Of a stretch of 64,000 bases of DNA, positions 1 through 64,000 are shown in pieces; the stretch's first letter is position 1, and every line of letters starts with the position of its first letter. Origin of the DNA: Algoriella xinjiangensis (GTDB lineage Bacteria > Bacteroidota > Bacteroidia > Flavobacteriales > Weeksellaceae); assembly GCF_900115015.1 (NCBI RefSeq), contig NZ_FOUZ01000009.1, positions 62,001-126,000 of the forward strand, read 5' to 3'. The notes below the pieces were generated by a model. The model saw nothing but the letters and a program-made list of their open reading frames with translations, ran no database searches and was not told the origin of the DNA. Made by a program: the position numbers and the translations under genes.

Positions 1-1590
1 GAAGTTGCGATTCGCGCTGCGATGAAAGCCGCTGTAGATGGCAAACAAGTTGCTGTTTTGGTTCCGACAACTATTTTGGCTTTTCAACATTTTAAGACTT
101 TTTCTGAACGTTTGAGAGATTTGCCTGTTAAGGTTGCTTACATCAATCGTTTTGTGACGGGTAAACGAAAATCCGAAATTTTAGCGGGATTAAAATCTGG
201 TCAAGTTGATATTTTAATTGGAACACATCAATTGGTAAATCCTAAAATTGAGTACAAAGATTTGGGTTTATTAATTGTTGATGAAGAGCATAAATTTGGT
301 GTTGGAGTAAAAGATAAATTAAAAACTCTTCGCGAGAATATCGATACATTAACATTAACGGCGACACCAATTCCGCGTACGTTACAATTTTCATTAATGG
401 CTGCGCGAGATTTATCAGTTATTAAAACACCGCCACCAAATCGTCAACCGGTTGATACAAATTTGGTTGGTTTTAACGAAGAAGTTTTTCGAGACGCTAT
501 AATGTACGAAATGCAGCGTGGTGGTCAAGTTTATATCGTTCATAATCGTGTACAATCGCTAAAAGATATTGCAGGTATGGTGCAACGTTTGGTTCCAGAT
601 GCACGCGTAGCAACAGGTCACGGACAAATGGAAGGAAAAGCTTTAGAAGCTGTTTTACTCGATTTTATTGATGGTCGTTACGATGTTTTTGTTTCTACTA
701 CAATTATCGAATCTGGTTTAGATGTGCCAAATGCGAATACGATTTTAATTAACGATGCGCAGAATTTTGGTCTTGCAGATTTGCATCAAATGCGTGGGCG
801 TGTTGGTCGTAGTAACCGCAAAGCATTTTGTTATTTGGTGGCGCCGCCGCTTTCTGTTTTAACGGATGAAGCGCGTAAACGCTTGCAAGCAATCGAACAA
901 TTTTCGGATTTAGGTTCTGGATTTAACATTGCTATGAAAGATTTAGAAATTCGTGGCGCAGGAAATTTATTGGGTGCAGAACAAACTGGATTTATGATGG
1001 ATATTGGTTTCGAAACGTATCAAAAAATCTTGAATGAAGCGATTGAAGAGTTAAAAGAAACTGACTTTAAAGATTTGTTTGAAGATCAACAAACCGATAA
1101 AACAAAAAGTTATGTTTCTGATGTTCAAATTGATTCGGATTTACAGATTCAGATTCCAGATGAGTACATTGAGAGTTCTGAAGAACGTTTATTGCTTTAT
1201 AAAGAATTAGCTGACATTGAAACTGAAACAGATTTACAAACGTTTAAAAACAATTTGATTGATCGTTTTGGTAAAATGCCCGAAGAAGCCGAGAATTTAT
1301 TAATGTCGATTCAATTAAAATGGATCAGTAAAAAATTAGGTTTAGAACGCATTGTAATGAAAAAAGGAATCCTTTTGGCTTATTTTGTTAACAAACCACA
1401 ATCCGAGTTTTATCAATCGGAGGAATTTAGATTAATTTTAAATTACGTCCAAAATAACGCTAAAAACATCAGTTTTAAGGAAAAATCACCTAAAAAAGGA
1501 GAAGAGTTTCCTTCGTTATTCCTTCGCTTTGAACATATAAAAACAGTGAAAGAAGCCTTAGATAATCTACAAAATTTGTTAATTCACTAG
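1..1590 (+). CDS. mfd: Transcription-repair coupling factor Mfd, C-terminal part (5' truncated by window edge)
   Basis: The reading frame is open from base 1, so the gene starts outside the window and about 529 C-terminal residues are seen. Mfd is a cytoplasmic SF2 translocase that pushes RNA polymerase off DNA lesions and recruits UvrA. Visible are helicase motif Ia (VLVPTT), the Walker B box DEEHKFGV, motif III TATPIPRT, and motifs V-VI ending in a QMRGRVGRS stretch, followed by the GAGNLLG region and the C-terminal TRCF domain. The gene ends in a hairpin terminator at 1630-1663 and is not in the nuo operon. The first ATG inside the window (base 22) is internal, not a start. Confidence 0.96.
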   Translation, partial: EVAIRAAMKAAVDGKQVAVLVPTTILAFQHFKTFSERLRDLPVKVAYINRFVTGKRKSEILAGLKSGQVDILIGTHQLVNPKIEYKDLGLLIVDEEHKFGVGVKDKLKTLRENIDTLTLTATPIPRTLQFSLMAARDLSVIKTPPPNRQPVDTNLVGFNEEVFRDAIMYEMQRGGQVYIVHNRVQSLKDIAGMVQRLVPDARVATGHGQMEGKALEAVLLDFIDGRYDVFVSTTIIESGLDVPNANTILINDAQNFGLADLHQMRGRVGRSNRKAFCYLVAPPLSVLTDEARKRLQAIEQFSDLGSGFNIAMKDLEIRGAGNLLGAEQTGFMMDIGFETYQKILNEAIEELKETDFKDLFEDQQTDKTKSYVSDVQIDSDLQIQIPDEYIESSEERLLLYKELADIETETDLQTFKNNLIDRFGKMPEEAENLLMSIQLKWISKKLGLERIVMKKGILLAYFVNKPQSEFYQSEEFRLILNYVQNNAKNISFKEKSPKKGEEFPSLFLRFEHIKTVKEALDNLQNLLIH

Positions 1591-1629
1591 ATTTTTTAAG
1601 TTAAAATTAACAATCTAATAATATATAAG

Positions 1630-1663
1630 AGGAGAAATGACTAAATTGTTATTTCTCCTTTTT
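1630..1663 (+). terminator. Intrinsic terminator after mfd
   Basis: A 9-bp inverted repeat (1630-1638 with 1651-1659) with a 12-base loop is followed by a T-run. It lies 40 bp after the mfd stop and separates it from nuo. Confidence 0.75.
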
Positions 1664-1771
1664 GTTTGCAATAGAACACATATCTTAAATTAATAAAAAC
1701 TATTAAATTTATCATATAAAGCATTGCAACTACCTGATTGTTAATTTTAATAATTAATGTAAAGATTTATT

Positions 1772-1795
1772 ATTAATTTTATCGATAAAATTAAT
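1772..1795. promoter_or_regulatory. 24-bp perfect palindrome upstream of nuoA
   Basis: Bases 1772-1783 are the exact reverse complement of 1784-1795, with no spacer. The palindrome ends 23 bp before the nuoA ATG, where a promoter or operator is expected. It overlaps an imperfect -7 box (TAATGTTG, 1792-1799 region). No T-run follows, so it is not a typical terminator. Its role as an operator is inferred; such AT-rich palindromes can also arise by chance. Confidence 0.45.
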
Positions 1796-1818
1796 GTTGA
1801 AAATATTATAAAGTGATT

Positions 1819-2184
1819 ATGGAAACAGCGTCAAGTTATATTCCGATTTTGATACTTTTTGTCGTGGCTTTCGCATTTGTGGCAGGAACAATTGTTGCAA
1901 CACATTTGTTAGGTCCATCGAGAAAAACAGACGAAAAATTGGAGAATTTTGAGTCAGGAATAGAGAAAGTTGGGAATGCAAGACAACCATTTGCAATTAA
2001 GTATTTTTTAGTTGCTATTCTTTTTGTGTTGTTTGATGTGGAGGTGATATTCTTTTATCCTTATGCAGCAAATTTTAAAGAATTAGGTTGGGAAGGTTTT
2101 GCTGCAGTAGCAACATTTGTCGGGTTATTTTTTGTGATGTACATCTATGTGCGCAAAAAAGGAGCTCTTAATTGGGAGAAATAA
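1819..2184 (+). CDS. nuoA: NADH-quinone oxidoreductase subunit A (NuoA)
   Basis: This is a small membrane subunit of proton-pumping complex I, 121 residues, which is normal for the family. Three transmembrane helices are visible (about residues 8-30, 62-84 and 92-110). The conserved acidic stretch with FDVEVIFFYP lies in helix 2. A GTG two codons upstream (1813) is also in frame, but the ATG at 1819 gives the usual N-terminus. It is the first gene of the fourteen-gene nuo operon, with a 36-bp gap to nuoB. Confidence 0.95.
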   Translation: METASSYIPILILFVVAFAFVAGTIVATHLLGPSRKTDEKLENFESGIEKVGNARQPFAIKYFLVAILFVLFDVEVIFFYPYAANFKELGWEGFAAVATFVGLFFVMYIYVRKKGALNWEK

Positions 2185-2220
2185 TTTAGGACCAATTTAT
2201 TATTAAAAAATTTAGGGAAA

Positions 2221-2793
2221 ATGATTCATAATAAAAGACCAGTAACGCATAACACCAACGTAAAGATTGTAGAATCTCCTGGTGGTTTTGAAGGAGAAGG
2301 TTTTATGGCAATGCAACTATCAAAAGTAGTTGGATTAGCACGTAAAAACTCGATTTGGCCTTTACCTTTTGCTACAAGTTGTTGTGGTATTGAGTTTATG
2401 GCAACAATGGGATCAACTTACGATTTAGCTCGTTTTGGTTCTGAGCGTTTAGCCTTTACACCTCGTCAATGTGATTTATTGATGGTAATGGGAACAATTT
2501 CTAAAAAAATGGCACCAGTTCTAAAACAAGTTTACATCCAAATGGCAGAACCTCGTTGGGTAATTGCAGTTGGTGCTTGTGCAAGTTCGGGCGGTATTTT
2601 TGATACATATTCAGTTTTACAAGGAATTGACGAAGTTATTCCAGTAGACGTTTATGTACCAGGTTGCCCACCACGTCCAGAAGCTATTATCGATGGCGTA
2701 ATGCGTATTCAGGAGTTGGTAGAAACCGAAAGCGTTCGTCGTAGAGGTAGCGATGAATATCAACAACTTTTAACAAGTTATGGAATTAAATAA
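2221..2793 (+). CDS. nuoB: NADH-quinone oxidoreductase subunit B (NuoB)
   Basis: Peripheral-arm subunit of complex I that holds [4Fe-4S] cluster N2, the last iron-sulfur centre before quinone. The cluster ligands can be seen: the tandem Cys54-Cys55 in SCCGIEF, the cysteine of VGACASSGG and the one in VPGCPPRP. Length is 190 residues, typical of the family. It sits between nuoA and nuoC, 8 bp before nuoC. Confidence 0.97.
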   Translation: MIHNKRPVTHNTNVKIVESPGGFEGEGFMAMQLSKVVGLARKNSIWPLPFATSCCGIEFMATMGSTYDLARFGSERLAFTPRQCDLLMVMGTISKKMAPVLKQVYIQMAEPRWVIAVGACASSGGIFDTYSVLQGIDEVIPVDVYVPGCPPRPEAIIDGVMRIQELVETESVRRRGSDEYQQLLTSYGIK

Positions 2794-2801
2794 TTGAAAT
2801 A

Positions 2802-3341
2802 ATGGACAACTCATTTATAAAAGACCGTTTGGTTCAGAAGTTTCAAGAAAATATATACGGATACGAAGAACATTATGGTGTTCTTACAATTAACGCCAAT
2901 AAAGATTTCAATTTAAAAATTCTTCAATATTTATATGATGATGCACAATTATCTTTCAAGTTTATGAAAGATTTGACTGCAGTACATTATCCAACGCGTG
3001 TTGGCGAAGAATTGGTCGTAACTTACTTAGTTTATAACATGTACACAAATGTGGAAGTGCGCTTAAACTTTGGTTTACCAATTGAAAATCCATCAATATT
3101 TACTGCAACAAAATTATTTGCAACATCTAATTGGTTAGAGCGTGAAGCGTATGATTTTTTTGGAGTTAATTTTATTGGTCACCCAAATTTAATTCGCGTG
3201 ATGAATGTAGAAGAAATGGATTATCACCCTTTACGCAAAGAATATCCTTTAGAGGATCAAACGCGTAAAGACAAAGACGACGATATGTTTGGTCGTGGAG
3301 GAGATTTCAATTTCGGAGGGTTTAATGTAAAAGCAAATTAA
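2802..3341 (+). CDS. nuoC: NADH-quinone oxidoreductase subunit C (NuoC)
   Basis: 30-kDa-type peripheral subunit of complex I, here 179 residues and separate from NuoD (in E. coli the two are fused). The family signature is seen around WLEREAYDFFGVNFIGHP and HPLRKEYPLE. The C-terminus is a flexible Gly/Asp/Phe-rich tail. Only 2 bp separate it from nuoD, which suggests coupled translation. Confidence 0.96.
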   Translation: MDNSFIKDRLVQKFQENIYGYEEHYGVLTINANKDFNLKILQYLYDDAQLSFKFMKDLTAVHYPTRVGEELVVTYLVYNMYTNVEVRLNFGLPIENPSIFTATKLFATSNWLEREAYDFFGVNFIGHPNLIRVMNVEEMDYHPLRKEYPLEDQTRKDKDDDMFGRGGDFNFGGFNVKAN

Positions 3342-3343
3342 CC

Positions 3344-4585
3344 ATGGGAAAAGAAAAAACAAAAAAGAAAAAACATCTTGATCTTCCAGATGGTTCTTTA
3401 GAAAAAAGTACAATTACCTTAAACTTAGGACCAACACACCCTGCGACGCATGGAGTTTTTCAAAATATTTTAGAGATTGATGGTGAAATCATCAAATCTG
3501 CTGTTCCTACAGTTGGTTACATTCACCGTGCTTTCGAAAAAATTGCCGAACGCAAACCATTGTACCAAATAACACCACTTACCGATCGATTAAACTATTG
3601 TTCGGCACCGTTAAACAACTTAGGTTGGCACATGACGGTTGAGAAATTTGTTGGAATTGAAGTTCCAAAACGTGTTTCTTATTTGCGTGTTATTATTATG
3701 GAATTGGCTCGTGTAGCAGATCATATCGTGTGTAATTCGATTATGGGAGTTGATACAGGAGCATTTACAGGATTCCTATATATGATGAAATACCGTGAGT
3801 TGGTATATGAGATTTACGAAGAAATTTGTGGTTCTCGTCTTACAACAAATATCGGTCGTATTGGTGGTTTTGAACGTGATTTTTCTGACGTAGCTTGGGA
3901 AAAAATTAATCGTTTTGTAACCGAATTCCCAGATGTTTTAACAGAATTCAATAACCTATTTTTACGAAACCGTATTTTTATGGATCGTACACAAGGAGTT
4001 GGAGGAATTTCTGCAGAACGCGCCTTAAATTATGGTTTTACAGGACCTAATTTACGTGCAGCAGGAGTAGATTATGATGTGCGTGTAGCAAAACCATATT
4101 CTCGTTACGAAGAATTTGATTTCGAAATTCCAGTTGGTACAACAGGAGATTGTTATGACAGATTCTTGGTTCGTAACCAAGAAATGTGGCAAAGTATGAA
4201 CATTATCAAACAAGCAATCGAAAAAATTAATGCATTAGAAGGTGAAGAAGCAACACAATATCATGCCGATGCACCAGATTTCTATTTGCCACTAAAGAAA
4301 GACGTTTATACAAAAATGGAAGCGTTAATCTATCACTTCAAAATTATTATGGGAGAGGTAGATATACCAAAAGGAGAAATTTATAATTCTATAGAAGCTG
4401 CAAATGGCGAATTAGGTTATTATTTTATTTCTGATGGTGGGCGTTCGCCTTATCGTTTACATTTCCGTAGACCTTGTTTCATTTATTATCAAGCTTATCC
4501 AGAATTAATCGAAGGATCAATGATCTCTGACGCCATTATTACAATGAGTAGTCTTAATTTGATTGCTGGAGAATTAGATGCTTAA
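3344..4585 (+). CDS. nuoD: NADH-quinone oxidoreductase subunit D (NuoD)
   Basis: 49-kDa-type subunit of complex I that, with NuoB, forms the quinone-binding site. It descends from the large subunit of NiFe hydrogenase. The N-terminal GPTHPATHG motif (about residues 29-37) carries the quinone-site histidine. Other family blocks are GYIHRAFEK, RIGGFERDFS and the C-terminal SLNLIAGELDA. Its 413 residues match stand-alone NuoD. The Lys-rich N-terminal extension (about residues 2-15) is a lineage feature with no known role. Confidence 0.97.
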   Translation: MGKEKTKKKKHLDLPDGSLEKSTITLNLGPTHPATHGVFQNILEIDGEIIKSAVPTVGYIHRAFEKIAERKPLYQITPLTDRLNYCSAPLNNLGWHMTVEKFVGIEVPKRVSYLRVIIMELARVADHIVCNSIMGVDTGAFTGFLYMMKYRELVYEIYEEICGSRLTTNIGRIGGFERDFSDVAWEKINRFVTEFPDVLTEFNNLFLRNRIFMDRTQGVGGISAERALNYGFTGPNLRAAGVDYDVRVAKPYSRYEEFDFEIPVGTTGDCYDRFLVRNQEMWQSMNIIKQAIEKINALEGEEATQYHADAPDFYLPLKKDVYTKMEALIYHFKIIMGEVDIPKGEIYNSIEAANGELGYYFISDGGRSPYRLHFRRPCFIYYQAYPELIEGSMISDAIITMSSLNLIAGELDA

Positions 4586-4600
4586 TAAAAATTATTAAAA

Positions 4601-5092
4601 ATGGCAGTTCAATTTTCAGAAGAAACACAAAAAAAAGTAGATACAATCATTGCACGTTATCCAGAAGATAAAAAACAAAGTGCCTTGATTCCTTTACTTC
4701 ACGTGGCACAAGCTGAGTTTGGTGGTTGGTTAGACACACCTCATTTAGATTATGTTGCAGAAGTATTGCAAATTTTACCAGTAGAAGTTTACGAAGTAGC
4801 TTCATTTTATTCGATGTTTAATTTAAATCCTGTTGGGAAATTTGTTTTAGAAGTTTGTCAAACAGGACCTTGTATGTTAAATGGTTCTGATAAAATTATC
4901 AACCACATCAAAACAAAATTAAATATAGAAGCTGGAGGAACTTCAACAGACGGTTTATTTACACTTAAACCGGTTGAATGTTTAGGCGCATGTGGTTATG
5001 CACCAATGTTACAGTTAGGAAAAACTTATCGCGAGCATTTAACAATCGAGAAAGTTGACGAGTTGTTAGAAGAATTGAAAAAATTAGCATAA
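4601..5092 (+). CDS. nuoE: NADH-quinone oxidoreductase subunit E (NuoE)
   Basis: 24-kDa-type thioredoxin-fold subunit with the [2Fe-2S] cluster N1a. The four expected ligands are present: Cys86 and Cys91 (VCQTGPC) and Cys127 and Cys131 (CLGAC). It is 163 residues, as usual. Its stop codon shares one base with the nuoF start (TAATG at 5090-5094), so translation of E and F is probably coupled. Confidence 0.96.
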   Translation: MAVQFSEETQKKVDTIIARYPEDKKQSALIPLLHVAQAEFGGWLDTPHLDYVAEVLQILPVEVYEVASFYSMFNLNPVGKFVLEVCQTGPCMLNGSDKIINHIKTKLNIEAGGTSTDGLFTLKPVECLGACGYAPMLQLGKTYREHLTIEKVDELLEELKKLA

Positions 5093-6450
5093 TGGGACAA
5101 AAATTATTATTAAAAAATATTGATGTTCCAGGAATCCGTCATTACCAAGCTTACCGCGAAAACGGTGGTTACGCAAACGCAGAAAAAGCATTTGCAATGA
5201 CAACAGACGCAATCTTAGAAGAAGTAAAAGCTTCGGGATTACGTGGTCGTGGTGGTGCAGGTTTCCCAACAGGAATGAAATGGAGCTTTTTGGCAAAGCC
5301 AGAAGGTGTGGCAAGACATTTAGTTGTAAATGCAGATGAGTCTGAACCAGGAACGTTCAAAGACCGTTATTTGATGGAATATATTCCTCATTTATTGATT
5401 GAAGGAATCTTAATTTCATCTTTTTGTTTAGGATCTAACACATCATTTATCTATATCCGTGGAGAATATGCTTGGGTTGCAGAAATTTTAGAAGAAGCAA
5501 TAGAAGAAGCAAAAGCTGCGGGTTGGTTAGGTAAAAATATTCAAGGAACAGGTTATGATTTAGAAATCGTTGTTCAACGCGGTGGTGGAGCATATATCTG
5601 TGGAGAAGAAACTGCATTATTAGAATCGTTAGAAGGTAAACGCGGAAATCCACGTTTAAAACCACCTTTTCCAGCTGTTAAAGGTTTATGGGGAAGACCA
5701 ACGGTTGTAAATAATGTAGAAACAATTGCAGCAATTGTTCCAATTATCGAGATTACAGGAGCAGAATATGCCAAAATTGGAGTAGGACGTTCTACAGGAA
5801 CTAAATTAATTTCGGCTTGTGGTAATATCAATAAACCAGGAGTTTACGAAATTGATATGACAATTACAGTCGAAGAATTTATTTATTCGGATGAATATTG
5901 TGGTGGAATTCCGAACGGAAAACGTTTAAAAGCATGTATTCCAGGAGGAAGCTCTGTTCCAATTGTTCCAGCAAATTTATTGTTAACAACTGCAGAAGGA
6001 AAACCTCGTTACATGAACTATGAAAGTTTATCAGAAGGAGGATTCCAAACAGGAACAATGATGGGTTCTGGAGGATTTATTGTGTTAGATGAAGATCAAG
6101 ATGTTGTTTATCATACCTATACATTAGCTCGTTTTTATCGCCACGAATCATGTGGACAATGTTCACCATGTCGCGAAGGAACAGGTTGGATGGAAAAAAT
6201 CTTGAAACGAATAGATGAAGGACAAGGAAAAATGTCTGACATTGAATTGTTATGGGATGTACAACGTAAGATAGAAGGAAATACAATTTGTCCATTAGGA
6301 GATGCAGCGGCTTGGCCAGTTGCAGCAGCAATTCGTCATTTCCGTGATGAATTTGAATGGCATATTAACAATCCAGAAGAATGTTTGACGCGTAATTTTG
6401 GTTTAGCACATTATGCTGATCCATTAGTCATTAAAGAAACCGCAAATTAA
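5092..6450 (+). CDS. nuoF: NADH-quinone oxidoreductase subunit F (NuoF), NADH/FMN-binding
   Basis: 51-kDa-type catalytic subunit where NADH reduces FMN, with [4Fe-4S] cluster N3. In order: GRGGAGFPTG (about residues 51-60) and ADESEPGTFKDR for FMN/NADH, GGGAYICGEETALLESLEG (about 163-181), and the cluster motif SCGQCSPC with a fourth Cys in TICPLGDA near residue 400. It is 452 residues, typical for the family. It follows nuoE with a one-base overlap and lies 7 bp before nuoG. Confidence 0.97.
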   Translation: MGQKLLLKNIDVPGIRHYQAYRENGGYANAEKAFAMTTDAILEEVKASGLRGRGGAGFPTGMKWSFLAKPEGVARHLVVNADESEPGTFKDRYLMEYIPHLLIEGILISSFCLGSNTSFIYIRGEYAWVAEILEEAIEEAKAAGWLGKNIQGTGYDLEIVVQRGGGAYICGEETALLESLEGKRGNPRLKPPFPAVKGLWGRPTVVNNVETIAAIVPIIEITGAEYAKIGVGRSTGTKLISACGNINKPGVYEIDMTITVEEFIYSDEYCGGIPNGKRLKACIPGGSSVPIVPANLLLTTAEGKPRYMNYESLSEGGFQTGTMMGSGGFIVLDEDQDVVYHTYTLARFYRHESCGQCSPCREGTGWMEKILKRIDEGQGKMSDIELLWDVQRKIEGNTICPLGDAAAWPVAAAIRHFRDEFEWHINNPEECLTRNFGLAHYADPLVIKETAN

Positions 6451-6457
6451 TACGAAG

Positions 6458-7540
6458 ATGGCAGAAGAAACACCATTATTTAAAGTTACCATCGATAACG
6501 AAACGATTGAAGTACCTGCGGGAACAACAATCCTTCAGGCTGCGCGTATGATTGGTAAAGAAGTAGCACCTCCAGCAATGTGTTACTACGGTAAATTAGA
6601 AAATACAGGAGGTAACTGTAGAACTTGTTTGGTAGAAGTATCAAAAGGTAGTGAAGCAGATCCTCGTCCAATGCCAAAATTAGTTCCATCTTGCCGAACA
6701 ACGGTTATGGACGGAATGGTTGTTGGCAATAAAACATCAGAACGTACAGTAGAAGCACGTAAAGGTATTGTTGAATTATTATTAATCAACCATCCTTTAG
6801 ACTGTCCGGTTTGTGACCAAGCAGGTGAATGTAAATTACAAGATTTGAGTTACGAACATGGCGCTGAAGCTACACGTTATGAATTTGATCGTAGAACTTT
6901 TCCAAAAGAAGATTTAGGACCAAATATTCAGTTGAACATGAACCGATGCATTTTATGTTATCGTTGTGTAAAAACGGCTGATCAAATTACGGGTTGTCGT
7001 GAGCATGGTGTAATGAATCGTGGTGATCACGCAGAAATTTCAACACATATTCACAAGAATTTAGACAACGAGTTTATCGGAAATATTATTGATGTTTGCC
7101 CAGTAGGTGCTTTAACAGATAAAACATTCCGTTTCAAAAACCGTGTTTGGTTCTTAAAACCAGTAGATGCGCACCGCGATTGCCCAACATGTTCGGGTAA
7201 AGCACAAGTGTGGTTTCGTGGAGATGAGGTTTTTCGTGTAACAGCACGTAAAGATGAATACAACGAAGTAGAAGATTGGATTTGTAATACATGTCGTTTT
7301 GATAAAAAAGAGATTAACGATTGGACATTAGAAAAACCATCAGAAATTTCTAAAGATTCTGTAATTCGTCAAGGACATTATTTTGAGGACAAAGTAGAGC
7401 CAAAAGAAACTTTACCAAAAGTAATCAAAAGAGAGCCAAAAATTCTTTTAGACATACACACCGTAAGTCAGGTAAACGAGCCAGACCGTGATTTGTCTAA
7501 AATTGACGGACCAGCAACCAGTAACGACTATAAAGATTAA
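6458..7540 (+). CDS. nuoG: NADH-quinone oxidoreductase subunit G, short form without the molybdopterin-type domain (NuoG)
   Basis: Iron-sulfur subunit of the complex I NADH module. The [2Fe-2S] domain has Cys42, Cys54, Cys57 and Cys79. It is followed by the His-Cys3 segment (HPLDCPVCDQAGEC) and a [4Fe-4S] segment (CILCYRC, with the fourth Cys in DVCPVGAL). A further CPTCSG and CNTC pair starts the Nqo3 domain. The protein stops at 360 residues, whereas E. coli NuoG has about 900. The large molybdopterin-oxidoreductase-like domain is missing, and there is no frameshifted remainder before nuoH, which starts 25 bp later. Short NuoG forms occur in related Bacteroidota. Confidence 0.93.
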   Translation: MAEETPLFKVTIDNETIEVPAGTTILQAARMIGKEVAPPAMCYYGKLENTGGNCRTCLVEVSKGSEADPRPMPKLVPSCRTTVMDGMVVGNKTSERTVEARKGIVELLLINHPLDCPVCDQAGECKLQDLSYEHGAEATRYEFDRRTFPKEDLGPNIQLNMNRCILCYRCVKTADQITGCREHGVMNRGDHAEISTHIHKNLDNEFIGNIIDVCPVGALTDKTFRFKNRVWFLKPVDAHRDCPTCSGKAQVWFRGDEVFRVTARKDEYNEVEDWICNTCRFDKKEINDWTLEKPSEISKDSVIRQGHYFEDKVEPKETLPKVIKREPKILLDIHTVSQVNEPDRDLSKIDGPATSNDYKD

Positions 7541-7565
7541 TCATTCGTAAAATAAAATTAACAAA

Positions 7566-8615
7566 ATGACAGAAGAATTTATTGCTGATGCATTAGAAAA
7601 GTTAGCTTTAGTAGGCGTAATGATTGGCTTTGCATTAGTTGTTGCAATGTATTCTACTTGGGCTGAACGTAAAGTTGCAGCATTTTTACAAGATCGTATC
7701 GGACCAAACCGTGCAGGTATTTTTGGGTTATTGCAACCACTTGCCGATGGTTTAAAACTATTCTCTAAAGAGGAAATTACACCAAAAGATTCGAATAAAT
7801 TTTTATTCATCTTAGGACCATCATTGGCTATGATTGTAGCATGTATGACAGGTGCAGTAATTCCTTGGTCAACAGCTTTCGAGATTGGAGATCGCGTTGT
7901 AGTTCCACAAATTGCAGATGTTAACATCGGATTTTTATACATTTTAGGTGTATTAAGTTTAGGTGTTTACGGAATTATGATTGGAGCTTGGGCGTCGAAC
8001 AACAAATACTCTTTAATGGGAGGTTTGCGTGCCGCATCTCAAATTATCTCGTACGAGTTACCAATGGGAATTGTATTAATCACTGTATTGATGATGACAG
8101 GTTCATTAAGATTAAGTGATATTGTGCATTATCAACAAGATCATGCTTGGTTTATTATTTTACAACCAGTCGGATTTATCATTTTCCTAGTTTGTTCGTT
8201 TGCCGAAACAAACCGTACACCTTTTGATTTACCAGAAGCAGAAAATGAATTAGTTGGAGGTTATCACTCAGAATATTCTTCGATGAAGATGGGATTCTTC
8301 TTATTTGCAGAATACATCAACATGTTTATTAGTTCTGTGGTTATTTCAACTTTATATTTTGGTGGTTATGATATACCATTTGTAGACGAAGCAAAATTGG
8401 CAGAATCTATTGGAATGAATTGGGTTTCTGTACTTAATTTCCTTTCATTATTCGGAAAATCATGTTTCTTTATTTTCTTCTACATGTGGGTACGTTGGAC
8501 GATTCCTCGTTTCAGATACGACCAATTGATGAATTTAGGATGGAAAAAATTATTGCCTTTAGCATTAATCAATATGTTAATTACAGGCTTAGTGATTTTA
8601 TTATTAAACAAATAG
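7566..8615 (+). CDS. nuoH: NADH-quinone oxidoreductase subunit H (NuoH)
   Basis: Membrane subunit that anchors the peripheral arm and helps form the quinone channel. It has about eight transmembrane helices in 349 residues. Family blocks are WAERKVAAFLQDRIGPNRAG near residues 30-48, the PFDLPEAENELVGGYHSEYS loop that lines the quinone site near 219-238, and a final helix pair. A Glu-rich loop and these motifs are intact. It is 22 bp before nuoI. Confidence 0.97.
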   Translation: MTEEFIADALEKLALVGVMIGFALVVAMYSTWAERKVAAFLQDRIGPNRAGIFGLLQPLADGLKLFSKEEITPKDSNKFLFILGPSLAMIVACMTGAVIPWSTAFEIGDRVVVPQIADVNIGFLYILGVLSLGVYGIMIGAWASNNKYSLMGGLRAASQIISYELPMGIVLITVLMMTGSLRLSDIVHYQQDHAWFIILQPVGFIIFLVCSFAETNRTPFDLPEAENELVGGYHSEYSSMKMGFFLFAEYINMFISSVVISTLYFGGYDIPFVDEAKLAESIGMNWVSVLNFLSLFGKSCFFIFFYMWVRWTIPRFRYDQLMNLGWKKLLPLALINMLITGLVILLLNK

Positions 8616-8637
8616 AATCATCAAAATCATTAAAAGT

Positions 8638-9141
8638 ATGGAACCAATTACAAATAGATCAAAACAAGTAGAACGCAAACCCTTAACATTTTGGGAAAGC
8701 ATCTATTTGATTTCTATCGCAAAAGGATTGATGATTACATTGAAGCACTTTTTTTCGAAAAAAGCGACAATTAGTTATCCAGAAAAAACACGACCATTTA
8801 GTCCTGTATTTAGAGGATTACATGTTTTAAATAAAGACGAAGAAGATCGCGAAAACTGTACAGCTTGTGGACTTTGTGCATTAGCATGTCCGGCAGAAGC
8901 CATTACAATGGAAGCCGCAGAAAGACTTCCTGGTGAAGAACATTTGTATAGAGAAGAAAAATATGCCGCAAAATATGAAATTAACATGTTGCGTTGTATT
9001 TTCTGTGGTTTTTGTGAAGAAGCTTGTCCAAAAGATGCTGTTTATTTATCGCAAACAGTTCCGCCAGCAAGTTTTGATCGTAAAAACTTTATCTACACAA
9101 AAGAAGATTTATTAATACCGAACAAAAAAGCTGCGAACTAA
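8638..9141 (+). CDS. nuoI: NADH-quinone oxidoreductase subunit I (NuoI), two [4Fe-4S] clusters
   Basis: Ferredoxin-like subunit carrying clusters N6a and N6b. Two complete CxxCxxCxxxCP motifs are visible (CTACGLCALACP and CIFCGFCEEACP). It is 167 residues, usual for NuoI. An N-terminal amphipathic segment contacts the membrane arm in the family. The stop codon overlaps the nuoJ start by one base at 9141. Confidence 0.96.
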   Translation: MEPITNRSKQVERKPLTFWESIYLISIAKGLMITLKHFFSKKATISYPEKTRPFSPVFRGLHVLNKDEEDRENCTACGLCALACPAEAITMEAAERLPGEEHLYREEKYAAKYEINMLRCIFCGFCEEACPKDAVYLSQTVPPASFDRKNFIYTKEDLLIPNKKAAN

Positions 9142-9659
9142 TGGAAATTACACAAATTTTATTCTACGTTTTATCGAGCTTAACGGTGTTAAGCGCGTTA
9201 CTGATGGTGTTTAGTAAAAACCCTGTTTACTCTATCTTATATTTAATCGTCACATTTTTCTGTATAAGTGGACATTACGTTTTATTAAATGCACAATTTT
9301 TGGCAATCGTAAATGTAATTGTTTATGCAGGTGCCATTATGGTATTATTCCTTTTTGTGGTGATGTTAATGAATTTGAACAACGAAAAACATTCGTTTGG
9401 TCGTCCCGCAAAACTACTAGCAGCAAGTTTAATCTCGTTGTTATTTATTGCATTAACAGTTGGTATTTTCTTCGGAAATAAAACTGCCGCAGTAACACCA
9501 GTAGAAATGGGAACAGGAGATTTAGGATTGATACACAACCTAGGATCATTGTTATATTCAGAATATGTTTTACCATTTGAGTTAAGCAGTATCTTGTTTA
9601 TTTCTGCAATGATTGGCGCGGTCATGTTATCAAAAAAGGACGAAGAATTATTGGATTAA
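9141..9659 (+). CDS. nuoJ: NADH-quinone oxidoreductase subunit J (NuoJ)
   Basis: Membrane subunit of complex I, 172 residues, with five predicted helices. The third holds the conserved YAGAIMVLFLFVVMLMNL pattern that includes the pi-bulge helix moved in the coupling cycle. Start overlaps nuoI by one base; nuoK follows after 16 bp. Confidence 0.95.
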   Translation: MEITQILFYVLSSLTVLSALLMVFSKNPVYSILYLIVTFFCISGHYVLLNAQFLAIVNVIVYAGAIMVLFLFVVMLMNLNNEKHSFGRPAKLLAASLISLLFIALTVGIFFGNKTAAVTPVEMGTGDLGLIHNLGSLLYSEYVLPFELSSILFISAMIGAVMLSKKDEELLD

Positions 9660-9675
9660 ATATAAAAAGTAAAAG

Positions 9676-10002
9676 ATGTTACCAATCAGTTATTATATTA
9701 CTTTATCATTAATCCTATTCGGAATAGGAATGACTGGTGTTATGATTCGTCGTAATGCAATCGTCATTTTTATGTGTATAGAATTGATGTTAAACGCTGT
9801 TAACTTGTTGCTAGTTGCATTCTCTAAGATGCACTATCACACAAATCCAGCATTAGAAAAAGGAACAGACGCACAGTTGTTAGTCTTTTTTATTATGGTA
9901 GTTGCTGCGGCTGAAGTTGCGGTTGGCTTATCAGTAATAATACTATTGTTCCGAAAAGTTTATTCGGTAGATATTAATGTGTTAAATCGATTAAAAGGAT
10001 AA
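9676..10002 (+). CDS. nuoK: NADH-quinone oxidoreductase subunit K (NuoK)
   Basis: Small three-helix membrane subunit (108 residues), homologous to MrpC. The two helix-buried glutamates of the E-channel are seen in the helices [13 protein letters not shown] and [13 protein letters not shown]. It is 2 bp from nuoL. Confidence 0.96.
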
Positions 10003-10004
10003 GA

Positions 10005-11897
10005 ATGGAGCAGTATATATGGTTAATTCCTTTGATTCCATTCATCGGATTTTTAATAAACGGTTTAGGACGAAATGTACTTTCTAACAGCTTAGTTACG
10101 TTTATCGGTAGCGGAGCAGTTTTGGCAAGTTTCATTTTATCAATCATGGTTTTTATCGCAGTTCCTTCGGGCGCAGGCGCACAACCATTAATTTTTAAAG
10201 CATTTGATTTAATCAATATTCCAACTTTGCAAGTGCCTTTTGCCTTTCAAATTGATGCATTAACAAGTTTATTCTTGTTAATTATTACTGGAGTAGGATT
10301 TTTGATACATGTATATAGTTCTGCTTATATGAGCGAGGACAAAGGATTTGCAAAATTCTTTGCTTACCTAAATTTATTCATCTTTTTTATGTTGATTCTT
10401 GTAATGGGAAATAACTTTGTAATGATGTTTATTGGTTGGGAAGGTGTAGGATTATGTTCTTTCTTATTAATTGGATTTTGGTTTACAAATCCAGAATATG
10501 TAAAAGCAGCAAAAAAAGCTTTTATCATGAACCGTATTGGAGACGTAGGTTTCTTATTGGCAATGTTTTGGATTTTTAAAGAATTTGGAACATTAGAATA
10601 TGTAAAAGTATTTAACCAATTAGCAATCGATCCTTCTGCATTTACAGGTTTTGTATTAACAGGAATTACATTGTTGTTATTTTTAGCAGCAACAGGTAAA
10701 TCGGCACAATTACCATTATTTACATGGTTACCAGACGCAATGGCTGGTCCAACACCGGTTTCTGCATTAATACATGCTGCAACAATGGTTACGGCTGGTA
10801 TCTTTATGATAGCACGTTGCAACGTTTTGTTTACAGCTGCACCATTTACATTAGAAATTATACAATACGTAGGTATCGCAACAGCGTTTATTACTGCAAC
10901 TATTGCAATGCGTCAAAACGATATCAAAAAAGTATTGGCTTATTCTACTGTATCACAATTAGGTTTAATGTTTGCTGCAATTGGTTCTGGCGCTTATATC
11001 GCTGCCGTTTTCCATGTAATGACGCATGCATTTTTCAAAGCATTATTATTCTTAGGAGCGGGTTCTGTTATTCACGGAATGCACCACGAACAAGATATGC
11101 GTAAAATGGGAGGACTTAAGAAATACATGAAAATTACACACATCACATTTTTAATTGGATGTTTGGCAATTGCAGGTATTCCTGGTTTATCTGGTTTCTT
11201 TTCTAAAGACGAAATGTTATTAGGAATGTTTATTTCTAACCCAATTATTTACGTTTTAGGTTTCATTGTTTCTGTATTAACGGCTTTCTATATGTTCCGT
11301 TTATATGCGATGACTTTCTTGGGAGATTTAAGAGACAAAGACGCTCATCCACACGAAAGTCCAGCAGCAATGACAATTCCATTAATCATCTTAGCAGTTT
11401 TATCTGTTGTAGCGGGTTATATCGGAATTCCAGCATTGTTTATGAAAGATGGTCATCAATTACAAACTTTCTTAAGTGGAGTTGTAAATATTGGCGAAGT
11501 ACATCATGTTGCACATTCTACAGAATGGTTAATGATGGGTGCTTTATTAATTTGTGTTGTTGGAGCAATTTTATTTGCAATCAAAAAATATACAAATCAT
11601 GTTGACGAAGAAGCAACAGGTGTTGCAAAATTCTTCCAAAACAAATGGTACATCGACGAACTTTATGACAATGCAATTGTAAAACCATTGTATGAGTTAG
11701 CAGATGTCTTGAAAAAATATGTAGAAAAAGCAGGTATTGCAGCTTTTGTTTTAGGAGTTGGTACTGTTTCGGAACGCGCATCTAAAAATGTACGTACGCT
11801 ACAAAACGGAAATGTCGGATTCTATATTATGTTAATGGTTGTCGGAATCGTTGCAGGTATAGCAATCTTTTTTATGGGATATTTAATTTCAAAATAA
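10005..11897 (+). CDS. nuoL: NADH-quinone oxidoreductase subunit L (NuoL), antiporter-like proton pump
   Basis: The distal antiporter-like subunit of complex I, 630 residues with about 16 helices and the long lateral helix at its C-terminus. Visible family blocks are FIGWEGVGLCSFLLIGFW (buried Glu), KSAQLPLFTWLPDAMAGPTPVSALIHAATMVTAG split across helices 7-8, and the histidine-containing FHVMTHAFFKALLFLGAG. All catalytic Lys/Glu/His positions look intact. nuoM follows after 7 bp. Confidence 0.97.
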   Translation: MEQYIWLIPLIPFIGFLINGLGRNVLSNSLVTFIGSGAVLASFILSIMVFIAVPSGAGAQPLIFKAFDLINIPTLQVPFAFQIDALTSLFLLIITGVGFLIHVYSSAYMSEDKGFAKFFAYLNLFIFFMLILVMGNNFVMMFIGWEGVGLCSFLLIGFWFTNPEYVKAAKKAFIMNRIGDVGFLLAMFWIFKEFGTLEYVKVFNQLAIDPSAFTGFVLTGITLLLFLAATGKSAQLPLFTWLPDAMAGPTPVSALIHAATMVTAGIFMIARCNVLFTAAPFTLEIIQYVGIATAFITATIAMRQNDIKKVLAYSTVSQLGLMFAAIGSGAYIAAVFHVMTHAFFKALLFLGAGSVIHGMHHEQDMRKMGGLKKYMKITHITFLIGCLAIAGIPGLSGFFSKDEMLLGMFISNPIIYVLGFIVSVLTAFYMFRLYAMTFLGDLRDKDAHPHESPAAMTIPLIILAVLSVVAGYIGIPALFMKDGHQLQTFLSGVVNIGEVHHVAHSTEWLMMGALLICVVGAILFAIKKYTNHVDEEATGVAKFFQNKWYIDELYDNAIVKPLYELADVLKKYVEKAGIAAFVLGVGTVSERASKNVRTLQNGNVGFYIMLMVVGIVAGIAIFFMGYLISK

Positions 11898-11904
11898 GTC
11901 ACAA

Positions 11905-13323
11905 ATGCTTTTATCTTTATTTATCATATTACCATTAATAGTAGGAGTTTTTATGCTATTAATGAAAGATCAAAAACCACAAAGATGGTTAGGAGCATTC
12001 GTAGGTGGAGCTTTGGTTGCATTGTATTTTTTCATCACTTGCAAAGGTGGTACAAATGAATTAGTATATCATGCGCCTTGGTTTAACTTCAATAGCGTTA
12101 AAACTTATTTTGCGTTAAATGCTCAAGGATTAGGTGGCTTAATGTTGCTTTTATCCAATTTTACTTATTTGGCTTTATTTGTTTATTTGTCAACATCTAA
12201 ACAAAATTATTCAAATACTTTTTACGGATTATTATTAATCACTTTAGCAGGGTTAAATGGTGTTTTCTTAGCAGAAGACTTAATTTTATTCTACTTTTTC
12301 TGGGAAGTTGTTCTTATTCCGGTTTATTTCTTAATTGGATTATTCGGAAAAGGAAAAGACAAACTTCGCGCAAATATGACGTTTTTCCTTTACACAATTT
12401 TAGGATCAATGTTTATGTTAGGTGGAATTGTTTACATCGGATTTTACTTAAAACCAACATCGTTTTTATTAGCAGATGTGCAACAAGTAACCTCAGCAGT
12501 TTATTCAACAAACACAACATTGGCTTTGTTATTTTTAATTGCTTTTGTAATCAAAATTCCAATTTTCCCATTTCATACATGGCAACCAACAATTTACAAA
12601 ACATCACCAACACCACTTACAGTTGTACTTTCAGCTTTGATGGCGAAGATGGGATTGTTTGCCGTTGTAAACTGGTATTTAGGTATGTTTCCAACCGTTT
12701 CGGGATTGTTTAAGTACATTATGTACATTGCAATTTTCGGATTGGTTTACGCATCGTTAATTGCTTTAAGCTCTAAAAACGTTAAGAAAATTATTGCATA
12801 TAGCTCTATTGCTCACTTAGCATTAATTTTTGTATCGTTATTTTCTGAATTAGCAAATGGTATTACAGGTGCTTATTTCCAAATGTTTTCGCACGGTTTA
12901 GTCGTTTTAGGATTATGGATTTGTGTGGATATTATGGAAAGAAAATATCATTTAACAGACATCAAATCAATTGGAGGATTAGCAAAAGTAGATCCAACAT
13001 TGTCTATCTTGTTTATGATATTTGGTTTAGCAAATATTGCATTACCACTTACAAGCTCGTTTATTGGAGAGTTTATGATGCTTTCGGCATTGTTTACATT
13101 CAATCCAGTTTTATGTGTTGTGGCATGTTTAGGTGTAATCTTATCAGCAGTTTATACATTAAGATTGTCAAGTGAAATACTTTTCGGAGAAGTAAAAAAT
13201 ATCAAAGAAAAAGATTCTAAAAAAGGAGGTTTTGGACCAATCGCAGTTTTATCTGTTATCGCTATTTTGATTATCATTTTAGGGATTTATCCAGCACCAA
13301 TTTTTAATTTATTAGCTCATTAA
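11905..13323 (+). CDS. nuoM: NADH-quinone oxidoreductase subunit M (NuoM), antiporter-like proton pump
   Basis: Second antiporter-like subunit, 472 residues and about 14 helices. The helix-5 glutamate is in FFWEVVLIPVYFLIG and the pump lysine in VIKIPIFPFHTWQP; the HGLVVLGLW segment gives the histidine helix. The order L-M-N is the usual one. nuoN starts 21 bp later. Confidence 0.96.
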   Translation: MLLSLFIILPLIVGVFMLLMKDQKPQRWLGAFVGGALVALYFFITCKGGTNELVYHAPWFNFNSVKTYFALNAQGLGGLMLLLSNFTYLALFVYLSTSKQNYSNTFYGLLLITLAGLNGVFLAEDLILFYFFWEVVLIPVYFLIGLFGKGKDKLRANMTFFLYTILGSMFMLGGIVYIGFYLKPTSFLLADVQQVTSAVYSTNTTLALLFLIAFVIKIPIFPFHTWQPTIYKTSPTPLTVVLSALMAKMGLFAVVNWYLGMFPTVSGLFKYIMYIAIFGLVYASLIALSSKNVKKIIAYSSIAHLALIFVSLFSELANGITGAYFQMFSHGLVVLGLWICVDIMERKYHLTDIKSIGGLAKVDPTLSILFMIFGLANIALPLTSSFIGEFMMLSALFTFNPVLCVVACLGVILSAVYTLRLSSEILFGEVKNIKEKDSKKGGFGPIAVLSVIAILIIILGIYPAPIFNLLAH

Positions 13324-13344
13324 ATCATTTTGAAGAAATAGAAT

Positions 13345-14733
13345 ATGAATACTATTATTTTATCAGCACTTTCAGGAATTATTTTGATGTTTAGTGGATT
13401 CTACATCAAAAATAATCGTGCCTTAAATATTCTTTCTGTTGTTTTGTTTTTCGGAATGATTATAGGAGGAATTTTCGAGTTGAGAGGTTGCTCAATGTTC
13501 GCAGGTAAATTTGACAATATGATTGGACAATCGCTTTACGGCGTTTCCTTTTTTATCGCATTAGCTGCATTGGCAATTTTTTACTTATTATTAAACAAAG
13601 ACGCTTTTGGTAAAGTCGGAAAACATGTCGCAGAATATTATGCACTTATCTTTTTCGCATTTACAGGAATCGCTGTCTTAGCACAATTTCATAACTTAGT
13701 AATGATGTTTTTAGGAATCGAATTAATGTCGATCCCAATGTACATTATTGCAGGTACAAACAAAGAAAGTGTTAAAAGTACAGAAGCATCGGTTAAATAT
13801 TTCTTGATGGGAGCATTTTCTACAGGAATTTTAATGTTAGGTGTTACACTTTTATACGGTGCAACAGGCACATTTATGGTTGACCAATTGGTAAACTATA
13901 ATCCCGTATTCGAAAATATTTATTATGCCGGATGGTGTTTAATCATCTTCGCATTTTGTTTTAAAGTATCAGCTGCGCCTTTCCACGCATGGACGCCCGA
14001 TGTGTATGACGGAACACCAACCGTGTTTACATCATTTATGTCGACAATCATCAAAGGAGGATCATTTTTAGGATTTATAATGGTTTTAAAATCATTCCCA
14101 ACAAATGTAGAATATGGCGAATATTATCGTTTGTTATTGGCATCAATTATCATCTTAACATTGTTCATCGGAAACTTTGGCGCTGTTTCGCAAAAATCTG
14201 TAAAACGTTTGATGGCTTATTCATCAATCGCACAAGCAGGTTTCATGTTATTTGTATTGTTCACAATAAACTCAGCATCTAAAGAAGCATTAATGTTTTA
14301 TACGATTGCTTATTCTGTTGCTAACTTTATTATTTTTTATGCGATAGACCAATTCAAAAATCCAAAATTTGATAGTTTCACAGGTTTAGGAAAAGCAAAT
14401 CCAATATTAGCAGCATCAGTTACAATCTCATTAATTTCATTGGCAGGAATTCCTTTAACGGGAGGTTTCTTCGCAAAATTTATGGCTTTGAGTATTGGAG
14501 GAACAAATGATAAAAACCTTTTCTTAATTGTTATCGCATTAGTAATGGCAGTTTTAAGTATGTATTATTACTTTAAAGTCATCAACTATATGTACTTTAA
14601 GAAAGGAAAAAATAAAGTAAAATCTCAAGACGGATTAACTAATTTCTTACTAATTGTAGGAATGGTTATCTTAATTGTAATGGGAATTTTCCCAGGAATT
14701 TTATCAACATTTTTACAAACACCAATGTGGTAA
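13345..14733 (+). CDS. nuoN: NADH-quinone oxidoreductase subunit N (NuoN), antiporter-like proton pump
   Basis: Third antiporter-like subunit and last gene of the nuo operon, 462 residues with about 14 helices. The FLGIELMSIPMYIIAG block holds the helix-5 glutamate, and FKVSAAPFHAWTPDVYDGTP matches the lysine helix of NuoN. A strong terminator follows 40 bp after the stop. Confidence 0.96.
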   Translation: MNTIILSALSGIILMFSGFYIKNNRALNILSVVLFFGMIIGGIFELRGCSMFAGKFDNMIGQSLYGVSFFIALAALAIFYLLLNKDAFGKVGKHVAEYYALIFFAFTGIAVLAQFHNLVMMFLGIELMSIPMYIIAGTNKESVKSTEASVKYFLMGAFSTGILMLGVTLLYGATGTFMVDQLVNYNPVFENIYYAGWCLIIFAFCFKVSAAPFHAWTPDVYDGTPTVFTSFMSTIIKGGSFLGFIMVLKSFPTNVEYGEYYRLLLASIIILTLFIGNFGAVSQKSVKRLMAYSSIAQAGFMLFVLFTINSASKEALMFYTIAYSVANFIIFYAIDQFKNPKFDSFTGLGKANPILAASVTISLISLAGIPLTGGFFAKFMALSIGGTNDKNLFLIVIALVMAVLSMYYYFKVINYMYFKKGKNKVKSQDGLTNFLLIVGMVILIVMGIFPGILSTFLQTPMW

Positions 14734-14772
14734 TTGTAAAATAGGTATAGTTTATTATTATTTATTATTTTG

Positions 14773-14809
14773 AAAAAGCTCGTGTTAATTTGTTTAACAC
14801 GAGCTTTTT
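14773..14809. terminator. Strong intrinsic terminator closing the nuo operon
   Basis: A perfect 16-bp inverted repeat (14773-14788 with 14794-14809) with a 5-base loop ends in a T-run. A-rich and T-rich flanks make it workable on both strands, but only the nuo operon reads into it. Confidence 0.9.
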
Positions 14810-14885
14810 GTATAATTATAAGGCAGGAAAAATGATTACTATTTTAAAAGCTTGAAACAAAACCTGTCTGTTTAAAGCTTTTTTG

Positions 14886-14893
14886 TATTTTTG
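14886..14893 (+). promoter_or_regulatory. -7 box (TATTTTTG) for the M1 aminopeptidase gene
   Basis: Exact match to the Bacteroidota -7 consensus TAnnTTTG, 30 bp before the ATG at 14924 and after the nuo terminator. No good TTTG -33 box is seen at the usual 19-bp spacing, so the call is tentative. Confidence 0.45.
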
Positions 14894-14923
14894 AGAGATT
14901 AAAGTTTAATGAATTAGTTTGAA

Positions 14924-16777
14924 ATGAGAAAATTTACACTATTAATCTGTTTATGTTTAGTACAATTTGCATTTGCGCAACGCAAAGGTTATTGGCAACA
15001 AAAAGTAGATTACAAAATGACGGTTGATATGAAAGAAAATGCATATCAATTCGACGGAAAAATGCAATTGAAATACACGAATAATTCAGGTCAAAACCTA
15101 AACAAAGTTTATTTTCATTTGTATTACAATGCTTTTCAACCAGGAAGCATGATGGATAATCGTTTACAAAACATTGTCGATCCAGATAAGCGAATGACAA
15201 ATAATATCGGAACAAAAGAAAATCCTAAATATCAAAGTAGAATTTCTACTTTAACACCAGACCAAATCGGGTATCAAAAAGTAACTTCATTAACACAAAA
15301 TGGACAAGCTGTTACATATAAAGTTGATGGTACAATTTTAGAAGTAACCTTGGCAAAACCAATTGCAGAAGGTCAAACTGCTACTTTTGATATGGTTTGG
15401 AATGCTCAAATTCCAGAACAAATTCGTCGTACAGGAAGAAATTCAAAAGATGGCGTAGATTTTTCTATGGCGCAATGGTATCCTAAAATGGCAGAGTTTG
15501 ATCCAGAAGGATGGCATTTAGACGAATATATTGGTCGCGAATTTTTTGCACCTTTTGGTAATTTTGATGTAACAATTAATATCGGTAAAGACTATATAGT
15601 TGGTGCTTCGGGAGAATTACAAAATCCAAAAGAGGTAAAAGGTTATGTAAAAAATCCTGTGATTAAAGAGAAAAACGGGAAAGCAACATGGAATTTTAAA
15701 GCAGAAAATATTCATGATTTTGTTTGGGCAGCCGATAAAGAATTTATCGTAGAACATGCAAAATCTAAACATGGTGTAGATATTTACTTAATTTATCAAG
15801 ACAACGATTCTTCGCCAGCTTGGCGCAAAGCAATGCCTTATGCATTAGGTTTCTTTGATTATAATTCAGAACATTTTGGAGAATATCCATGGAAAACATA
15901 CTCAATTATCCAAGGTGGTGATGGTGGAATGGAATACGGAACAGCAACTTTAATTGCTGGTGGTAAAAACTTAGATAGCTTAATCGGAACAATTTTTCAC
16001 GAAGCAGCGCACTCTTGGTACCAACAATTATTCGGAATTAATGAAACGTATAATGAATGGTTTGACGAAGGTTTTACATCTTATGTAGAGCAAATGGCGC
16101 ATCTTAATGTGTACGAAAAAGTAAAAGTTATTCCATCTAATCCAAATCCAGATGCTTACAAAGGATACATCAATTTGGCGTTATCTGGTAAAGAAGAACC
16201 AGCAAGTTTATTGGCAGATTATTACAACACAAATTACGCTTATTCGTTAGAAGCATATTATAAAGGTCAAGTTTTAGCCATACAATTAGGTTATATTATT
16301 GGTCAAGATAATTTGAATAAAACATTCTTAAGATTTTATGACGAATGGAAATTTAAACATCCTTCTGGTAACGATTTCAAACGTGTTGCAGAAGAAGTTT
16401 CAGGCGTAAATTTAAAATGGTATTTCAATTTATTCTTAAACACAACACGTAAAATTGATTATGCAATTGATGGTGTAAATGGAAAAACAATTACGTTAGC
16501 AAATAAGTCTGATTTTGCAATGCCAATTGATTTATTAGTTGAATATACAGATGGTTCAAAAGAATTATTTTATATCCCATTACGTGAAATGCGTGGCGAA
16601 AAACCAGCAGAAAACTTAGTAGAATATAAAGGTGCAAAAAGAACAATTTTAGAAGATTGGTTCTGGACAAAACCTTTGTACGATGTTAAAGTTTCGAAAG
16701 AAGTAAAACAAGTTACAATCGATCCAACAAAACGTTTGGCAGATGTAAACTTTGATAATAACGTATTCACAAAATAA
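14924..16777 (+). CDS. M1 family metallopeptidase (zinc aminopeptidase), exported
   Basis: This 617-residue protein has an N-terminal signal peptide (residues 1-18, cleavage after FAFA), so it acts outside the cytoplasm. The zinc site is complete: HEAAH at residues 359-363 and the third ligand Glu382, giving HExxH-x18-E. The exopeptidase motif reads GGMEY (334-338) in place of GAMEN, as in several bacterial M1 subfamilies. The N-terminal half is the beta-rich M1 domain and the C-terminal part is helical. It releases N-terminal residues from peptides by family inference; substrate is unknown. It shares one base with coaX (TAATG) and probably drives its expression. Confidence 0.92.
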   Translation: MRKFTLLICLCLVQFAFAQRKGYWQQKVDYKMTVDMKENAYQFDGKMQLKYTNNSGQNLNKVYFHLYYNAFQPGSMMDNRLQNIVDPDKRMTNNIGTKENPKYQSRISTLTPDQIGYQKVTSLTQNGQAVTYKVDGTILEVTLAKPIAEGQTATFDMVWNAQIPEQIRRTGRNSKDGVDFSMAQWYPKMAEFDPEGWHLDEYIGREFFAPFGNFDVTINIGKDYIVGASGELQNPKEVKGYVKNPVIKEKNGKATWNFKAENIHDFVWAADKEFIVEHAKSKHGVDIYLIYQDNDSSPAWRKAMPYALGFFDYNSEHFGEYPWKTYSIIQGGDGGMEYGTATLIAGGKNLDSLIGTIFHEAAHSWYQQLFGINETYNEWFDEGFTSYVEQMAHLNVYEKVKVIPSNPNPDAYKGYINLALSGKEEPASLLADYYNTNYAYSLEAYYKGQVLAIQLGYIIGQDNLNKTFLRFYDEWKFKHPSGNDFKRVAEEVSGVNLKWYFNLFLNTTRKIDYAIDGVNGKTITLANKSDFAMPIDLLVEYTDGSKELFYIPLREMRGEKPAENLVEYKGAKRTILEDWFWTKPLYDVKVSKEVKQVTIDPTKRLADVNFDNNVFTK

Positions 16778-17547
16778 TGTTATTAGCAGTAAACATAGGA
16801 AATACAAATATTCGTTTCGCGGCATTTAGAAGCGAAACGGATATTATTACTTGGACAATCAACTCAAAACCTCCGCGTACAGAATCCGAATTTTTTGCTA
16901 AATTCTCGAATATGTACGAGCCTTTCGGAATTTCGAAAGATGATATTACAGATATTGTAATTGGTTCGGTTGTTCCTCCGTTAACTTTAAATGTTAAAAA
17001 AGCGTTGCGTAAAATACATCATTTTACACCAATGATTGTCGATCGTAACACGCCTTCAGCAATTGTACATACATCTAACCAAATGGGAACAGATTTGTAT
17101 GCAAATGCAGTTGCGGCGCATTATCAAGATTATCATGGTAAAAAAATTGTGATTGATTTTGGTACAGCTTTAACCTTTTTAGGAATTAATGATGATGGTA
17201 CAGTTGGTGGCGTAGTTATAGCGCCAGGAATTATTACCGCGCTTAATTCTTTGGTTGGCGAAACGGCGCAATTACCAAATATCGAATTGAAAGAACCAAA
17301 ATCTGTTCTTGGTACCGATACCGAATCGTGTATGCAATCAGGTATGGTTTATGGATTTTTGAGTATGGTAGAAGGAATGATTGATCGTATTAATGAAGAA
17401 GCTGGTGAAAAATGTTTTGTTATTTCGACTGGTGGTGTTGGCGGCGTTTATAAGCCTTTAACAACAAAAATTGATGCAGATGATCGTTTACACACCATAA
17501 AAGGTCTTAAAATACTTTATGAGTTGAATAAAGATTCAATAAAATAA
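16777..17547 (+). CDS. coaX: Type III pantothenate kinase (CoaX)
   Basis: Cytoplasmic ASKHA-fold enzyme that phosphorylates pantothenate in the first step of CoA synthesis. Motifs are seen in order: the N-terminal phosphate loop AVNIGNTNIRFA with its acceptor-side residues, TDLYANAVAAH near residue 107, and DFGTALTF (about 127-134) followed by GGVVIAPGI. It has 256 residues, as usual. The ATG overlaps the stop codon of the M1 peptidase gene by one base, and a terminator follows. Confidence 0.95.
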   Translation: MLLAVNIGNTNIRFAAFRSETDIITWTINSKPPRTESEFFAKFSNMYEPFGISKDDITDIVIGSVVPPLTLNVKKALRKIHHFTPMIVDRNTPSAIVHTSNQMGTDLYANAVAAHYQDYHGKKIVIDFGTALTFLGINDDGTVGGVVIAPGIITALNSLVGETAQLPNIELKEPKSVLGTDTESCMQSGMVYGFLSMVEGMIDRINEEAGEKCFVISTGGVGGVYKPLTTKIDADDRLHTIKGLKILYELNKDSIK

Positions 17548-17553
17548 TAATTT

Positions 17554-17582
17554 AAAAGCTCGCTAAATGCGGGCTTTTTTTA
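17554..17582 (+). terminator. Intrinsic terminator after coaX
   Basis: A 9-bp stem with one G-T wobble around a 5-base loop is followed by seven T residues. Confidence 0.8.
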
Positions 17583-17621
17583 TAGAAAGTCATTTAATCT
17601 GAAATATTTTTCTTAATTTTT

Positions 17622-17647
17622 GTAACCTTTTCAAACTACCTGAGTCT
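17622..17647 (+). promoter_or_regulatory. ECF-type promoter of the 17.6-kb sigma locus
   Basis: GTAACC (17622-17627), then 12 bp, then CTGAGTCT (17640-17647). This differs from the housekeeping TTTG/TAnnTTTG form but resembles ECF promoters, which use an AAC-type -35 and a GTC-type -10. The same arrangement (GCAACC, 11 bp, CTAACTCT) precedes the other sigma operon at 34239-34264 on the minus strand. It ends 26 bp before the GTG start. Self-regulation is inferred. Confidence 0.6.
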
Positions 17648-17673
17648 ATTAAATAAGAAAGCAATTAACACAC

Positions 17674-18249
17674 GTGAATTTATTTGTCCTAAATAGAAAA
17701 AGCAAAGAAGAACTTTTGGTCGATCGACTAAAAAAGAACGATGCTTTGGCGCAAAAAGAACTCTATCAACAATCGTCCAAAAAGATGCTAAGTGTTTGTA
17801 GAAGTTATATAGAAGACATGCATTATGCAGAAGATTGTATGATTAACGGTTTTTGTAAAGTATTTAATCATATTCAGAAATTTCAAAATAAAGGAAGTTT
17901 TGAAGGTTGGGTACGACGTATTATGGTGAACGAATGTTTAACATTTTTACGCTCAAATAAAACATTGATTTATGTGGATGATAATAGAATTGCTGATTAT
18001 GATGAGGTGGACGATGAAGTAGATAACGAGTGGTTAGATTTTAATGTACAAGAAGTGTTAGATCAACTTTCGGAGCCGTACAGATTGGTTTTTAATCTTC
18101 ATATACTCGAAGATTATTCGCACCAAGAAATTGCAGAGATGCTGAATATTTCGGTATCAACAAGTAAAACACAATTGTTTAGAGCAAAGGCGAAACTGAA
18201 AGAAATTGTTTTATCGCAAAAGAAAAAAAGAAATGAAAAAGAAGGATAA
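17674..18249 (+). CDS. ECF-type RNA polymerase sigma-70 factor
   Basis: This 191-residue protein has sigma-70 regions 2 and 4 only. Region 2 lies at about residues 24-95 (AEDCMINGFCKVFNHI, then FEGWVRRIMVNECL). Region 4 is a helix-turn-helix at about 130-182 (YRLVFNLHILEDYSHQEIAEML, then SVSTSKTQLFRAKAKL). The start is a GTG; no in-frame ATG lies nearby. It overlaps the next gene, a membrane anti-sigma-like protein, by 17 bp, so the two are translationally coupled. A barrel gene follows. The second sigma factor at 33191-33748 is a paralogue with the same region 2 and region 4 patterns. Confidence 0.93.
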   Translation: MNLFVLNRKSKEELLVDRLKKNDALAQKELYQQSSKKMLSVCRSYIEDMHYAEDCMINGFCKVFNHIQKFQNKGSFEGWVRRIMVNECLTFLRSNKTLIYVDDNRIADYDEVDDEVDNEWLDFNVQEVLDQLSEPYRLVFNLHILEDYSHQEIAEMLNISVSTSKTQLFRAKAKLKEIVLSQKKKRNEKEG

Positions 18250-18892
18250 TATATCAAAACATATTTTTAATGAATTGGAGCAGCGAGAGCTAAATCCGTC
18301 GCATGATGCATGGGACAGAATACAAGCTCGTATGGATGTGGCGCCAATTCAGCAACCGCAATCCAATTTCAAATGGTGGTTGTCTGCCGCTGTTGTAGCC
18401 ATGTTTACGGTTTCTGCGTCGGTGTTTTTATATATCAATCAAACAGATACAAATGTAGAAGTTGTTCATCAACCAACGCAAAATAATACAGATTCATCAA
18501 TCGAAAAACAAGATGAAATTGTAGATAAGCATACAGATGAGTTGGCGAATAACGAGAAAATTGATTCGGCGAGAAAAGTAGAAGAAATACAACCAAAAGC
18601 AGAAAAACAAGTTGTACAAAAAGGAAAAGTACAAATTGCTGTAAACAAAGAAATGAATCAAGTTGAATTATCAATTCCGAAAGCAGCGTCTGTTACAGAG
18701 AAAAAAGAGATAATCAAAGAAGATTTAATTCCGAAGAAATCATTTGTTGCCAATAACAGTTTAGATTCTATCAAAAAACTAAAGAAGAAAAAGAATTTTG
18801 TTGATCCAAATATGTTGTTGTATTCAATAGAGAATAAAGAAAATTTAAAAGAGTCAAATCAATCGCGCGTAGTTTCTATTGGCTTCAATTAA
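18233..18892 (+). CDS. Single-pass membrane anti-sigma-like protein paired with the ECF sigma factor
   Basis: The ATG at 18233 is preferred to an upstream in-frame start, giving 219 residues. The first 45 or so residues are cytoplasmic and carry the motif P-S-H-DAW-D-R-I-Q-A-R-M-D. One transmembrane helix follows (WWLSAAVVAMFTVSASVFLYI). The remaining 150 residues are periplasmic, low-complexity, rich in Lys, Glu, Gln and Asn. The DAW-x-x-I-Q motif and topology recur at the N-terminus of the protein at 31837-33204, which is also encoded right after a sigma gene. There is no zinc HCC motif, so this is not a classical ZAS anti-sigma factor. Anti-sigma function is inferred from position and topology. 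Confidence 0.75.
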   Translation: MKKKDNISKHIFNELEQRELNPSHDAWDRIQARMDVAPIQQPQSNFKWWLSAAVVAMFTVSASVFLYINQTDTNVEVVHQPTQNNTDSSIEKQDEIVDKHTDELANNEKIDSARKVEEIQPKAEKQVVQKGKVQIAVNKEMNQVELSIPKAASVTEKKEIIKEDLIPKKSFVANNSLDSIKKLKKKKNFVDPNMLLYSIENKENLKESNQSRVVSIGFN

Positions 18893-18923
18893 TTAACCAT
18901 TTTACTGTTAAAATAACACGATT

Positions 18924-19964
18924 ATGATAAAAAAACTTATCGTAGCAGGATTACTATGTTTGTCGGCTACATCACTATATGCTCAGAAATTTACATTTGA
19001 TTTAAACGAAAAATCTAACGATAAAATAAGCCCAATTGTCCGCGATCAGATTAGCGAATTTACATTAGTTATTCGTCAAATAGTACAAGAAGAAAAAAAA
19101 GCAATGGAGAAAAAAATTGCTGAAGTAGACAAAGATTTGGCTGATGGTAAGCTAAATTCGAGCGAAGCAACTGCAAAAAAAGAAGCGTTGGCAAATGTAT
19201 ATTCTGGCTCAATAAATGAGCGTATTCAGGAAGTTAATTTCAATTTAGATGATATTATCAAACAACAAGTTGCTTTTTCTATCATGAATGGTGAAGATCC
19301 AATAACTCCGAAAACGCAGCAAGAAGCCATAAAAAAATACAAAATTAATAATACAATCAACGGTTACGGATCATATGGTTATATGGCGTTTACAGGGAAA
19401 AATAATGATGAGTTGGATAAACACGAAAAATTTTCGAGCAATTTAACACTTGGTTTAGTCTACGAACGCCAATTGTCAATTACAAGTCCAATCAACTTTT
19501 TGGCTGGAGGTTTACTTTCTTGGCGCACTTATCGTTTGGATGATGATATGATGTTTAACCGCGATGGCGACGGAAATGTAGGTCTTGTAAAAAGCGAAAA
19601 ATCGTTAGATAAATCAAAACTTCGTTCGGCTTATTTTATGGTTCCAGTTGGTTTTAAATACAATTTTTCTAAGATTAAACGTGTAACAGATGATTTTACA
19701 TATCGTCCACAATCTAAACATTATATTGCGGCTTACGGCTATGGCGGAACGTTATTATCGTCGAACAATATTGTAAAAGGAGATGGAATCCGAAATAAAA
19801 ATAAAGGAAATTACAATGTAAACAATTTTGTTTACGGAGCCGAAATTACAGTTGGTTTAGGAATTGTAAACCTATTTGTTCGCAAAGATTTTAATAATTA
19901 TTTTAAAGATAATACATTCGATAATCGTAAAATGATTCAGTTTGGCATAAATCTTGGAATATAG
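18924..19964 (+). CDS. Outer-membrane beta-barrel protein with N-terminal coiled coil, in the sigma locus
   Basis: A signal peptide (residues 1-20, ending LYAQ) is followed by a charged helical region likely to form a coiled coil (about residues 35-110). The C-terminal 200 residues have alternating hydrophobic and aromatic residues typical of a small porin-like barrel, ending in a strand MIQFGINLGI. It begins 31 bp after the anti-sigma-like gene with no terminator between, so it is probably the third gene of the sigma operon. I know no specific family name. In the second locus a barrel of this kind is fused to the anti-sigma domain, which suggests that this protein senses for or signals to the sigma factor. 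Confidence 0.7.
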   Translation: MIKKLIVAGLLCLSATSLYAQKFTFDLNEKSNDKISPIVRDQISEFTLVIRQIVQEEKKAMEKKIAEVDKDLADGKLNSSEATAKKEALANVYSGSINERIQEVNFNLDDIIKQQVAFSIMNGEDPITPKTQQEAIKKYKINNTINGYGSYGYMAFTGKNNDELDKHEKFSSNLTLGLVYERQLSITSPINFLAGGLLSWRTYRLDDDMMFNRDGDGNVGLVKSEKSLDKSKLRSAYFMVPVGFKYNFSKIKRVTDDFTYRPQSKHYIAAYGYGGTLLSSNNIVKGDGIRNKNKGNYNVNNFVYGAEITVGLGIVNLFVRKDFNNYFKDNTFDNRKMIQFGINLGI

Positions 19965-20025
19965 TAAACATCAATTATTTTATATAATTTGATATTTTCC
20001 TCAAATAACATTTTTATAACATATT

Positions 20026-20056
20026 AAAACCTCGAGATAATCGAGGTTTTTTTATT
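20026..20056 (+). terminator. Intrinsic terminator of the sigma/anti-sigma/barrel operon
   Basis: A 10-bp perfect stem (20026-20035 with 20041-20050) and a 5-base loop are followed by a T-run. Confidence 0.88.
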
Positions 20057-20121
20057 TTTAAATGGATAATTTTCTAAAATTTAATCCCAAAATGTTGTAA
20101 ATTAGTGCAAAGCAAAAAATT

Positions 20122-20571
20122 ATGATAAAATCTAAGCTAAGTTGGCAAGTTATCATACCAATCATTCTATTTTTTTTGATGATGATTGTGATTTTTTCTT
20201 TTGTAAAATCTTTTCTTTTTGGAGGCGAACTTTTTTTTGAAGATCCATTTCTTAATATTGGTATTTTTATGATTTCGTTGTTAGTTTCGATGTCAATTTT
20301 ATATGATTTGACTTACAATCTAACTTTATTTAAATTGAAAGAAGATACTTTCGAAATCAGAACAATTTTCAAGAAAGATGAAATTCCATATCGTGCAATC
20401 TATTATTTGTACGAAGAAGAAGATGTTTTGAGAATAAATGGACATCAAATATTGACCATTCAAACCAAAAAATCTAAATTTAAATTACGCAGTTTTTATG
20501 ATTCTAATTATGATAATGTAAAAACAGAAATTATAGATAAAGCGCAGCAATATGTTAATTTATTAGCGTAA
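20122..20571 (+). CDS. Small membrane protein with a PH-like C-terminal domain
   Basis: A 149-residue protein of unknown function. Two transmembrane helices (about residues 9-29 and 43-64) are followed by a cytoplasmic segment of alternating short strands (LTLFKLKEDTFEIRTIF, then IPYRAIYYLY, ILTIQTKKSKFKLRSF). This layout is that of bacterial PH-like (DUF304-type) membrane proteins; the match is by pattern only. It stands alone between two terminators. Confidence 0.65.
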   Translation: MIKSKLSWQVIIPIILFFLMMIVIFSFVKSFLFGGELFFEDPFLNIGIFMISLLVSMSILYDLTYNLTLFKLKEDTFEIRTIFKKDEIPYRAIYYLYEEEDVLRINGHQILTIQTKKSKFKLRSFYDSNYDNVKTEIIDKAQQYVNLLA

Positions 20572-20572
20572 A

Positions 20573-20597
20573 AAAATCCCTCAATTTGAGGGATTTT
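20573..20597. terminator. Bidirectional terminator between convergent genes
   Basis: A 12-bp inverted repeat with A-run and T-run flanks sits between the stop at 20571 (+) and the stop at 20604 (-). It can serve both transcripts. Confidence 0.85.
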
Positions 20598-20603
20598 ACA
20601 TTG

Positions 20604-20891
20604 TTATTGATTGTTGTTATTTCGCAAGAAAATTAAAATATTTTGAATAAATATTAATAAAACGAGCGATAAAAAAAACACGAAACCTGCATAAATCGCA
20701 ACTTGTTTATCTTGACCAATTTTTATAAAAATAAAATAAGCCAATAATGTTCCAATTACTTGCATAATGACAGTTTGCCACGCAATTTTTTTGACAACTT
20801 CTTTATCTTTAGTTCTAAAACCTGCAATTGCCTGATAAATTGTCGGAACAAGTAACATCACAAAAGCAATTATTTTTAAAATGGTGTCCAT
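20604..20891 (-). CDS. Small three-helix membrane protein
   Basis: The start at 20891 is chosen because it overlaps the stop codon of the upstream YkgJ-type gene by one base (TAATG), while an upstream in-frame start would lie inside that gene. The product has 95 residues, almost all in three hydrophobic helices (about 5-23, 37-57 and 66-87). The function is not recognised. It is the last gene of an operon with mvaA and the cysteine-cluster gene. Confidence 0.7.
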   Translation of the reverse strand: MDTILKIIAFVMLLVPTIYQAIAGFRTKDKEVVKKIAWQTVIMQVIGTLLAYFIFIKIGQDKQVAIYAGFVFFLSLVLLIFIQNILIFLRNNNNQ

Positions 20892-21379
20892 TACACTTTT
20901 ATTTCTTTCTGCATTTGCTCTACAACTTCGTAAGCCGCAGGACAAATCAAGGTATTTTTAATCGTTAAATCATTAATTTGATGAAACTTTTTACGATTAG
21001 TATGTGGATATTCTCTGCACGCTTTTGGGCGATCTTCGTAAACCAAACAATAATTATCACTCGCCAAAAATGGACAAGGAGTTTGTTGTAAAACATAATC
21101 ATCATCTTCGTCAATTCGTAAATATTTTTCAATAAATTGACTTGGTTTTAAACGAAAAACATGCGATAAACGTTCAATATCTTTTTGCGTAAAAAGTGGT
21201 CCAGTTGTTTTGCAACAATTGGCACACGAAAGACAATCCACACGACTGAAAACATCATCGTGAATTTCTTCCATTTTTTGGTCTAAATTTTTTGGTAGTT
21301 TTCTCTTTAGCCTTTCTAAAAACTTTTTATGTTCTTTTTGTTTTAGCTTCGCTTCGGCAAAATATTCTTCTAAATCCAC
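20891..21379 (-). CDS. YkgJ-family cysteine-cluster protein
   Basis: A 162-residue cytoplasmic protein with the YkgJ pattern: DCLSCANCCKTTGP (CxxCxxCC, about residues 52-65), then CPFLASDNYCLVYEDRPKAC near residues 103-122. These cysteines are thought to bind zinc or iron-sulfur in the family; the actual role is unknown. The start is a GTG placed directly after the TAG stop of mvaA with no base between them, so translation probably depends on mvaA. Confidence 0.85.
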   Translation of the reverse strand: MDLEEYFAEAKLKQKEHKKFLERLKRKLPKNLDQKMEEIHDDVFSRVDCLSCANCCKTTGPLFTQKDIERLSHVFRLKPSQFIEKYLRIDEDDDYVLQQTPCPFLASDNYCLVYEDRPKACREYPHTNRKKFHQINDLTIKNTLICPAAYEVVEQMQKEIKV

Positions 21380-22735
21380 CTATTTATCTTTTTTGATTTC
21401 TTCTACGTTTTTAACACCACGTAGTTTACAAAATTCTTCGATTACAGTATGATGTGTAACTGTTTTGTCTTTAAAATAATTGACAAAATAGTTTTTTTCG
21501 TTTTCCGTTGCTTCTAATTGATTAAGGATATTCATTAAGTGCATTTTCATATGACCTTTCTGAATTCCGGTTGTAACCAAAGAACGCAGAGCAGCAAAAT
21601 TCTGTGCTAAACCTGCAACAGCAACAAATCCCATCAATTCTTTTGCATTTGGTTTTCCTAAAACTGCCAACGCCAATTTAACCAACGGATGCAAATTTGT
21701 TAATCCGCCAATTGTTCCTAAAGCAGTTGGTAAATCAATCCAAAAACGGAAAATACCATCTTTTACTTCGCAATGTGTTAACGACGAATAATGACCATCT
21801 TTTGATGCATACGTATGTGCACAAGCTTCTACAGCACGAAAATCATTTCCTGTTGCAATTACAACAGAATCTATTCCGTTCATAATTCCTTTGTTATGTG
21901 TTGTGGCGCGATAAGGCTCAATTTCGGCGATACGAACTGCACGAGAAAATTTCTCTATAAATTCTTCTGCCGTAACATTTCCTTCCGCTAATTGCTCAAT
22001 TGGGCAAGAAACTTCTGCGCGTACAATACAATCTGGTGTATAGTTTGACAAAATACACATTACGATTTGAATTGAATCTTTTTCGTCTGATGTAAAAGTA
22101 TCGTCAGCTTCAATTTCTGCGCGCAATGTTTTTGCAAATTGCTCTAAACAAGAATTGATAAAGTTTGCACCCATCGAATCCATTGTTTCAAAAGAAGCTT
22201 TTATTTGGTAATAATTTGCTAATTCGGATGTTTTATCAATTAATTCTAACGCTAAAATTCCACCACCGCGCGCGCGCATATTTTTGGTAATGTCATTAGT
22301 TGTTTCAATTAATTGTGCACTGATTTTAGTGTCAAATGCATTTTTCAATTTCTCAAAATCGCCTTCGTACATAAAATGTACATGTCCTAATTTGGTTGTA
22401 GATAAAACGGTTGTTTTAAATCCTCCACGTGTTTGCCAAAATTTAGCCGCTTTAGAAGCCGCCGCAACAACCGAAGATTCCTCTACAGCCATTGGTATTG
22501 CGAATAACTCGTTGTTAATTAAGAAATTTGGCGCTAAACCAAATGGCATATAAAAATTAGAAACTGTGTTTTCAGAAAATTCATCGTGCAGTTTTTGCAA
22601 ATCTGCATCATCATTCCAATATTGTTTTAATGTTTGGATGGCTTTTTCGTCGCCATTTAAATACTCATTAACTACCCATTCAATTTTTCCTTCTTTCGAT
22701 AATTTCGAAAATCCTTCAACTGCTTGATGCTTCAT
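21380..22735 (-). CDS. mvaA: Hydroxymethylglutaryl-CoA reductase, class II (degradative-type)
   Basis: Interconverts HMG-CoA and mevalonate. The protein has 451 residues with no membrane segment, as in class II enzymes. Visible motifs are the substrate-binding AVEESSVVAAASKAAKF (catalytic Glu, about residues 83-99), THNKGIMNGIDSVVIATGND (catalytic Lys and Asp), and GHMKMHL near residue 396 with the catalytic His. In flavobacteria this class serves the mevalonate isoprenoid pathway despite its 'degradative' label. It heads a three-gene minus-strand operon with a YkgJ-type and a small membrane gene. No kinase or HMG-CoA synthase gene is nearby. Confidence 0.95.
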   Translation of the reverse strand: MKHQAVEGFSKLSKEGKIEWVVNEYLNGDEKAIQTLKQYWNDDADLQKLHDEFSENTVSNFYMPFGLAPNFLINNELFAIPMAVEESSVVAAASKAAKFWQTRGGFKTTVLSTTKLGHVHFMYEGDFEKLKNAFDTKISAQLIETTNDITKNMRARGGGILALELIDKTSELANYYQIKASFETMDSMGANFINSCLEQFAKTLRAEIEADDTFTSDEKDSIQIVMCILSNYTPDCIVRAEVSCPIEQLAEGNVTAEEFIEKFSRAVRIAEIEPYRATTHNKGIMNGIDSVVIATGNDFRAVEACAHTYASKDGHYSSLTHCEVKDGIFRFWIDLPTALGTIGGLTNLHPLVKLALAVLGKPNAKELMGFVAVAGLAQNFAALRSLVTTGIQKGHMKMHLMNILNQLEATENEKNYFVNYFKDKTVTHHTVIEEFCKLRGVKNVEEIKKDK

Positions 22736-22756
22736 ATTGGATATTTTATTTAGTTA

Positions 22757-22764
22757 CAAAATTA
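22757..22764 (-). promoter_or_regulatory. -7 box (TAATTTTG) for mvaA
   Basis: Exact TAnnTTTG match on the minus strand, 21 bp before the mvaA ATG. No matching -33 box is seen at normal spacing. Confidence 0.45.
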
Positions 22765-22873
22765 CAAACGTTTCTACTGATAGAATGTATAAAAATACTT
22801 AAAAAGTTTTGGACGACTCATATTTATAGGGAATAATTCTACTCAAAACTAAATCTGTGAATCAAGTTTTTAT

Positions 22874-22881
22874 TATATTTG
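22874..22881 (+). promoter_or_regulatory. -7 box (TATATTTG) for the DPP IV gene
   Basis: Exact TAnnTTTG match 32 bp before the ATG at 22914, in the divergent mvaA/DPP IV spacer. The -33 region is not recognisable. Confidence 0.5.
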
Positions 22882-22913
22882 AGAGTTTGAACTCACATGT
22901 TTAGGATACAATT

Positions 22914-25073
22914 ATGAAAAAAATTATTTTAAGTTTAGCTGTTTTTGCCTTGAGCGTTTGCTCTTTTTCGCAACAAATTACGCTTGAAGGTATTTATGGT
23001 GGAAAATATAGAGAGAATTCTTTGTACGGTGTAAATTCTTTAAATGATGGTGAAAATTATACTGTTTTAACAAAAGAAGGTTTGGTAAAACGCTCGTATG
23101 CATCAACTTTAAAAAAAGGTGAAGCTGCAGATGTTGTTTTAGTTCCAGGAAAATTTGAAGGTTACGAATTTAGTAATAATGAGCGTTATGTGTTATTGCA
23201 AACAAATGCTAATCAAATTTATCGTCATTCATTTACAGCGAAATTCGAAGTGTATGATACGCAAACAAAAGCCAAAACATTGGTATTTGATGGTAAAGGA
23301 ATTCAAGAACCTTTGTTTTCGCCAGATGCGTCTAAAGTAGCTTTTGCTTTTGATAATAATTTATACATTCAAGATTTAAAAACAAATAAAGTAACGCAGG
23401 TTACAACAGACGGTAAAAAGAATAATATCATCAACGGAATTAACGATTGGGTTTACGAAGAAGAGTTTGGTTTTGTACGCAATTTTGATTGGAATGCAGA
23501 TGGAACTTCTTTGGCTTATGTACGTTTCGACGAGTCTAAAGTAAAAGAAATTAACATTCCTATTTATTACCATAACCTTTATCCAGAGGAATTGCGTTAT
23601 AAATATCCAAAAGCTGGACAAGACAATTCTGAAGTTAGTTTACATGTTTTTGATACAAAAAATAATGCAACAACAAATGTTGATTTAGGTGGTGTTCAGA
23701 ATTATTATATTCCGAAAATTAAATTCTCTACAAAAGCTAATTTATTAACGGTTGTAACGTCAAATCGTCATCAAAATAATGTAGATGTATCTTTTTATGA
23801 TATCAATACAAAAAAAGTAAATAAATTATTTACAGAAACAAATAAAGCGTGGATTGAGACGGATAATTTAACAGTCGAATTTTTAGCGGATAATTCATTT
23901 TTATGGACTTCGGAGCGCGACGGAAATAACCACATTTATCATTATGCAGATAACGGTAAATTAATCAATCAAGTAACAAAAGGAGATTGGGAAGTAACAA
24001 ACTATTATGGTTACAATCCTACAAATAAGACACTTTATTATCAATCAAACGCTAATAACGGAAAACGTATTTCGACAGAAAGACAAATTTCTGCAATTAG
24101 TTTAGATGGTAAAAAAAGTACGATGTTAACAAAAAATAACGGAACAAATTCTGCCGCTTTCAGTAAGAATTTTACGTATTTTATCAATACTTTTTCGTCT
24201 GTTACAACACCAAAAACAATTAGTTTGGTTGAATCTAAATCAGGAAAAGATTTAGGTGTTATTGTAAACAATCAACCTTTGAAGGAAAAATTGAATGCAG
24301 ATAATATCGGAACAAAAGAATTATTTGTATTGAAAACAGCTGCAGGAAACGAATTGAACGCTTATGTTATCAAACCAAAAGATTTTGATCCAAACAAAAA
24401 ATACCCAGTTTTGATGTATCAATATTCTGGTCCAGGTTCTCAAAATGTAAACAATACATATTTTAATTCGAATGATTATTGGCACATGATGTTGGCGCAA
24501 GAAGGTTATATTGTTTTTTGTGTTGATGGTCGTGGAACAGGTTACAAAGGAGAAGAATTTAAAAAACAAACATATTTACAATTAGGTAAATACGAAGTAG
24601 AAGATCAAATTGCAGCAGCTAAAGAAATTGGTAATTTACCGTATGTAGACAAAGCTAGAATTGGTATTTGGGGTTGGTCTTACGGTGGTTTTATGGCGTC
24701 TAATGTTTTGTTTAAAGGAAACGATGTTTTTAAAGCGGCAATTGCAGTTGCGCCGGTAACCAATTGGCGTTATTACGATTCTGTTTATACAGAGCGTTTT
24801 ATGCGTACACCAGAAGAAAATGCAGCTGGATATGATGACAATTCGCCAATTAATTATGCGAATCAATTAAAAGGAAATTTCTTATTAATACACGGTTCTG
24901 CTGATGATAATGTACATCCACAAAATACGTTTGAGTTGTCAGAAGCTTTGGTACAAGCCAATAAAGATTTTGATATGGCGATTTATACCGATAAAGATCA
25001 CGGGATTTATGGTGGAAATACACGCGTACAGCTTTATCGTAAAATGACAACTTTCTTGAAGAAGAATTTATAA
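22914..25073 (+). CDS. Dipeptidyl-peptidase IV (S9 family serine peptidase), exported
   Basis: Removes X-Pro or X-Ala dipeptides from the N-terminus of peptides, by family. It has a signal peptide (residues 1-20), a DPPIV N-terminal beta-propeller domain (to about 470) and a C-terminal alpha/beta hydrolase. The triad is Ser589 in GWSYGG, Asp664 in HGSADDNVHP and His696 in DKDHGIYGG. The double-glutamate motif that binds the free N-terminus is DWVYEEE (residues 178-184), which separates DPP IV from other S9 members. The 719 residues match bacterial DPP IV. Two POT transporters for di- and tripeptides follow, so released dipeptides could be taken up by the neighbours' products. Confidence 0.95.
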   Translation: MKKIILSLAVFALSVCSFSQQITLEGIYGGKYRENSLYGVNSLNDGENYTVLTKEGLVKRSYASTLKKGEAADVVLVPGKFEGYEFSNNERYVLLQTNANQIYRHSFTAKFEVYDTQTKAKTLVFDGKGIQEPLFSPDASKVAFAFDNNLYIQDLKTNKVTQVTTDGKKNNIINGINDWVYEEEFGFVRNFDWNADGTSLAYVRFDESKVKEINIPIYYHNLYPEELRYKYPKAGQDNSEVSLHVFDTKNNATTNVDLGGVQNYYIPKIKFSTKANLLTVVTSNRHQNNVDVSFYDINTKKVNKLFTETNKAWIETDNLTVEFLADNSFLWTSERDGNNHIYHYADNGKLINQVTKGDWEVTNYYGYNPTNKTLYYQSNANNGKRISTERQISAISLDGKKSTMLTKNNGTNSAAFSKNFTYFINTFSSVTTPKTISLVESKSGKDLGVIVNNQPLKEKLNADNIGTKELFVLKTAAGNELNAYVIKPKDFDPNKKYPVLMYQYSGPGSQNVNNTYFNSNDYWHMMLAQEGYIVFCVDGRGTGYKGEEFKKQTYLQLGKYEVEDQIAAAKEIGNLPYVDKARIGIWGWSYGGFMASNVLFKGNDVFKAAIAVAPVTNWRYYDSVYTERFMRTPEENAAGYDDNSPINYANQLKGNFLLIHGSADDNVHPQNTFELSEALVQANKDFDMAIYTDKDHGIYGGNTRVQLYRKMTTFLKKNL

Positions 25074-25152
25074 TTGACTAGCTATTTATTTTAATTAGCC
25101 AAACAAAAGCAGAATTAATCAATCGATTTGATAAAAATCATGCATAAATCAA

Positions 25153-25182
25153 AAAAAACCTCCGCATTGTCGGAGGTTTTTT
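25153..25182 (+). terminator. Intrinsic terminator after the DPP IV gene
   Basis: A 12-bp perfect stem (25153-25164 with 25171-25182), a 6-base loop and a T-run. It makes the POT genes a separate transcription unit. Confidence 0.9.
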
Positions 25183-25242
25183 TTATTTTCGTTGATTGCT
25201 AATAAAATCTAAAAGTTATATTAGCGTTTAGTTAAAGAAATT

Positions 25243-26769
25243 ATGAGTAAAGAATTAACTTTAGAAGAAATTCAGAATTTTAAAGGAAAATATCCAAAAC
25301 AAATTTGGAGTCTTTTCTTTTCTGAAATGTGGGAGAGATTTTGCTTCTACGGAATGCGCGGAATGTTGGTGTTTTTTATGATTGACCAACTGAAATTTGA
25401 AGAAGCACAATCGCAACTGCAATACGCCGCAATACAAGCTTTTGTATGCGCATTTACATTTGTTGGAGGTTTATTTGCAGATAAAATTTTAGGGTTTAGG
25501 AAATCACTTTTCTGGGGAGGAATTTTAATGATTTTGGGAAGTATCTTATTGGCTACAGATCCACATAATTTTTTCTTTTTGGGAATGGCTTTTACGGTTG
25601 TAGGTACGGGTTTCTTTAAACCAAACATCTCTACAATGGTTGGAGAATTGTATAAAAAAGGTGATGATAGAACCGATGCAGGATTTTCATTATTTTATGC
25701 AGGTATCAATTTAGGTGCATTTTTAGGAGGTTACGTGTGTATTGCCATTGGTAAAGGACACATGTTAACAGATATTATTGACGTTGCACATCGTTGGAAT
25801 GTTGCTTTTGGTTTAGCAGCTTTTGTAATGCTAATCAGTTTAATTAACTTCTTTTTTACAGAAAGACATTTAGGACCAATTGGTTTACAACCGCGCAAAT
25901 TATTACCATCAGGCGAAACAGTTCGTATGCCTATGTGGAAAGAAATTTCTGTTTACGTTTGTACTATTTTATCAATTCCATTAATCATGGCAATGGTAAA
26001 AAATACAGATTATACAGATTATTTTATGTACACTGTAGGTCCATTAACACTACTTTATTTGTTTTACGAAATGACGAAAGTTACAGCAGTAGAACGTAAA
26101 AAATTATATGCAGCTTTAGTTTTCATTATCTTTTCTATTTTATTTTGGGGAATTTATGAGCAAGCAGGAGGATCTTTAAGTATCTATGCAGCTAAAAATT
26201 TAGATTCAAACTTATTAGGTTTAAATTTAGATCCAAATGGTGTAAATAATTCAGGTGGAGCATTTTTTATTATTTTAATTGCACCATTATTAGGATTATT
26301 ATGGATTTGGTTAGCAAAAAGAAAAATTGAACCAAATACAGTTATAAAATTCGGATTAGGATTTATCTTCTTAGGATTAGGATATTATGTGTTATTTGCA
26401 ACAAAATTCTTTGCAAATGCAGATGGTGTAACATCATTAAACTTCTTTACATTAGCCTTATTGGTTATTACCTTCGGAGAGTTATGCTTGTCACCAATTG
26501 GATTATCAATTATGACAAAATTATCAACTCGTAACTTACAAGGAATGATGATGGGAATGTGGTTTTTAGCTTCAGCTTACGGACAATATGTGGCTGGTAT
26601 AATTGGCGCAAACATGTCAAAATCAGCAGTTGTTGGAGGAGATAATTTAGATAGATTATATGCCTATGCAGATGGATACAAAGAAATTGCATTGTATGCT
26701 GTGATTGCAGGTGTAGTTTTAATCCTTATTTCTCCATTGGTTCGCAAATTAATGCAAGACGTAAAATAA
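25243..26769 (+). CDS. POT-family proton-coupled di/tripeptide transporter
   Basis: Inner-membrane MFS transporter of the PTR2/POT family, 508 residues. The proton-coupling motif ExxERFxxYG is present as EMWERFCFYGMRGML (about residues 28-42). FFKPNISTMVGELY and the substrate-site helix WGIYEQAGGSLSIYA follow. The length is normal for bacterial POTs. It is 29 bp before a second, longer POT gene, and the DPP IV peptidase is upstream. A likely weak promoter (TATATTAG, 25217-25224) lies just before it. Confidence 0.93.
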   Translation: MSKELTLEEIQNFKGKYPKQIWSLFFSEMWERFCFYGMRGMLVFFMIDQLKFEEAQSQLQYAAIQAFVCAFTFVGGLFADKILGFRKSLFWGGILMILGSILLATDPHNFFFLGMAFTVVGTGFFKPNISTMVGELYKKGDDRTDAGFSLFYAGINLGAFLGGYVCIAIGKGHMLTDIIDVAHRWNVAFGLAAFVMLISLINFFFTERHLGPIGLQPRKLLPSGETVRMPMWKEISVYVCTILSIPLIMAMVKNTDYTDYFMYTVGPLTLLYLFYEMTKVTAVERKKLYAALVFIIFSILFWGIYEQAGGSLSIYAAKNLDSNLLGLNLDPNGVNNSGGAFFIILIAPLLGLLWIWLAKRKIEPNTVIKFGLGFIFLGLGYYVLFATKFFANADGVTSLNFFTLALLVITFGELCLSPIGLSIMTKLSTRNLQGMMMGMWFLASAYGQYVAGIIGANMSKSAVVGGDNLDRLYAYADGYKEIALYAVIAGVVLILISPLVRKLMQDVK

Positions 26770-26798
26770 TTTTTTAAGATACATTATAACAAACAAAC

Positions 26799-28883
26799 AT
26801 GAGTTCAAAATCGGAAAATTTCTTTGATTCAAAAGTATTAGGACATCCGTCAGGATTGTTCGTGCTTTTCTTTACAGAGATGTGGGAGCGTTTTTCTTTC
26901 TACGGAATGCGCGTTTTATTAATTCAATTTTTAACTGCTGCAGTTATTGGATTAAATCCAGGTTGGGAGTGGTCAATCGAAAAAGCAACAGCTTTGTACG
27001 GGACCTACGCAATGTTATTATACATTACACCAATTTTTGGAGGGATTATCGCAGATAAATACATAGGTTATCGTTGGGCCGTCGTGGTGGGTGCCATTAT
27101 TATGACATTCGGACACGCATTTATGGCTTTCGATACACCGTTTTTCTTATACTTAGGATTAGCGTGTTTGGTAATTGGAACAGGATTCTTTAAACCAAAT
27201 ATGACGTCAATCTTATCAGAAATGTACAAAGATTTCCCTGAGAAAAAAGATGGTGCTTACACTATTTTTTACATGGGAGTTAACGCAGGTGCATTCTTCG
27301 GAATGATGTTGTGTGGTTTCTTAGCAGAAAAAGTTGGTTGGCATTGGGGATTCGGTTTAGCCGGAATCTTTATGTTATTAGGAACATTACAATTTTGGTT
27401 AGCAAAACCTTTATTTGGTCGTGTTGGTGAAGTACCTTCTAAACAAAATCTAAACGAAAAAATAGAAGATGTTGAAGCGAAATACGAGCCAGGCGAAAAA
27501 GCAAATCCATTTACATTAATCGATCAAATATTGATTGTTTTAATGACGGTTTTAGGATTAGGATATGCATTTAATGATCCTTTAAGTGCTATTGGAGGAA
27601 TCAACTTATTTCCATTCTCAATCGGACCTCTATCAGGACAAAACTTTGTAATTATTGTTGCATTAGTTTTATTCTTTATCGTTGTTATTCGTCGTTTAGC
27701 AAATTATACGAAAATTGTTCGTGATAGAATGATTGCCGTTATTATTTTCGCATTCTTCGTTATCTTCTTCTGGATGTCTTTCGAGCAAGGAGCTACATCA
27801 TTAGTAATCTTCGCACGTGATTTTACTGAACGTAACTTAACAGGAGGCGCTGCAATGACATTTAATATTTTCAACACATTATTAACTGTTGTTCCATTAA
27901 TTTTAATTTCATACGTTTTAGTTTTATTGGCTAAACAAACAATGAAAAAAGCATTTTGGTCTAATATTGTATTAGCAATTACTTTCTTAGGAATTTGGGC
28001 TGCTGCACTTTGGATGTTAAACTACAACTGGAGTTCTCACTCTTACGATGTTGCTTATCAATCAATCCAAACACCAAAATTAGACGATAAAAATGTACAA
28101 GTTTTAGACGAAGAAGGTAAACCAGTTTTTAACGAAACACCAATTACAGCTTCTTATGTTGCAAACGCTACAGATAAAATTGTAACATCTAACGTTAATT
28201 TAGCTTCGCAAGACGCTTTAACAAAAGATGCTGTGATTAATATTCACAAAGAAGGAGACAAATTTGTTTTAGTTACGCCAGCAGATTTAATCAAATTAGA
28301 CGCTGAGTACAAAAAAGAAAGTAAACCATCAGAAATTATTCCAGCTAAAGTTGCAGAGATTAAAGACAGCCAAGTAGAAATTACAGTTTCTTGGTTCTCT
28401 ACTCTAAACTCATTCTTTATTATTGCATTGGCTTCATTAGTTTCTCGTGTTTGGGATTCTAAATACAATCCATCTGCAGCTGTAAAATACGGTTTAGGAT
28501 TAATCATTATGGCAATCGGATTCGGATGTTTAGCTTTTGGTTCTTACGGAATCGCAGAAGGCGTTCGTGTTTCTATCATTTGGTTAGTATTAGCTTACTT
28601 ATTCCACACATTAGGAGAACTTTGTTTATCTCCAGTAGGTCTTTCTTACGTATCGAAATTAGTTCCGGCTCGTATGATTGCATTTATGTTCGGAATGTGG
28701 TACCTTGCTATTGCAATTGGTAACAAATTGGCAGCCATTTTAGGTGGTCAAATCGAAAATATAACAAAAGAATATTCGTTATCAACTTTCTTCTTAATCT
28801 TTACAATTGTACCAATTGTTGCAGGATTATTAGTAATGGCATTAAACCCAGTATTGAAGAAATTGATGCACGGAGTTAAATAA
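26799..28883 (+). CDS. POT-family peptide transporter with a large central insertion
   Basis: Paralogue of the upstream POT protein, 694 residues instead of 508. The N-terminal EMWERFSFYGMRVLL and FFKPNMTSILSEMY motifs are intact. After the substrate-site helix (MSFEQGATSLVIFA, near residue 326) it carries about 190 extra residues: two added hydrophobic helices and a hydrophilic domain of about 120 residues (about 410-530). The normal sequence then resumes at WFSTLNSFFIIALASL, followed by LGELCLSPVGLSYVSKL. The extra domain should face the periplasm, but this is inferred. It is 12 bp before the thioredoxin-fold gene. Confidence 0.93.
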   Translation: MSSKSENFFDSKVLGHPSGLFVLFFTEMWERFSFYGMRVLLIQFLTAAVIGLNPGWEWSIEKATALYGTYAMLLYITPIFGGIIADKYIGYRWAVVVGAIIMTFGHAFMAFDTPFFLYLGLACLVIGTGFFKPNMTSILSEMYKDFPEKKDGAYTIFYMGVNAGAFFGMMLCGFLAEKVGWHWGFGLAGIFMLLGTLQFWLAKPLFGRVGEVPSKQNLNEKIEDVEAKYEPGEKANPFTLIDQILIVLMTVLGLGYAFNDPLSAIGGINLFPFSIGPLSGQNFVIIVALVLFFIVVIRRLANYTKIVRDRMIAVIIFAFFVIFFWMSFEQGATSLVIFARDFTERNLTGGAAMTFNIFNTLLTVVPLILISYVLVLLAKQTMKKAFWSNIVLAITFLGIWAAALWMLNYNWSSHSYDVAYQSIQTPKLDDKNVQVLDEEGKPVFNETPITASYVANATDKIVTSNVNLASQDALTKDAVINIHKEGDKFVLVTPADLIKLDAEYKKESKPSEIIPAKVAEIKDSQVEITVSWFSTLNSFFIIALASLVSRVWDSKYNPSAAVKYGLGLIIMAIGFGCLAFGSYGIAEGVRVSIIWLVLAYLFHTLGELCLSPVGLSYVSKLVPARMIAFMFGMWYLAIAIGNKLAAILGGQIENITKEYSLSTFFLIFTIVPIVAGLLVMALNPVLKKLMHGVK

Positions 28884-28895
28884 AAATAAATCGCT

Positions 28896-29339
28896 ATGAA
28901 ATCGAGTTTAGCAATCGTTGTATTCATCTTTTCATCATTTCTTTTCGGACAAGAAATTAAATGGTTAACATTAGACGAAGCAACAAAAGAAATAAAAGCA
29001 CATCCAGAAAAACCAGTATTGATGAATTTCTATACAACATGGTGCGGATTCTGTAAGCGTTTAGACAAAGAAACTTTTACAGATGCGAAGGTTGCAGATT
29101 ATGTAAACAAAAATTATATTGCCATAAAATTTGACGCCGAGACGAAAGAAATGGTGAAATTTAACGGAATTAATTACACTTACATTGCGCCAGCTAAAGC
29201 AAACTATATGGCTTATGCGTTTACAAACGGACAATTAAGTTATCCTGCAACCGTTTTGATGGACGGAAAAGGAAACATAAACAAAGTTGTTTTAGGTTTT
29301 AGAGGAGCAAACGATTTTATACAAGACATCAAAATTTAA
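28896..29339 (+). CDS. Exported thioredoxin-fold protein (CGFC)
   Basis: A 147-residue protein with a signal peptide (about residues 1-19) and one thioredoxin domain. The active site is WCGFC (about 47-51) in FYTTWCGFCKRLDKETF, and the cis-proline is in LSYPATVLMDG. It resembles DUF255/thioredoxin_7 proteins and probably reduces or repairs exported proteins. It is the last gene after the two POT genes. Its 3' end overlaps the convergent comEC gene by 11 bp and no terminator is seen between them. Confidence 0.85.
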   Translation: MKSSLAIVVFIFSSFLFGQEIKWLTLDEATKEIKAHPEKPVLMNFYTTWCGFCKRLDKETFTDAKVADYVNKNYIAIKFDAETKEMVKFNGINYTYIAPAKANYMAYAFTNGQLSYPATVLMDGKGNINKVVLGFRGANDFIQDIKI

Positions 29340-31305
29340 TTGAGAAATAACCTTGTTTAGAGGTTTTCCATAACACAGAATCGAAACTATATTTTGTTTC
29401 TAATTCTGTAACAATAGAAGGGTAGTTGCTGGCATCGGCAATTACCCTTTTTAGTTTTGGAGACTTTTCAAAAGGATAAATTTTAGATTGATGAACTAAA
29501 ACATAATAAGGTAAATCTGTCTTATTTTCTTCATTCAATAACAATTGAAACGTTTTGGTTTCGATGGAATTTTGATGTTTAATAAAGTGAGTATGTTTAA
29601 AATTTGATTGATACGAATAGAAGTCAATTTGCTTAATTCTATTCTTTATTTTGTAAGGTTTTATAGTGTATTGATAAGTTTTATCATCCAGTAAATTCTC
29701 GCTCAAAACTGAAAAATTTCGACCATTTCTAATACCGATTACACTATTTTTATATTGATTAAAAACTATTAATTCATTGCTGTTATTTAAATGATAAATA
29801 GCTAAAAATCGATCAGTTTCTATTAAAAATAAACTTCCAAAAGCAATTAATAAAGCTAATTTAGATTTTTTAAGAAAAATAGGTTTTAAACAATACAGAA
29901 TTACAATCAGTAAAATTGCAGTAAACATACTAATGTAAACATCTTTAATTACAAAATTTCCAAAGCTAGATAACCAATAAATATAGTAATTTGAAACGTA
30001 GATAAATTGATTATAAAGCCAAGTATAAGCAGGAATATTGAGATCAAAAATAACAAGAAGAATACTAATAATTCCACCACAAATCATCAAAAATGAAGCT
30101 GGAATTAGAACAAGATTTCCGAATAAAAATAAACTAGAAAACTGATTAAAATAAAATACAGAAATTGGCAAAGTTCCTAATTGAGCCGAAATACTTGTTT
30201 CCGTCATCACTTTAATTCGTCTAAGAAAATCATTATTTACAGTAAAATAATGTTCAAAAATCGGATTAAGCCAAACAATAAAAAATACAGCCGAAAAACT
30301 TAACTGAAAACCAACGTCAAATAAAAAATTAGGTTGAAACAGTAAAATGATAAAAGCCGAAAGCGACAAAGTATGGTAAATGTTTTTTGGACGATTTAGT
30401 AATTCGCTGCAATAATAAATTGTAATCATCAAAGCAGAACGAAAAACGGGTGGTTGCAATTCTACATAAAAAGCAAAAAACCAAATGATAATAAGACTGA
30501 GAATAATTCGAGTTTTTCGTCCGTTTTTAAGCCGAATAAGCGGTTTTAAAACAAATTGTAGAATCATGTAAATCATCATGACATGCAGTCCAGAAATGGA
30601 TAAAATATGCACAACTCCCGTAGCAATATAACTTTGGTTAAGTTCTGGTGAAAGTTCTGTTCTATCGCCCAAAAGCATCGACGAAATTATTGCTCTACTT
30701 TCTAAATTATAACCATGTTGTTTTAATTTTTCTCGAATAGATTCTTTTGATTTTACAGACCAATTTTTCCAACCACTTCCGTCTTTATGTTTTGCAATAA
30801 TAGTATCCACAAATAATTGCGAATAAATTCTTTTTCTCGCTAAAAATTGCTTGTAATCAAACTGATTTGGATTTAAAACACCTTGAATTTCTACTGATTT
30901 TGAATAAATAATCAATTCATCATTTGGATAATATTCATGCTTTTGATGCTTTAAATGTAAAATTAGTTGCTGATTATTTTCTAAATCTTTTACAACGTAA
31001 TTGTGATATTTTTCTGATTTATTAGCCTGATTAACGACTTTTAAGAGGAATATCTTTGATGTTTGCTCAATTTCTTTATTTCGATCTCGATTATAATTTT
31101 GATGAATATAGACACCTAAAATTATCGAAATGCCCAAATAAGGATAGATATTTTGTCTATTTTTATTTTTTAACACACTTATAAAAAGTAAGGCGATTAT
31201 CAGAAAAAATATAATTCGTAAATTTGTAGCAGGAATTAATAATTCAGAAATGATTATTCCAATTGAGAAACAAATTGTTAGTATAAAAAAGAGATACTTT
31301 TTCAT
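29329..31305 (-). CDS. comEC: ComEC/Rec2-family competence protein, without metallo-beta-lactamase domain
   Basis: Inner-membrane DNA-uptake channel family. Its 658 residues comprise an N-terminal membrane and OB-like region (DUF4131-type, about residues 1-180) and the central competence domain with the hallmark VVHILSISGLHVMMIY (about 232-247) and many helices. The C-terminal 150 residues are soluble and short. They lack the HxHxDH metal motif of the metallo-beta-lactamase domain found in longer ComEC proteins. Short forms are common in flavobacteria. No other competence gene lies close by. Confidence 0.88.
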   Translation of the reverse strand: MKKYLFFILTICFSIGIIISELLIPATNLRIIFFLIIALLFISVLKNKNRQNIYPYLGISIILGVYIHQNYNRDRNKEIEQTSKIFLLKVVNQANKSEKYHNYVVKDLENNQQLILHLKHQKHEYYPNDELIIYSKSVEIQGVLNPNQFDYKQFLARKRIYSQLFVDTIIAKHKDGSGWKNWSVKSKESIREKLKQHGYNLESRAIISSMLLGDRTELSPELNQSYIATGVVHILSISGLHVMMIYMILQFVLKPLIRLKNGRKTRIILSLIIIWFFAFYVELQPPVFRSALMITIYYCSELLNRPKNIYHTLSLSAFIILLFQPNFLFDVGFQLSFSAVFFIVWLNPIFEHYFTVNNDFLRRIKVMTETSISAQLGTLPISVFYFNQFSSLFLFGNLVLIPASFLMICGGIISILLVIFDLNIPAYTWLYNQFIYVSNYYIYWLSSFGNFVIKDVYISMFTAILLIVILYCLKPIFLKKSKLALLIAFGSLFLIETDRFLAIYHLNNSNELIVFNQYKNSVIGIRNGRNFSVLSENLLDDKTYQYTIKPYKIKNRIKQIDFYSYQSNFKHTHFIKHQNSIETKTFQLLLNEENKTDLPYYVLVHQSKIYPFEKSPKLKRVIADASNYPSIVTELETKYSFDSVLWKTSKQGYFSIKF

Positions 31306-31385
31306 ACCTATAATTTAAACTAAAATTTACAGATATTGATTTTTAAGTATTTGTAAATGAAATAATTAAAAAAGAATTTCAAACA

Positions 31386-31823
31386 ATGAAGAAAATTCTA
31401 ATGATCGTTGTGTTATTTTTAGCACAATTTGCGATGGCTCAAATCGATGTAAAATTATCGATTACAAATATTAAGAAGATGAAAGGAAATTTAGCGATTG
31501 AATTTTATCGAAATGTAGAAAATTATACAAAGGGTCAAAATGCGTTTAAAAAACTGTATGTTCCGATAGAGAATATTGACAAATATGAAACAGTTTTTAA
31601 GAATATTGAACCTACTTTTTACGCTGTAAAAGTGTATTTAGATGTGAATAATAACAAGCAATTGGACAAAAGTTTTTTTGGTGTTCGTAAAGAGCCTTAT
31701 GGTTTTTCGACAAATGCAGATCCAATTCTTAGAGAACCAACTTTTGAAGAAGCGAAAGTTGAAATGACCGAAGAAAATAATACAATTGCAATAAAATTGA
31801 ACAATAATAAAGGCGGAGAATAA
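31386..31823 (+). CDS. DUF2141 domain protein, exported
   Basis: A 145-residue protein with a signal peptide (residues 1-18, ending AMAQ) and one DUF2141 domain. The family pattern is clear: AVKVYLDVNNNKQLDKSFFG, then RKEPYGFSTNA. The D-x-N-x-N-x-x-L-D stretch looks like a calcium-binding-like loop. No biochemical role is known for the family. It stands alone; its stop codon lies inside the loop of the following terminator. Confidence 0.88.
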   Translation: MKKILMIVVLFLAQFAMAQIDVKLSITNIKKMKGNLAIEFYRNVENYTKGQNAFKKLYVPIENIDKYETVFKNIEPTFYAVKVYLDVNNNKQLDKSFFGVRKEPYGFSTNADPILREPTFEEAKVEMTEENNTIAIKLNNNKGGE

Positions 31824-31837
31824 TCCGTCTTTTTACT
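31809..31837 (+). terminator. Terminator overlapping the DUF2141 stop codon
   Basis: A 9-bp stem with one G-T wobble (31809-31817 with 31824-31832) is followed by a short T-run. The TAA stop at 31821-31823 is in the loop. It sits between convergent genes. Confidence 0.6.
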
Positions 31838-33204
31838 TAAAATTTTATTGAAAAGCCAAGATTTGCACCTAATAATGATGGATTTTTGGCATCTACATTT
31901 TTTAAAGGATTTAGCATATAACGATAATTTGGTTCAAAATTAAGACTCGTTTTATTCGAAATCATATACTCCAATTTCAAACCTGCATTTGCACTATAAC
32001 TTGTATTGTTTAAGTTAGTTGCTTTTCCAATTTTGAAATCTGTACCCGAAGAATTTACAGAAATTGTATTTTTTGTAACTACATAATAACTTCCACCAGC
32101 TGTTGCCAACACGTTAAATTTATCAAAAGTCAATAATTTATACTCGAGCTCCAAAGGAACTTCGATGTACTGTATTTTTTGCTCCATTTTACTTGCTTCC
32201 GTAGTAATCGCCATAATTGCTTGCGAATTAGCTGCGGAAGAATTTACACGAATATTACTATTATAATTGATGTTATTTGTGTTTTGAGGAGACGCATTTT
32301 CGTGTGTAGATAAAGCTACAATTGCAGTATTTAGCCCAGTGTTTACTTGATTTGTTTGTTGTTCTAAATTAACTTTTGCAATACCAGAACGAATGTTTAA
32401 TTTATCATTTATTTTGAACGAAACTTTTGCACCATAAGCCATTGTTACAGCGTTTTCGATATCATTTTGATTAAATTCATCAGATAAAATAGATTTAGAA
32501 TCTAATAAAACGGATGGATTTACAAAAGAAGAAACTGCAAATTTTGGAGCGGTTTGTTTAATTTCTATTTTATTTTCTTGCTTTTTATTTTGTTCTGCAA
32601 TAGCTAATTCTAGTTCGTTTTCTTTTAAAGTATTTTCCTCATTTTTTGTAATTTCTTCTTTTTTTACATTAGTATGAAGCGATTCTGGAAAGATTTTTTC
32701 AGTAAAATTAGAAGGATTTTTTGTTGCGAAAACATTCGAAAAAATAGCATCATTTGATAATAAATGATCATTCTTCAGATTTATATTTTCAAAATTTTTT
32801 GATTGATATTCTAGATTATTTTCTTTTCCAAAAGCAAATTGATTTACAGAATTTGAACTAGATTTTTCAATATTTTTATCTGCATTAATTTTATTCTCAA
32901 TCGATTTTATTTGATTGAAATCTTTTTCAGTGTTAGAATCAGTTTCTTGCTGATTTTTCTTTTTAGAATGTACAATTTCTGGAGTTTTAATTGAAGAATT
33001 TATCGTGTCATTTTGATAAAAATAATAAACACCAACGCCCAAAACTAAGCACGCAGCAGTAGAACCAATCCAATAAAATAGTGGAATAATTCGCTTCTTT
33101 TTCTCCTTTTCATCTAATTTTTCTTGGATATTTTTCCAAGCATCCAAAGGCGGAGTTTGTGGTTGCGATAGATTATCTTTTATATATTGATCAAACTTTT
33201 TCAT
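31837..33204 (-). CDS. Anti-sigma domain fused to an outer-membrane beta-barrel (predicted dual-membrane-spanning anti-sigma factor)
   Basis: A single 455-residue chain with four parts: a short cytoplasmic N-terminus with P-P-L-DAW-K-N-I-Q-E-K-L-D (about residues 19-31), one transmembrane helix (about 40-65, FYWIGSTAACLVLGVGVYYFY), a long hydrophilic Lys/Asn/Glu-rich linker (about 66-215), and a C-terminal barrel-like region (about 220-455) ending in the typical terminal strand ANLGFSIKF. There is no signal peptide before the helix. The N-terminus matches the anti-sigma-like protein at 18233-18892, and the gene overlaps a sigma gene by 14 bp. The inferred product crosses both membranes and could pass outer-membrane events to the sigma factor. 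Proteins of this design (Dma type) have been described in Bacteroides. Confidence 0.75.
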   Translation of the reverse strand: MKKFDQYIKDNLSQPQTPPLDAWKNIQEKLDEKEKKKRIIPLFYWIGSTAACLVLGVGVYYFYQNDTINSSIKTPEIVHSKKKNQQETDSNTEKDFNQIKSIENKINADKNIEKSSSNSVNQFAFGKENNLEYQSKNFENINLKNDHLLSNDAIFSNVFATKNPSNFTEKIFPESLHTNVKKEEITKNEENTLKENELELAIAEQNKKQENKIEIKQTAPKFAVSSFVNPSVLLDSKSILSDEFNQNDIENAVTMAYGAKVSFKINDKLNIRSGIAKVNLEQQTNQVNTGLNTAIVALSTHENASPQNTNNINYNSNIRVNSSAANSQAIMAITTEASKMEQKIQYIEVPLELEYKLLTFDKFNVLATAGGSYYVVTKNTISVNSSGTDFKIGKATNLNNTSYSANAGLKLEYMISNKTSLNFEPNYRYMLNPLKNVDAKNPSLLGANLGFSIKF

Positions 33205-33748
33205 CTGCGATAGGTTTTAAAAGGGTAAGTTTTTGTTTTAATAAATTTTTTGCTCTAGAGAGATTTGATTTGGAGGTTCCGACTGAAATTTGGAGTAATT
33301 CTGCAATTTCTTGGTGCGAATATTCTTCAAAAATGTAGAGGTTAAAAACTTGCCTATATTGTGGTGGAAGATGTTGTATAGTTTCTAATAGTTGTTGATA
33401 ATCATAATCTTGCGGTAAGTCATCTACTTCATTATCAGTAGTTAATTGAAGATGATTTTCGTAATCGTCAAATGAAATAGTTTTCTTTTTCTTGATTTTT
33501 TCTAAGGACAAATTAATCATAATTCGTTTCATCCATCCTTCAAAAGAACCTTGAAATTTAAATTGGTCTATTTTATTAAAAATAATAACAAAACCCTCTT
33601 GAAAAGTATCTTGCGCGTCTTCGTAATTTTCTGCATAACGAAGACATATCGAGAATAAAATAGATGAAAACTGAAGATAAATTTCTTCTTGTGCCTTTCT
33701 ATTTTTTTCTTGACAGCTTTTGATTACATTTTCAAGAGAGTCATTCAA
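33191..33748 (-). CDS. ECF-type RNA polymerase sigma-70 factor
   Basis: A 185-residue sigma factor with regions 2 and 4. Region 2 has YEDAQDTFQEGFVIIFNKI and FEGWMKRIMINLSL; region 4 has YRQVFNLYIFEEYSHQEIAELL and SVGTSKSNLSRAKNLL. It resembles the sigma factor at 17674-18249 throughout, so the two are paralogues. It lies 15 bp after a lipoprotein gene and overlaps the fused anti-sigma/barrel gene by 14 bp. An AT-rich acidic linker joins its two regions. Confidence 0.93.
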   Translation of the reverse strand: MNDSLENVIKSCQEKNRKAQEEIYLQFSSILFSICLRYAENYEDAQDTFQEGFVIIFNKIDQFKFQGSFEGWMKRIMINLSLEKIKKKKTISFDDYENHLQLTTDNEVDDLPQDYDYQQLLETIQHLPPQYRQVFNLYIFEEYSHQEIAELLQISVGTSKSNLSRAKNLLKQKLTLLKPIADEKV

Positions 33749-33763
33749 AATTTAATTTGTCTA

Positions 33764-34210
33764 TTATTGTGCTTTGATATCTAAAACGATAGAATCGTAT
33801 TTTGGAGATGTACTACCTTCTTTATTACCTGTCCAGAATTTTAATGTATATTCACCAGCATCTTTAGGAGTAAACTTTAATGTTTTTGTTTCTAAAGTGA
33901 TACCTTCTGTACAACTTGTACTATTAGATTGTTTCCCATATACACCAATGTTATGTTTAAAAGCAGTACTACCTTGTAATAAACTAAATTGAATAAAATC
34001 TTGACAAGAATTAGTTTTTTGATAAGTTACATGCACATTTGTTGTTTTACCAGCTGGCATTATTGAATCCTGATTAACTTCAATCTTAGTTGTTGGAAAA
34101 AATCCAAAAGTAGAATAATCATTGTCATCATCATTATTTAAACAGCTTGTTGTTGCTAATCCTAAAAAGCCTACAAAAGCTAAAGCGCTTAATCTTTTTA
34201 CTAATTTCAT
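33764..34210 (-). CDS. Lipoprotein, first gene of the second ECF operon
   Basis: A 148-residue protein with a lipoprotein signal (residues 1-22) and lipobox ATTSC; Cys23 is the lipidated residue. The mature start CLNNDDDND is acidic, like the lipoprotein export signal that sends flavobacterial lipoproteins to the cell surface. The remainder is a single beta-rich domain with three Cys, ending in a PKDAGEYTLKFWTG strand pattern like Ig-like folds. The family is not recognised. Its position before the sigma and anti-sigma genes suggests that it is part of the sensor or the main target of the regulon. Confidence 0.8.
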   Translation of the reverse strand: MKLVKRLSALAFVGFLGLATTSCLNNDDDNDYSTFGFFPTTKIEVNQDSIMPAGKTTNVHVTYQKTNSCQDFIQFSLLQGSTAFKHNIGVYGKQSNSTSCTEGITLETKTLKFTPKDAGEYTLKFWTGNKEGSTSPKYDSIVLDIKAQ

Positions 34211-34238
34211 GGTATGTATTTTATTGTTCTATAAAAGT

Positions 34239-34264
34239 AAGAGTTAGATTTTGTAAATGGTTGC
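34239..34264 (-). promoter_or_regulatory. ECF-type promoter of the lipoprotein/sigma/anti-sigma-barrel operon
   Basis: On the minus strand GCAACC is followed after 11 bp by CTAACTCT, matching the element before the other sigma operon (17622-17647). It ends 29 bp before the lipoprotein ATG. No housekeeping TAnnTTTG box is seen in this spacer. Confidence 0.55.
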
Positions 34265-34310
34265 GTTATAATAAAAAAAGAATTATAAATTTTAACATTT
34301 AGCGAAATTA

Positions 34311-34347
34311 AAAAATCCTTTTAAGCAAATGCTAAAAGGATTTTTTG
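34311..34347 (-). terminator. Terminator after lpxB
   Basis: A 15-bp stem with one bulged A and a short loop, flanked by A- and T-runs, lies about 120 bp after the lpxB stop (minus strand). It shields the ECF operon from lpxB read-through. Confidence 0.8.
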
Positions 34348-34469
34348 TGTTAGAAAAGTTTGTTAACTTTTAAGTTAGGTTAACCTTGTCTAGAAATTAC
34401 CTAATAATATTTTGGCTCTCTCTTTTTGTAAGAGATATATTTTTTAAAAAGGTTGCGTCTACGTATTAA

Positions 34470-35582
34470 TTATTTTTTTAAATCATCAACAATTAAATTC
34501 GCAGTACGCTCCGAAGCGCCAACGCCACCAAGTTTATGATACAATTCTTTGTAATCACTTAATATTTGTGCACGCTTTGGTGTATTCAGAATTAAATTTA
34601 ATTCGTGTTTGATATTCGTATATGTTAACTCGTGTTGTATAAGTTCTTTTACCACTTCTTTATCCATAATTAAATTAACAAGCGAGATAAAACGAATATT
34701 TTTAACCACACGTTTTCCTATTTCGTACGAAATACGATTTCCTTTGTAACAAACAACTTCGGGTACTTTTAATAATGCAGTTTCTAAAGTTGCTGTACCA
34801 GATGTAACCAAGGCTGCATAAGAAATTCTTAATAAATCGTACGTTCTATTTTCGACAATTTTCAAGTCATCTCCTGCAATTTCTTTGTAGTTTTTTATAG
34901 GTTGAGAAGGTGCACCTGCAACCACAAATTGATAATCAGGAAAATCTTTTTGTACCGAAAGCATCAAAGGTAATTTTACTTTAATTTCTTGTGTACGACT
35001 TCCTGGTAAAAGTGCAATTATAGGACGATCATCCAAATTATTATCTTTCCTGAACTTTGCTTCATCTATTTCGGGAAGATTATTTAGCGAATCTAGTAGT
35101 GGATTTCCTACAAAATCAACTTTATAATCATAGCGTTGATAAAACTCTTCTTCAAATGGAAGAATAACAAACATTTTATCAACTACCTTTTTTATTTTAT
35201 GAACACGACCAGTTTTCCAAGCCCAAATTTGAGGCGAAATATAATAGTAAACTTTTATACCAAGTTTCTTTACAAACTCTGCAATTCGTAAATTAAAACC
35301 AGGATAATCGACCAAAATCACTGCGTCTGGTTGATAGGCTTCGATATCTTTTTTAGCAACAGAAATGTTTCCTAAAATTGTTTTCAAATTCATTAAAACT
35401 TCTGCAAAACCCATAAAAGCTAAATCTCGGTAATGTTTTACCAAAGTTCCGCCTTGCGCTTGCATCAAATCTCCACCCCAAAAACGAAATTCGGCTTGAG
35501 GATCTTTCTTTTTTAATTCTTTCATTAAGTTCGAAGCGTGTAAATCGCCCGAAGCTTCACCTGCAATGATATAATATTTCAA
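34470..35582 (-). CDS. lpxB: Lipid-A-disaccharide synthase (LpxB)
   Basis: GT19 glycosyltransferase that joins UDP-2,3-diacylglucosamine and lipid X to make lipid A disaccharide at the inner membrane. Motifs include the N-terminal YYIIAGEASGDLHASNL, YYISPQIWAWKTGR, LLPGSRTQEI and the C-terminal GTATLETALL. Two TTG codons are possible starts. The TTG at 35582 gives the canonical N-terminus (MKYYIIAGEASG). The TTG at 35606 overlaps the -7 box, so it should lie upstream of the transcript start. With 35582 the protein has 370 residues. surE, often adjacent in relatives, is absent. Confidence 0.94.
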   Translation of the reverse strand: MKYYIIAGEASGDLHASNLMKELKKKDPQAEFRFWGGDLMQAQGGTLVKHYRDLAFMGFAEVLMNLKTILGNISVAKKDIEAYQPDAVILVDYPGFNLRIAEFVKKLGIKVYYYISPQIWAWKTGRVHKIKKVVDKMFVILPFEEEFYQRYDYKVDFVGNPLLDSLNNLPEIDEAKFRKDNNLDDRPIIALLPGSRTQEIKVKLPLMLSVQKDFPDYQFVVAGAPSQPIKNYKEIAGDDLKIVENRTYDLLRISYAALVTSGTATLETALLKVPEVVCYKGNRISYEIGKRVVKNIRFISLVNLIMDKEVVKELIQHELTYTNIKHELNLILNTPKRAQILSDYKELYHKLGGVGASERTANLIVDDLKK

Positions 35583-35603
35583 TGGAAATAGTTTTTCTTC
35601 ACA

Positions 35604-35611
35604 CAAAGATA
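35604..35611 (-). promoter_or_regulatory. -7 box (TATCTTTG) for lpxB; decides the start codon
   Basis: Exact TAnnTTTG match on the minus strand, 21 bp upstream of the TTG at 35582. Its position overlaps the alternative TTG at 35606, which argues against that start. Confidence 0.55.
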
Positions 35612-35684
35612 GGAGAAATCTATAAGCCGAACAGATTCCACTAATTTTTTATTGCGTAATTTTACTCTTCAAAATAGAATGATA

Positions 35685-36194
35685 ATGTCAGACGAAATAG
35701 TAAATAAAATTGCCAATAGTGGCTTAATTACAATCGATTTACAAGATTATTATCCAGATGGAGAGCGTGTTGTATTTGATTTGAAGGATTGGTTATACGA
35801 AGAATTAATTTTGAGAGAAAAAGATTTTCGTCAAAACCTAAAAGAGCATGATTGGACGCAATACCAAGATAAATATGTAGTATTAACGTGTACGGCTGAT
35901 GCAATTGTACCATCGTGGGCATATATGTTGGTTACAACGTATCTAAACCCAATTGCAAAGCGTGTTGTGCATGGAAGTTTGCAGGATTTGGATATGATTT
36001 TGTACACAGAAATTATAGATCATTTGCCTTATGAAGAATATCAAGACGGAAAAATTATTGTAAAAGGATGTTCGCATAAACCTGTTCCAGATTCGGCATA
36101 CATACAGTTGATAGAGCGTTTGCAACCAATTGTAAATTCGTTGATGTTTGGCGAGGCTTGTAGTACAGTGCCTTTGTATAAAAAGAAGAAATAA
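35685..36194 (+). CDS. DUF2480 family protein
   Basis: A cytoplasmic protein of 169 residues conserved in Bacteroidota; its function is unknown. The family pattern is seen in DLQDYYPDGERVVFDLKDWL, then TCTADAIVPSWAYML and KGCSHKPVPDSAYIQL. The ATG at 35685 (MSDEIVNK) is chosen; an ATG two codons upstream (35679) and a TTG at 35652 are in frame but less likely. It is divergent from lpxB and ends in a terminator. Confidence 0.85.
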   Translation: MSDEIVNKIANSGLITIDLQDYYPDGERVVFDLKDWLYEELILREKDFRQNLKEHDWTQYQDKYVVLTCTADAIVPSWAYMLVTTYLNPIAKRVVHGSLQDLDMILYTEIIDHLPYEEYQDGKIIVKGCSHKPVPDSAYIQLIERLQPIVNSLMFGEACSTVPLYKKKK

Positions 36195-36222
36195 AAAAAT
36201 CGCTCAATTTGAGCGATTTTTT
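36194..36222. terminator. Bidirectional terminator between convergent genes
   Basis: A 14-bp inverted repeat with A-run and T-run flanks lies between the DUF2480 stop (+) and the receptor-like gene stop (-). Confidence 0.85.
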
Positions 36223-36243
36223 TATTTCAATATAGTTTATTGT

Positions 36244-38997
36244 TTACGGTCTTGTCATCATTCTTTCGCTTCTTTGCGAATTTGAAGATCTGTCGCCCAT
36301 ATCACCTTTTGTAGATTTTCCTCCAAATTGATTTAAGTTGAATGTTAACGAAAACATTACGAATTGCGATAAAATATTATTTCGTGTATCAACTGTAGAA
36401 TCTGCGTTAATAGTTCTTGTAAAACTATTATTTTGGTTTAATAAATCATAAACTTTTACACCAGCTTCTAGCTTATCATCAAAAAATCTGTACATCAAAC
36501 TTGTGTTCCATAAAAAGAAATCGCGTTTGAAACCTGCAGCCATTCTAGAATTGTAATTGTAGCTAAAATCATTTGTCCATGTTAAATTCTTAGGAAAAGT
36601 TGCAATCGTTTTTATTCCAAAATTATGTGTGATATTATTTTGATTATCAATCGTATAATTTTCAAATCTAGAATTTGAGAAATTTAATCGGTACGATGGC
36701 GAAATAGTTAAATAGTCACCATAATCCCAATTCAAACGAATATTTGGAGCTAAATTAGTGCTGAATTGTTCAAATTTTTCTCCATCACGAAAACCTTGTG
36801 TCAAGCCATAATTAGCCGAAATACCAACATTTAATCTAAATTTATTTATTCCTTTTTGATATTGTTTATTGAAAGAAAAATTTCCAGATAATCTATAATT
36901 TCCTTTTACATTTTCGTAAGTAGTTGTTCGTTTATAGCTCGTATAATCCACATCCGTAAAATTTACAATACTCGATTCGTTGTACGTATAATTAAGAAAT
37001 GCATTAACGCCTTGTCTTGTTTTGCGATCAAAATTGCTAAACATCAAGTTAATATTATGTGCTTTATTCGGATCAAGATCAGGATTACCTTTATAAACAT
37101 CTAATGGATCGGTTTCATCTAAAATCGGTAAAACTTGCGATGACGAAGCTAAACTTGTTTGATAATTATATTGCAACGAAAGCGAATTATTTCCGTTTTG
37201 ATAACGAATATTTCCTTCTAAATTAGGCAATGTTTTATTTTGAACAGAGCTATAATCTGTTGATTTAAATATTCCGAAATTGTCTTGATTATAAATATTA
37301 GCACCAACTTTTACCGCCGCAGATAATTTTGATTTGTTTAATAAAAATTGTGCGTAAGGCGTAATTTGATGCTGTTTTGTTGAATAAAATCGCGTCAAAT
37401 CATTGTTCATTTGGTCATATTCTCCCGTAATATCGTTGTAATTCCACGTTCTATTATTTGTTTCAGTATCATTAAAATCGTATGCAGTACCAATTGTTAT
37501 TTTTGCAGAATCGGCGATTGGATACGTGTATTTTGCATCAAAAATGTACAAATTATTTTTAGAAATATTGCTTTCGTTGATGTTTCTGTAAATATCCGAA
37601 ATTGGATCATTTGTGTATAAAGTTGTCGAATTGATTCGTGAATCTCGGTCTGTTTTACCAATCGAAATGTCTGAATTTAAATCGAAATACGAATTATTTT
37701 TAAATTTCTGATTAAGAGATAAGTTCGTTTTAAATGTATTTGACGTTGATTTTCCATTTGAAGTTTGATTCATTTCATTTCTCAAATCGCCTAAATCAGA
37801 AAATGTTTTACTTTCTGTCTGCGCAGAGTTTGTAGAAGATGAATTGCTAAAAGATGGATAGAAATATATTTTGGTGTTGTTTTTTGTCCATTCTAAATTT
37901 GTTCCAAAATTATGACCATACGTTTCATTTTTTGTATTTGAATTAGCGTCAGAAGTATAAATGTTTTTTGGAGCAAAATTTTCGACATGTTTGTATTGTT
38001 CATTTTTAGAAAATGAATGATTTAAACGATAATCAGCGCCAATTTTTAAATTATCATTTAGCTGATCGTTGTAATTTAATCCAACCGAAGTGTTGGTTGA
38101 AATACCGTCCGAATTTCTTCTTCCCATACCACCACGACCACGAGAACCTTCGCCGCTAACCATACCCGAAGCCGCAATATCTGTAGAAGAACCAATTAAA
38201 CTTAACTTGCGTTTTCCCTTAAAATAGTTCGCCATCAAATTAGCTTCGTAGTGATTATCTGTACCATAACCGCCTGTCGCTTTTAGCATATAACCTTGCT
38301 TTTTGTCTTCTTTTAAAGTGATATTTAAAGAAGATTTATCTGATTTAGATTTTTCACCAGAAAATTTTTCATTCTTTGTTTTGAAGTCCGAAACCTGAAT
38401 TTTGCTGATAATATCCGCAGGTAAATTTTCTAAAGCAACTTTTCCATCCGTTCCAAAAAAAGTTTCTCCATCAATCAAAATCTCATTAATTTGCTTTCCG
38501 TTTACCGTAATTGCACCAGCATCATCCATCTCAAAACCTGGTAATTCGCGCAATAAAGCTTCTAAATTTGCATTAGGTTTTACTTTGTACGAATCTGCAT
38601 TATATTCAATCGTATCCTGCTTTACAACCATTGCTTCTACATTTTTTACGACAACTTCTTGTAAATCATAAACCATAGGATTGATGACAACTGTGCCCAA
38701 ATCAATGTTATTTTTTATAGATTCAAAACTTTGTTTAAAAACACCTTCTAAAGCATCATCAATAATTAAATAAACGGGATGATCTTGAATTGAAACTTCG
38801 AATTTAAAACTTCCATTATCGTCTGTAATTGTAGAGGAGATTTTAGTAGAATCGGCTTTGTTACCAACAATAACTTCAGCATCCGTTAACGGAAAATTTA
38901 AAGCATCTGTAACTTTACCTGTTATGGTAATTTTTTCTTGTCCGAAAGCAAAAAATGTAAGGCAAGTAAAAAATAATGCAAGAATGTGTTTTGACAT
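36244..38997 (-). CDS. TonB-dependent-receptor-like outer-membrane beta-barrel protein
   Basis: A 917-residue protein with a signal peptide (about 1-19), an N-terminal carboxypeptidase-regulatory-like (CarboxypepD_reg) domain (about 22-108, starting ITITGKVTDALNFPLTDAEV), a plug domain (about 125-230, with LRELPGFEMDDAGAITVNGK) and a large barrel of the outer-membrane barrel type 3 family. The chain ends in a Ser/Arg/Met-rich tail after the last strand. A Gly/Arg-rich loop (RGRGGMGRRN) lies early in the barrel. No SusD-like partner or TonB gene is adjacent, so the substrate is unknown. It appears to be a single-gene unit. Confidence 0.85.
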   Translation of the reverse strand: MSKHILALFFTCLTFFAFGQEKITITGKVTDALNFPLTDAEVIVGNKADSTKISSTITDDNGSFKFEVSIQDHPVYLIIDDALEGVFKQSFESIKNNIDLGTVVINPMVYDLQEVVVKNVEAMVVKQDTIEYNADSYKVKPNANLEALLRELPGFEMDDAGAITVNGKQINEILIDGETFFGTDGKVALENLPADIISKIQVSDFKTKNEKFSGEKSKSDKSSLNITLKEDKKQGYMLKATGGYGTDNHYEANLMANYFKGKRKLSLIGSSTDIAASGMVSGEGSRGRGGMGRRNSDGISTNTSVGLNYNDQLNDNLKIGADYRLNHSFSKNEQYKHVENFAPKNIYTSDANSNTKNETYGHNFGTNLEWTKNNTKIYFYPSFSNSSSTNSAQTESKTFSDLGDLRNEMNQTSNGKSTSNTFKTNLSLNQKFKNNSYFDLNSDISIGKTDRDSRINSTTLYTNDPISDIYRNINESNISKNNLYIFDAKYTYPIADSAKITIGTAYDFNDTETNNRTWNYNDITGEYDQMNNDLTRFYSTKQHQITPYAQFLLNKSKLSAAVKVGANIYNQDNFGIFKSTDYSSVQNKTLPNLEGNIRYQNGNNSLSLQYNYQTSLASSSQVLPILDETDPLDVYKGNPDLDPNKAHNINLMFSNFDRKTRQGVNAFLNYTYNESSIVNFTDVDYTSYKRTTTYENVKGNYRLSGNFSFNKQYQKGINKFRLNVGISANYGLTQGFRDGEKFEQFSTNLAPNIRLNWDYGDYLTISPSYRLNFSNSRFENYTIDNQNNITHNFGIKTIATFPKNLTWTNDFSYNYNSRMAAGFKRDFFLWNTSLMYRFFDDKLEAGVKVYDLLNQNNSFTRTINADSTVDTRNNILSQFVMFSLTFNLNQFGGKSTKGDMGDRSSNSQRSERMMTRP

Positions 38998-39053
38998 AGA
39001 GAATAGATTTTCATCTGTTAGACATCAAAATCAGTGCAAAGTTTAATGTGAAA

Positions 39054-39563
39054 CTAAAGTTTTTTCCAACTATTTGTAGAAATCTTTGCTGTATCTATTG
39101 TCGAAGAAGTATTAAACAATGGTGTTATAGCAACAACACGTTTTACTTTTAAGGTTTTTGATTTAGATTCTGGACAATTAATTTCGATTAATTTAATTGT
39201 TTCTGAAGCAGATGTTTTGGATTGAAATAAAACTTTTTTGGTTGTTTTATCAATTTTCCAATCTGCACAATCATTAATACTGTAATATTCGAAAGTAAAT
39301 AAAGGAATCAAACCAATGATAATTCCCAATACAAATTTCATGACATTCGAAAAACTCCAACCTTCATTCTTTTTGATAGAAAGTAAAAATAACACATAAA
39401 TACTTACTGCTGCTAGAAAGGTTAAAACTTTTGGAAATATTTTTGAGACCTGATAATTTGAGAATTCTAGACTTATAAAATCACCTATCAGAAAGTATCC
39501 AATAAACCATAGTATAAAAATTATACAGCTTGTTAAGATAATATATCGTAAGGTTTTATTCAT
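39054..39563 (-). CDS. Hypothetical membrane protein
   Basis: A 169-residue protein with three hydrophobic helices (about residues 8-28, 44-64 and 74-93). A soluble tail of about 75 residues holds two Cys (DCADW and NCPES) that could form a disulfide if the tail is periplasmic. No family is recognised. It lies alone between the mutase and receptor-like genes, with 56 bp to the latter. Confidence 0.6.
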   Translation of the reverse strand: MNKTLRYIILTSCIIFILWFIGYFLIGDFISLEFSNYQVSKIFPKVLTFLAAVSIYVLFLLSIKKNEGWSFSNVMKFVLGIIIGLIPLFTFEYYSINDCADWKIDKTTKKVLFQSKTSASETIKLIEINCPESKSKTLKVKRVVAITPLFNTSSTIDTAKISTNSWKKL

Positions 39564-39599
39564 CTTGTTTTTAGGTTTGCGTGGTATAAATATAAAAAT

Positions 39600-39621
39600 A
39601 TTCCTGTCAATAGACAGGAAT
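39600..39621 (-). terminator. Hairpin terminator after the methylmalonyl-CoA mutase gene
   Basis: A perfect 9-bp stem with a 4-base loop lies 19 bp after the mutase stop and is followed on the minus strand by an AT-rich, T-biased run. Confidence 0.6.
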
Positions 39622-39639
39622 ACTTGTATTAAAATAGAC

Positions 39640-41772
39640 TTATTTAGATGATTTTAATAAATTTTCTAGAATTTCGCAAGCACTTTCAGCTAAATTGGTT
39701 CCAGGACCAAAAATTGCATCAGCACCATTTTGATACAGATAATCGTAATCTTGACGAGGAATAACGCCTCCTACAACAATATAAACATCATCGCGACCTA
39801 ACTCTTTCAATTGTTTTACAACTTCCGGAACTAATGTTTTGTGACCTGCCGCTAAAGAAGAAATTCCTAGAATATGAACATCATTTTCTATCGCTTGTTT
39901 CGCAACTTCGGCTGGTGTTTGGAACAATGGCGAAATATCAACATCGAAGCCCATATCGGCAAAAGATGTAGCCACTACTTTAGCACCTCTATCGTGACCA
40001 TCTTGTCCCATTTTGGCAACCATAATACGTGGACGACGTCCGTCTTCTTCCGCAAATTGATCTGCCAATTTACGCGCTTCTTCAAACTTATCCATTTTTC
40101 CTGCTCCCATTGCGTAAATACCTTGAATTCCTCTTGTTATTGCTTTGTGTCGACCAAAAATTGTTTCTAATGCATCAGAAATTTCACCTAAAGTTACTCG
40201 ACGACGAGCGGCTTCTATTGATAATTCTAATAAATTACCTTCGCCAGTTTCTGCGGCTTTTGTTAATTGTGCTAAAATATCTTTTACAGCCTCATTATCA
40301 CGATCTGCTTTGATTTGATTTAAACGATCAATTTGTTTTTGACGAACTGTTGTATTGTCAATATCAAGAATATCAAATTCTTGTTGTTTTAATTTAGAAC
40401 GATAAGCGTTAACACCAACTATGGCAACATCGCCAGAATCAATATTCGCTTGTTTTTTTGCAGCAGCTTCCTCAATACGCATTTTCGGAATACCAGCTTC
40501 TATGGCTTGCGTCATTCCGCCTAATTCGCGCACTTCCTGAATATATTCCCACGCTTGATTCGCCATATCATTGGTTAAAGACTCAATCATAAAACTTCCT
40601 CCAAAAGGATCAGCAGTTCTACAAATTTGAGTTTCTTCTTGCAAAATAATTTGCGTATTACGTGCAATTCGTGCAGAAAAGTCTGTTGGTAAAGCAATTG
40701 CTTCGTCCAGTGCATTGGTGTGTAAAGATTGTGTTCCGCCAAGTGCCGCAGCCAAAGCTTCAATTGCCGTACGTCCAATGTTGTTATATGGTTCTTGTTC
40801 TGTTAAGCTCCAACCAGAAGTTTGGCAGTGAGTTCTTAACATTAACGATTTTTTATTTTGAGGTTCAAATTCTTGCATCAATTTTGCCCAAAGCATACGT
40901 GCAGCACGCAATTTTGCAATTTCTTGAGGAAAATTCATTCCAATGGCCCAAAAGAAAGATAAACGAGGAGCAAAATCATCTACTTTTAAACCTGCATCTA
41001 AACCTGTTTTTACATATTCGTAACCATCAGCCAAAGTATAAGCCATTTCTAAAACTGGCGTTGCACCAGCTTCTTGCATGTGATAGCCCGAAATAGAAAT
41101 TGAGTTGAAACGAGGAATTTTTTGTGACGTATATTCAAAAATATCCGCAATAATTTTCATTGATGGTGTTGGTGGATAAATGTAAGTATTACGCACCATA
41201 AACTCTTTCAAGATATCATTTTGTATCGTACCCGAAAGTTGATCTTGCGAAACACCTTGCTCTTCTGCGGCAACAATATAAAATGCCAAAATCGGAAGAA
41301 CTGCTCCATTCATCGTCATCGAAACAGAGATTTTATCTAATGGAATTTCATCAAATAAAATTTTCATATCCTCTACAGAATCTATCGCAACACCAGCTTT
41401 ACCAACGTCTCCTACAACACGTTCGTGATCCGAATCATAACCGCGGTGCGTTGCCAAATCAAAAGCAACAGAAAGACCTTTTTGCCCTGCAGCTAAGTTT
41501 CTTTTGTAAAATGCATTTGACTCTTCTGCCGTAGAAAAACCTGCATATTGACGAATTGTCCAAGGCTGACGAACATACATTGTTGTGTACGGACCTCGTA
41601 AATAAGGTGCAATACCTGGTAAAAAATTAATTTGTTTTAAATCTTTTACATCGTCATAGTTATAATCACTTTTTACTTGTAAACTATCTAATTCAAACGA
41701 TTCTATATGTGTTGGATTAGAATTTAGATTTCTTTTAAATCGTAAATTCGAAAAATCTGTTTTGTGATTCAT
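39640..41772 (-). CDS. scpA: Methylmalonyl-CoA mutase, large (catalytic) subunit
   Basis: Adenosylcobalamin enzyme that interconverts methylmalonyl-CoA and succinyl-CoA. It has 710 residues. The N-terminal TIM-barrel domain includes [19 protein letters not shown] (substrate Tyr), [15 protein letters not shown] (CoA-side Arg) and [11 protein letters not shown] (catalytic His). The C-terminal B12 domain has the [11 protein letters not shown] (DxHxxG) motif near residue 590 with the cobalt-binding His. All key residues look intact. The small-subunit gene that usually lies directly upstream is missing; the next upstream gene is divergent and unrelated. Either the small subunit is elsewhere or the enzyme is a homodimer, as in E. 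coli Sbm. Confidence 0.94.
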
Positions 41773-41788
41773 AGCGCTAAGATAAATA

Positions 41789-41805
41789 ATAATCTAAAAG
41801 ATTAT
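41789..41805. promoter_or_regulatory. Inverted repeat upstream of the mutase gene
   Basis: A perfect 7-bp inverted repeat with a 3-bp spacer lies 17 bp before the mutase ATG. It could be a repressor site. Low complexity makes chance occurrence possible. Confidence 0.3.
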
Positions 41806-41949
41806 ATAAAATAACCTTTTTTTGATTTGAGTTTTTTGAACGATTTGTGAACAAATTATTCTAAATAAAGCAATGTTGTTATTTTTGGTAAAATTATTGA
41901 TTTGATTTTGATAATCAGTACAATAACAAACCACAAAAAACATGAGATT

Positions 41950-42993
41950 ATGAAATTAGAATTTAGTACAAAATCAATTTCTGAGATTTTAGCAGAATTT
42001 GAAGATAAAAAAACGTTTGATTGGCAGAATGATATTTTTAATTTTTTAAGAAAACATGATGAAAGCTCGTCTGCTGTTAAATTTCATTATGCTTTAGAAG
42101 ACAATGTTTATACATCTGTTTTTAACAGAGAGTTTGTAAGCAATACTTTTAAGTCTTTGAATGATTATTTGGGATTAAAAAAAGGTGATACAGCTTTGTT
42201 AAGTTCTTCGGTATTAGAAAATGAAGGCGAAATTGTTATTCTACAAGCAATAGAAGGAGGATTGGATTTGTATTGTAATGAAGATTCTGATGAGATAAAA
42301 ATTCCGTACACAGGCGAACATCAAGACGAAATTGGGTTTGCGATTGATTATGCTTATGTTACAAAAGTACAAGCAGAAAACTCAATGAGTAATTTGGTCC
42401 GAATAAATAAAGTTGCAATAGAGGTTGATAGTTTAAATAATGATTTATCAAAACAGTTAAATAAAATAGATAAAACATCATTTTATAAAGTTTATACGGC
42501 AAATGGATATCCAGTTGCGATAAAAAAGAATAATGATGTAGAATTTTCTGTTTTAGATAAAATTGATATTTCTGAAGATGAAAAAGGAAGCTTGATTTTA
42601 AATTCGCCTTATGAAGAAGAGTCTTTAAACACACATCGTCAAGTTGTGATTATAGATGATAAGAAATTCAGATTTTTATCTAAAAACGAATGTCGATTAG
42701 GTAATAATGGAGAAATTATAAATTTAGAACAGATTGAAGAAAAGCTAAAACCATACATCGATTTAAATTATGTTGTGATTGATTTTCCACAAAAAGAGAC
42801 CGGAAAAGAAGTAATTACTTTGGTTATAGAAAGTAGATTTTCTACAGAAATTAATATTCCGAATAACGAATTAGAGGAAAGAGAAGTTCCGCAACAAACA
42901 TTTTTTATCGGAGAATTCCCGAAAAGTCAAGATAAATCTGCAATTCGCGCAGATTTAAAAAGATTATTAAAAGAATCAAATAAAAAAGATTAA
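41950..42993 (+). CDS. Degenerate AMP-ligase-like protein (MenE-like pseudoenzyme)
   Basis: This 347-residue protein aligns by pattern with flavobacterial O-succinylbenzoate-CoA ligase (MenE): an N-terminal helical part, LKKGDTALLSSS, KVYTANGYPVAIKK, a GSLILNSPY stretch, IINLEQIEEKL and GEFPKSQDKSAIRADLKRLL. The motifs needed for catalysis are gone. The phosphate loop (TSGSTGxPK) is replaced around residues 55-75, YGMTET reads TANGYP, SGGIK reads NNGEI, and the C-terminal TGK lysine site reads DKS. A real ligase therefore seems excluded. The ATG at 41950 gives the best N-terminus. It is a single gene between a divergent mutase and a convergent small gene. The homology is recognised by eye and needs a profile search. 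Confidence 0.6.
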   Translation: MKLEFSTKSISEILAEFEDKKTFDWQNDIFNFLRKHDESSSAVKFHYALEDNVYTSVFNREFVSNTFKSLNDYLGLKKGDTALLSSSVLENEGEIVILQAIEGGLDLYCNEDSDEIKIPYTGEHQDEIGFAIDYAYVTKVQAENSMSNLVRINKVAIEVDSLNNDLSKQLNKIDKTSFYKVYTANGYPVAIKKNNDVEFSVLDKIDISEDEKGSLILNSPYEEESLNTHRQVVIIDDKKFRFLSKNECRLGNNGEIINLEQIEEKLKPYIDLNYVVIDFPQKETGKEVITLVIESRFSTEINIPNNELEEREVPQQTFFIGEFPKSQDKSAIRADLKRLLKESNKKD

Positions 42994-43001
42994 AACAAAA
43001 T

Positions 43002-43028
43002 AATGGGATACTTTTTGAGTATCCCATT
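43002..43028. terminator. Hairpin between convergent genes
   Basis: A perfect 11-bp stem (43002-43012 with 43018-43028) with a 5-base loop lies just after the MenE-like gene and before the convergent gene end at 43055. T-runs are weak on both sides. Confidence 0.6.
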
Positions 43029-43054
43029 ATTAATTTAAAAATTGTAAAAATCAA

Positions 43055-43321
43055 TTAATACTGAATATCAATTAATGATTTTAATGGAATTAAAACACCA
43101 TTTTTAATTTGTAAATATTTTTCTGTTACCGACCAAACTGTCGTTTCGATTTTCTTTGGACCTTGATCAGTTTGAAAAGTAATATATGCTTTTGATTTAA
43201 ATTCGTTTCCTAAACGTACAGCACCATTCAATTTGCTTGCTTCTACTGTTACCTCGTCTTTTGGTGCGTCTAAAAATTTATAGTTAAATATTTCTTCTTT
43301 TTCAATTAATTCTGCTTTCAT
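43055..43321 (-). CDS. Small conserved flavobacterial protein
   Basis: Starts at the ATG at 43321, or one codon earlier at 43324; a longer in-frame start at 43387 is unlikely because it adds a sequence unlike the rest. The 88 residues start MKAELIEKEEIFNYKF and end in a beta-rich stretch (AYITFQTDQGPKKIETTVW, then IKNGVLIPLKSLIDIQY). I recall near-identical small proteins of unknown function in other flavobacteria. There is no signal or membrane segment. It could be a small beta-barrel fold. Confidence 0.75.
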   Translation of the reverse strand: MKAELIEKEEIFNYKFLDAPKDEVTVEASKLNGAVRLGNEFKSKAYITFQTDQGPKKIETTVWSVTEKYLQIKNGVLIPLKSLIDIQY

Positions 43322-43547
43322 CATTTTTTTAAATTTTGGATTATTTAATTTTCCATAACACAATATGAAATTAGTCATATTTTTCAATAAACAATAAAAT
43401 TCTGACTATTTTTTTAGTGTAAATACGCATATTCAAAACACAGACCAAATCAGTTTTTTAGCTACGAAATATTTTAAAATTGAGGATTCATGAAATCTAA
43501 CAAAATAATAACTCAATCATTTTCTAAGAAATCACTAAATTTGCACA

Positions 43548-44435
43548 ATGTCAGACGAAAAGATATTTAAATCCGGTTTTGTAAACATCATAGGAAATCC
43601 AAATGTTGGAAAATCTACTTTGATGAATATAATGATGAAAGAACGTTTAGTAATTGCAACTCACAAGGCGCAAACCACACGTCATCGTATCAAAGGAATT
43701 TTGACAGGAGAAGATTATCAAATTGTTTTTTCGGATACACCAGGTGTTTTAGACCCAGCTTACGAATTGCAAACTAAAATGATGGATGCTGTAAAAGAGT
43801 CGTTGGTTGATGCTGATGTGATTCTTTATGTTGTAGAAATTGGAGAAAAAAGTCTGAAAAACGAAGAAGTTTTTGCACGTCTACAAAAAACATCTACACC
43901 AATTATTTTATTATTAAATAAGATAGATACCGCTACACCAGATCGTTTGAATGATGCAGTTGATTATTGGCATGAACTTTTACCAAACGCCGAAATTTTA
44001 CCAATTTCTGCAAAAGAAAACGTAAATGTAGATTTGTTAGTCAATAAAATTAAAGCAATTATACCCGAAGGACCACAATATTATCCAGATGATCAATTAA
44101 CAGATCGTTCGGAGCGTTTTATTGTAAACGAGGTTATTCGCGAAAAGATTTTATTAAACTATCAAAAAGAAATTCCATATTCGGTTGAGGTTGTAACAGA
44201 ACGTTTTAAAGAAGATTTACATTTAATCTCAATAGAAGCAGAAATTTATGTAGAACGTGATTCTCAAAAAGGAATTATCATTGGACATAAAGGCGAATCT
44301 TTATCAAAAGTTGGGAAAGAAGCAAGAGAAGAGTTAGAGAAGTTTTTTGACAAAAAAGTGTTCTTAAAACTTTTTGTAAAAGTGCGTAAAGACTGGCGAA
44401 GTAAAGAAAATGATTTACGTCGTTTTGGTTATTAA
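43548..44435 (+). CDS. era: GTPase Era
   Basis: Essential GTPase that binds 16S rRNA near its 3' end during 30S assembly. It has 295 residues. G motifs are seen: G1 GNPNVGKST (residues 16-24), the switch I threonines (KAQTTRHRIKG), G3 DTPG, and G4 NKID near 126. A C-terminal KH domain has GIIIGHKGESLSKVG. It ends in a terminator and is a single-gene unit. Confidence 0.96.
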   Translation: MSDEKIFKSGFVNIIGNPNVGKSTLMNIMMKERLVIATHKAQTTRHRIKGILTGEDYQIVFSDTPGVLDPAYELQTKMMDAVKESLVDADVILYVVEIGEKSLKNEEVFARLQKTSTPIILLLNKIDTATPDRLNDAVDYWHELLPNAEILPISAKENVNVDLLVNKIKAIIPEGPQYYPDDQLTDRSERFIVNEVIREKILLNYQKEIPYSVEVVTERFKEDLHLISIEAEIYVERDSQKGIIIGHKGESLSKVGKEAREELEKFFDKKVFLKLFVKVRKDWRSKENDLRRFGY

Positions 44436-44453
44436 AAACGAATTAAAAATAGC

Positions 44454-44481
44454 AAAGCGTTGAGAAATCAACGCTTTTTTT
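44454..44481 (+). terminator. Intrinsic terminator after era
   Basis: A perfect 10-bp stem (44454-44463 with 44468-44477), a GAAA loop and a T-run. Confidence 0.9.
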
Positions 44482-44506
44482 GTGTCTTTAACTGAAAGAA
44501 TAATTG

Positions 44507-44514
44507 TAAATTTG
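44507..44514 (+). promoter_or_regulatory. -7 box (TAAATTTG) for the universal stress protein gene
   Basis: Exact TAnnTTTG match 31 bp before the ATG. A TTTG at 44479-44482 is 24 bp away, longer than the usual 19. Confidence 0.5.
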
Positions 44515-44545
44515 AAGAGATATAAATCTTTATAATCAAATAATT

Positions 44546-45334
44546 ATGACTAAAATATTATTCCCAACAGATTTTTCTGATACTGCAAATAATGCTTTTT
44601 TATATGCCTTAAATCTTGCGAAAGTTTTAAATGCCGAAATCCGATTAATTTCTGTTCAATCTAGTGTTAAAAATTATCTTGATGTAACAGAAGATGATTT
44701 CGAAAGCTATATAAATCAACTAAAAGACATTGCAACTGCAAACGGTTTAGAAGATATTAATATTGAAAGTTCGCTTGTTATTGGAGATTTATTGATGATG
44801 ATTTTAGATATTGTAAACAAACAAGATATTAGTTATATCGTAATGGGAACCAATGGACAAAATAGTTTGGGTAAAAAGTTTTTTGGTTCTAATACACTAA
44901 ATGTGCTTAATAATGCAACCGTTCCGGTAATGATTGTGCCAAATAAAGTAAAGTTTAAAAAAGAAAGAAATTTTGCTTTTGCAACTTTATTTAATGAGAC
45001 AGAAAATAAAGCATTAGCGCAAATGGACGAAGTTGTAAATCGTTACAACAAACAATTAAAATTAGTACACGTAGAAACAAAAGTTGTGACAACAGAAATG
45101 CTTCGTGTAAAAGGAGAATGGGAAGAAAAATATCCAAAAGCTAAAATAGAAATCGTGAATAATGATGATGTAGAAGGCGGATTATTTAGCTATTGTACAT
45201 CAAATAAAGTAGATGTTTTAGGAGTTGTTCACCGTGAATTATCATCTTTCGAACGTTTATTTACAATCAATCACAGCCAACGCTTGTTGTCAAATGCAAG
45301 TGTAGCTTTATTGGTTTTTCAAGAATCTAAATAA
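44546..45334 (+). CDS. Universal stress protein, tandem UspA domains
   Basis: A 262-residue cytoplasmic protein with two Usp domains (about 1-137 and 145-262). The first starts KILFPTDFSDTANNAFLYAL and has an ATP-type loop G-T-N-G-x9-G-S (about residues 99-114). The second domain is more diverged and has lost that loop. Role in stress survival is inferred from the family. It has its own promoter box and terminator. Confidence 0.9.
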   Translation: MTKILFPTDFSDTANNAFLYALNLAKVLNAEIRLISVQSSVKNYLDVTEDDFESYINQLKDIATANGLEDINIESSLVIGDLLMMILDIVNKQDISYIVMGTNGQNSLGKKFFGSNTLNVLNNATVPVMIVPNKVKFKKERNFAFATLFNETENKALAQMDEVVNRYNKQLKLVHVETKVVTTEMLRVKGEWEEKYPKAKIEIVNNDDVEGGLFSYCTSNKVDVLGVVHRELSSFERLFTINHSQRLLSNASVALLVFQESK

Positions 45335-45349
45335 GTATAAATAAATACT

Positions 45350-45376
45350 AAAGCGATGTATTTCATCGCTTTTTTT
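45350..45376 (+). terminator. Intrinsic terminator after the universal stress protein gene
   Basis: A 9-bp perfect stem (45350-45358 with 45364-45372) and a T-run. Confidence 0.85.
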
Positions 45377-45417
45377 GATTGGCTAAATTTTTGCTCTTTT
45401 TTTATAAATTAACGAAT

Positions 45418-46662
45418 ATGACCGAACAAGAAAAGAAAAATAATCTAAAAAAGCACAAAGCAATTGCGACAGGACTATTTGTTGTAATGATGATTGTCTA
45501 TTTTTTGATGGTTTATTTGGCGCAACATTCCGATGCCAAATGGATTGGTTATGTAGAAGCTTTTGCCGAAGCCGCGATGGTTGGTGCGCTTGCCGATTGG
45601 TTTGCGGTTACAGCTTTGTTTCGTTATCCGTTGGGAATTAAAATTCCACACACAAATTTAATAGAGAACAGTAAAAATGCAATTGGTGATAATTTAGGAC
45701 AATTTGTAACCGATAATTTTTTGACGCCCAAAACAATTCGTCCATATATAGAAAAGCTAGAAGTTGTAAAATTTGCGGCAGATTGGTTAAATAAACCGTC
45801 TAATCAAAAAGGATTGCAAGAAGAATTAATCAATTTTTCTAAAAAGATTGTCAATGATTTAGATGATAAAGATGTTGTTGATTTTATTTCGTTAAAAGGT
45901 GATGAAATTTTAAAACAATTTGATTTACCAGAACTTGTTTCGTCTAGTTTAGAATATATTTTAGAGAAAGAAAAGCATGATGAAATTTTAGAATCAATTA
46001 TTCCAAAAGCAAAAGAATATATTTTGCAAAGTGATTTAATTATCAAGGATAAATTGAATGAAAAACATCCCGTAATTTCTTTTTTTGCAGGTAAAAAAAT
46101 CTCGAAAGGAGTAGTGGAAGGCGTGATTAGTTTTCTGGATGAAGTAGAAGAAGATCGAGAACATCCGGTTCGTCAAAATATAGAGCAGATTATTCGAGAT
46201 AATATTTTGAATATAAAAGAATCGCCTGAATGGAGAATTAAGCTAGAAAGTTTGCGCGATGATTTTATTACGCCCGAACGTTTTCATGATTATGCCCTTG
46301 ATTTATGGACGGCGATTCGACAAAATTTAACCGAAAGCTTTGATGATAAAGATTCAGCTTTACAAGTTTATATTCAGAAAAATATAAAGAAGCTTGCCGA
46401 AAATTTAACGGATAATCAAGAAATGATTACTAAAATAAACGGTTGGGTTCGTCATTTTATTTACCGCATGATTTTACGAAATGTAGGCGAAGTAGAAGAT
46501 TTGATTAGTAAAACCGTTGGCGATTGGGAAGGAAAACAATTGAGTGAAAAACTAGAACTAGAAGTTGGTAAAGATTTGCAATTTATACGAATCAATGGGA
46601 CTTTGGTTGGAGGTTTAGTAGGTTTAATCATTTATACAATAACACAATTGGTGTTTCATTAA
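45418..46662 (+). CDS. DUF445 family membrane protein
   Basis: The ATG at 45418 gives 414 residues; an upstream in-frame TTG (45379) overlaps the terminator region and is rejected. One helix near the N-terminus (about 18-36), the DUF445 signature AEAAMVGALADWFAVTALFRYPLG (in two parts, about 45-68, next to PHTNLIE), a long charged helical region, and a C-terminal helix (GTLVGGLVGLIIYTITQL). This resembles YjiN-type inner-membrane proteins of unknown function. The helical middle probably lies in the periplasm or at the membrane surface. Confidence 0.9.
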   Translation: MTEQEKKNNLKKHKAIATGLFVVMMIVYFLMVYLAQHSDAKWIGYVEAFAEAAMVGALADWFAVTALFRYPLGIKIPHTNLIENSKNAIGDNLGQFVTDNFLTPKTIRPYIEKLEVVKFAADWLNKPSNQKGLQEELINFSKKIVNDLDDKDVVDFISLKGDEILKQFDLPELVSSSLEYILEKEKHDEILESIIPKAKEYILQSDLIIKDKLNEKHPVISFFAGKKISKGVVEGVISFLDEVEEDREHPVRQNIEQIIRDNILNIKESPEWRIKLESLRDDFITPERFHDYALDLWTAIRQNLTESFDDKDSALQVYIQKNIKKLAENLTDNQEMITKINGWVRHFIYRMILRNVGEVEDLISKTVGDWEGKQLSEKLELEVGKDLQFIRINGTLVGGLVGLIIYTITQLVFH

Positions 46663-46666
46663 AATA

Positions 46667-46697
46667 AAAAAGCGCGAGATTTATCTCGCGCTTTTTC
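46667..46697. terminator. Bidirectional terminator between the DUF445 and ecotin genes
   Basis: A 14-bp GC-containing inverted repeat (46667-46680 with 46683-46696) with A/T flanks, between convergent genes. Confidence 0.88.
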
Positions 46698-46714
46698 TAT
46701 CAACAATTATAAAA

Positions 46715-47182
46715 TTATTTTACTGTAGTCAGTTTTTCATCCGCCTTCCAAATTCTATATTCTAACACATAGCCTTTTGGTACATAAACTACAATTGGTA
46801 ATTTGCTGTTATAGCGTGTTTGTAAACTTTTTGCATGAACTACTTTTTCAATCGATTTATTATTCATACATCCCATTAAAGAGCCTGCTACATTACCATT
46901 CGACTCGAATTGATAAAAGTTATATCCCCAACCATCTACTGTTTTTTCTTCAAAAGTACCAGCCAAAAAGAAATTATTACATGTATCAACCAATGTTTTT
47001 TTACCAACAAATAGCTCTACACTATAATTATCTTCGTTTGGTAAAGTTTTTAAAGTAATCACTTTTTGTTCGTATCCACTTTTTGCTTTTGGATACATAG
47101 AATAATCAATTTTACTTTTTTGAGCAAATGATAATGTTGTTAAGATCAATGCTACAATGCTAAATATTCTTGTCATTTTCAT
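46715..47182 (-). CDS. eco: Ecotin-family serine protease inhibitor
   Basis: A 155-residue exported protein (signal peptide about 1-20) that matches E. coli ecotin along its length: YPKAKSGYEQKVITL, VELFVGKKTLVDTCN, KTVDGWGYNFYQF, and the C-terminal RYNSKLPIVVYVPKGYVLEYRIWKADEK in two blocks. The reactive loop reads GSLMGC. Aligned on the disulfide Cys, the P1 residue (Met84 in E. coli) is Leu here. Both disulfide Cys are kept. Ecotins inhibit trypsin-fold proteases as dimers in the periplasm; a Leu at P1 suggests chymotrypsin- or elastase-like targets. It has no gene partner. Confidence 0.9.
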   Translation of the reverse strand: MKMTRIFSIVALILTTLSFAQKSKIDYSMYPKAKSGYEQKVITLKTLPNEDNYSVELFVGKKTLVDTCNNFFLAGTFEEKTVDGWGYNFYQFESNGNVAGSLMGCMNNKSIEKVVHAKSLQTRYNSKLPIVVYVPKGYVLEYRIWKADEKLTTVK

Positions 47183-47270
47183 ACTTGTTTAGAATTTGTT
47201 TTTCTATAAGTAAGATGTCTAGAAGTGGGAAAAGGTTGTGTGATGAAGTGTTAAAAATATCACAAATAAA

Positions 47271-47296
47271 AAAAGACAATCAAATGATTGTCTTTT
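47271..47296 (-). terminator. Terminator after tRNA-Asn
   Basis: A 12-bp perfect inverted repeat with a 2-base core, ending in a T-run on the minus strand, starts 3 bp after the tRNA 3' end. Confidence 0.85.
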
Positions 47297-47299
47297 TTG

Positions 47300-47373
47300 C
47301 TCCTCCTCTTGGGCTCGAACCAAGGACCCTCTGATTAACAGTCAGATGCTCTAACCAACTGAGCTAAGGAGGA
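47300..47373 (-). tRNA. tRNA-Asn (GTT)
   Basis: A 74-nt cloverleaf on the minus strand. The 7-bp acceptor stem is TCCTCCT/AGGAGGA with discriminator G. The D-arm is TAGCTCAGTTGGTTAGAGC, the anticodon stem-loop has CTGTTAA with anticodon GTT, and the T-arm has GGTTCGAGCC. CCA is not encoded. Confidence 0.97.
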
Positions 47374-47396
47374 GTATCGTTATCGATATTGTGTTG

Positions 47397-47427
47397 CAAA
47401 TATAGAGCAAATTTTATTACTTCCAAA
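47397..47427 (-). promoter_or_regulatory. Perfect Bacteroidota promoter (TTTG-N19-TATATTTG) for tRNA-Asn
   Basis: On the minus strand, TTTG (47424-47427) and TATATTTG (47397-47404) are exactly 19 bp apart, the full consensus for the primary sigma factor of Bacteroidota. It ends 23 bp before the tRNA 5' end. Confidence 0.85.
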
Positions 47428-47544
47428 TCTAAAATTAAAAAAAATGATGCGTTGAATGCCCTAAAACAGGCAACTCTTTGAAAATGAATGATAAAAAATT
47501 TTATTTTTTTTGAAAAATATTCATCTTAAATCTTAATTTGAAAT

Positions 47545-48219
47545 TTATTTGTAATGATAAAAGATTCCTTGTTGTGTAGCCGTCCATAAAGGCGCTTCTT
47601 TATTTGCCGCTTTTAATGCATTGCTTGCCCACGTATTACACGTAAAAAATAAGCTATAACTACCTTTTGCTTCGTAAAAAGCATCATTATTACCGTAAAC
47701 AGCATCCGTTTTTATCAGTTGGATTTTATTTTGTTCATCCAAATCAAAAGATTGTTTTATATAGTTTATCAATTCTGTATATTCTTCTTTGCTCATGTAG
47801 ACGCGCTTACAATCTTCATCTACTTTCATTTCGTTGTAAAAAGTTGTGTGCATCGCAGATTCTCCTAACCAAAAAGCAGCTTTAAAAGCGGTTGAGAATT
47901 TTAAATCTTTCCATTCGGGTGTATCCAAATAAAAACCTTTGTCGCCCCAACCAACCGCAAGATATTTATACTGTTGTTTAGATTTTGTATCGCTGAAAGG
48001 AATATAAGTTGACCAATCAATTTGATCTGTAACTACAGGCATCACAATGTCCGTATGTACGCCGTTTGTTTTGATATAAACTTCGACTTGATCAATTGGT
48101 TTTTCTGGTGTTTTATTAACCGAAATTAAAGGAAGAATGAGAACTGCAAGTAGATAAATGATAATTAATCCGACTAAAACGCCCAATGTTTTAAGGATAA
48201 ACTTTAATATTTTTTTCAT
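47545..48219 (-). CDS. TIGR02117 family protein (DUF2459), membrane-anchored
   Basis: A 224-residue protein with one N-terminal membrane helix (about 8-32) and an exported domain. The family pattern is clear: VEVYIKTNGVHTDIVMPV, then YLAVGWGDKGFYLDTPEW and TCNTWASNALKAA. A Cys and two His in these blocks could form a peptidase-like site, but no activity is known. It is separated from clpB by a terminator. Confidence 0.85.
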   Translation of the reverse strand: MKKILKFILKTLGVLVGLIIIYLLAVLILPLISVNKTPEKPIDQVEVYIKTNGVHTDIVMPVVTDQIDWSTYIPFSDTKSKQQYKYLAVGWGDKGFYLDTPEWKDLKFSTAFKAAFWLGESAMHTTFYNEMKVDEDCKRVYMSKEEYTELINYIKQSFDLDEQNKIQLIKTDAVYGNNDAFYEAKGSYSLFFTCNTWASNALKAANKEAPLWTATQQGIFYHYK

Positions 48220-48247
48220 AGTTGTGAGGTTGATGAGCTAAAATAAA

Positions 48248-48275
48248 AAAACCTGCTTAATTAAAAGCAGGTTTT
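48248..48275 (-). terminator. Terminator after clpB
   Basis: An 11-bp perfect stem (48248-48258 with 48265-48275) with a 6-base loop and A/T flanks, between clpB and the TIGR02117 gene. Confidence 0.85.
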
Positions 48276-48312
48276 AAGCTAAATATTCACATTAATAAAA
48301 AACTGTCTATTC

Positions 48313-50925
48313 TTAGTTATTTGTTCTGAAAACTAATTTATTGTCGCCTTGTTTTTCGTCAAAATAATCAACTAAAACAGCGTCATTATCATTAATTGTT
48401 CCTTTTAAAATTTCTTTAGAAAGTTCATTCAACACATCTTGTTGAATAACTCTTTTCAATGGTCGCGCTCCAAATTGTGGATCGTATCCTTTTTTCGCTA
48501 AATAATCTATCGCTTCTGGCGTAATATCTAATGTAATATCGCGAAGTGCTAATTTTTTAGCCACGGCATTTAAATAGATTTTTACAATTCCAGAAATTTG
48601 ATTTTCGCTTAACGGACGGAATAATATAATTTCGTCGATACGGTTTAAAAACTCTGGACGGAAATTTTGTTTTAATTCGTCAAAAACAACCTCTTTTGTT
48701 TCGTTATAAACTTGTGCAACATTATTGTTATCAATATCCGCAAATTTCTCTAAAATAGTATGCGAACCAAAGTTAGACGTCATAATGATTATGGTGTTTT
48801 TGAAGTTAACAACACGTCCTTTATTGTCTGTTAATCGACCATCATCTAAAACTTGTAATAAAATATTGAAAACATCTGGATGCGCTTTCTCTATCTCATC
48901 TAACAAAATTACCGAATATGGACGACGACGAACAGCCTCTGTTAATTGTCCACCTTCATCATAACCAACATAGCCCGGAGGTGCCCCAACCAAGCGCGAA
49001 ACGGCATGACGTTCTTGATATTCTGACATATCGATACGCGTCATTGCATTTTCATCATCAAATAAAAACTCAGCCAAAGCTTTCGCTAATTCGGTTTTAC
49101 CAACACCTGTAGATCCTAAGAATAAGAACGAACCAATTGGTTTTCCTTCGTCACTTAATCCAGCTCTAGAACGGCGAATAGCGTCCGAAACTGCTGTAAT
49201 TGCTTCTTCTTGTCCTAATACACGTTGATGCAATTCTTCTTCTAAATTCAATAATTTTTCGCGGTCAGATTGCATCATTTTTTGAGCAGGAACACCTGTC
49301 CATTTTGATACAACTTCTGCAATATCATCCGAATCAACAAATTCTTTTACCAATTTGTTTTGCGAATTTTTTTCAAGAATTTCTTCAGCATCTTGCAAAT
49401 CTTTTTTGGCATTTACCAAATCTTCAAATTCTAATTTAGAAGCTGTTGCGTAATCATAATCACGTTTTGCACGTTCGATATCAAATTTTATATTTTCGAT
49501 ATTTTTACGTAAATCTTGCACTTCGTCCGCACGATTTTTTTCTGCTTGCCATTTCGAGTTTAATTGACTTCTTTCGTCTTGAAGATTTGATAATTCTTCT
49601 TTCAAAAGATTCAATTTTTTCTCATCATCTTCACGTTTTATCGCTTCAATTTCGATTTCTAACTGAATAATTCGACGATCTAATTTATCTAAATCTTCAG
49701 GTTTAGAATTCATTTCCATTCTTAATTTAGACGCAGCTTCGTCCATTAAATCAATGGCTTTATCCGGTAAAAAACGATCTGTAATATAACGTGTTGATAA
49801 TTTAACAGCCGCTATAATTGCTTCGTCTTTAATTCCTATTTTATGATGTTGTTCGTATTTATCTTTAATTCCACGTAAGATAGAAATTGCAGATTCTTCA
49901 TCTGGCTCTTCCACCATTACTTTCTGAAAACGACGCTCTAATGCTTTATCTTTTTCGAAATATTTTTGATATTCATTAAGTGTTGTTGCACCAATCGAAC
50001 GTAATTCTCCACGAGCCAAAGCAGGTTTTAGGATATTTGCCGCATCCATAGCGCCTTCTCCGCCACCACCAGCACCAACCAATGTGTGAATTTCATCTAT
50101 AAATAAGATGATTTCTCCATTAGATGAAGTTACTTCTTTGACAACTGCTTTTAAACGCTCCTCAAATTCTCCTTTGTATTTCGCACCCGCAACCAAAGCA
50201 CCCATATCCAACGAGAAAATTTGTTTATTCAACAAGTTTTCAGGAACATCTCCATTGATAATTCGGTGTGCTAAACCTTCTGCAATAGCAGTTTTACCAA
50301 CACCTGGCTCACCAATTAAGATTGGATTGTTTTTGGTACGACGCGATAGGATTTGTAATACACGGCGAATTTCTTCGTCACGTCCAATTACAGGATCCAA
50401 CTTTCCTTCTTTTGCTAAATCTGTTAAGTTTTTAGCAAATTTATTTAATGAATTATATGTGCCTTCTGCATTTTCAGAAGTTACTCTTTCTCCGTTTCTC
50501 AATTCTGTTACTAATTTTTTTGTGTTATCAAATGTTACACCTTTGTTTTTTAGTAATTGACTAACAGGCGAAACATTTTTGATTAAACCTAATAATAAAT
50601 GTTCTAACGTAATAAAATCATCGTTCATCTCTTTTGCAATTTCTTTCGCAACTTGCAAAATTTGGTTAGATGAATTAGAAAGATGATTTCCTTGTTGCCC
50701 TTCAATTCTTGGATATTTGCTAATTTCAAGGTCTAATTCTGGTTTTAGAATATCCACTTTTACACCTTGTTTTTCTAATATTAATGAAATTACATTTTCA
50801 TCAACATCCAACATTCCTCCAAAAATATGAGCAGGTTCTATTGCTTGATTTTTATGCTCAACAGCAATTTGTTGAGCGGACTGAATTGCTTCTCGTCCTT
50901 TTATAGTAAATTGATTAAAATCCAT
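48313..50925 (-). CDS. clpB: ATP-dependent disaggregase ClpB
   Basis: Hsp100 AAA+ ring protein that, with DnaK, pulls proteins out of aggregates. It has 870 residues. In order: the N-terminal double Clp repeat (1-145), AAA domain 1 with GEPGVGKTA (about 205), the coiled-coil middle domain (about 405-525) that separates ClpB from ClpA, and AAA domain 2 with GSTGVGKTE (about 605), plus a C-terminal cap. Walker B sites LFIDEIHTL and ILLDEIEKAHP are intact. No CIRCE or known heat-shock element is recognised in the upstream 150 bp. Confidence 0.97.
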   Translation of the reverse strand: MDFNQFTIKGREAIQSAQQIAVEHKNQAIEPAHIFGGMLDVDENVISLILEKQGVKVDILKPELDLEISKYPRIEGQQGNHLSNSSNQILQVAKEIAKEMNDDFITLEHLLLGLIKNVSPVSQLLKNKGVTFDNTKKLVTELRNGERVTSENAEGTYNSLNKFAKNLTDLAKEGKLDPVIGRDEEIRRVLQILSRRTKNNPILIGEPGVGKTAIAEGLAHRIINGDVPENLLNKQIFSLDMGALVAGAKYKGEFEERLKAVVKEVTSSNGEIILFIDEIHTLVGAGGGGEGAMDAANILKPALARGELRSIGATTLNEYQKYFEKDKALERRFQKVMVEEPDEESAISILRGIKDKYEQHHKIGIKDEAIIAAVKLSTRYITDRFLPDKAIDLMDEAASKLRMEMNSKPEDLDKLDRRIIQLEIEIEAIKREDDEKKLNLLKEELSNLQDERSQLNSKWQAEKNRADEVQDLRKNIENIKFDIERAKRDYDYATASKLEFEDLVNAKKDLQDAEEILEKNSQNKLVKEFVDSDDIAEVVSKWTGVPAQKMMQSDREKLLNLEEELHQRVLGQEEAITAVSDAIRRSRAGLSDEGKPIGSFLFLGSTGVGKTELAKALAEFLFDDENAMTRIDMSEYQERHAVSRLVGAPPGYVGYDEGGQLTEAVRRRPYSVILLDEIEKAHPDVFNILLQVLDDGRLTDNKGRVVNFKNTIIIMTSNFGSHTILEKFADIDNNNVAQVYNETKEVVFDELKQNFRPEFLNRIDEIILFRPLSENQISGIVKIYLNAVAKKLALRDITLDITPEAIDYLAKKGYDPQFGARPLKRVIQQDVLNELSKEILKGTINDNDAVLVDYFDEKQGDNKLVFRTNN

Positions 50926-51028
50926 TGTTTTTTAGTTTTTTATGTTTGATTGTGTTTAGTATTCATCAAAAAAAACTCCAAACTAATTTTAATCGGATAA
51001 AACTGACTTTTTGACGTTGTTACATAAA

Positions 51029-51059
51029 AAAAGGAGACATTTTGACAACATCTCCTTTT
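51029..51059 (-). terminator. Terminator of the cysK-cysE unit
   Basis: A 9-bp stem (51029-51037 with 51051-51059) around a 13-base loop lies 21 bp after the cysK stop and carries a T-run on the minus strand. Confidence 0.75.
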
Positions 51060-51079
51060 CGCATTTTTAAATTTTGATT

Positions 51080-51988
51080 TTAAAACAATCCTTCTATTGA
51101 TAAATAGCGTTCTCCTGTATCATAATTAAATGTCAGTATTTTTGCTTCAGTTCCTATTTCTTCTAATTTTTTTGATACTGCAGCTAATGATGCTCCAGTT
51201 GAAATACCAACAAATAAACCTTCTTCTTTCGCAATTATTTTTGTAAAATCGTAGGCTTCTTCTTTCGTGATTTGTATAGAACCGTCTAAAATAGAAGTAT
51301 CTAAATTACCTGGAATAAAACCTGCACCAATTCCTTGCAAAGCATGCGGACCAGATTGCCCTCCAGAAATTACGGGAGAATCTGATGGTTCTACTGCTAA
51401 AACTTTTGTTGCAGAATTTAGTTCTTTCAAAGCTTTTCCTACACCAGATAAATGCCCGCCAGTTCCTACACCAGAAATTAGATAATCTACACCTTGAGGA
51501 AAATCTGCAATAATTTCTTTTGCAGTTGTATTATAATGAACTGTTGGATTTGAGCTATTCTCGAATTGTTGCGGAACCCAAGCGCCATCTATCGTTTCGG
51601 CTAATTCTTGTGCCTTTGCAATTGCGCCTTTCATACCCAATTCTTTTGGTGTCAAAACAAATTCAGCACCATAAGCTTCCATTATTTTACGACGCTCAAT
51701 AGACATTGATTCGGGCATTGTAATAATCATTTTATAACCTTTTACAGCCGCAACAAACGATAAACCAATTCCTGTATTACCAGAAGTAGGCTCAATAATA
51801 GTTCCACCAGGTTTTAGAATTCCAGCTTTTTCAGCATCTTCAATCATTGCCAAAGCAATACGATCTTTGATAGATCCGCCTGGATTTTGTTTTTCTACTT
51901 TTATATAAACTTGATGGTTCGGAAATAGTTTATTTAGTTTAATAATTGGCGTATTTCCAATTGTTTCTAATACATTATTATAAATCAT
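51080..51988 (-). CDS. cysK: Cysteine synthase A (O-acetylserine sulfhydrylase)
   Basis: PLP enzyme that makes cysteine from O-acetylserine and sulfide. It has 302 residues. The PLP lysine is Lys41 in NPGGSIKDR. Also seen are [11 protein letters not shown] (about residues 67-77, carboxylate loop), the phosphate-binding [12 protein letters not shown] (about 173-184) and [10 protein letters not shown] near the C-terminus. It is 11 bp after cysE, forming a two-gene cysteine operon. Confidence 0.96.
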
Positions 51989-51999
51989 TGTTTAAGTTT

Positions 52000-52773
52000 T
52001 TAGATTGTGTAATCGTTATGATGTTCTGTTTTTTGTTTTCTAATTTGTGGTTGCTGCTCCAAATAAACAACCGAATTTTCTTCGATACTTTCGGTAATCC
52101 ACACATTTCCACCAATGGTAGAATTTTTTCCGATAATCGTTGTTCCGCCTAAAATTGTAGCACCAGCGTAAATTGTAACATTATCTTCGATAGTTGGATG
52201 ACGTTTTTTATCCGCTAAATTTTTCGAAACATAAAATGCGCCAAGCGTAACGCCTTGATAAATTTTGACATTATCACCAATTGTTGTTGTTTCACCAATT
52301 ACAATTCCCGTTCCGTGATCGATGTAAAAGTTTTTACCAATTGTAGCGCCAGGATGAATATCAATTCCAGTTTTAGAATGTGCATATTCAGAAAAAAATC
52401 GTGGTAAAATTGGCGCGTCTAATTGATATAAAACGTGAGCCAAACGATGAATTGCGATGGCAAAAAAACCTGGATAAGCCAAAATGATTTCGATTTCTGA
52501 TTTTGAAGCAGGATCATTTGCGTAAAACGTGAAGATTAAATGTTCTAATTCGCGACGAATTGTTTCGAATTGATCAAAAAAGAATAAGCTAATTTTTTCG
52601 GCTTTTTCTATCGGAACAATTTTAATTAAAATTTCATTTAATTTATTTAAAAGTTCTTGTTTTGAATAAGTTGGATTAGGCTGCTGAAATATTTCATCAT
52701 ATATAATTGATTCAATCAGAGGTTCTAATTCATGTTTATTAAACGGTAAACTGTATTTATTTAATTTCTGCAT
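52000..52773 (-). CDS. cysE: Serine O-acetyltransferase
   Basis: Makes O-acetylserine for the following cysK. A 257-residue protein with an N-terminal helical domain (about 1-135) and a C-terminal left-handed beta-helix of hexapeptide repeats. Catalytic HSKTGIDIHPGATIG and DHGTGIVIGETTTIG (about residues 148-180) are intact. The end of the protein is a short basic tail with PQIRKQKTEHHNDYTI, as in the EpsC type. The two products may form the cysteine synthase complex, in which the CysE C-terminal Ile enters the CysK site; the last residue here is Ile, which fits. Confidence 0.95.
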   Translation of the reverse strand: MQKLNKYSLPFNKHELEPLIESIIYDEIFQQPNPTYSKQELLNKLNEILIKIVPIEKAEKISLFFFDQFETIRRELEHLIFTFYANDPASKSEIEIILAYPGFFAIAIHRLAHVLYQLDAPILPRFFSEYAHSKTGIDIHPGATIGKNFYIDHGTGIVIGETTTIGDNVKIYQGVTLGAFYVSKNLADKKRHPTIEDNVTIYAGATILGGTTIIGKNSTIGGNVWITESIEENSVVYLEQQPQIRKQKTEHHNDYTI

Positions 52774-52809
52774 TCTCTATTTATCTATAAACTCTATAAA
52801 AATAGTAGA

Positions 52810-52817
52810 CAAATGTA
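52810..52817 (-). promoter_or_regulatory. -7 box (TACATTTG) for cysE-cysK
   Basis: Exact TAnnTTTG match on the minus strand, 36 bp before the cysE ATG. The -33 region is not recognisable. Confidence 0.5.
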
Positions 52818-53042
52818 TTAATTTTTTTTATTTATACGATAGAAGAAGTGATAAATCATGAATTTTCAAAAAATAGAATTCAAAAAAATAATTATTATGT
52901 TAGCATAGTTTACACTAAATTGTCTTTAATGAGTAAAAATAATAATATTTATCAATAATTTATTTATTTAATATTTCCTTGTTAATAAGTGTTTTATTCG
53001 TTTTTAATCATAAAATATGATAAATTTTTATAAAATTTTAGC

Positions 53043-53082
53043 TTTAGTGTTTTGATTACACTAAAATTTAATTACTTTAGTG
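53043..53082 (+). promoter_or_regulatory. Promoter with TTTAGTG half-sites before the DUF2147 gene
   Basis: TTTG (53051-53054), 18 bp, then TACTTTAG (53073-53080), one base from the housekeeping consensus. TTTAGTG at 53043-53049 and its reverse complement CACTAAA at 53059-53065 form an inverted repeat around the -33 box, and a third TTTAGTG (53076-53082) overlaps the -7 box. This looks like an operator. No binding protein is known. Confidence 0.45.
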
Positions 53083-53106
53083 AAATAAATTTTAAAGGAT
53101 AAAAAT

Positions 53107-53532
53107 ATGAAAAAATCAATTTTATTCGGATTATTCTTTATGTTGACATCTTTAATGTACGCACAATCACCGATTGGAACATGGAAAACAATTGATGACG
53201 AAACGAAACAGGCGAAGTCTTACGTAGAGATTTTCGAAAAAGATGGTAAACTTTACGGTAAAGTCTCTAAGATTTTAACAAAAGGAAAAGAAAATGCAAA
53301 ATGTACAGAATGTACAGGAGCACTAAAAAATAAACCAATTTTAGGACTTCAGATTCTTTCGGGTCTTAAAAAAGAAGGAAAAGAATGGTCTGGAGGAAAG
53401 ATTATTGATCCTACAAACGGAAAAGAATACAAAGCAAAAATGACCCTAAATGGAGTTGATAAATTGGATGTAAGAGGTTACATTGGAATTTCATTAATGG
53501 GAAGAACACAAACTTGGCAACGAGTTAAATAA
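53107..53532 (+). CDS. DUF2147 domain protein, exported
   Basis: A 141-residue protein with a signal peptide (about 1-19, ending YAQ) and one DUF2147 domain. The family pattern is IGTWKTIDDETKQAKSYVEI, then GKVSKIL, a CxxC pair (KCTECTGALK) and the C-terminal RGYIGISLMGRTQTWQRV. The function is unknown. It is a single-gene unit with its own promoter and terminator. Confidence 0.9.
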   Translation: MKKSILFGLFFMLTSLMYAQSPIGTWKTIDDETKQAKSYVEIFEKDGKLYGKVSKILTKGKENAKCTECTGALKNKPILGLQILSGLKKEGKEWSGGKIIDPTNGKEYKAKMTLNGVDKLDVRGYIGISLMGRTQTWQRVK

Positions 53533-53590
53533 AATCAAAACGAAAAAAAGGTTACTCTGAGTAATCAAACCCACAAAATTTTTACTCTAT

Positions 53591-53630
53591 AATGACTATT
53601 TTATATTTAAAGTAGTCATTATTTTTTTTG
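53591..53630 (+). terminator. Intrinsic terminator after the DUF2147 gene
   Basis: A 12-bp stem with one mismatch (53591-53602 with 53609-53620) is followed by a run of eight T. Confidence 0.75.
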
Positions 53631-53632
53631 CT

Positions 53633-53640
53633 TAAATTTG
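53633..53640 (+). promoter_or_regulatory. -7 box (TAAATTTG) for the ABC exporter gene
   Basis: Exact TAnnTTTG match 40 bp before the ATG and just after the preceding terminator. No -33 box at 19 bp is seen. Confidence 0.5.
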
Positions 53641-53680
53641 TAGCTTCAAAAGTTTCTTTTGAACGTTTTAAAATAAATCA

Positions 53681-55513
53681 ATGAGTTTATATAAAAGATC
53701 ACTTTCATACGTAAAACCATACCGATCATCGTTTGTAACAGCGATTATTTTTAATTTATTATACGCGATTTTTAATGTCGTTTCGTTGGCATTTTTAATG
53801 CCGATTTTAGGTGTGCTTTTCGATGAAAAAAAGAATTTAATACTTTCTAAACCAGTTTATTCTGGCAATTTAGGCGATTTAAAACAGTTTTTTTCTGATT
53901 ATTCTGCCTATTTTATGAACAATATTTCGAATACAGAAGGACCAATTTATGTTTTGGCAATTTCGTGTATTGTGTTTATTGTGATGTTTTTGTTTCGCAA
54001 TATTTTTAGCTTTTTATCAGAAGTTTGTTTGGTCGATTTGCGTTCGGGCGTTACACGTGATTTGCGCGTGGATATACACAACAAAATCATCGATTTGCCT
54101 GTTGCCTATTTTACCGAAAAACGCAAAGGTGATATGATTAATCGTATTTCGAGCGATGTTAACGAAGTAGAATCTAATATTCTAAATTCGATTGTAGAAA
54201 TTGTTCGTTCGCCAATTATGATTATTGTTTGTGTAACGACTTTGTTTGTGATTAGTGCGCAATTAACAATTTTTGCGATTTTAGTTTTTCCAATTATGGG
54301 AACTATCATTTCGTTGATTGGTAAAAGTCTTAAAAAAGCTGCTGAACATGCGCAAGAAGAGTTGTCTAACATTATTACATATGTTGATGAAACACTGACA
54401 TCACTTAAGATTATTAAGATTTTTAATGCAGAAGATCAAGTAAAAGGTCGTTTTGATACGTCAATAAATTTGTACCGAAAATACTTGCAAAAAGTAATGA
54501 AAAAACGTGCGTTGGCTTCACCAACAAGTGAATTTTTAGGTGCAATAACAATTGGTTTAATTGTATTTTTTGGAGGAAAATTATCTTTGGAAGGAAATGG
54601 TTTATCAGGTTCAGAATTTATTTTTTACATCGCAACTTTTTACACTTTATTAGATCCAATCAAACGTTTTTCGAAAGCGTTATCAGATGTTCAAAAAGGA
54701 GAAGTTTCTGCCAAACGTATTTTTGATGTTTTAGATGCTGATGTTTCGATAAAAGATTTGCCAAATGCAAAAGGAATTGAGGCTTTTGAGGATAAAATAG
54801 AGTTTAGAAATGTAACCTTTGGTTATGGAAAACATGATGTCATCAAAGATTTTAATTTAACGATAAATAAAGGAGAATCTGTTGCTTTAGTTGGGCAATC
54901 TGGTTCTGGAAAATCAACTTTAGCCAATTTAATTACACGTTTTTGGGACGTAAAATCGGGCGAAATTTTGATTGATGGAATTGATATTCGACACATAAAA
55001 TTAAATGATTATCGTACATTATTTGGATTAGTTACGCAAGATTCAATCTTATTTAATGATACAATTTTTAATAATATTGCTTTAGGAGATAAAAATCCAA
55101 GCCAAGAAAAAGTAGAACATGCGGCTCAAATTGCGAATGCAGAAGAGTTTATTGTAAAAATGCCAGAGAAGTACCAAGAATCTGTTGGAGAAGGAGGAGG
55201 AAAGCTTTCTGGAGGTCAAAAACAGCGTTTGAGTATTGCGCGTGCCGTTTATAAAAATCCACCAATTATGGTTTTGGATGAGGCAACTTCGGCTTTGGAT
55301 ACAAAATCGGAAAAATTGGTGCAAGTTGCATTGAATAATATGATGCAAAACCGAACTTCTTTGGTTATTGCGCACCGTTTATCAACAATTCAGAGTGCAG
55401 ATAAAATTGTAGTTATGGATGCAGGTAAAATTATAGAACAAGGAAATCATTCTTCACTTATTGAAAAAGATGGAGTTTATGCAAACCTTGTAAACATGCA
55501 GAATTTTGATTAG
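53681..55513 (+). CDS. MsbA-like ABC exporter, fused membrane and ATPase domains
   Basis: A 610-residue half-transporter. The N-terminal half is an ABC type-1 exporter domain with about six helices (to about residue 340). The ATPase domain has Walker A GQSGSGKST (about 408-416), the Q-loop VTQDS, signature LSGGQKQR (about 511-518) and Walker B IMVLDEATSALD. It works as a homodimer and is close to the lipid A flippase MsbA and multidrug exporters; the substrate cannot be fixed from sequence. It is a single-gene unit. Confidence 0.93.
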   Translation: MSLYKRSLSYVKPYRSSFVTAIIFNLLYAIFNVVSLAFLMPILGVLFDEKKNLILSKPVYSGNLGDLKQFFSDYSAYFMNNISNTEGPIYVLAISCIVFIVMFLFRNIFSFLSEVCLVDLRSGVTRDLRVDIHNKIIDLPVAYFTEKRKGDMINRISSDVNEVESNILNSIVEIVRSPIMIIVCVTTLFVISAQLTIFAILVFPIMGTIISLIGKSLKKAAEHAQEELSNIITYVDETLTSLKIIKIFNAEDQVKGRFDTSINLYRKYLQKVMKKRALASPTSEFLGAITIGLIVFFGGKLSLEGNGLSGSEFIFYIATFYTLLDPIKRFSKALSDVQKGEVSAKRIFDVLDADVSIKDLPNAKGIEAFEDKIEFRNVTFGYGKHDVIKDFNLTINKGESVALVGQSGSGKSTLANLITRFWDVKSGEILIDGIDIRHIKLNDYRTLFGLVTQDSILFNDTIFNNIALGDKNPSQEKVEHAAQIANAEEFIVKMPEKYQESVGEGGGKLSGGQKQRLSIARAVYKNPPIMVLDEATSALDTKSEKLVQVALNNMMQNRTSLVIAHRLSTIQSADKIVVMDAGKIIEQGNHSSLIEKDGVYANLVNMQNFD

Positions 55514-55530
55514 AAAAAAATAGAATAATT

Positions 55531-55564
55531 AAAAAAGCTTCAGATTTATCTGAAGCTTTTTTAA
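55531..55564. terminator. Bidirectional terminator between the ABC exporter gene and aroA
   Basis: A 15-bp perfect inverted repeat (55531-55545 with 55548-55562) with A/T flanks, between convergent genes. Confidence 0.9.
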
Positions 55565-56794
55565 TTATATTGATTTGATTTCGAAACCTAATTGTTTCCA
55601 ATCTTCCCAAAAAGTTGGATATGATTTTTCTACCACCATTTCATCTTTTATTCGAATTGTAAAAAGCTGTGCCAACGGCGCCATACACATCGCCATACGA
55701 TGATCGTTGTACGTTTCGATCGTCGGAATTTCTGTGTAAGAAGTATAATTTTCTATAGTTAAAGCATCATCTGTAATAGAAATTTGTGCACCAAATTTTT
55801 CTAATTCATTTTTTAAAGCAACTAAACGATCAGTTTCTTTAATTTTTAATGTTTCAAGTCCAGTTAAATGGCATTTCAATTTTAATCCAACACAAGTTGC
55901 AGCAATAGTTTGTGCAATATCTGGTGTGTTGATTAAGTTTAATTCGATTAATTCTTTGAATTGAAATTCTGGATTATTTTTTAACGTTAAAACTCCATTT
56001 TCGAAATTAGAATCAATTCCAAAATTTTCTGCATAAATTTTCTGCAAATCCGAATCTCCTTGCAAAGAATCTTCGAAATAAGTAGAAATTTTAATTTCAG
56101 AATTTTTAGATAATGCAATCAAACTGTAATAATAAGAAGCAGAACTCCAGTCAGATTCAACTTGTAATGTTTGAGGTTGAATAGCTGCTGTAAAAGGGAT
56201 TGTAATCGTATTTCCTTCAAAAACAGCATTAATTCCAACTTTATTTAACAATTGAATAGTCATTTGAATGTACGGAATCGAGATGATTTTTCCGTCCAAA
56301 TTAATCGTTAATCCAGTTGGTAATTTTGTTCCAACCAAACATAAAGCTGTAATGTATTGCGAGCTGATATTTGATGGAATTGTGATTGAATCTTGTGTTA
56401 ATTTTTTTCCTTTTATCTGTAATGGTGGAAAACCTTCATTTTCTTGATACGAAATTTCTGCTCCCAAATTATTTAATGCATCAACCAAAACTTTTATCGG
56501 ACGTTGTTTCATGCGTTCAGAGCCCGTTAATGTAACTTCTCTGTCTGCTTGAATCGAATAATAAGCAGTTAGAAAACGCATTGCAGTTCCGGCATGATGA
56601 ATATCGATTAAATCGGTTTTGTTTGCCAATGCTTTTTGCATTAATTGAGAATCTTCTGAATTTGAAACATTTTCTAGTTTCAAAACATTCTCAAATAATT
56701 GGTTTAATAACAACAAACGATTGCTTTCGCTTTTAGAACCTGTAACGGCCAATTGATTATTTATTGGGGATTGATGAGCTGAAATTTCAATCAT
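55565..56794 (-). CDS. aroA: 3-phosphoshikimate 1-carboxyvinyltransferase (EPSP synthase)
   Basis: Sixth step of the shikimate pathway: shikimate-3-phosphate plus phosphoenolpyruvate to EPSP. It has 409 residues. Motifs are GSKSESNRLLLL (catalytic Lys/Ser, about 19-30), HAGTAMRFLTAYYS (PEP site), ETDRLVALKNEL near 312 and NDHRMAMCMAPL near 358. The PEP-site motif has HAGTAMRF rather than the common NAGTxxRF. The start lies 1 bp after the stop of the MazG-like gene, so the two form an operon. Confidence 0.95.
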   Translation of the reverse strand: MIEISAHQSPINNQLAVTGSKSESNRLLLLNQLFENVLKLENVSNSEDSQLMQKALANKTDLIDIHHAGTAMRFLTAYYSIQADREVTLTGSERMKQRPIKVLVDALNNLGAEISYQENEGFPPLQIKGKKLTQDSITIPSNISSQYITALCLVGTKLPTGLTINLDGKIISIPYIQMTIQLLNKVGINAVFEGNTITIPFTAAIQPQTLQVESDWSSASYYYSLIALSKNSEIKISTYFEDSLQGDSDLQKIYAENFGIDSNFENGVLTLKNNPEFQFKELIELNLINTPDIAQTIAATCVGLKLKCHLTGLETLKIKETDRLVALKNELEKFGAQISITDDALTIENYTSYTEIPTIETYNDHRMAMCMAPLAQLFTIRIKDEMVVEKSYPTFWEDWKQLGFEIKSI

Positions 56795-56795
56795 T

Positions 56796-57122
56796 TTATT
56801 TTAATTTATCATTATTTTGATGACGATCGTGGTCGCGTTTTGTTTTGTAATCTAACTTTTTATAAAAAGCAGATTCTAAATCAACACCAGTTTGATTGGC
56901 TAAACAAATTGCTACAAAAATTACATCGGCCAATTCTTCGCCTAAATCTTTATTCTTATCTGATTCTTTTTCGGATTGTTCGCCATATCGACGTGCAATA
57001 ATACGTGCAACTTCACCAACTTCTTCTGTTAGTTGAGCCATATTTGTTAGTTCGTTAAAGTAACGAACGCCATGTTCTTTTATCCAATTATCGACATCTA
57101 ATTGTGCTTGTTTAAGACTCAT
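56796..57122 (-). CDS. MazG-like nucleotide pyrophosphohydrolase
   Basis: The ATG at 57122 gives 108 residues (MSLKQAQLDV); an upstream in-frame start at 57176 lies in the terminator of the next unit. The all-helical MazG fold is shown by EEVGEVARIIARRYGE and ELADVIFVAICLANQTG, with the ExxE and ExxD metal ligands. It hydrolyses a nucleoside triphosphate to monophosphate and pyrophosphate, likely as house-cleaning. It is followed by aroA with one base between them. Confidence 0.9.
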   Translation of the reverse strand: MSLKQAQLDVDNWIKEHGVRYFNELTNMAQLTEEVGEVARIIARRYGEQSEKESDKNKDLGEELADVIFVAICLANQTGVDLESAFYKKLDYKTKRDHDRHQNNDKLK

Positions 57123-57164
57123 GATTTTTGATTTTTTGTTTGAAAAGATAAAAGTACAAAATAA

Positions 57165-57187
57165 AAAACCACTCAATGAGTGGTTTT
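57165..57187 (-). terminator. Terminator of the dtd-DUF3857 operon
   Basis: An 11-bp perfect inverted repeat with A/T flanks lies 24 bp after the stop of the second DUF3857 gene on the minus strand. Confidence 0.8.
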
Positions 57188-57210
57188 AATATAGAATTGA
57201 AGTTTTTTAA

Positions 57211-59205
57211 TTATTGTTTTACCAAAATTACTTGCTGACCTTCTGCGCTAATAATATTTGTTAAAAACTCTTTTAATGGTTTATAATATTGAGGAGGCAA
57301 AACGCTGTAAGGTATTATTTTTTGCGCCTGCGCAATGATAAACCCATCTTTCTCAATAACTTTATAAGCATATCCACCAGCTTTATCTGGCATTGTAAAT
57401 TGTTTTTCCGTAGGTAAAGATTCTACTTTGTAACCTTCTGGGATTTTAATTTTAATAGTGTTTGTATTGGTTGTTGGCGCACCAAACTCTATATTATAAT
57501 TACGTTGTTCTAAATTTAGATTATGCTTTGTATTTGCTAAAAATAAGAATGGATTGAAAAGGATTTTATTTCCTGCAACGTCGACTTTTACATCATCAAA
57601 TTTGAATTGATGACGAATTAAATTTTGCTTATTGTCTTGTGTTTTAAAGTCAGAAATTTCGAAATTATAATCTTCTGTATACTCTTTTTCAAATGCTTTT
57701 GGATCAGCTGTAATTTCCGATTGATCAGCCATATAAAAATAGTTATCGCGAACACTAGAATATATACCAGAAAGATTTCCATCTGGTTTTAAATCAGCTG
57801 TAATTGTTTTTTTATCTGCAGACATGATAGAATTTCGAAGCGTAATTTCTTTCATTCCTTTGTCAGTTACCATAAATCCACGGTCATTAATTGCACGAAT
57901 TGGCAATAAATTTATTTGAGCATTTTTATCGGTAGCATCCATTAAGTATAAATTATTATCTACAGTTGCGCCTGCAATCACATAATTTAATTTACTACGA
58001 GATGGAAACGCATAGTTGATTACACCATTTTGAACAGTGCTTAAAACAATCGGATTTGTATCAATACCTGCTTTTCGTAACATTGCAATTAACATTAGAT
58101 TGATATCTGCAGAATTTCCTGTTTTTTCGTTAAAAGTTTTACGAATACCATTGTCTGTATATTCACCTAAATAATCATTCCAAGTCATATTTGTTTTTAT
58201 ATAATCAAATATTGCTTGTGTCTTTTCTAGATTAGATGTTTTGTTGGCGATAAGTGTATTAACAGTTTCATCTAAAAAATTATTTCCGTTTAATTGACGT
58301 CCAAAATTTTCATGATCCATTAAATCTTTCCCGATACGTTCCCAAGTTGTCGAAAAATTTTCAGTAGTTCTACCAGGAACTATGTAAGATGATAATTCGA
58401 AACGTATACTTGCTAATAAATTACGAGAATTTAATACATAAGCTTCTTTTGCATAGGTTGGTAAGTTTGTTAGCGTATATTTAGTTGTATTTATAGTTAA
58501 TTTTTGTTCAGTTACATTTGCGTTTGCATTTCTACCTCTCACAAATTCATTTAAAGTATAAATATCTTGTTTTGAATCTTTACCAACTTTTGGAACAAAT
58601 CCACCTCTTAAATCATGTTGATAATTAAGAAATTCGTGAGCTTCTAAAGTAAAATTACTATTTACAACTGGTATTGATTGTTGAAAATACCATGTATCTG
58701 TATTGCTGTAAAATGGAGAAAGAATTTCGTACGTATACTCTAAAATAGAGCCATTTTTAACATTTGGAAATGTAAAGGTCTGTTTATCTAAAAAACGATG
58801 AACTTTTTCTGTAAAAATATCTTTTTTCTCAACTTTTTGTTCTACAATTTTTCCATTTTCAAGGTTGTATGTTACAGCTTTAAGTGATAAAATTTTATCT
58901 GTATCACTAGATGAATTTCCTTTGTATAAAGGAATATCAATCTTTAGTACATCGTCTGGCGTTTTATCTTTATCAAATACAACAATGCGATAAAAAACTT
59001 TTTTTATTTGTTCTACACCACCTTGATTTGTATTAAAACTAATTTTATAATTACCATCAGCATAAAGAACTTCCGCAGGCGCATCAACTTGAATGGTACT
59101 TTTTGTTTTCTCAAAATCTTGTTTTGTTACTTTTCCAAATTTCACATCTTGTGCAAAACTTGATAACGTAGCAATAGAAGCTACAAGTGTTATTAATGTC
59201 TTCAT
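57211..59205 (-). CDS. DUF3857 protein with an inactive transglutaminase-like domain, exported
   Basis: A 664-residue protein with a signal peptide (about 1-18), a DUF3857 domain (about 45-225) and a transglutaminase-like domain (about 300-420). In the latter the Cys position reads TGNSADINLML (Ser), the His position reads KLNYVIAG (Asn), and only the Asp in YLMDATDK remains, so a peptidase or transglutaminase reaction is unlikely. The C-terminal third is beta-rich. The paralogue upstream keeps Cys and His. Probably a binding or structural partner of it in the periplasm. Confidence 0.85.
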   Translation of the reverse strand: MKTLITLVASIATLSSFAQDVKFGKVTKQDFEKTKSTIQVDAPAEVLYADGNYKISFNTNQGGVEQIKKVFYRIVVFDKDKTPDDVLKIDIPLYKGNSSSDTDKILSLKAVTYNLENGKIVEQKVEKKDIFTEKVHRFLDKQTFTFPNVKNGSILEYTYEILSPFYSNTDTWYFQQSIPVVNSNFTLEAHEFLNYQHDLRGGFVPKVGKDSKQDIYTLNEFVRGRNANANVTEQKLTINTTKYTLTNLPTYAKEAYVLNSRNLLASIRFELSSYIVPGRTTENFSTTWERIGKDLMDHENFGRQLNGNNFLDETVNTLIANKTSNLEKTQAIFDYIKTNMTWNDYLGEYTDNGIRKTFNEKTGNSADINLMLIAMLRKAGIDTNPIVLSTVQNGVINYAFPSRSKLNYVIAGATVDNNLYLMDATDKNAQINLLPIRAINDRGFMVTDKGMKEITLRNSIMSADKKTITADLKPDGNLSGIYSSVRDNYFYMADQSEITADPKAFEKEYTEDYNFEISDFKTQDNKQNLIRHQFKFDDVKVDVAGNKILFNPFLFLANTKHNLNLEQRNYNIEFGAPTTNTNTIKIKIPEGYKVESLPTEKQFTMPDKAGGYAYKVIEKDGFIIAQAQKIIPYSVLPPQYYKPLKEFLTNIISAEGQQVILVKQ

Positions 59206-59213
59206 AAGTGTTT

Positions 59214-61106
59214 TTATAGTTTTTCTAGTAATAGTTTCGTGTTGTCATAACCTGCAATTTGTCGTCTAAATTCGACATATTCGTTGTATTTTTCTTTTGA
59301 GAAAGAACCAGGTAATTGTTTATAAACTCGTTTTATTTCTAAGTTATTTTGATCTTTTGGATGAATTTCTAAACTATATTCTCCAAAAGCAGATTTTACT
59401 TTTATAGCTTCAAAACTTTGAGGCATTTTATATCCATTCGGAATAGTTAATACATAAGAAACTTCGTCTACATAACCCGATTCTACCTTAAAATCAAACT
59501 TTCTGTCCTTTGCTTTTTTCAAAGAAGTTTCTTCGCGATTAATAGGAATGATGTTGATAATGATATTATTTCCTTGAATTTTAGCATAATTTGGAACAGA
59601 AAAATCAAAATTTGATGTAAAAATTGCATCATTCCAATTATCATTAAATTCAGTTTTGTTAAACTTGATTCCTTGTAAATTAGAAAAACGATTTTTTAAT
59701 CTCAAATCCAAATCCTTTTCTGTTAATTGTGCATATCGCGCAAGGTTTTCGTAAATCAAACCTTTAGAAACTTCAGAAAGTTTTGTATTAAGCGTTCCGT
59801 CAATAGAAATATTCGCCGTTCCGTTAACCAATAATTGATTTGTTTCGGGCTTAAATTGTTGTGAAGGAATTATTTTTCCGCCAGTTTCATCTAAAATAAA
59901 AACTTTACGATTCGCTGTAAAATCACCTAAATAATTAAATGCAGAAGTTTGACTTGTTGTTTCTAACCAAATATCTTCGTCTTTTAATGGAACATATAAA
60001 ATAACATGATCGCCTTGCAAATACATCATATCTTCGGTCATGTCTTTTGGTGTCGCGCCAGAATGTACTTCGGTGTAATAAGATTTTATACCAACAGCAT
60101 CTAACATAGATAACATATAGTTTGTTAAAGCCTTACAATCGCCATAACTTTTGCTTTCCACATACGATGCAGGGTAAGGCGAAAGCCCACCAATACCCAA
60201 TTGTACGCCAATATAACGAACTTTTTTCTGTAAATGTTTGTATAAAATTTCGACTTTTTCTTTGTCAGATTTTGCCTCTTTTACCAATCCTTTAAAATAA
60301 TCTTTTTGAGGTGCTGTAAAATCCTGTTTTCCATTTACAAGATAAGTATATGTCCATTTTCCGTATTCGTTCCAATTGTCAAAAGTTCCTTTTACACCAT
60401 CAATATTGATTTGATTTGACGCTAAAATTGCATTCGGAAAAATGTTGCGAATACTAATCATTTTGTCTTCTTCGTTAAAAGCAGGAATATGATTAAATGT
60501 ATAGTTTAAATTATTTTGATCGCCCGTTTTTTGAATGTTAAATCCATTAAAATTATTTTCTTTTAGACGAATAGTAGCATTCGTTTTATTTGAAAATTGA
60601 TAACTCGATTTTTCTACCGAAAGATTTGGCGCTTTTACTGGATACCATTTCGGAATTCCAATTGTATTTTTTGTAGTTGTTGTAATTTTATAATGAATGG
60701 TATACGGATAAGATGTTGGCGTAAAGTTTAAATATTTTATGCGGTCATCTGTGTACATTTGTCCGTTAGAAACAGCACTTTGATCCAATAAATCTTTTGA
60801 TTTAAATTTTTTAACTTCTTTACCAAAAGCATCATAAAGCGTAGCTTCAAACAAATCAATTTTTGTATTTGGATTGTAATAAGCTTGCGCACCAACATAA
60901 TTATCGCCCGCTTTGCTTAGTACAGTTACTACAACATCTTCTGTATATTTTAGTTCATCAACTTTTAGTAATTCAATTTTTTCATCATTTTGACGAATAA
61001 CCACATAAGCGTCTTTTACCAAATCTGCCGGAATTTGATCTACAGCATAATTTTGTGCATAAATAAAAGAACACATAAATGTGGAAAAAAGTAGAGTTTT
61101 CTTCAT
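59214..61106 (-). CDS. DUF3857 protein with transglutaminase-like domain, exported
   Basis: The ATG at 61106 gives 630 residues; a TTG two codons upstream is ignored. The order is signal peptide (about 1-19), DUF3857 domain (about 45-225), a transglutaminase-like domain (about 260-390) and a beta-rich C-terminal part. The catalytic Cys is in YGDCKALTNYML and the His in QGDHVILYVP; the acidic third position reads WLETTS (Glu instead of Asp). It may act on cell-surface peptides, but no substrate is known. It is 8 bp before the second, inactive paralogue and 21 bp after dtd. Confidence 0.87.
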   Translation of the reverse strand: MKKTLLFSTFMCSFIYAQNYAVDQIPADLVKDAYVVIRQNDEKIELLKVDELKYTEDVVVTVLSKAGDNYVGAQAYYNPNTKIDLFEATLYDAFGKEVKKFKSKDLLDQSAVSNGQMYTDDRIKYLNFTPTSYPYTIHYKITTTTKNTIGIPKWYPVKAPNLSVEKSSYQFSNKTNATIRLKENNFNGFNIQKTGDQNNLNYTFNHIPAFNEEDKMISIRNIFPNAILASNQINIDGVKGTFDNWNEYGKWTYTYLVNGKQDFTAPQKDYFKGLVKEAKSDKEKVEILYKHLQKKVRYIGVQLGIGGLSPYPASYVESKSYGDCKALTNYMLSMLDAVGIKSYYTEVHSGATPKDMTEDMMYLQGDHVILYVPLKDEDIWLETTSQTSAFNYLGDFTANRKVFILDETGGKIIPSQQFKPETNQLLVNGTANISIDGTLNTKLSEVSKGLIYENLARYAQLTEKDLDLRLKNRFSNLQGIKFNKTEFNDNWNDAIFTSNFDFSVPNYAKIQGNNIIINIIPINREETSLKKAKDRKFDFKVESGYVDEVSYVLTIPNGYKMPQSFEAIKVKSAFGEYSLEIHPKDQNNLEIKRVYKQLPGSFSKEKYNEYVEFRRQIAGYDNTKLLLEKL

Positions 61107-61127
61107 TATCAATTTAGTGTTAGTTGT

Positions 61128-61577
61128 TTATTCTTTATTTTTAGAATCGATGAAAATGGTAACTGGACCATCGTTTAACAATTCAACTTTCATATCTGCA
61201 CCAAAAATTCCTTTTTGAACAGCTTTGAAATTATTCTCTAAAATCTGTAAAAATTTTTCATATTGCTCATTTGCCAAATCAGGTTTCGAAGCTTTTATAT
61301 ACGACGGTCGATTACCTTTTTTAGTTGCTGCATGCAATGTGAATTGCGAAACTACTAAAATTTCTCCTTCTGTTTGTTGTATATCTAAATTCATTACGTG
61401 GTTTTCATCATTAAAAATTCTTAATTGTATGATTTTCTTCGTAATCCATTCAAAATCTTCATTTGTATCTTCAGGTTCAAAACCTACTAAAGCTAAAATT
61501 CCGTGATTTATTTTCCCCGATATTTCTCCTTCTACAGTTACAGACGCATGTTGAACACGTTGTAAGATCGTTCGCAT
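61128..61577 (-). CDS. dtd: D-aminoacyl-tRNA deacylase
   Basis: Removes D-amino acids and glycine from wrongly charged tRNA. It has 149 residues, normal for DTD. Seen are the N-terminal RTILQRVQHASVTVEG, SQFTLHAATKKGNRPSY (about residues 78-94) with the substrate loop, and the cross-subunit Gly-Pro motif NDGPVTIFIDS near the C-terminus. It leads an operon with the two DUF3857 genes; related flavobacteria show the same neighbourhood. Confidence 0.95.
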   Translation of the reverse strand: MRTILQRVQHASVTVEGEISGKINHGILALVGFEPEDTNEDFEWITKKIIQLRIFNDENHVMNLDIQQTEGEILVVSQFTLHAATKKGNRPSYIKASKPDLANEQYEKFLQILENNFKAVQKGIFGADMKVELLNDGPVTIFIDSKNKE

Positions 61578-61671
61578 ATATTATTTTTTATTATTAGATA
61601 ATTTGAGTAGAAATTTAGTAATTTTTTATGATTTTATTAAATTAATTTTAAGAGAATTAGAGGCATTAAAA

Positions 61672-61707
61672 AACGCTACAACTCTGTTAGGATAAAGTTA
61701 TAGCGTT
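61672..61707 (-). terminator. Terminator after the small unknown gene
   Basis: An 11-bp stem with one mismatch (61672-61682 with 61697-61707) is followed on the minus strand by a T-run. It supports expression of the 77-residue gene just upstream. Confidence 0.6.
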
Positions 61708-61736
61708 ATAAAAATAGGTAAAAGTTATTTTATATA

Positions 61737-61970
61737 TTAATTCAGTTGATTGAAATAGATATCTTCTGGAGAAATTATAGCATAATCCAATTCATAAAGA
61801 TTAGAAATTTCTTTCGCGATTAATAATTCTCTTTCGATTTTATGAATGATTTCTAGATGATCATTTTGATTATGACAAGCAACATTCCATAATTTATTTG
61901 GATTGACTGACTGCCAGTTAATCGATTCTAAATGGTTTGTGAATTTTGCTTTTTTTGTTCTGTTGTACAT
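61737..61970 (-). CDS. Small hypothetical protein
   Basis: A 77-residue open frame between dtd and rsgA. The product is hydrophilic, with a basic N-terminus, a helical middle (LEIIHKIERELLIAKEISNLYEL) in two blocks, and no signal peptide or helix for membranes. No family is recognised. A hairpin terminator 30 bp after the stop and normal codon use support it as a gene. The rsgA-dtd neighbourhood in relatives usually lacks it, so it may be a local insertion. Confidence 0.45.
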   Translation of the reverse strand: MYNRTKKAKFTNHLESINWQSVNPNKLWNVACHNQNDHLEIIHKIERELLIAKEISNLYELDYAIISPEDIYFNQLN

Positions 61971-62084
61971 TCTACAAAATCCAACGCAACTTGTATGTGT
62001 AAATTATTCATCTTCATCAATTTTGACAAAGGTAAATGCTGCAAATTGATATATTTTACGGGAAACCGTAATCGAGGTAAATAA

Positions 62085-62117
62085 AAAAGTCATTCTTAAA
62101 AATTAAGAATGACTTTT
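62085..62117 (-). terminator. Terminator after rsgA
   Basis: A 14-bp perfect stem (62085-62098 with 62104-62117) with a 5-base loop and a T-run on the minus strand. A second small hairpin with a GAAA loop (62056-62071) lies just beyond. Confidence 0.88.
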
Positions 62118-62140
62118 GTTTTATTATAATGTGAATTCTG

Positions 62141-63058
62141 TTATTCTCTGTAAATATCTTCTTGTAAAAAAGTAAGATAATTTTCGTAGCGCGAAGGTGC
62201 AATTTTACCACTTTCTACAGCATCTTGTACAGCACATTTTGGCTCGTTAACATGTATGCAATTATCAAATTTACATGCATATTTTAGTTCCAAAATTTCT
62301 GGAAAATAACCTTGTAATTCAGATTTGTCAATGTGTACTAATCCAAATTCCTTTATTCCAGGCGTGTCAATAATAAATCCGCCAAAAGGCCATTTATACA
62401 TTTGTGCAAAAGTTGTGGTATGTTGTCCTTTACTATTAAAATCAGAAACTTGATGTGTTTTGATATTCAAATCTGGGTTTAAAGCATTTAATAAAGTAGA
62501 TTTTCCGACACCAGAATGTCCCGAAACTAAACTTACTTTATCTTTCATGCGCGCTCTTACCAAATCTAAATTTAGACCAGTTTCCGCAGAAATATCCATA
62601 CTTTCATAACCGATAGAATTGTAAATCGATTTATAAATTTCTAAATCAGCCATCTCACTTTCCGTGTAACAATCCATTTTATTGAATAAAATAACGGTCG
62701 GAATTTGATAAGCTTCGGCAGTAATTAAAAAACGATCAATAAAACCAAAAGAAGTCTTAGGATTAGAAAGCGTTACAACTAAAAAAGCCACATCAATGTT
62801 TGAGGCAATAATGTGTGTTTTTTTAGAGAGATTTACCGATTTTCGGATGATATAATTTTTGCGTTCGTGAATATGCGTTATTACGGCAATATCATCTTTG
62901 TCAATTTCAAAATCAACTTCATCACCAACCGCAATAGGATTAGTGTGTTTGATGTTTGCAATTCTAAATTTTCCTCTTATTCTTGCTTGGTAAGTCGCAC
63001 CATCTTCGGTAAGAAGATGGTACCAGCTACCAGTAGATTTTATTACAATTCCTTTCAA
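62141..63058 (-). CDS. rsgA: Ribosome small-subunit-dependent GTPase A (RsgA)
   Basis: Circularly permuted GTPase that checks late 30S assembly. It has 305 residues. The N-terminal OB fold (about 1-68) is followed by the G domain in permuted order: G4 NKMD (about 124), G1 GHSGVGKSTLLNAL (about 180-193), G3 DTPGIKEFGL. The C-terminal zinc finger uses CKFDNCIHVNEPKC (about 262-275). It starts 6 bp after the DAHP synthase/chorismate mutase gene, so the two are an operon. Confidence 0.96.
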   Translation of the reverse strand: MKGIVIKSTGSWYHLLTEDGATYQARIRGKFRIANIKHTNPIAVGDEVDFEIDKDDIAVITHIHERKNYIIRKSVNLSKKTHIIASNIDVAFLVVTLSNPKTSFGFIDRFLITAEAYQIPTVILFNKMDCYTESEMADLEIYKSIYNSIGYESMDISAETGLNLDLVRARMKDKVSLVSGHSGVGKSTLLNALNPDLNIKTHQVSDFNSKGQHTTTFAQMYKWPFGGFIIDTPGIKEFGLVHIDKSELQGYFPEILELKYACKFDNCIHVNEPKCAVQDAVESGKIAPSRYENYLTFLQEDIYRE

Positions 63059-63064
63059 TATGTA

Positions 63065-64000
63065 TTATATTTTTTCGTCTTTTTTAACCATTATTTGGTT
63101 TTGTTGCGCTACAGATTCTTGGTGAATTGCTTGTAATAATTTATCAACAAAATCCTCAGACAAACCTAAAGAAACACCTGCTTTTATAGAGTTATCTTTG
63201 ATTTGTTTCCAACGATCTGGCTGAAAAACCGCAACGTTATGATCTTTTTTCAATTCTCCGATAGAATTTGCAACTTTCATTCGTTGAGAAATAGTATCTA
63301 AAATAGAGTTATCTAATTCATCAATTTGATGACGTAAATTCTCTATTCCAGTTTTGTAAATCGCATCTGGATCATCTGATTGACGAATTTCTAAGTCTTT
63401 CAAAATTTCTAATAAACGCGCTGGTGTAATTTGTTGAGATGCATCAGACCAAGCTTCGTCAGGATTATTATGAGTTTCAATCATTAATCCGTTGTACTCA
63501 AAATTGAATGCTTGTTGTGCAACATCAAATAAGCCAGTTCTGTTTCCACAAATGTGTGATGGATCACAAATAATAGGCACATTAGGTAATTTATTCTTGA
63601 AATCTAACGCAATTTGCCATTGTGGATTATTGCGGTATTTTGTCTTTTTGTAGGTAGAAAAACCACGGTGAATTGCCCCTAAGTTTTTAATTCCTTGTGC
63701 TTCTAAACGCTCTAAAGCTCCAATCCATAAATCTAAATCTGGATTTACAGGATTTTTAACTAAAACAATTTTATCAGTTCCGCGTAAAGCCTCAGCAATT
63801 TCCTGAACTGTAAACGGATTTACTGTAGAACGAGCACCAATCCAAAGGACATCAACATCATATTCTAAAGCTAATTTTGCGTGATTTGCATTAGCAATTT
63901 CAGTCGCAATTTTCATTCCGAATTCGTCTTTTACTTTCTTCAACCAGTTTAATCCGATTGCTCCAACACCTTCAAAACAATTAGGTTTAGTACGAGGTTT
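63065..64000 (-). CDS. Bifunctional DAHP synthase / chorismate mutase (5' truncated by window edge)
   Basis: The frame is open through base 64000 on the minus strand, so about 312 C-terminal residues are seen. The first part is the class I-beta-type DAHP synthase barrel (FEGVGAIGLNWLKKV, then DVLWIGARSTVNPFTVQEIAEAL, LVKNPVNPDLDLWIGALERL, HRGFSTYKKTKYRN, CDPSHICGNR, and GLMIETHNNPDEAWSDASQQ). The second is an AroQ-type chorismate mutase (about the last 95 residues, ENLRHQIDELDNSILDTISQRM). It joins the first committed step of the shikimate pathway to the prephenate branch in one protein, which allows feedback through the mutase domain. aroA is 6 kb away. Confidence 0.94.
   Translation of the reverse strand, partial: KPRTKPNCFEGVGAIGLNWLKKVKDEFGMKIATEIANANHAKLALEYDVDVLWIGARSTVNPFTVQEIAEALRGTDKIVLVKNPVNPDLDLWIGALERLEAQGIKNLGAIHRGFSTYKKTKYRNNPQWQIALDFKNKLPNVPIICDPSHICGNRTGLFDVAQQAFNFEYNGLMIETHNNPDEAWSDASQQITPARLLEILKDLEIRQSDDPDAIYKTGIENLRHQIDELDNSILDTISQRMKVANSIGELKKDHNVAVFQPDRWKQIKDNSIKAGVSLGLSEDFVDKLLQAIHQESVAQQNQIMVKKDEKI

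Follow-up and report, generated by a model that had tools for sequence, protein, structure and literature searches.

A predicted Dma/Reo-type anti-sigma factor of Algoriella xinjiangensis, encoded with an ECF sigma factor and a companion lipoprotein behind a predicted private promoter

The locus

The window analysed here is a stretch of 64,000 nucleotides from Algoriella xinjiangensis, in which three genes on the minus strand follow each other in the order lipoprotein, sigma factor, anti-sigma factor. An lpxB-like gene (34470-35606) lies upstream of this operon, and a DUF2141 gene (31386-31823), carried by the opposite strand, faces it. The anti-sigma gene had been singled out in an original prediction as encoding a protein that spans both membranes, and its open reading frame is present, with an ATG start codon. 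The neighbouring sigma gene announced there does encode an ECF sigma factor (Pfam Sigma70_r4_2, 6.6e-19; Sigma70_r2, 4.3e-11), and its stop codon and the ATG of the anti-sigma gene overlap by 14 nt. Its TTG codon, at 33748, is the first possible start of that reading frame, while several relatives have frames starting one or two residues earlier. The features of the operon are as follows, with the basis of each in brackets.

31837..33204, minus strand: Dma-type anti-sigma factor, 455 aa (ORF, 25 aligned homologues, AlphaFold model)
33085..33204, minus strand: cytoplasmic N-terminal segment of the anti-sigma factor, residues 1-40, with D-A-W-x-x-I-Q, presumed to bind sigma (conservation)
33013..33084, minus strand: predicted inner-membrane helix, residues 41-64 (hydropathy, positive-inside flank, model helix 40-64)
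32557..33012, minus strand: predicted periplasmic tether, residues 65-216, rich in N, K, E and S (low identity, low pLDDT)
31840..32556, minus strand: predicted C-terminal outer-membrane beta-barrel, residues 217-455, last residue F (Pfam, VIA-align)
33191..33748, minus strand: presumed cognate ECF sigma factor, 185 aa, TTG start (Pfam, tree)
33764..34210, minus strand: companion lipoprotein, 148 aa, lipobox Cys23, beta-sandwich 33-145 (model, lipobox, conservation of the three-gene order)

Architecture of the anti-sigma factor

The modular build of the protein (called Dma below) is best read from an alignment of 25 proteins sharing 19-57% identity with the window protein. Mean pairwise identity is 45% over residues 1-40, the best-conserved stretch of the chain, against 32% in the helix, 14% in the tether and 36% in the barrel. 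Within the N-terminal segment, DAWKNIQ occupies residues 21-27, and the P-x-x-x-W-x-x-I pattern formed by P19, W23 and I26 is invariant, even in homologues of only 19% identity. As had been claimed, the motif is common to a second sigma-linked protein of the window (18236-18892), where it reads DAWDRIQ. Sigma-linked anti-sigma factors of differing C-terminal build have this segment in common, and a role in binding sigma is suggested mainly, as far as sequence goes, by this sharing.

The helix at residues 41-64 is preceded by six K/R residues and followed by one, and an excess of K/R ahead of the helix is found in most of the aligned homologues. No A-x-A site occurs at its end in the window protein or in 24 of the 25 aligned sequences. 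This asymmetry and the missing A-x-A suggest that the anchor stays in place with its N-terminus inside, in agreement with the helix without cleavable signal that had been proposed; it is thus predicted to be a single uncleaved transmembrane helix. That the N-terminus is instead an ordinary signal sequence, leaving a mature product found only in the outer membrane, is very improbable: there is a hydrophobic segment near the N-terminus, and a T-A-A-C stretch resembles a lipobox within the genus, but some 40 conserved residues and the K/R-rich flank precede the helix, A-x-A is missing, and Cys52 is not conserved outside the genus. On this conservation pattern, we reject cleavage at the helix, be it by signal peptidase or at a lipobox.

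Behind the helix comes the disordered-looking linker of about 150 residues that had been foreseen. Residues 65-190 correspond to 101-148 residues across homologues, so that length is kept at 14% identity, as expected for a disordered spacer; a short conserved helix stands at 198-208. Modelling of the full chain by AlphaFold, which had been suggested as a check, was done from eight sequences and gave a low mean confidence (pLDDT 47.6, pTM 0.41). The model has a helix at 40-64, no structure up to about residue 197 and then the short helix at 198-208, behind which the strands of the barrel occupy 222 to 454; pLDDT is below 50 at residues 12-202, and values of about 70-80 are reached by the best barrel strands alone.

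The C-terminal part matches Pfam OMP_b-brl above cut-off (6.3e-8) and solved structures in Foldseek at 9e-6. VIA-align places it closest to OprF (Z 14.7; 2.6 Å over 130 residues), NspA (14.5), OmpW (13.9) and OmpA (13.4), which argues for an OmpA-type barrel of eight strands. Dma would thus share its barrel with the OmpA transmembrane domain family (Z 13-15), from which it differs in that this barrel is fused to a cytoplasmic anti-sigma segment via an uncleaved membrane helix. The chain terminates in ...FSIKF, the Phe-terminated strand of the original prediction. Homologues of about 549 aa with a tandem double cytoplasmic anti-sigma motif are encoded at loci L071 (1498-3147) and L072 (1384-3030).

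Relation to known Dma and Reo systems

Dual-membrane-spanning anti-sigma factors are defined by Dma1-3 (PMC13088901) and Reo, and their presence in Bacteroides had rightly been noted (PMC9308784, PMC13088901). Dma1/Dma2-Das1/Das2 of Bacteroides thetaiotaomicron have the same anti-sigma segment, inner-membrane helix, disordered tether, barrel and adjacent ECF sigma factor (PMC13088901). Dma2 regulates its own operon, which we count as a further likeness, although this operon carries a DUF4943 gene in place of the window's lipoprotein, and Bacteroides Dma regulons reach PULs and nigD1, whereas the promoter described below stands on one operon only (PMC13088901). B. thetaiotaomicron belongs to a different order of bacteria, and the comparison runs through the published description and Bacteroidales loci. 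Dma1 controls nigD1 and vesiculation (PMC13088901), and EcfO/Reo controls three nigD genes (PMC9308784, PMC13114119). EcfO-Reo of Bacteroides fragilis and Phocaeicola vulgatus likewise consists of a sigma factor followed by a two-membrane-spanning anti-sigma factor (PMC9308784, PMC13114119), and in P. vulgatus the locus tag of a nigD gene (M0N98_03762) is next to those of the pair (03760-03761). It differs in that the NigD protein has two domains and is often divergently encoded, as judged from the Bacteroidales loci compared here, and in its promoter box, which is of the TGCAGTATT type.

All the structural Dma features that can be tested on a sequence are thus found here by prediction, and ORF 31837-33204 is assigned as a flavobacterial Dma/Reo-type anti-sigma factor, of an architecture known from earlier work on Bacteroides and Phocaeicola. 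The original view that such a case is "little explored" applies to the architecture less than was suggested, given EcfO-Reo, Dma1-3 and relatives, some of them partial, in 142 of 197 sampled Bacteroidia genera. Of the linkage to a lipoprotein and a promoter, no description was found in the literature searched. What sets the present locus apart is a lipoprotein that is constantly present and has no sequence relation to NigD, together with the predicted private promoter of the three-gene operon.

The protein was found in all 14 genomes of the genus, and a closer alignment search returned seven related loci, from Empedobacter, Chishuiella and Faecalibacter. In the family, 92 of 197 genomes have matches, many to the N-terminal part only and joined to another C-terminal half. 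A profile search covering the class Bacteroidia matched 222 of 395 genomes, some by one part of the protein only.

In a tree of 54 sigma factors, the partners of fused-barrel, split and VWA-type anti-sigma factors form one group (support 95/83), which stands apart from most other ECF sigma factors of the window's genome. The window's sigma factor falls there with the Dma-linked sigma factors of Bacteroidales (95/83); the subgroup used to define Dma partners is ECF21, the assignment here being to ECF.

The split counterpart lies in the window itself (17674-19964) and occurs in all 14 genomes of the genus. It consists of a sigma factor of the same wider group, an anti-sigma factor of 218-228 aa with the DAW-x-x-I motif, a membrane helix and a tether, and, unlike Dma, a barrel-like protein encoded separately with its own signal peptide. 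The tether is 35% identical among members, and its final 33-residue tail, which is 77% identical and likely docks on the barrel partner, is a further difference from Dma. In Chryseobacterium-like loci (L044, 3379-5718; L045-L047, L050, L052), the sigma factor is accompanied by an anti-sigma factor of about 780-890 aa. The L044 protein, the one scanned in full against Pfam, carries a type IX secretion sorting tail (3e-11) besides a TonB plug domain and a VWA domain, and would apparently be anchored in the membrane on the inside yet addressed to the surface.

The companion lipoprotein

The companion lipoprotein mentioned in the original prediction is real. Within the window's family, each of the 29 loci has its gene directly upstream of the sigma gene. 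In a second family, taken as Flavobacteriaceae, the same three-gene order was found in 7 of 11 loci (L061-L067); L068 has no related lipoprotein gene beside its sigma gene, and L069, L073 and L074 have too little flanking sequence or represent longer paralogues. The lipoprotein profile of the first family matches the proteins of the second at 3e-26 to 3e-19 (960 ORFs); three of the lipoproteins fell outside the lipobox pattern of our script and were identified by eye. In Empedobacter brevis and E. tilapiae, two tandem paralogous lipoproteins precede the sigma-Dma pair (L055, 4525-5439; L059, 4517-5435).

At least two acidic residues stand straight after the lipid-bearing cysteine in all 30 lipoproteins examined. 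In Bacteroidota, acidic residues at this place are a surface-export signal. The same signal has been used elsewhere (PMC9308784, PMC12045153). The AlphaFold model is confident (pLDDT 84, pTM 0.72), with a beta-sandwich at residues 33-145, and the protein is predicted to be a surface-exposed beta-sandwich.

In a Bacteroidales family, true NigD genes (PF17415) stand beside sigma-Dma in 13 of the 26 genomes with a Dma match, where 0.2 were expected and 20,000 simulations never gave more than 3; this position is an association seen here, outside the formal definition of NigD. The NigD, sigma and Dma genes run on one strand as in the window in 5 of the 13, and NigD is divergent in the other 8; in two loci (L129, L134), NigD follows lpxB just as the window's lipoprotein does. 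The flavobacterial ACGCAACC box was not found before Bacteroidales nigD genes, which have a different common box; in several divergent pairs (L121-L123, L140-L149), a TGCAGTATT-type box stands ahead of both nigD and sigma.

We regard it as rather improbable that the companion is a genuine but strongly diverged NigD and not an unrelated substitute. The identical gene order in five Bacteroidales genomes and the adjoining lpxB speak for it, as do the VIA-align ranks 1, 2 and 4, which are NigD-like structures (3qwn, Z 5.8; 4pqx, 5.7; 3k0y, 5.5), although the PDB was found to contain only five NigD-type sequences. However, these matches are weak (Z below 8), and the best one, 101 residues of 3qwn at 3.6 Å, is tied with unrelated Ig-like sandwiches. 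None of 27 members matches NigD_C in Pfam, hhalign aligned the signal peptide alone or, with the mature domains, nothing of use (Prob 0.6), and an hmmsearch of the PDB was negative as well. These negatives rule out calling the lipoprotein a NigD by sequence. Both would be acidic-signal surface lipoproteins with a beta-sandwich, encoded by sigma-Dma, but NigD-like proteins have NigD_N and NigD_C, whereas the companion is a single domain of 148 aa, lacks NigD_N and has no detectable sequence homology to them. It is best described as a positional, and perhaps structural, counterpart of NigD, a shared role being suggested by position and the weak fold match, in place of homology.

Promoters and regulon

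The intergenic region ahead of the lipoprotein gene contains two predicted promoters and a hairpin:

34238..34266, minus strand: predicted ECF promoter, proximal copy, ACGCAACC-N16-TCTTA (distance to the lipoprotein ATG about 55 nt)
34429..34458, minus strand: distal predicted ECF promoter, ACGCAACC motif (alignment, genome motif search)
34310..34346, minus strand: conserved hairpin with T run, resembling an intrinsic terminator, between both promoters (alignments)
34310..34422, minus strand: candidate small RNA under sigma control, running from the distal promoter (presumed start) as far as the terminator-like hairpin

In an alignment of 12 genus loci, every one has the proximal motif, ACGCAACC-N16/17-TCT, ahead of the lipoprotein gene. 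In the form ACGCAACC-N15/17-(CR)TCT it precedes the gene in 31 of 33 loci, 44-92 nt from the start codon, and it is kept even though the upstream neighbour varies by group (lpxB, trmD or recA, judged by sequence). In other genera, the -10 element reads CATCT or CGTCT. A CGTC in this position is typical of ECF sigma factors. A flavobacterial ECF motif with a CGT box has also been published (PMC9723704). The promoter is backed by conservation, and the sigma factor would make use of it; a scan for sigma-70-type promoters yielded no more sites than shuffled sequence and is uninformative here.

A search of the organism's own genome (3.27 Mb) gave exactly two hits with the strict pattern and exactly two with the relaxed one, in both cases between lpxB and the lipoprotein gene, compared with 0 (strict) and 1 (relaxed) for reversed-pattern controls. 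As these two sites both precede the operon, the predicted regulon is one operon, by a search for exact motifs beside which weaker sites may exist, and its sole predicted non-regulatory product is the lipoprotein. Additional matches, one or more per genome, turn up in some sister species; one of them, in genome G005, lies 29 nt before another lipoprotein gene.

The second box is found about 160-190 nt further upstream in eight loci of Empedobacter proper, followed by the hairpin before the proximal promoter. Together, the distal promoter and the hairpin with its T run predict a sigma-dependent transcript of about 110 nt, which makes these eight loci candidates for a small RNA. The hairpin also occurs where the distal promoter is absent and may therefore simply be the lpxB terminator; since its stem is AT-rich, a GC-based terminator scan did not list it. 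No Rfam family matched the promoter region or the candidate RNA.

A possible envelope-stress circuit

Starting from the computed architecture, operon, conservation, promoter and promoter rarity, we propose that the lipoprotein, sigma factor and Dma form a self-contained envelope-stress circuit that releases sigma upon an outer-membrane fault, with the lipoprotein as output (probability about 0.6). Dma would be anchored at both membranes, through its helix in the inner and its OmpA-type barrel in the outer one, and its cytoplasmic end would keep the ECF sigma factor inactive, as the architecture, the gene overlap and the Dma/Reo precedents suggest. A fault in the outer membrane, most likely failed assembly of the barrel or damage to it, would free sigma. 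The freed sigma factor would then transcribe the whole operon from ACGCAACC-N15/17-(CR)TCT, its output being a surface lipoprotein in the place that NigD takes in Bacteroidales, and newly made Dma would reset the switch. The most likely signal is a disturbance of the outer membrane or of barrel assembly, since in P. vulgatus the homologous EcfO-Reo pair ranks among the most induced on exposure to bacteroidetocin A, which inhibits BamA, and to the toxin BcpT (PMC9308784, PMC13114119).

The circuit is equally compatible with a protease-dependent release of sigma, for example by loss of the anti-sigma factor when the barrel is unassembled, and with a protease-free route. A finer version of it, to which we give somewhat less than even odds, is assembly surveillance by proteolysis: the barrel would be an obligate BAM client, and, left uninserted, it would expose Dma to destruction by periplasmic or intramembrane proteases, thereby freeing sigma. 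Spanning two membranes would then test assembly and not transmit a force or a ligand signal. A barrel with its terminal strand is conserved in all 25 aligned homologues, and the response of the homologous EcfO-Reo to bacteroidetocin A points the same way; on the other hand, no protease or cleavage site was identified at Dma, and the homologues at L013, L014 and L028 end in K or in a short tail after the last strand.

Rather improbable is direct transmission, the version put forward in the original prediction, in which an event at the assembled barrel, be it a ligand or the lipoprotein's loss, would shift the tension or conformation of the tether and free sigma without cleavage. It would make sense of a tether conserved in length and not in sequence, and the co-encoded lipoprotein could bind the barrel. 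On general polymer reasoning, however, some 150 disordered residues, which can extend to about 50 nm, should pass force poorly across a periplasm of about 25 nm, and we know of no mechanism for force or ligand transmission along such a tether.

Pushed to its furthest, the proposed circuit would make Dma of Flavobacteriales a private one-operon device whose sole purpose is to put a NigD stand-in on a failing outer membrane or when barrel assembly fails, the Empedobacter sigma factor also making a small RNA as enterobacterial sigma-E does; in this extended form we consider the proposal speculative and rather unlikely.

What the circuit may offer

Two questions, the signal sensed by Dma/Reo systems and the task of NigD proteins, are blurred in Bacteroides, where regulons are large and nigD occurs in several copies. 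In the present case, a sigma factor, its presumed anti-sigma factor and one lipoprotein share an operon that has the only exact promoter matches in the genome, so that single-gene deletions could tell sensor, switch and output apart. The promoter, being conserved, is a ready reporter and a route to targets across Flavobacteriales. Finally, the presence of a lipoprotein gene by sigma-Dma in two orders suggests that the production of a surface lipoprotein is an old and central output of these systems.
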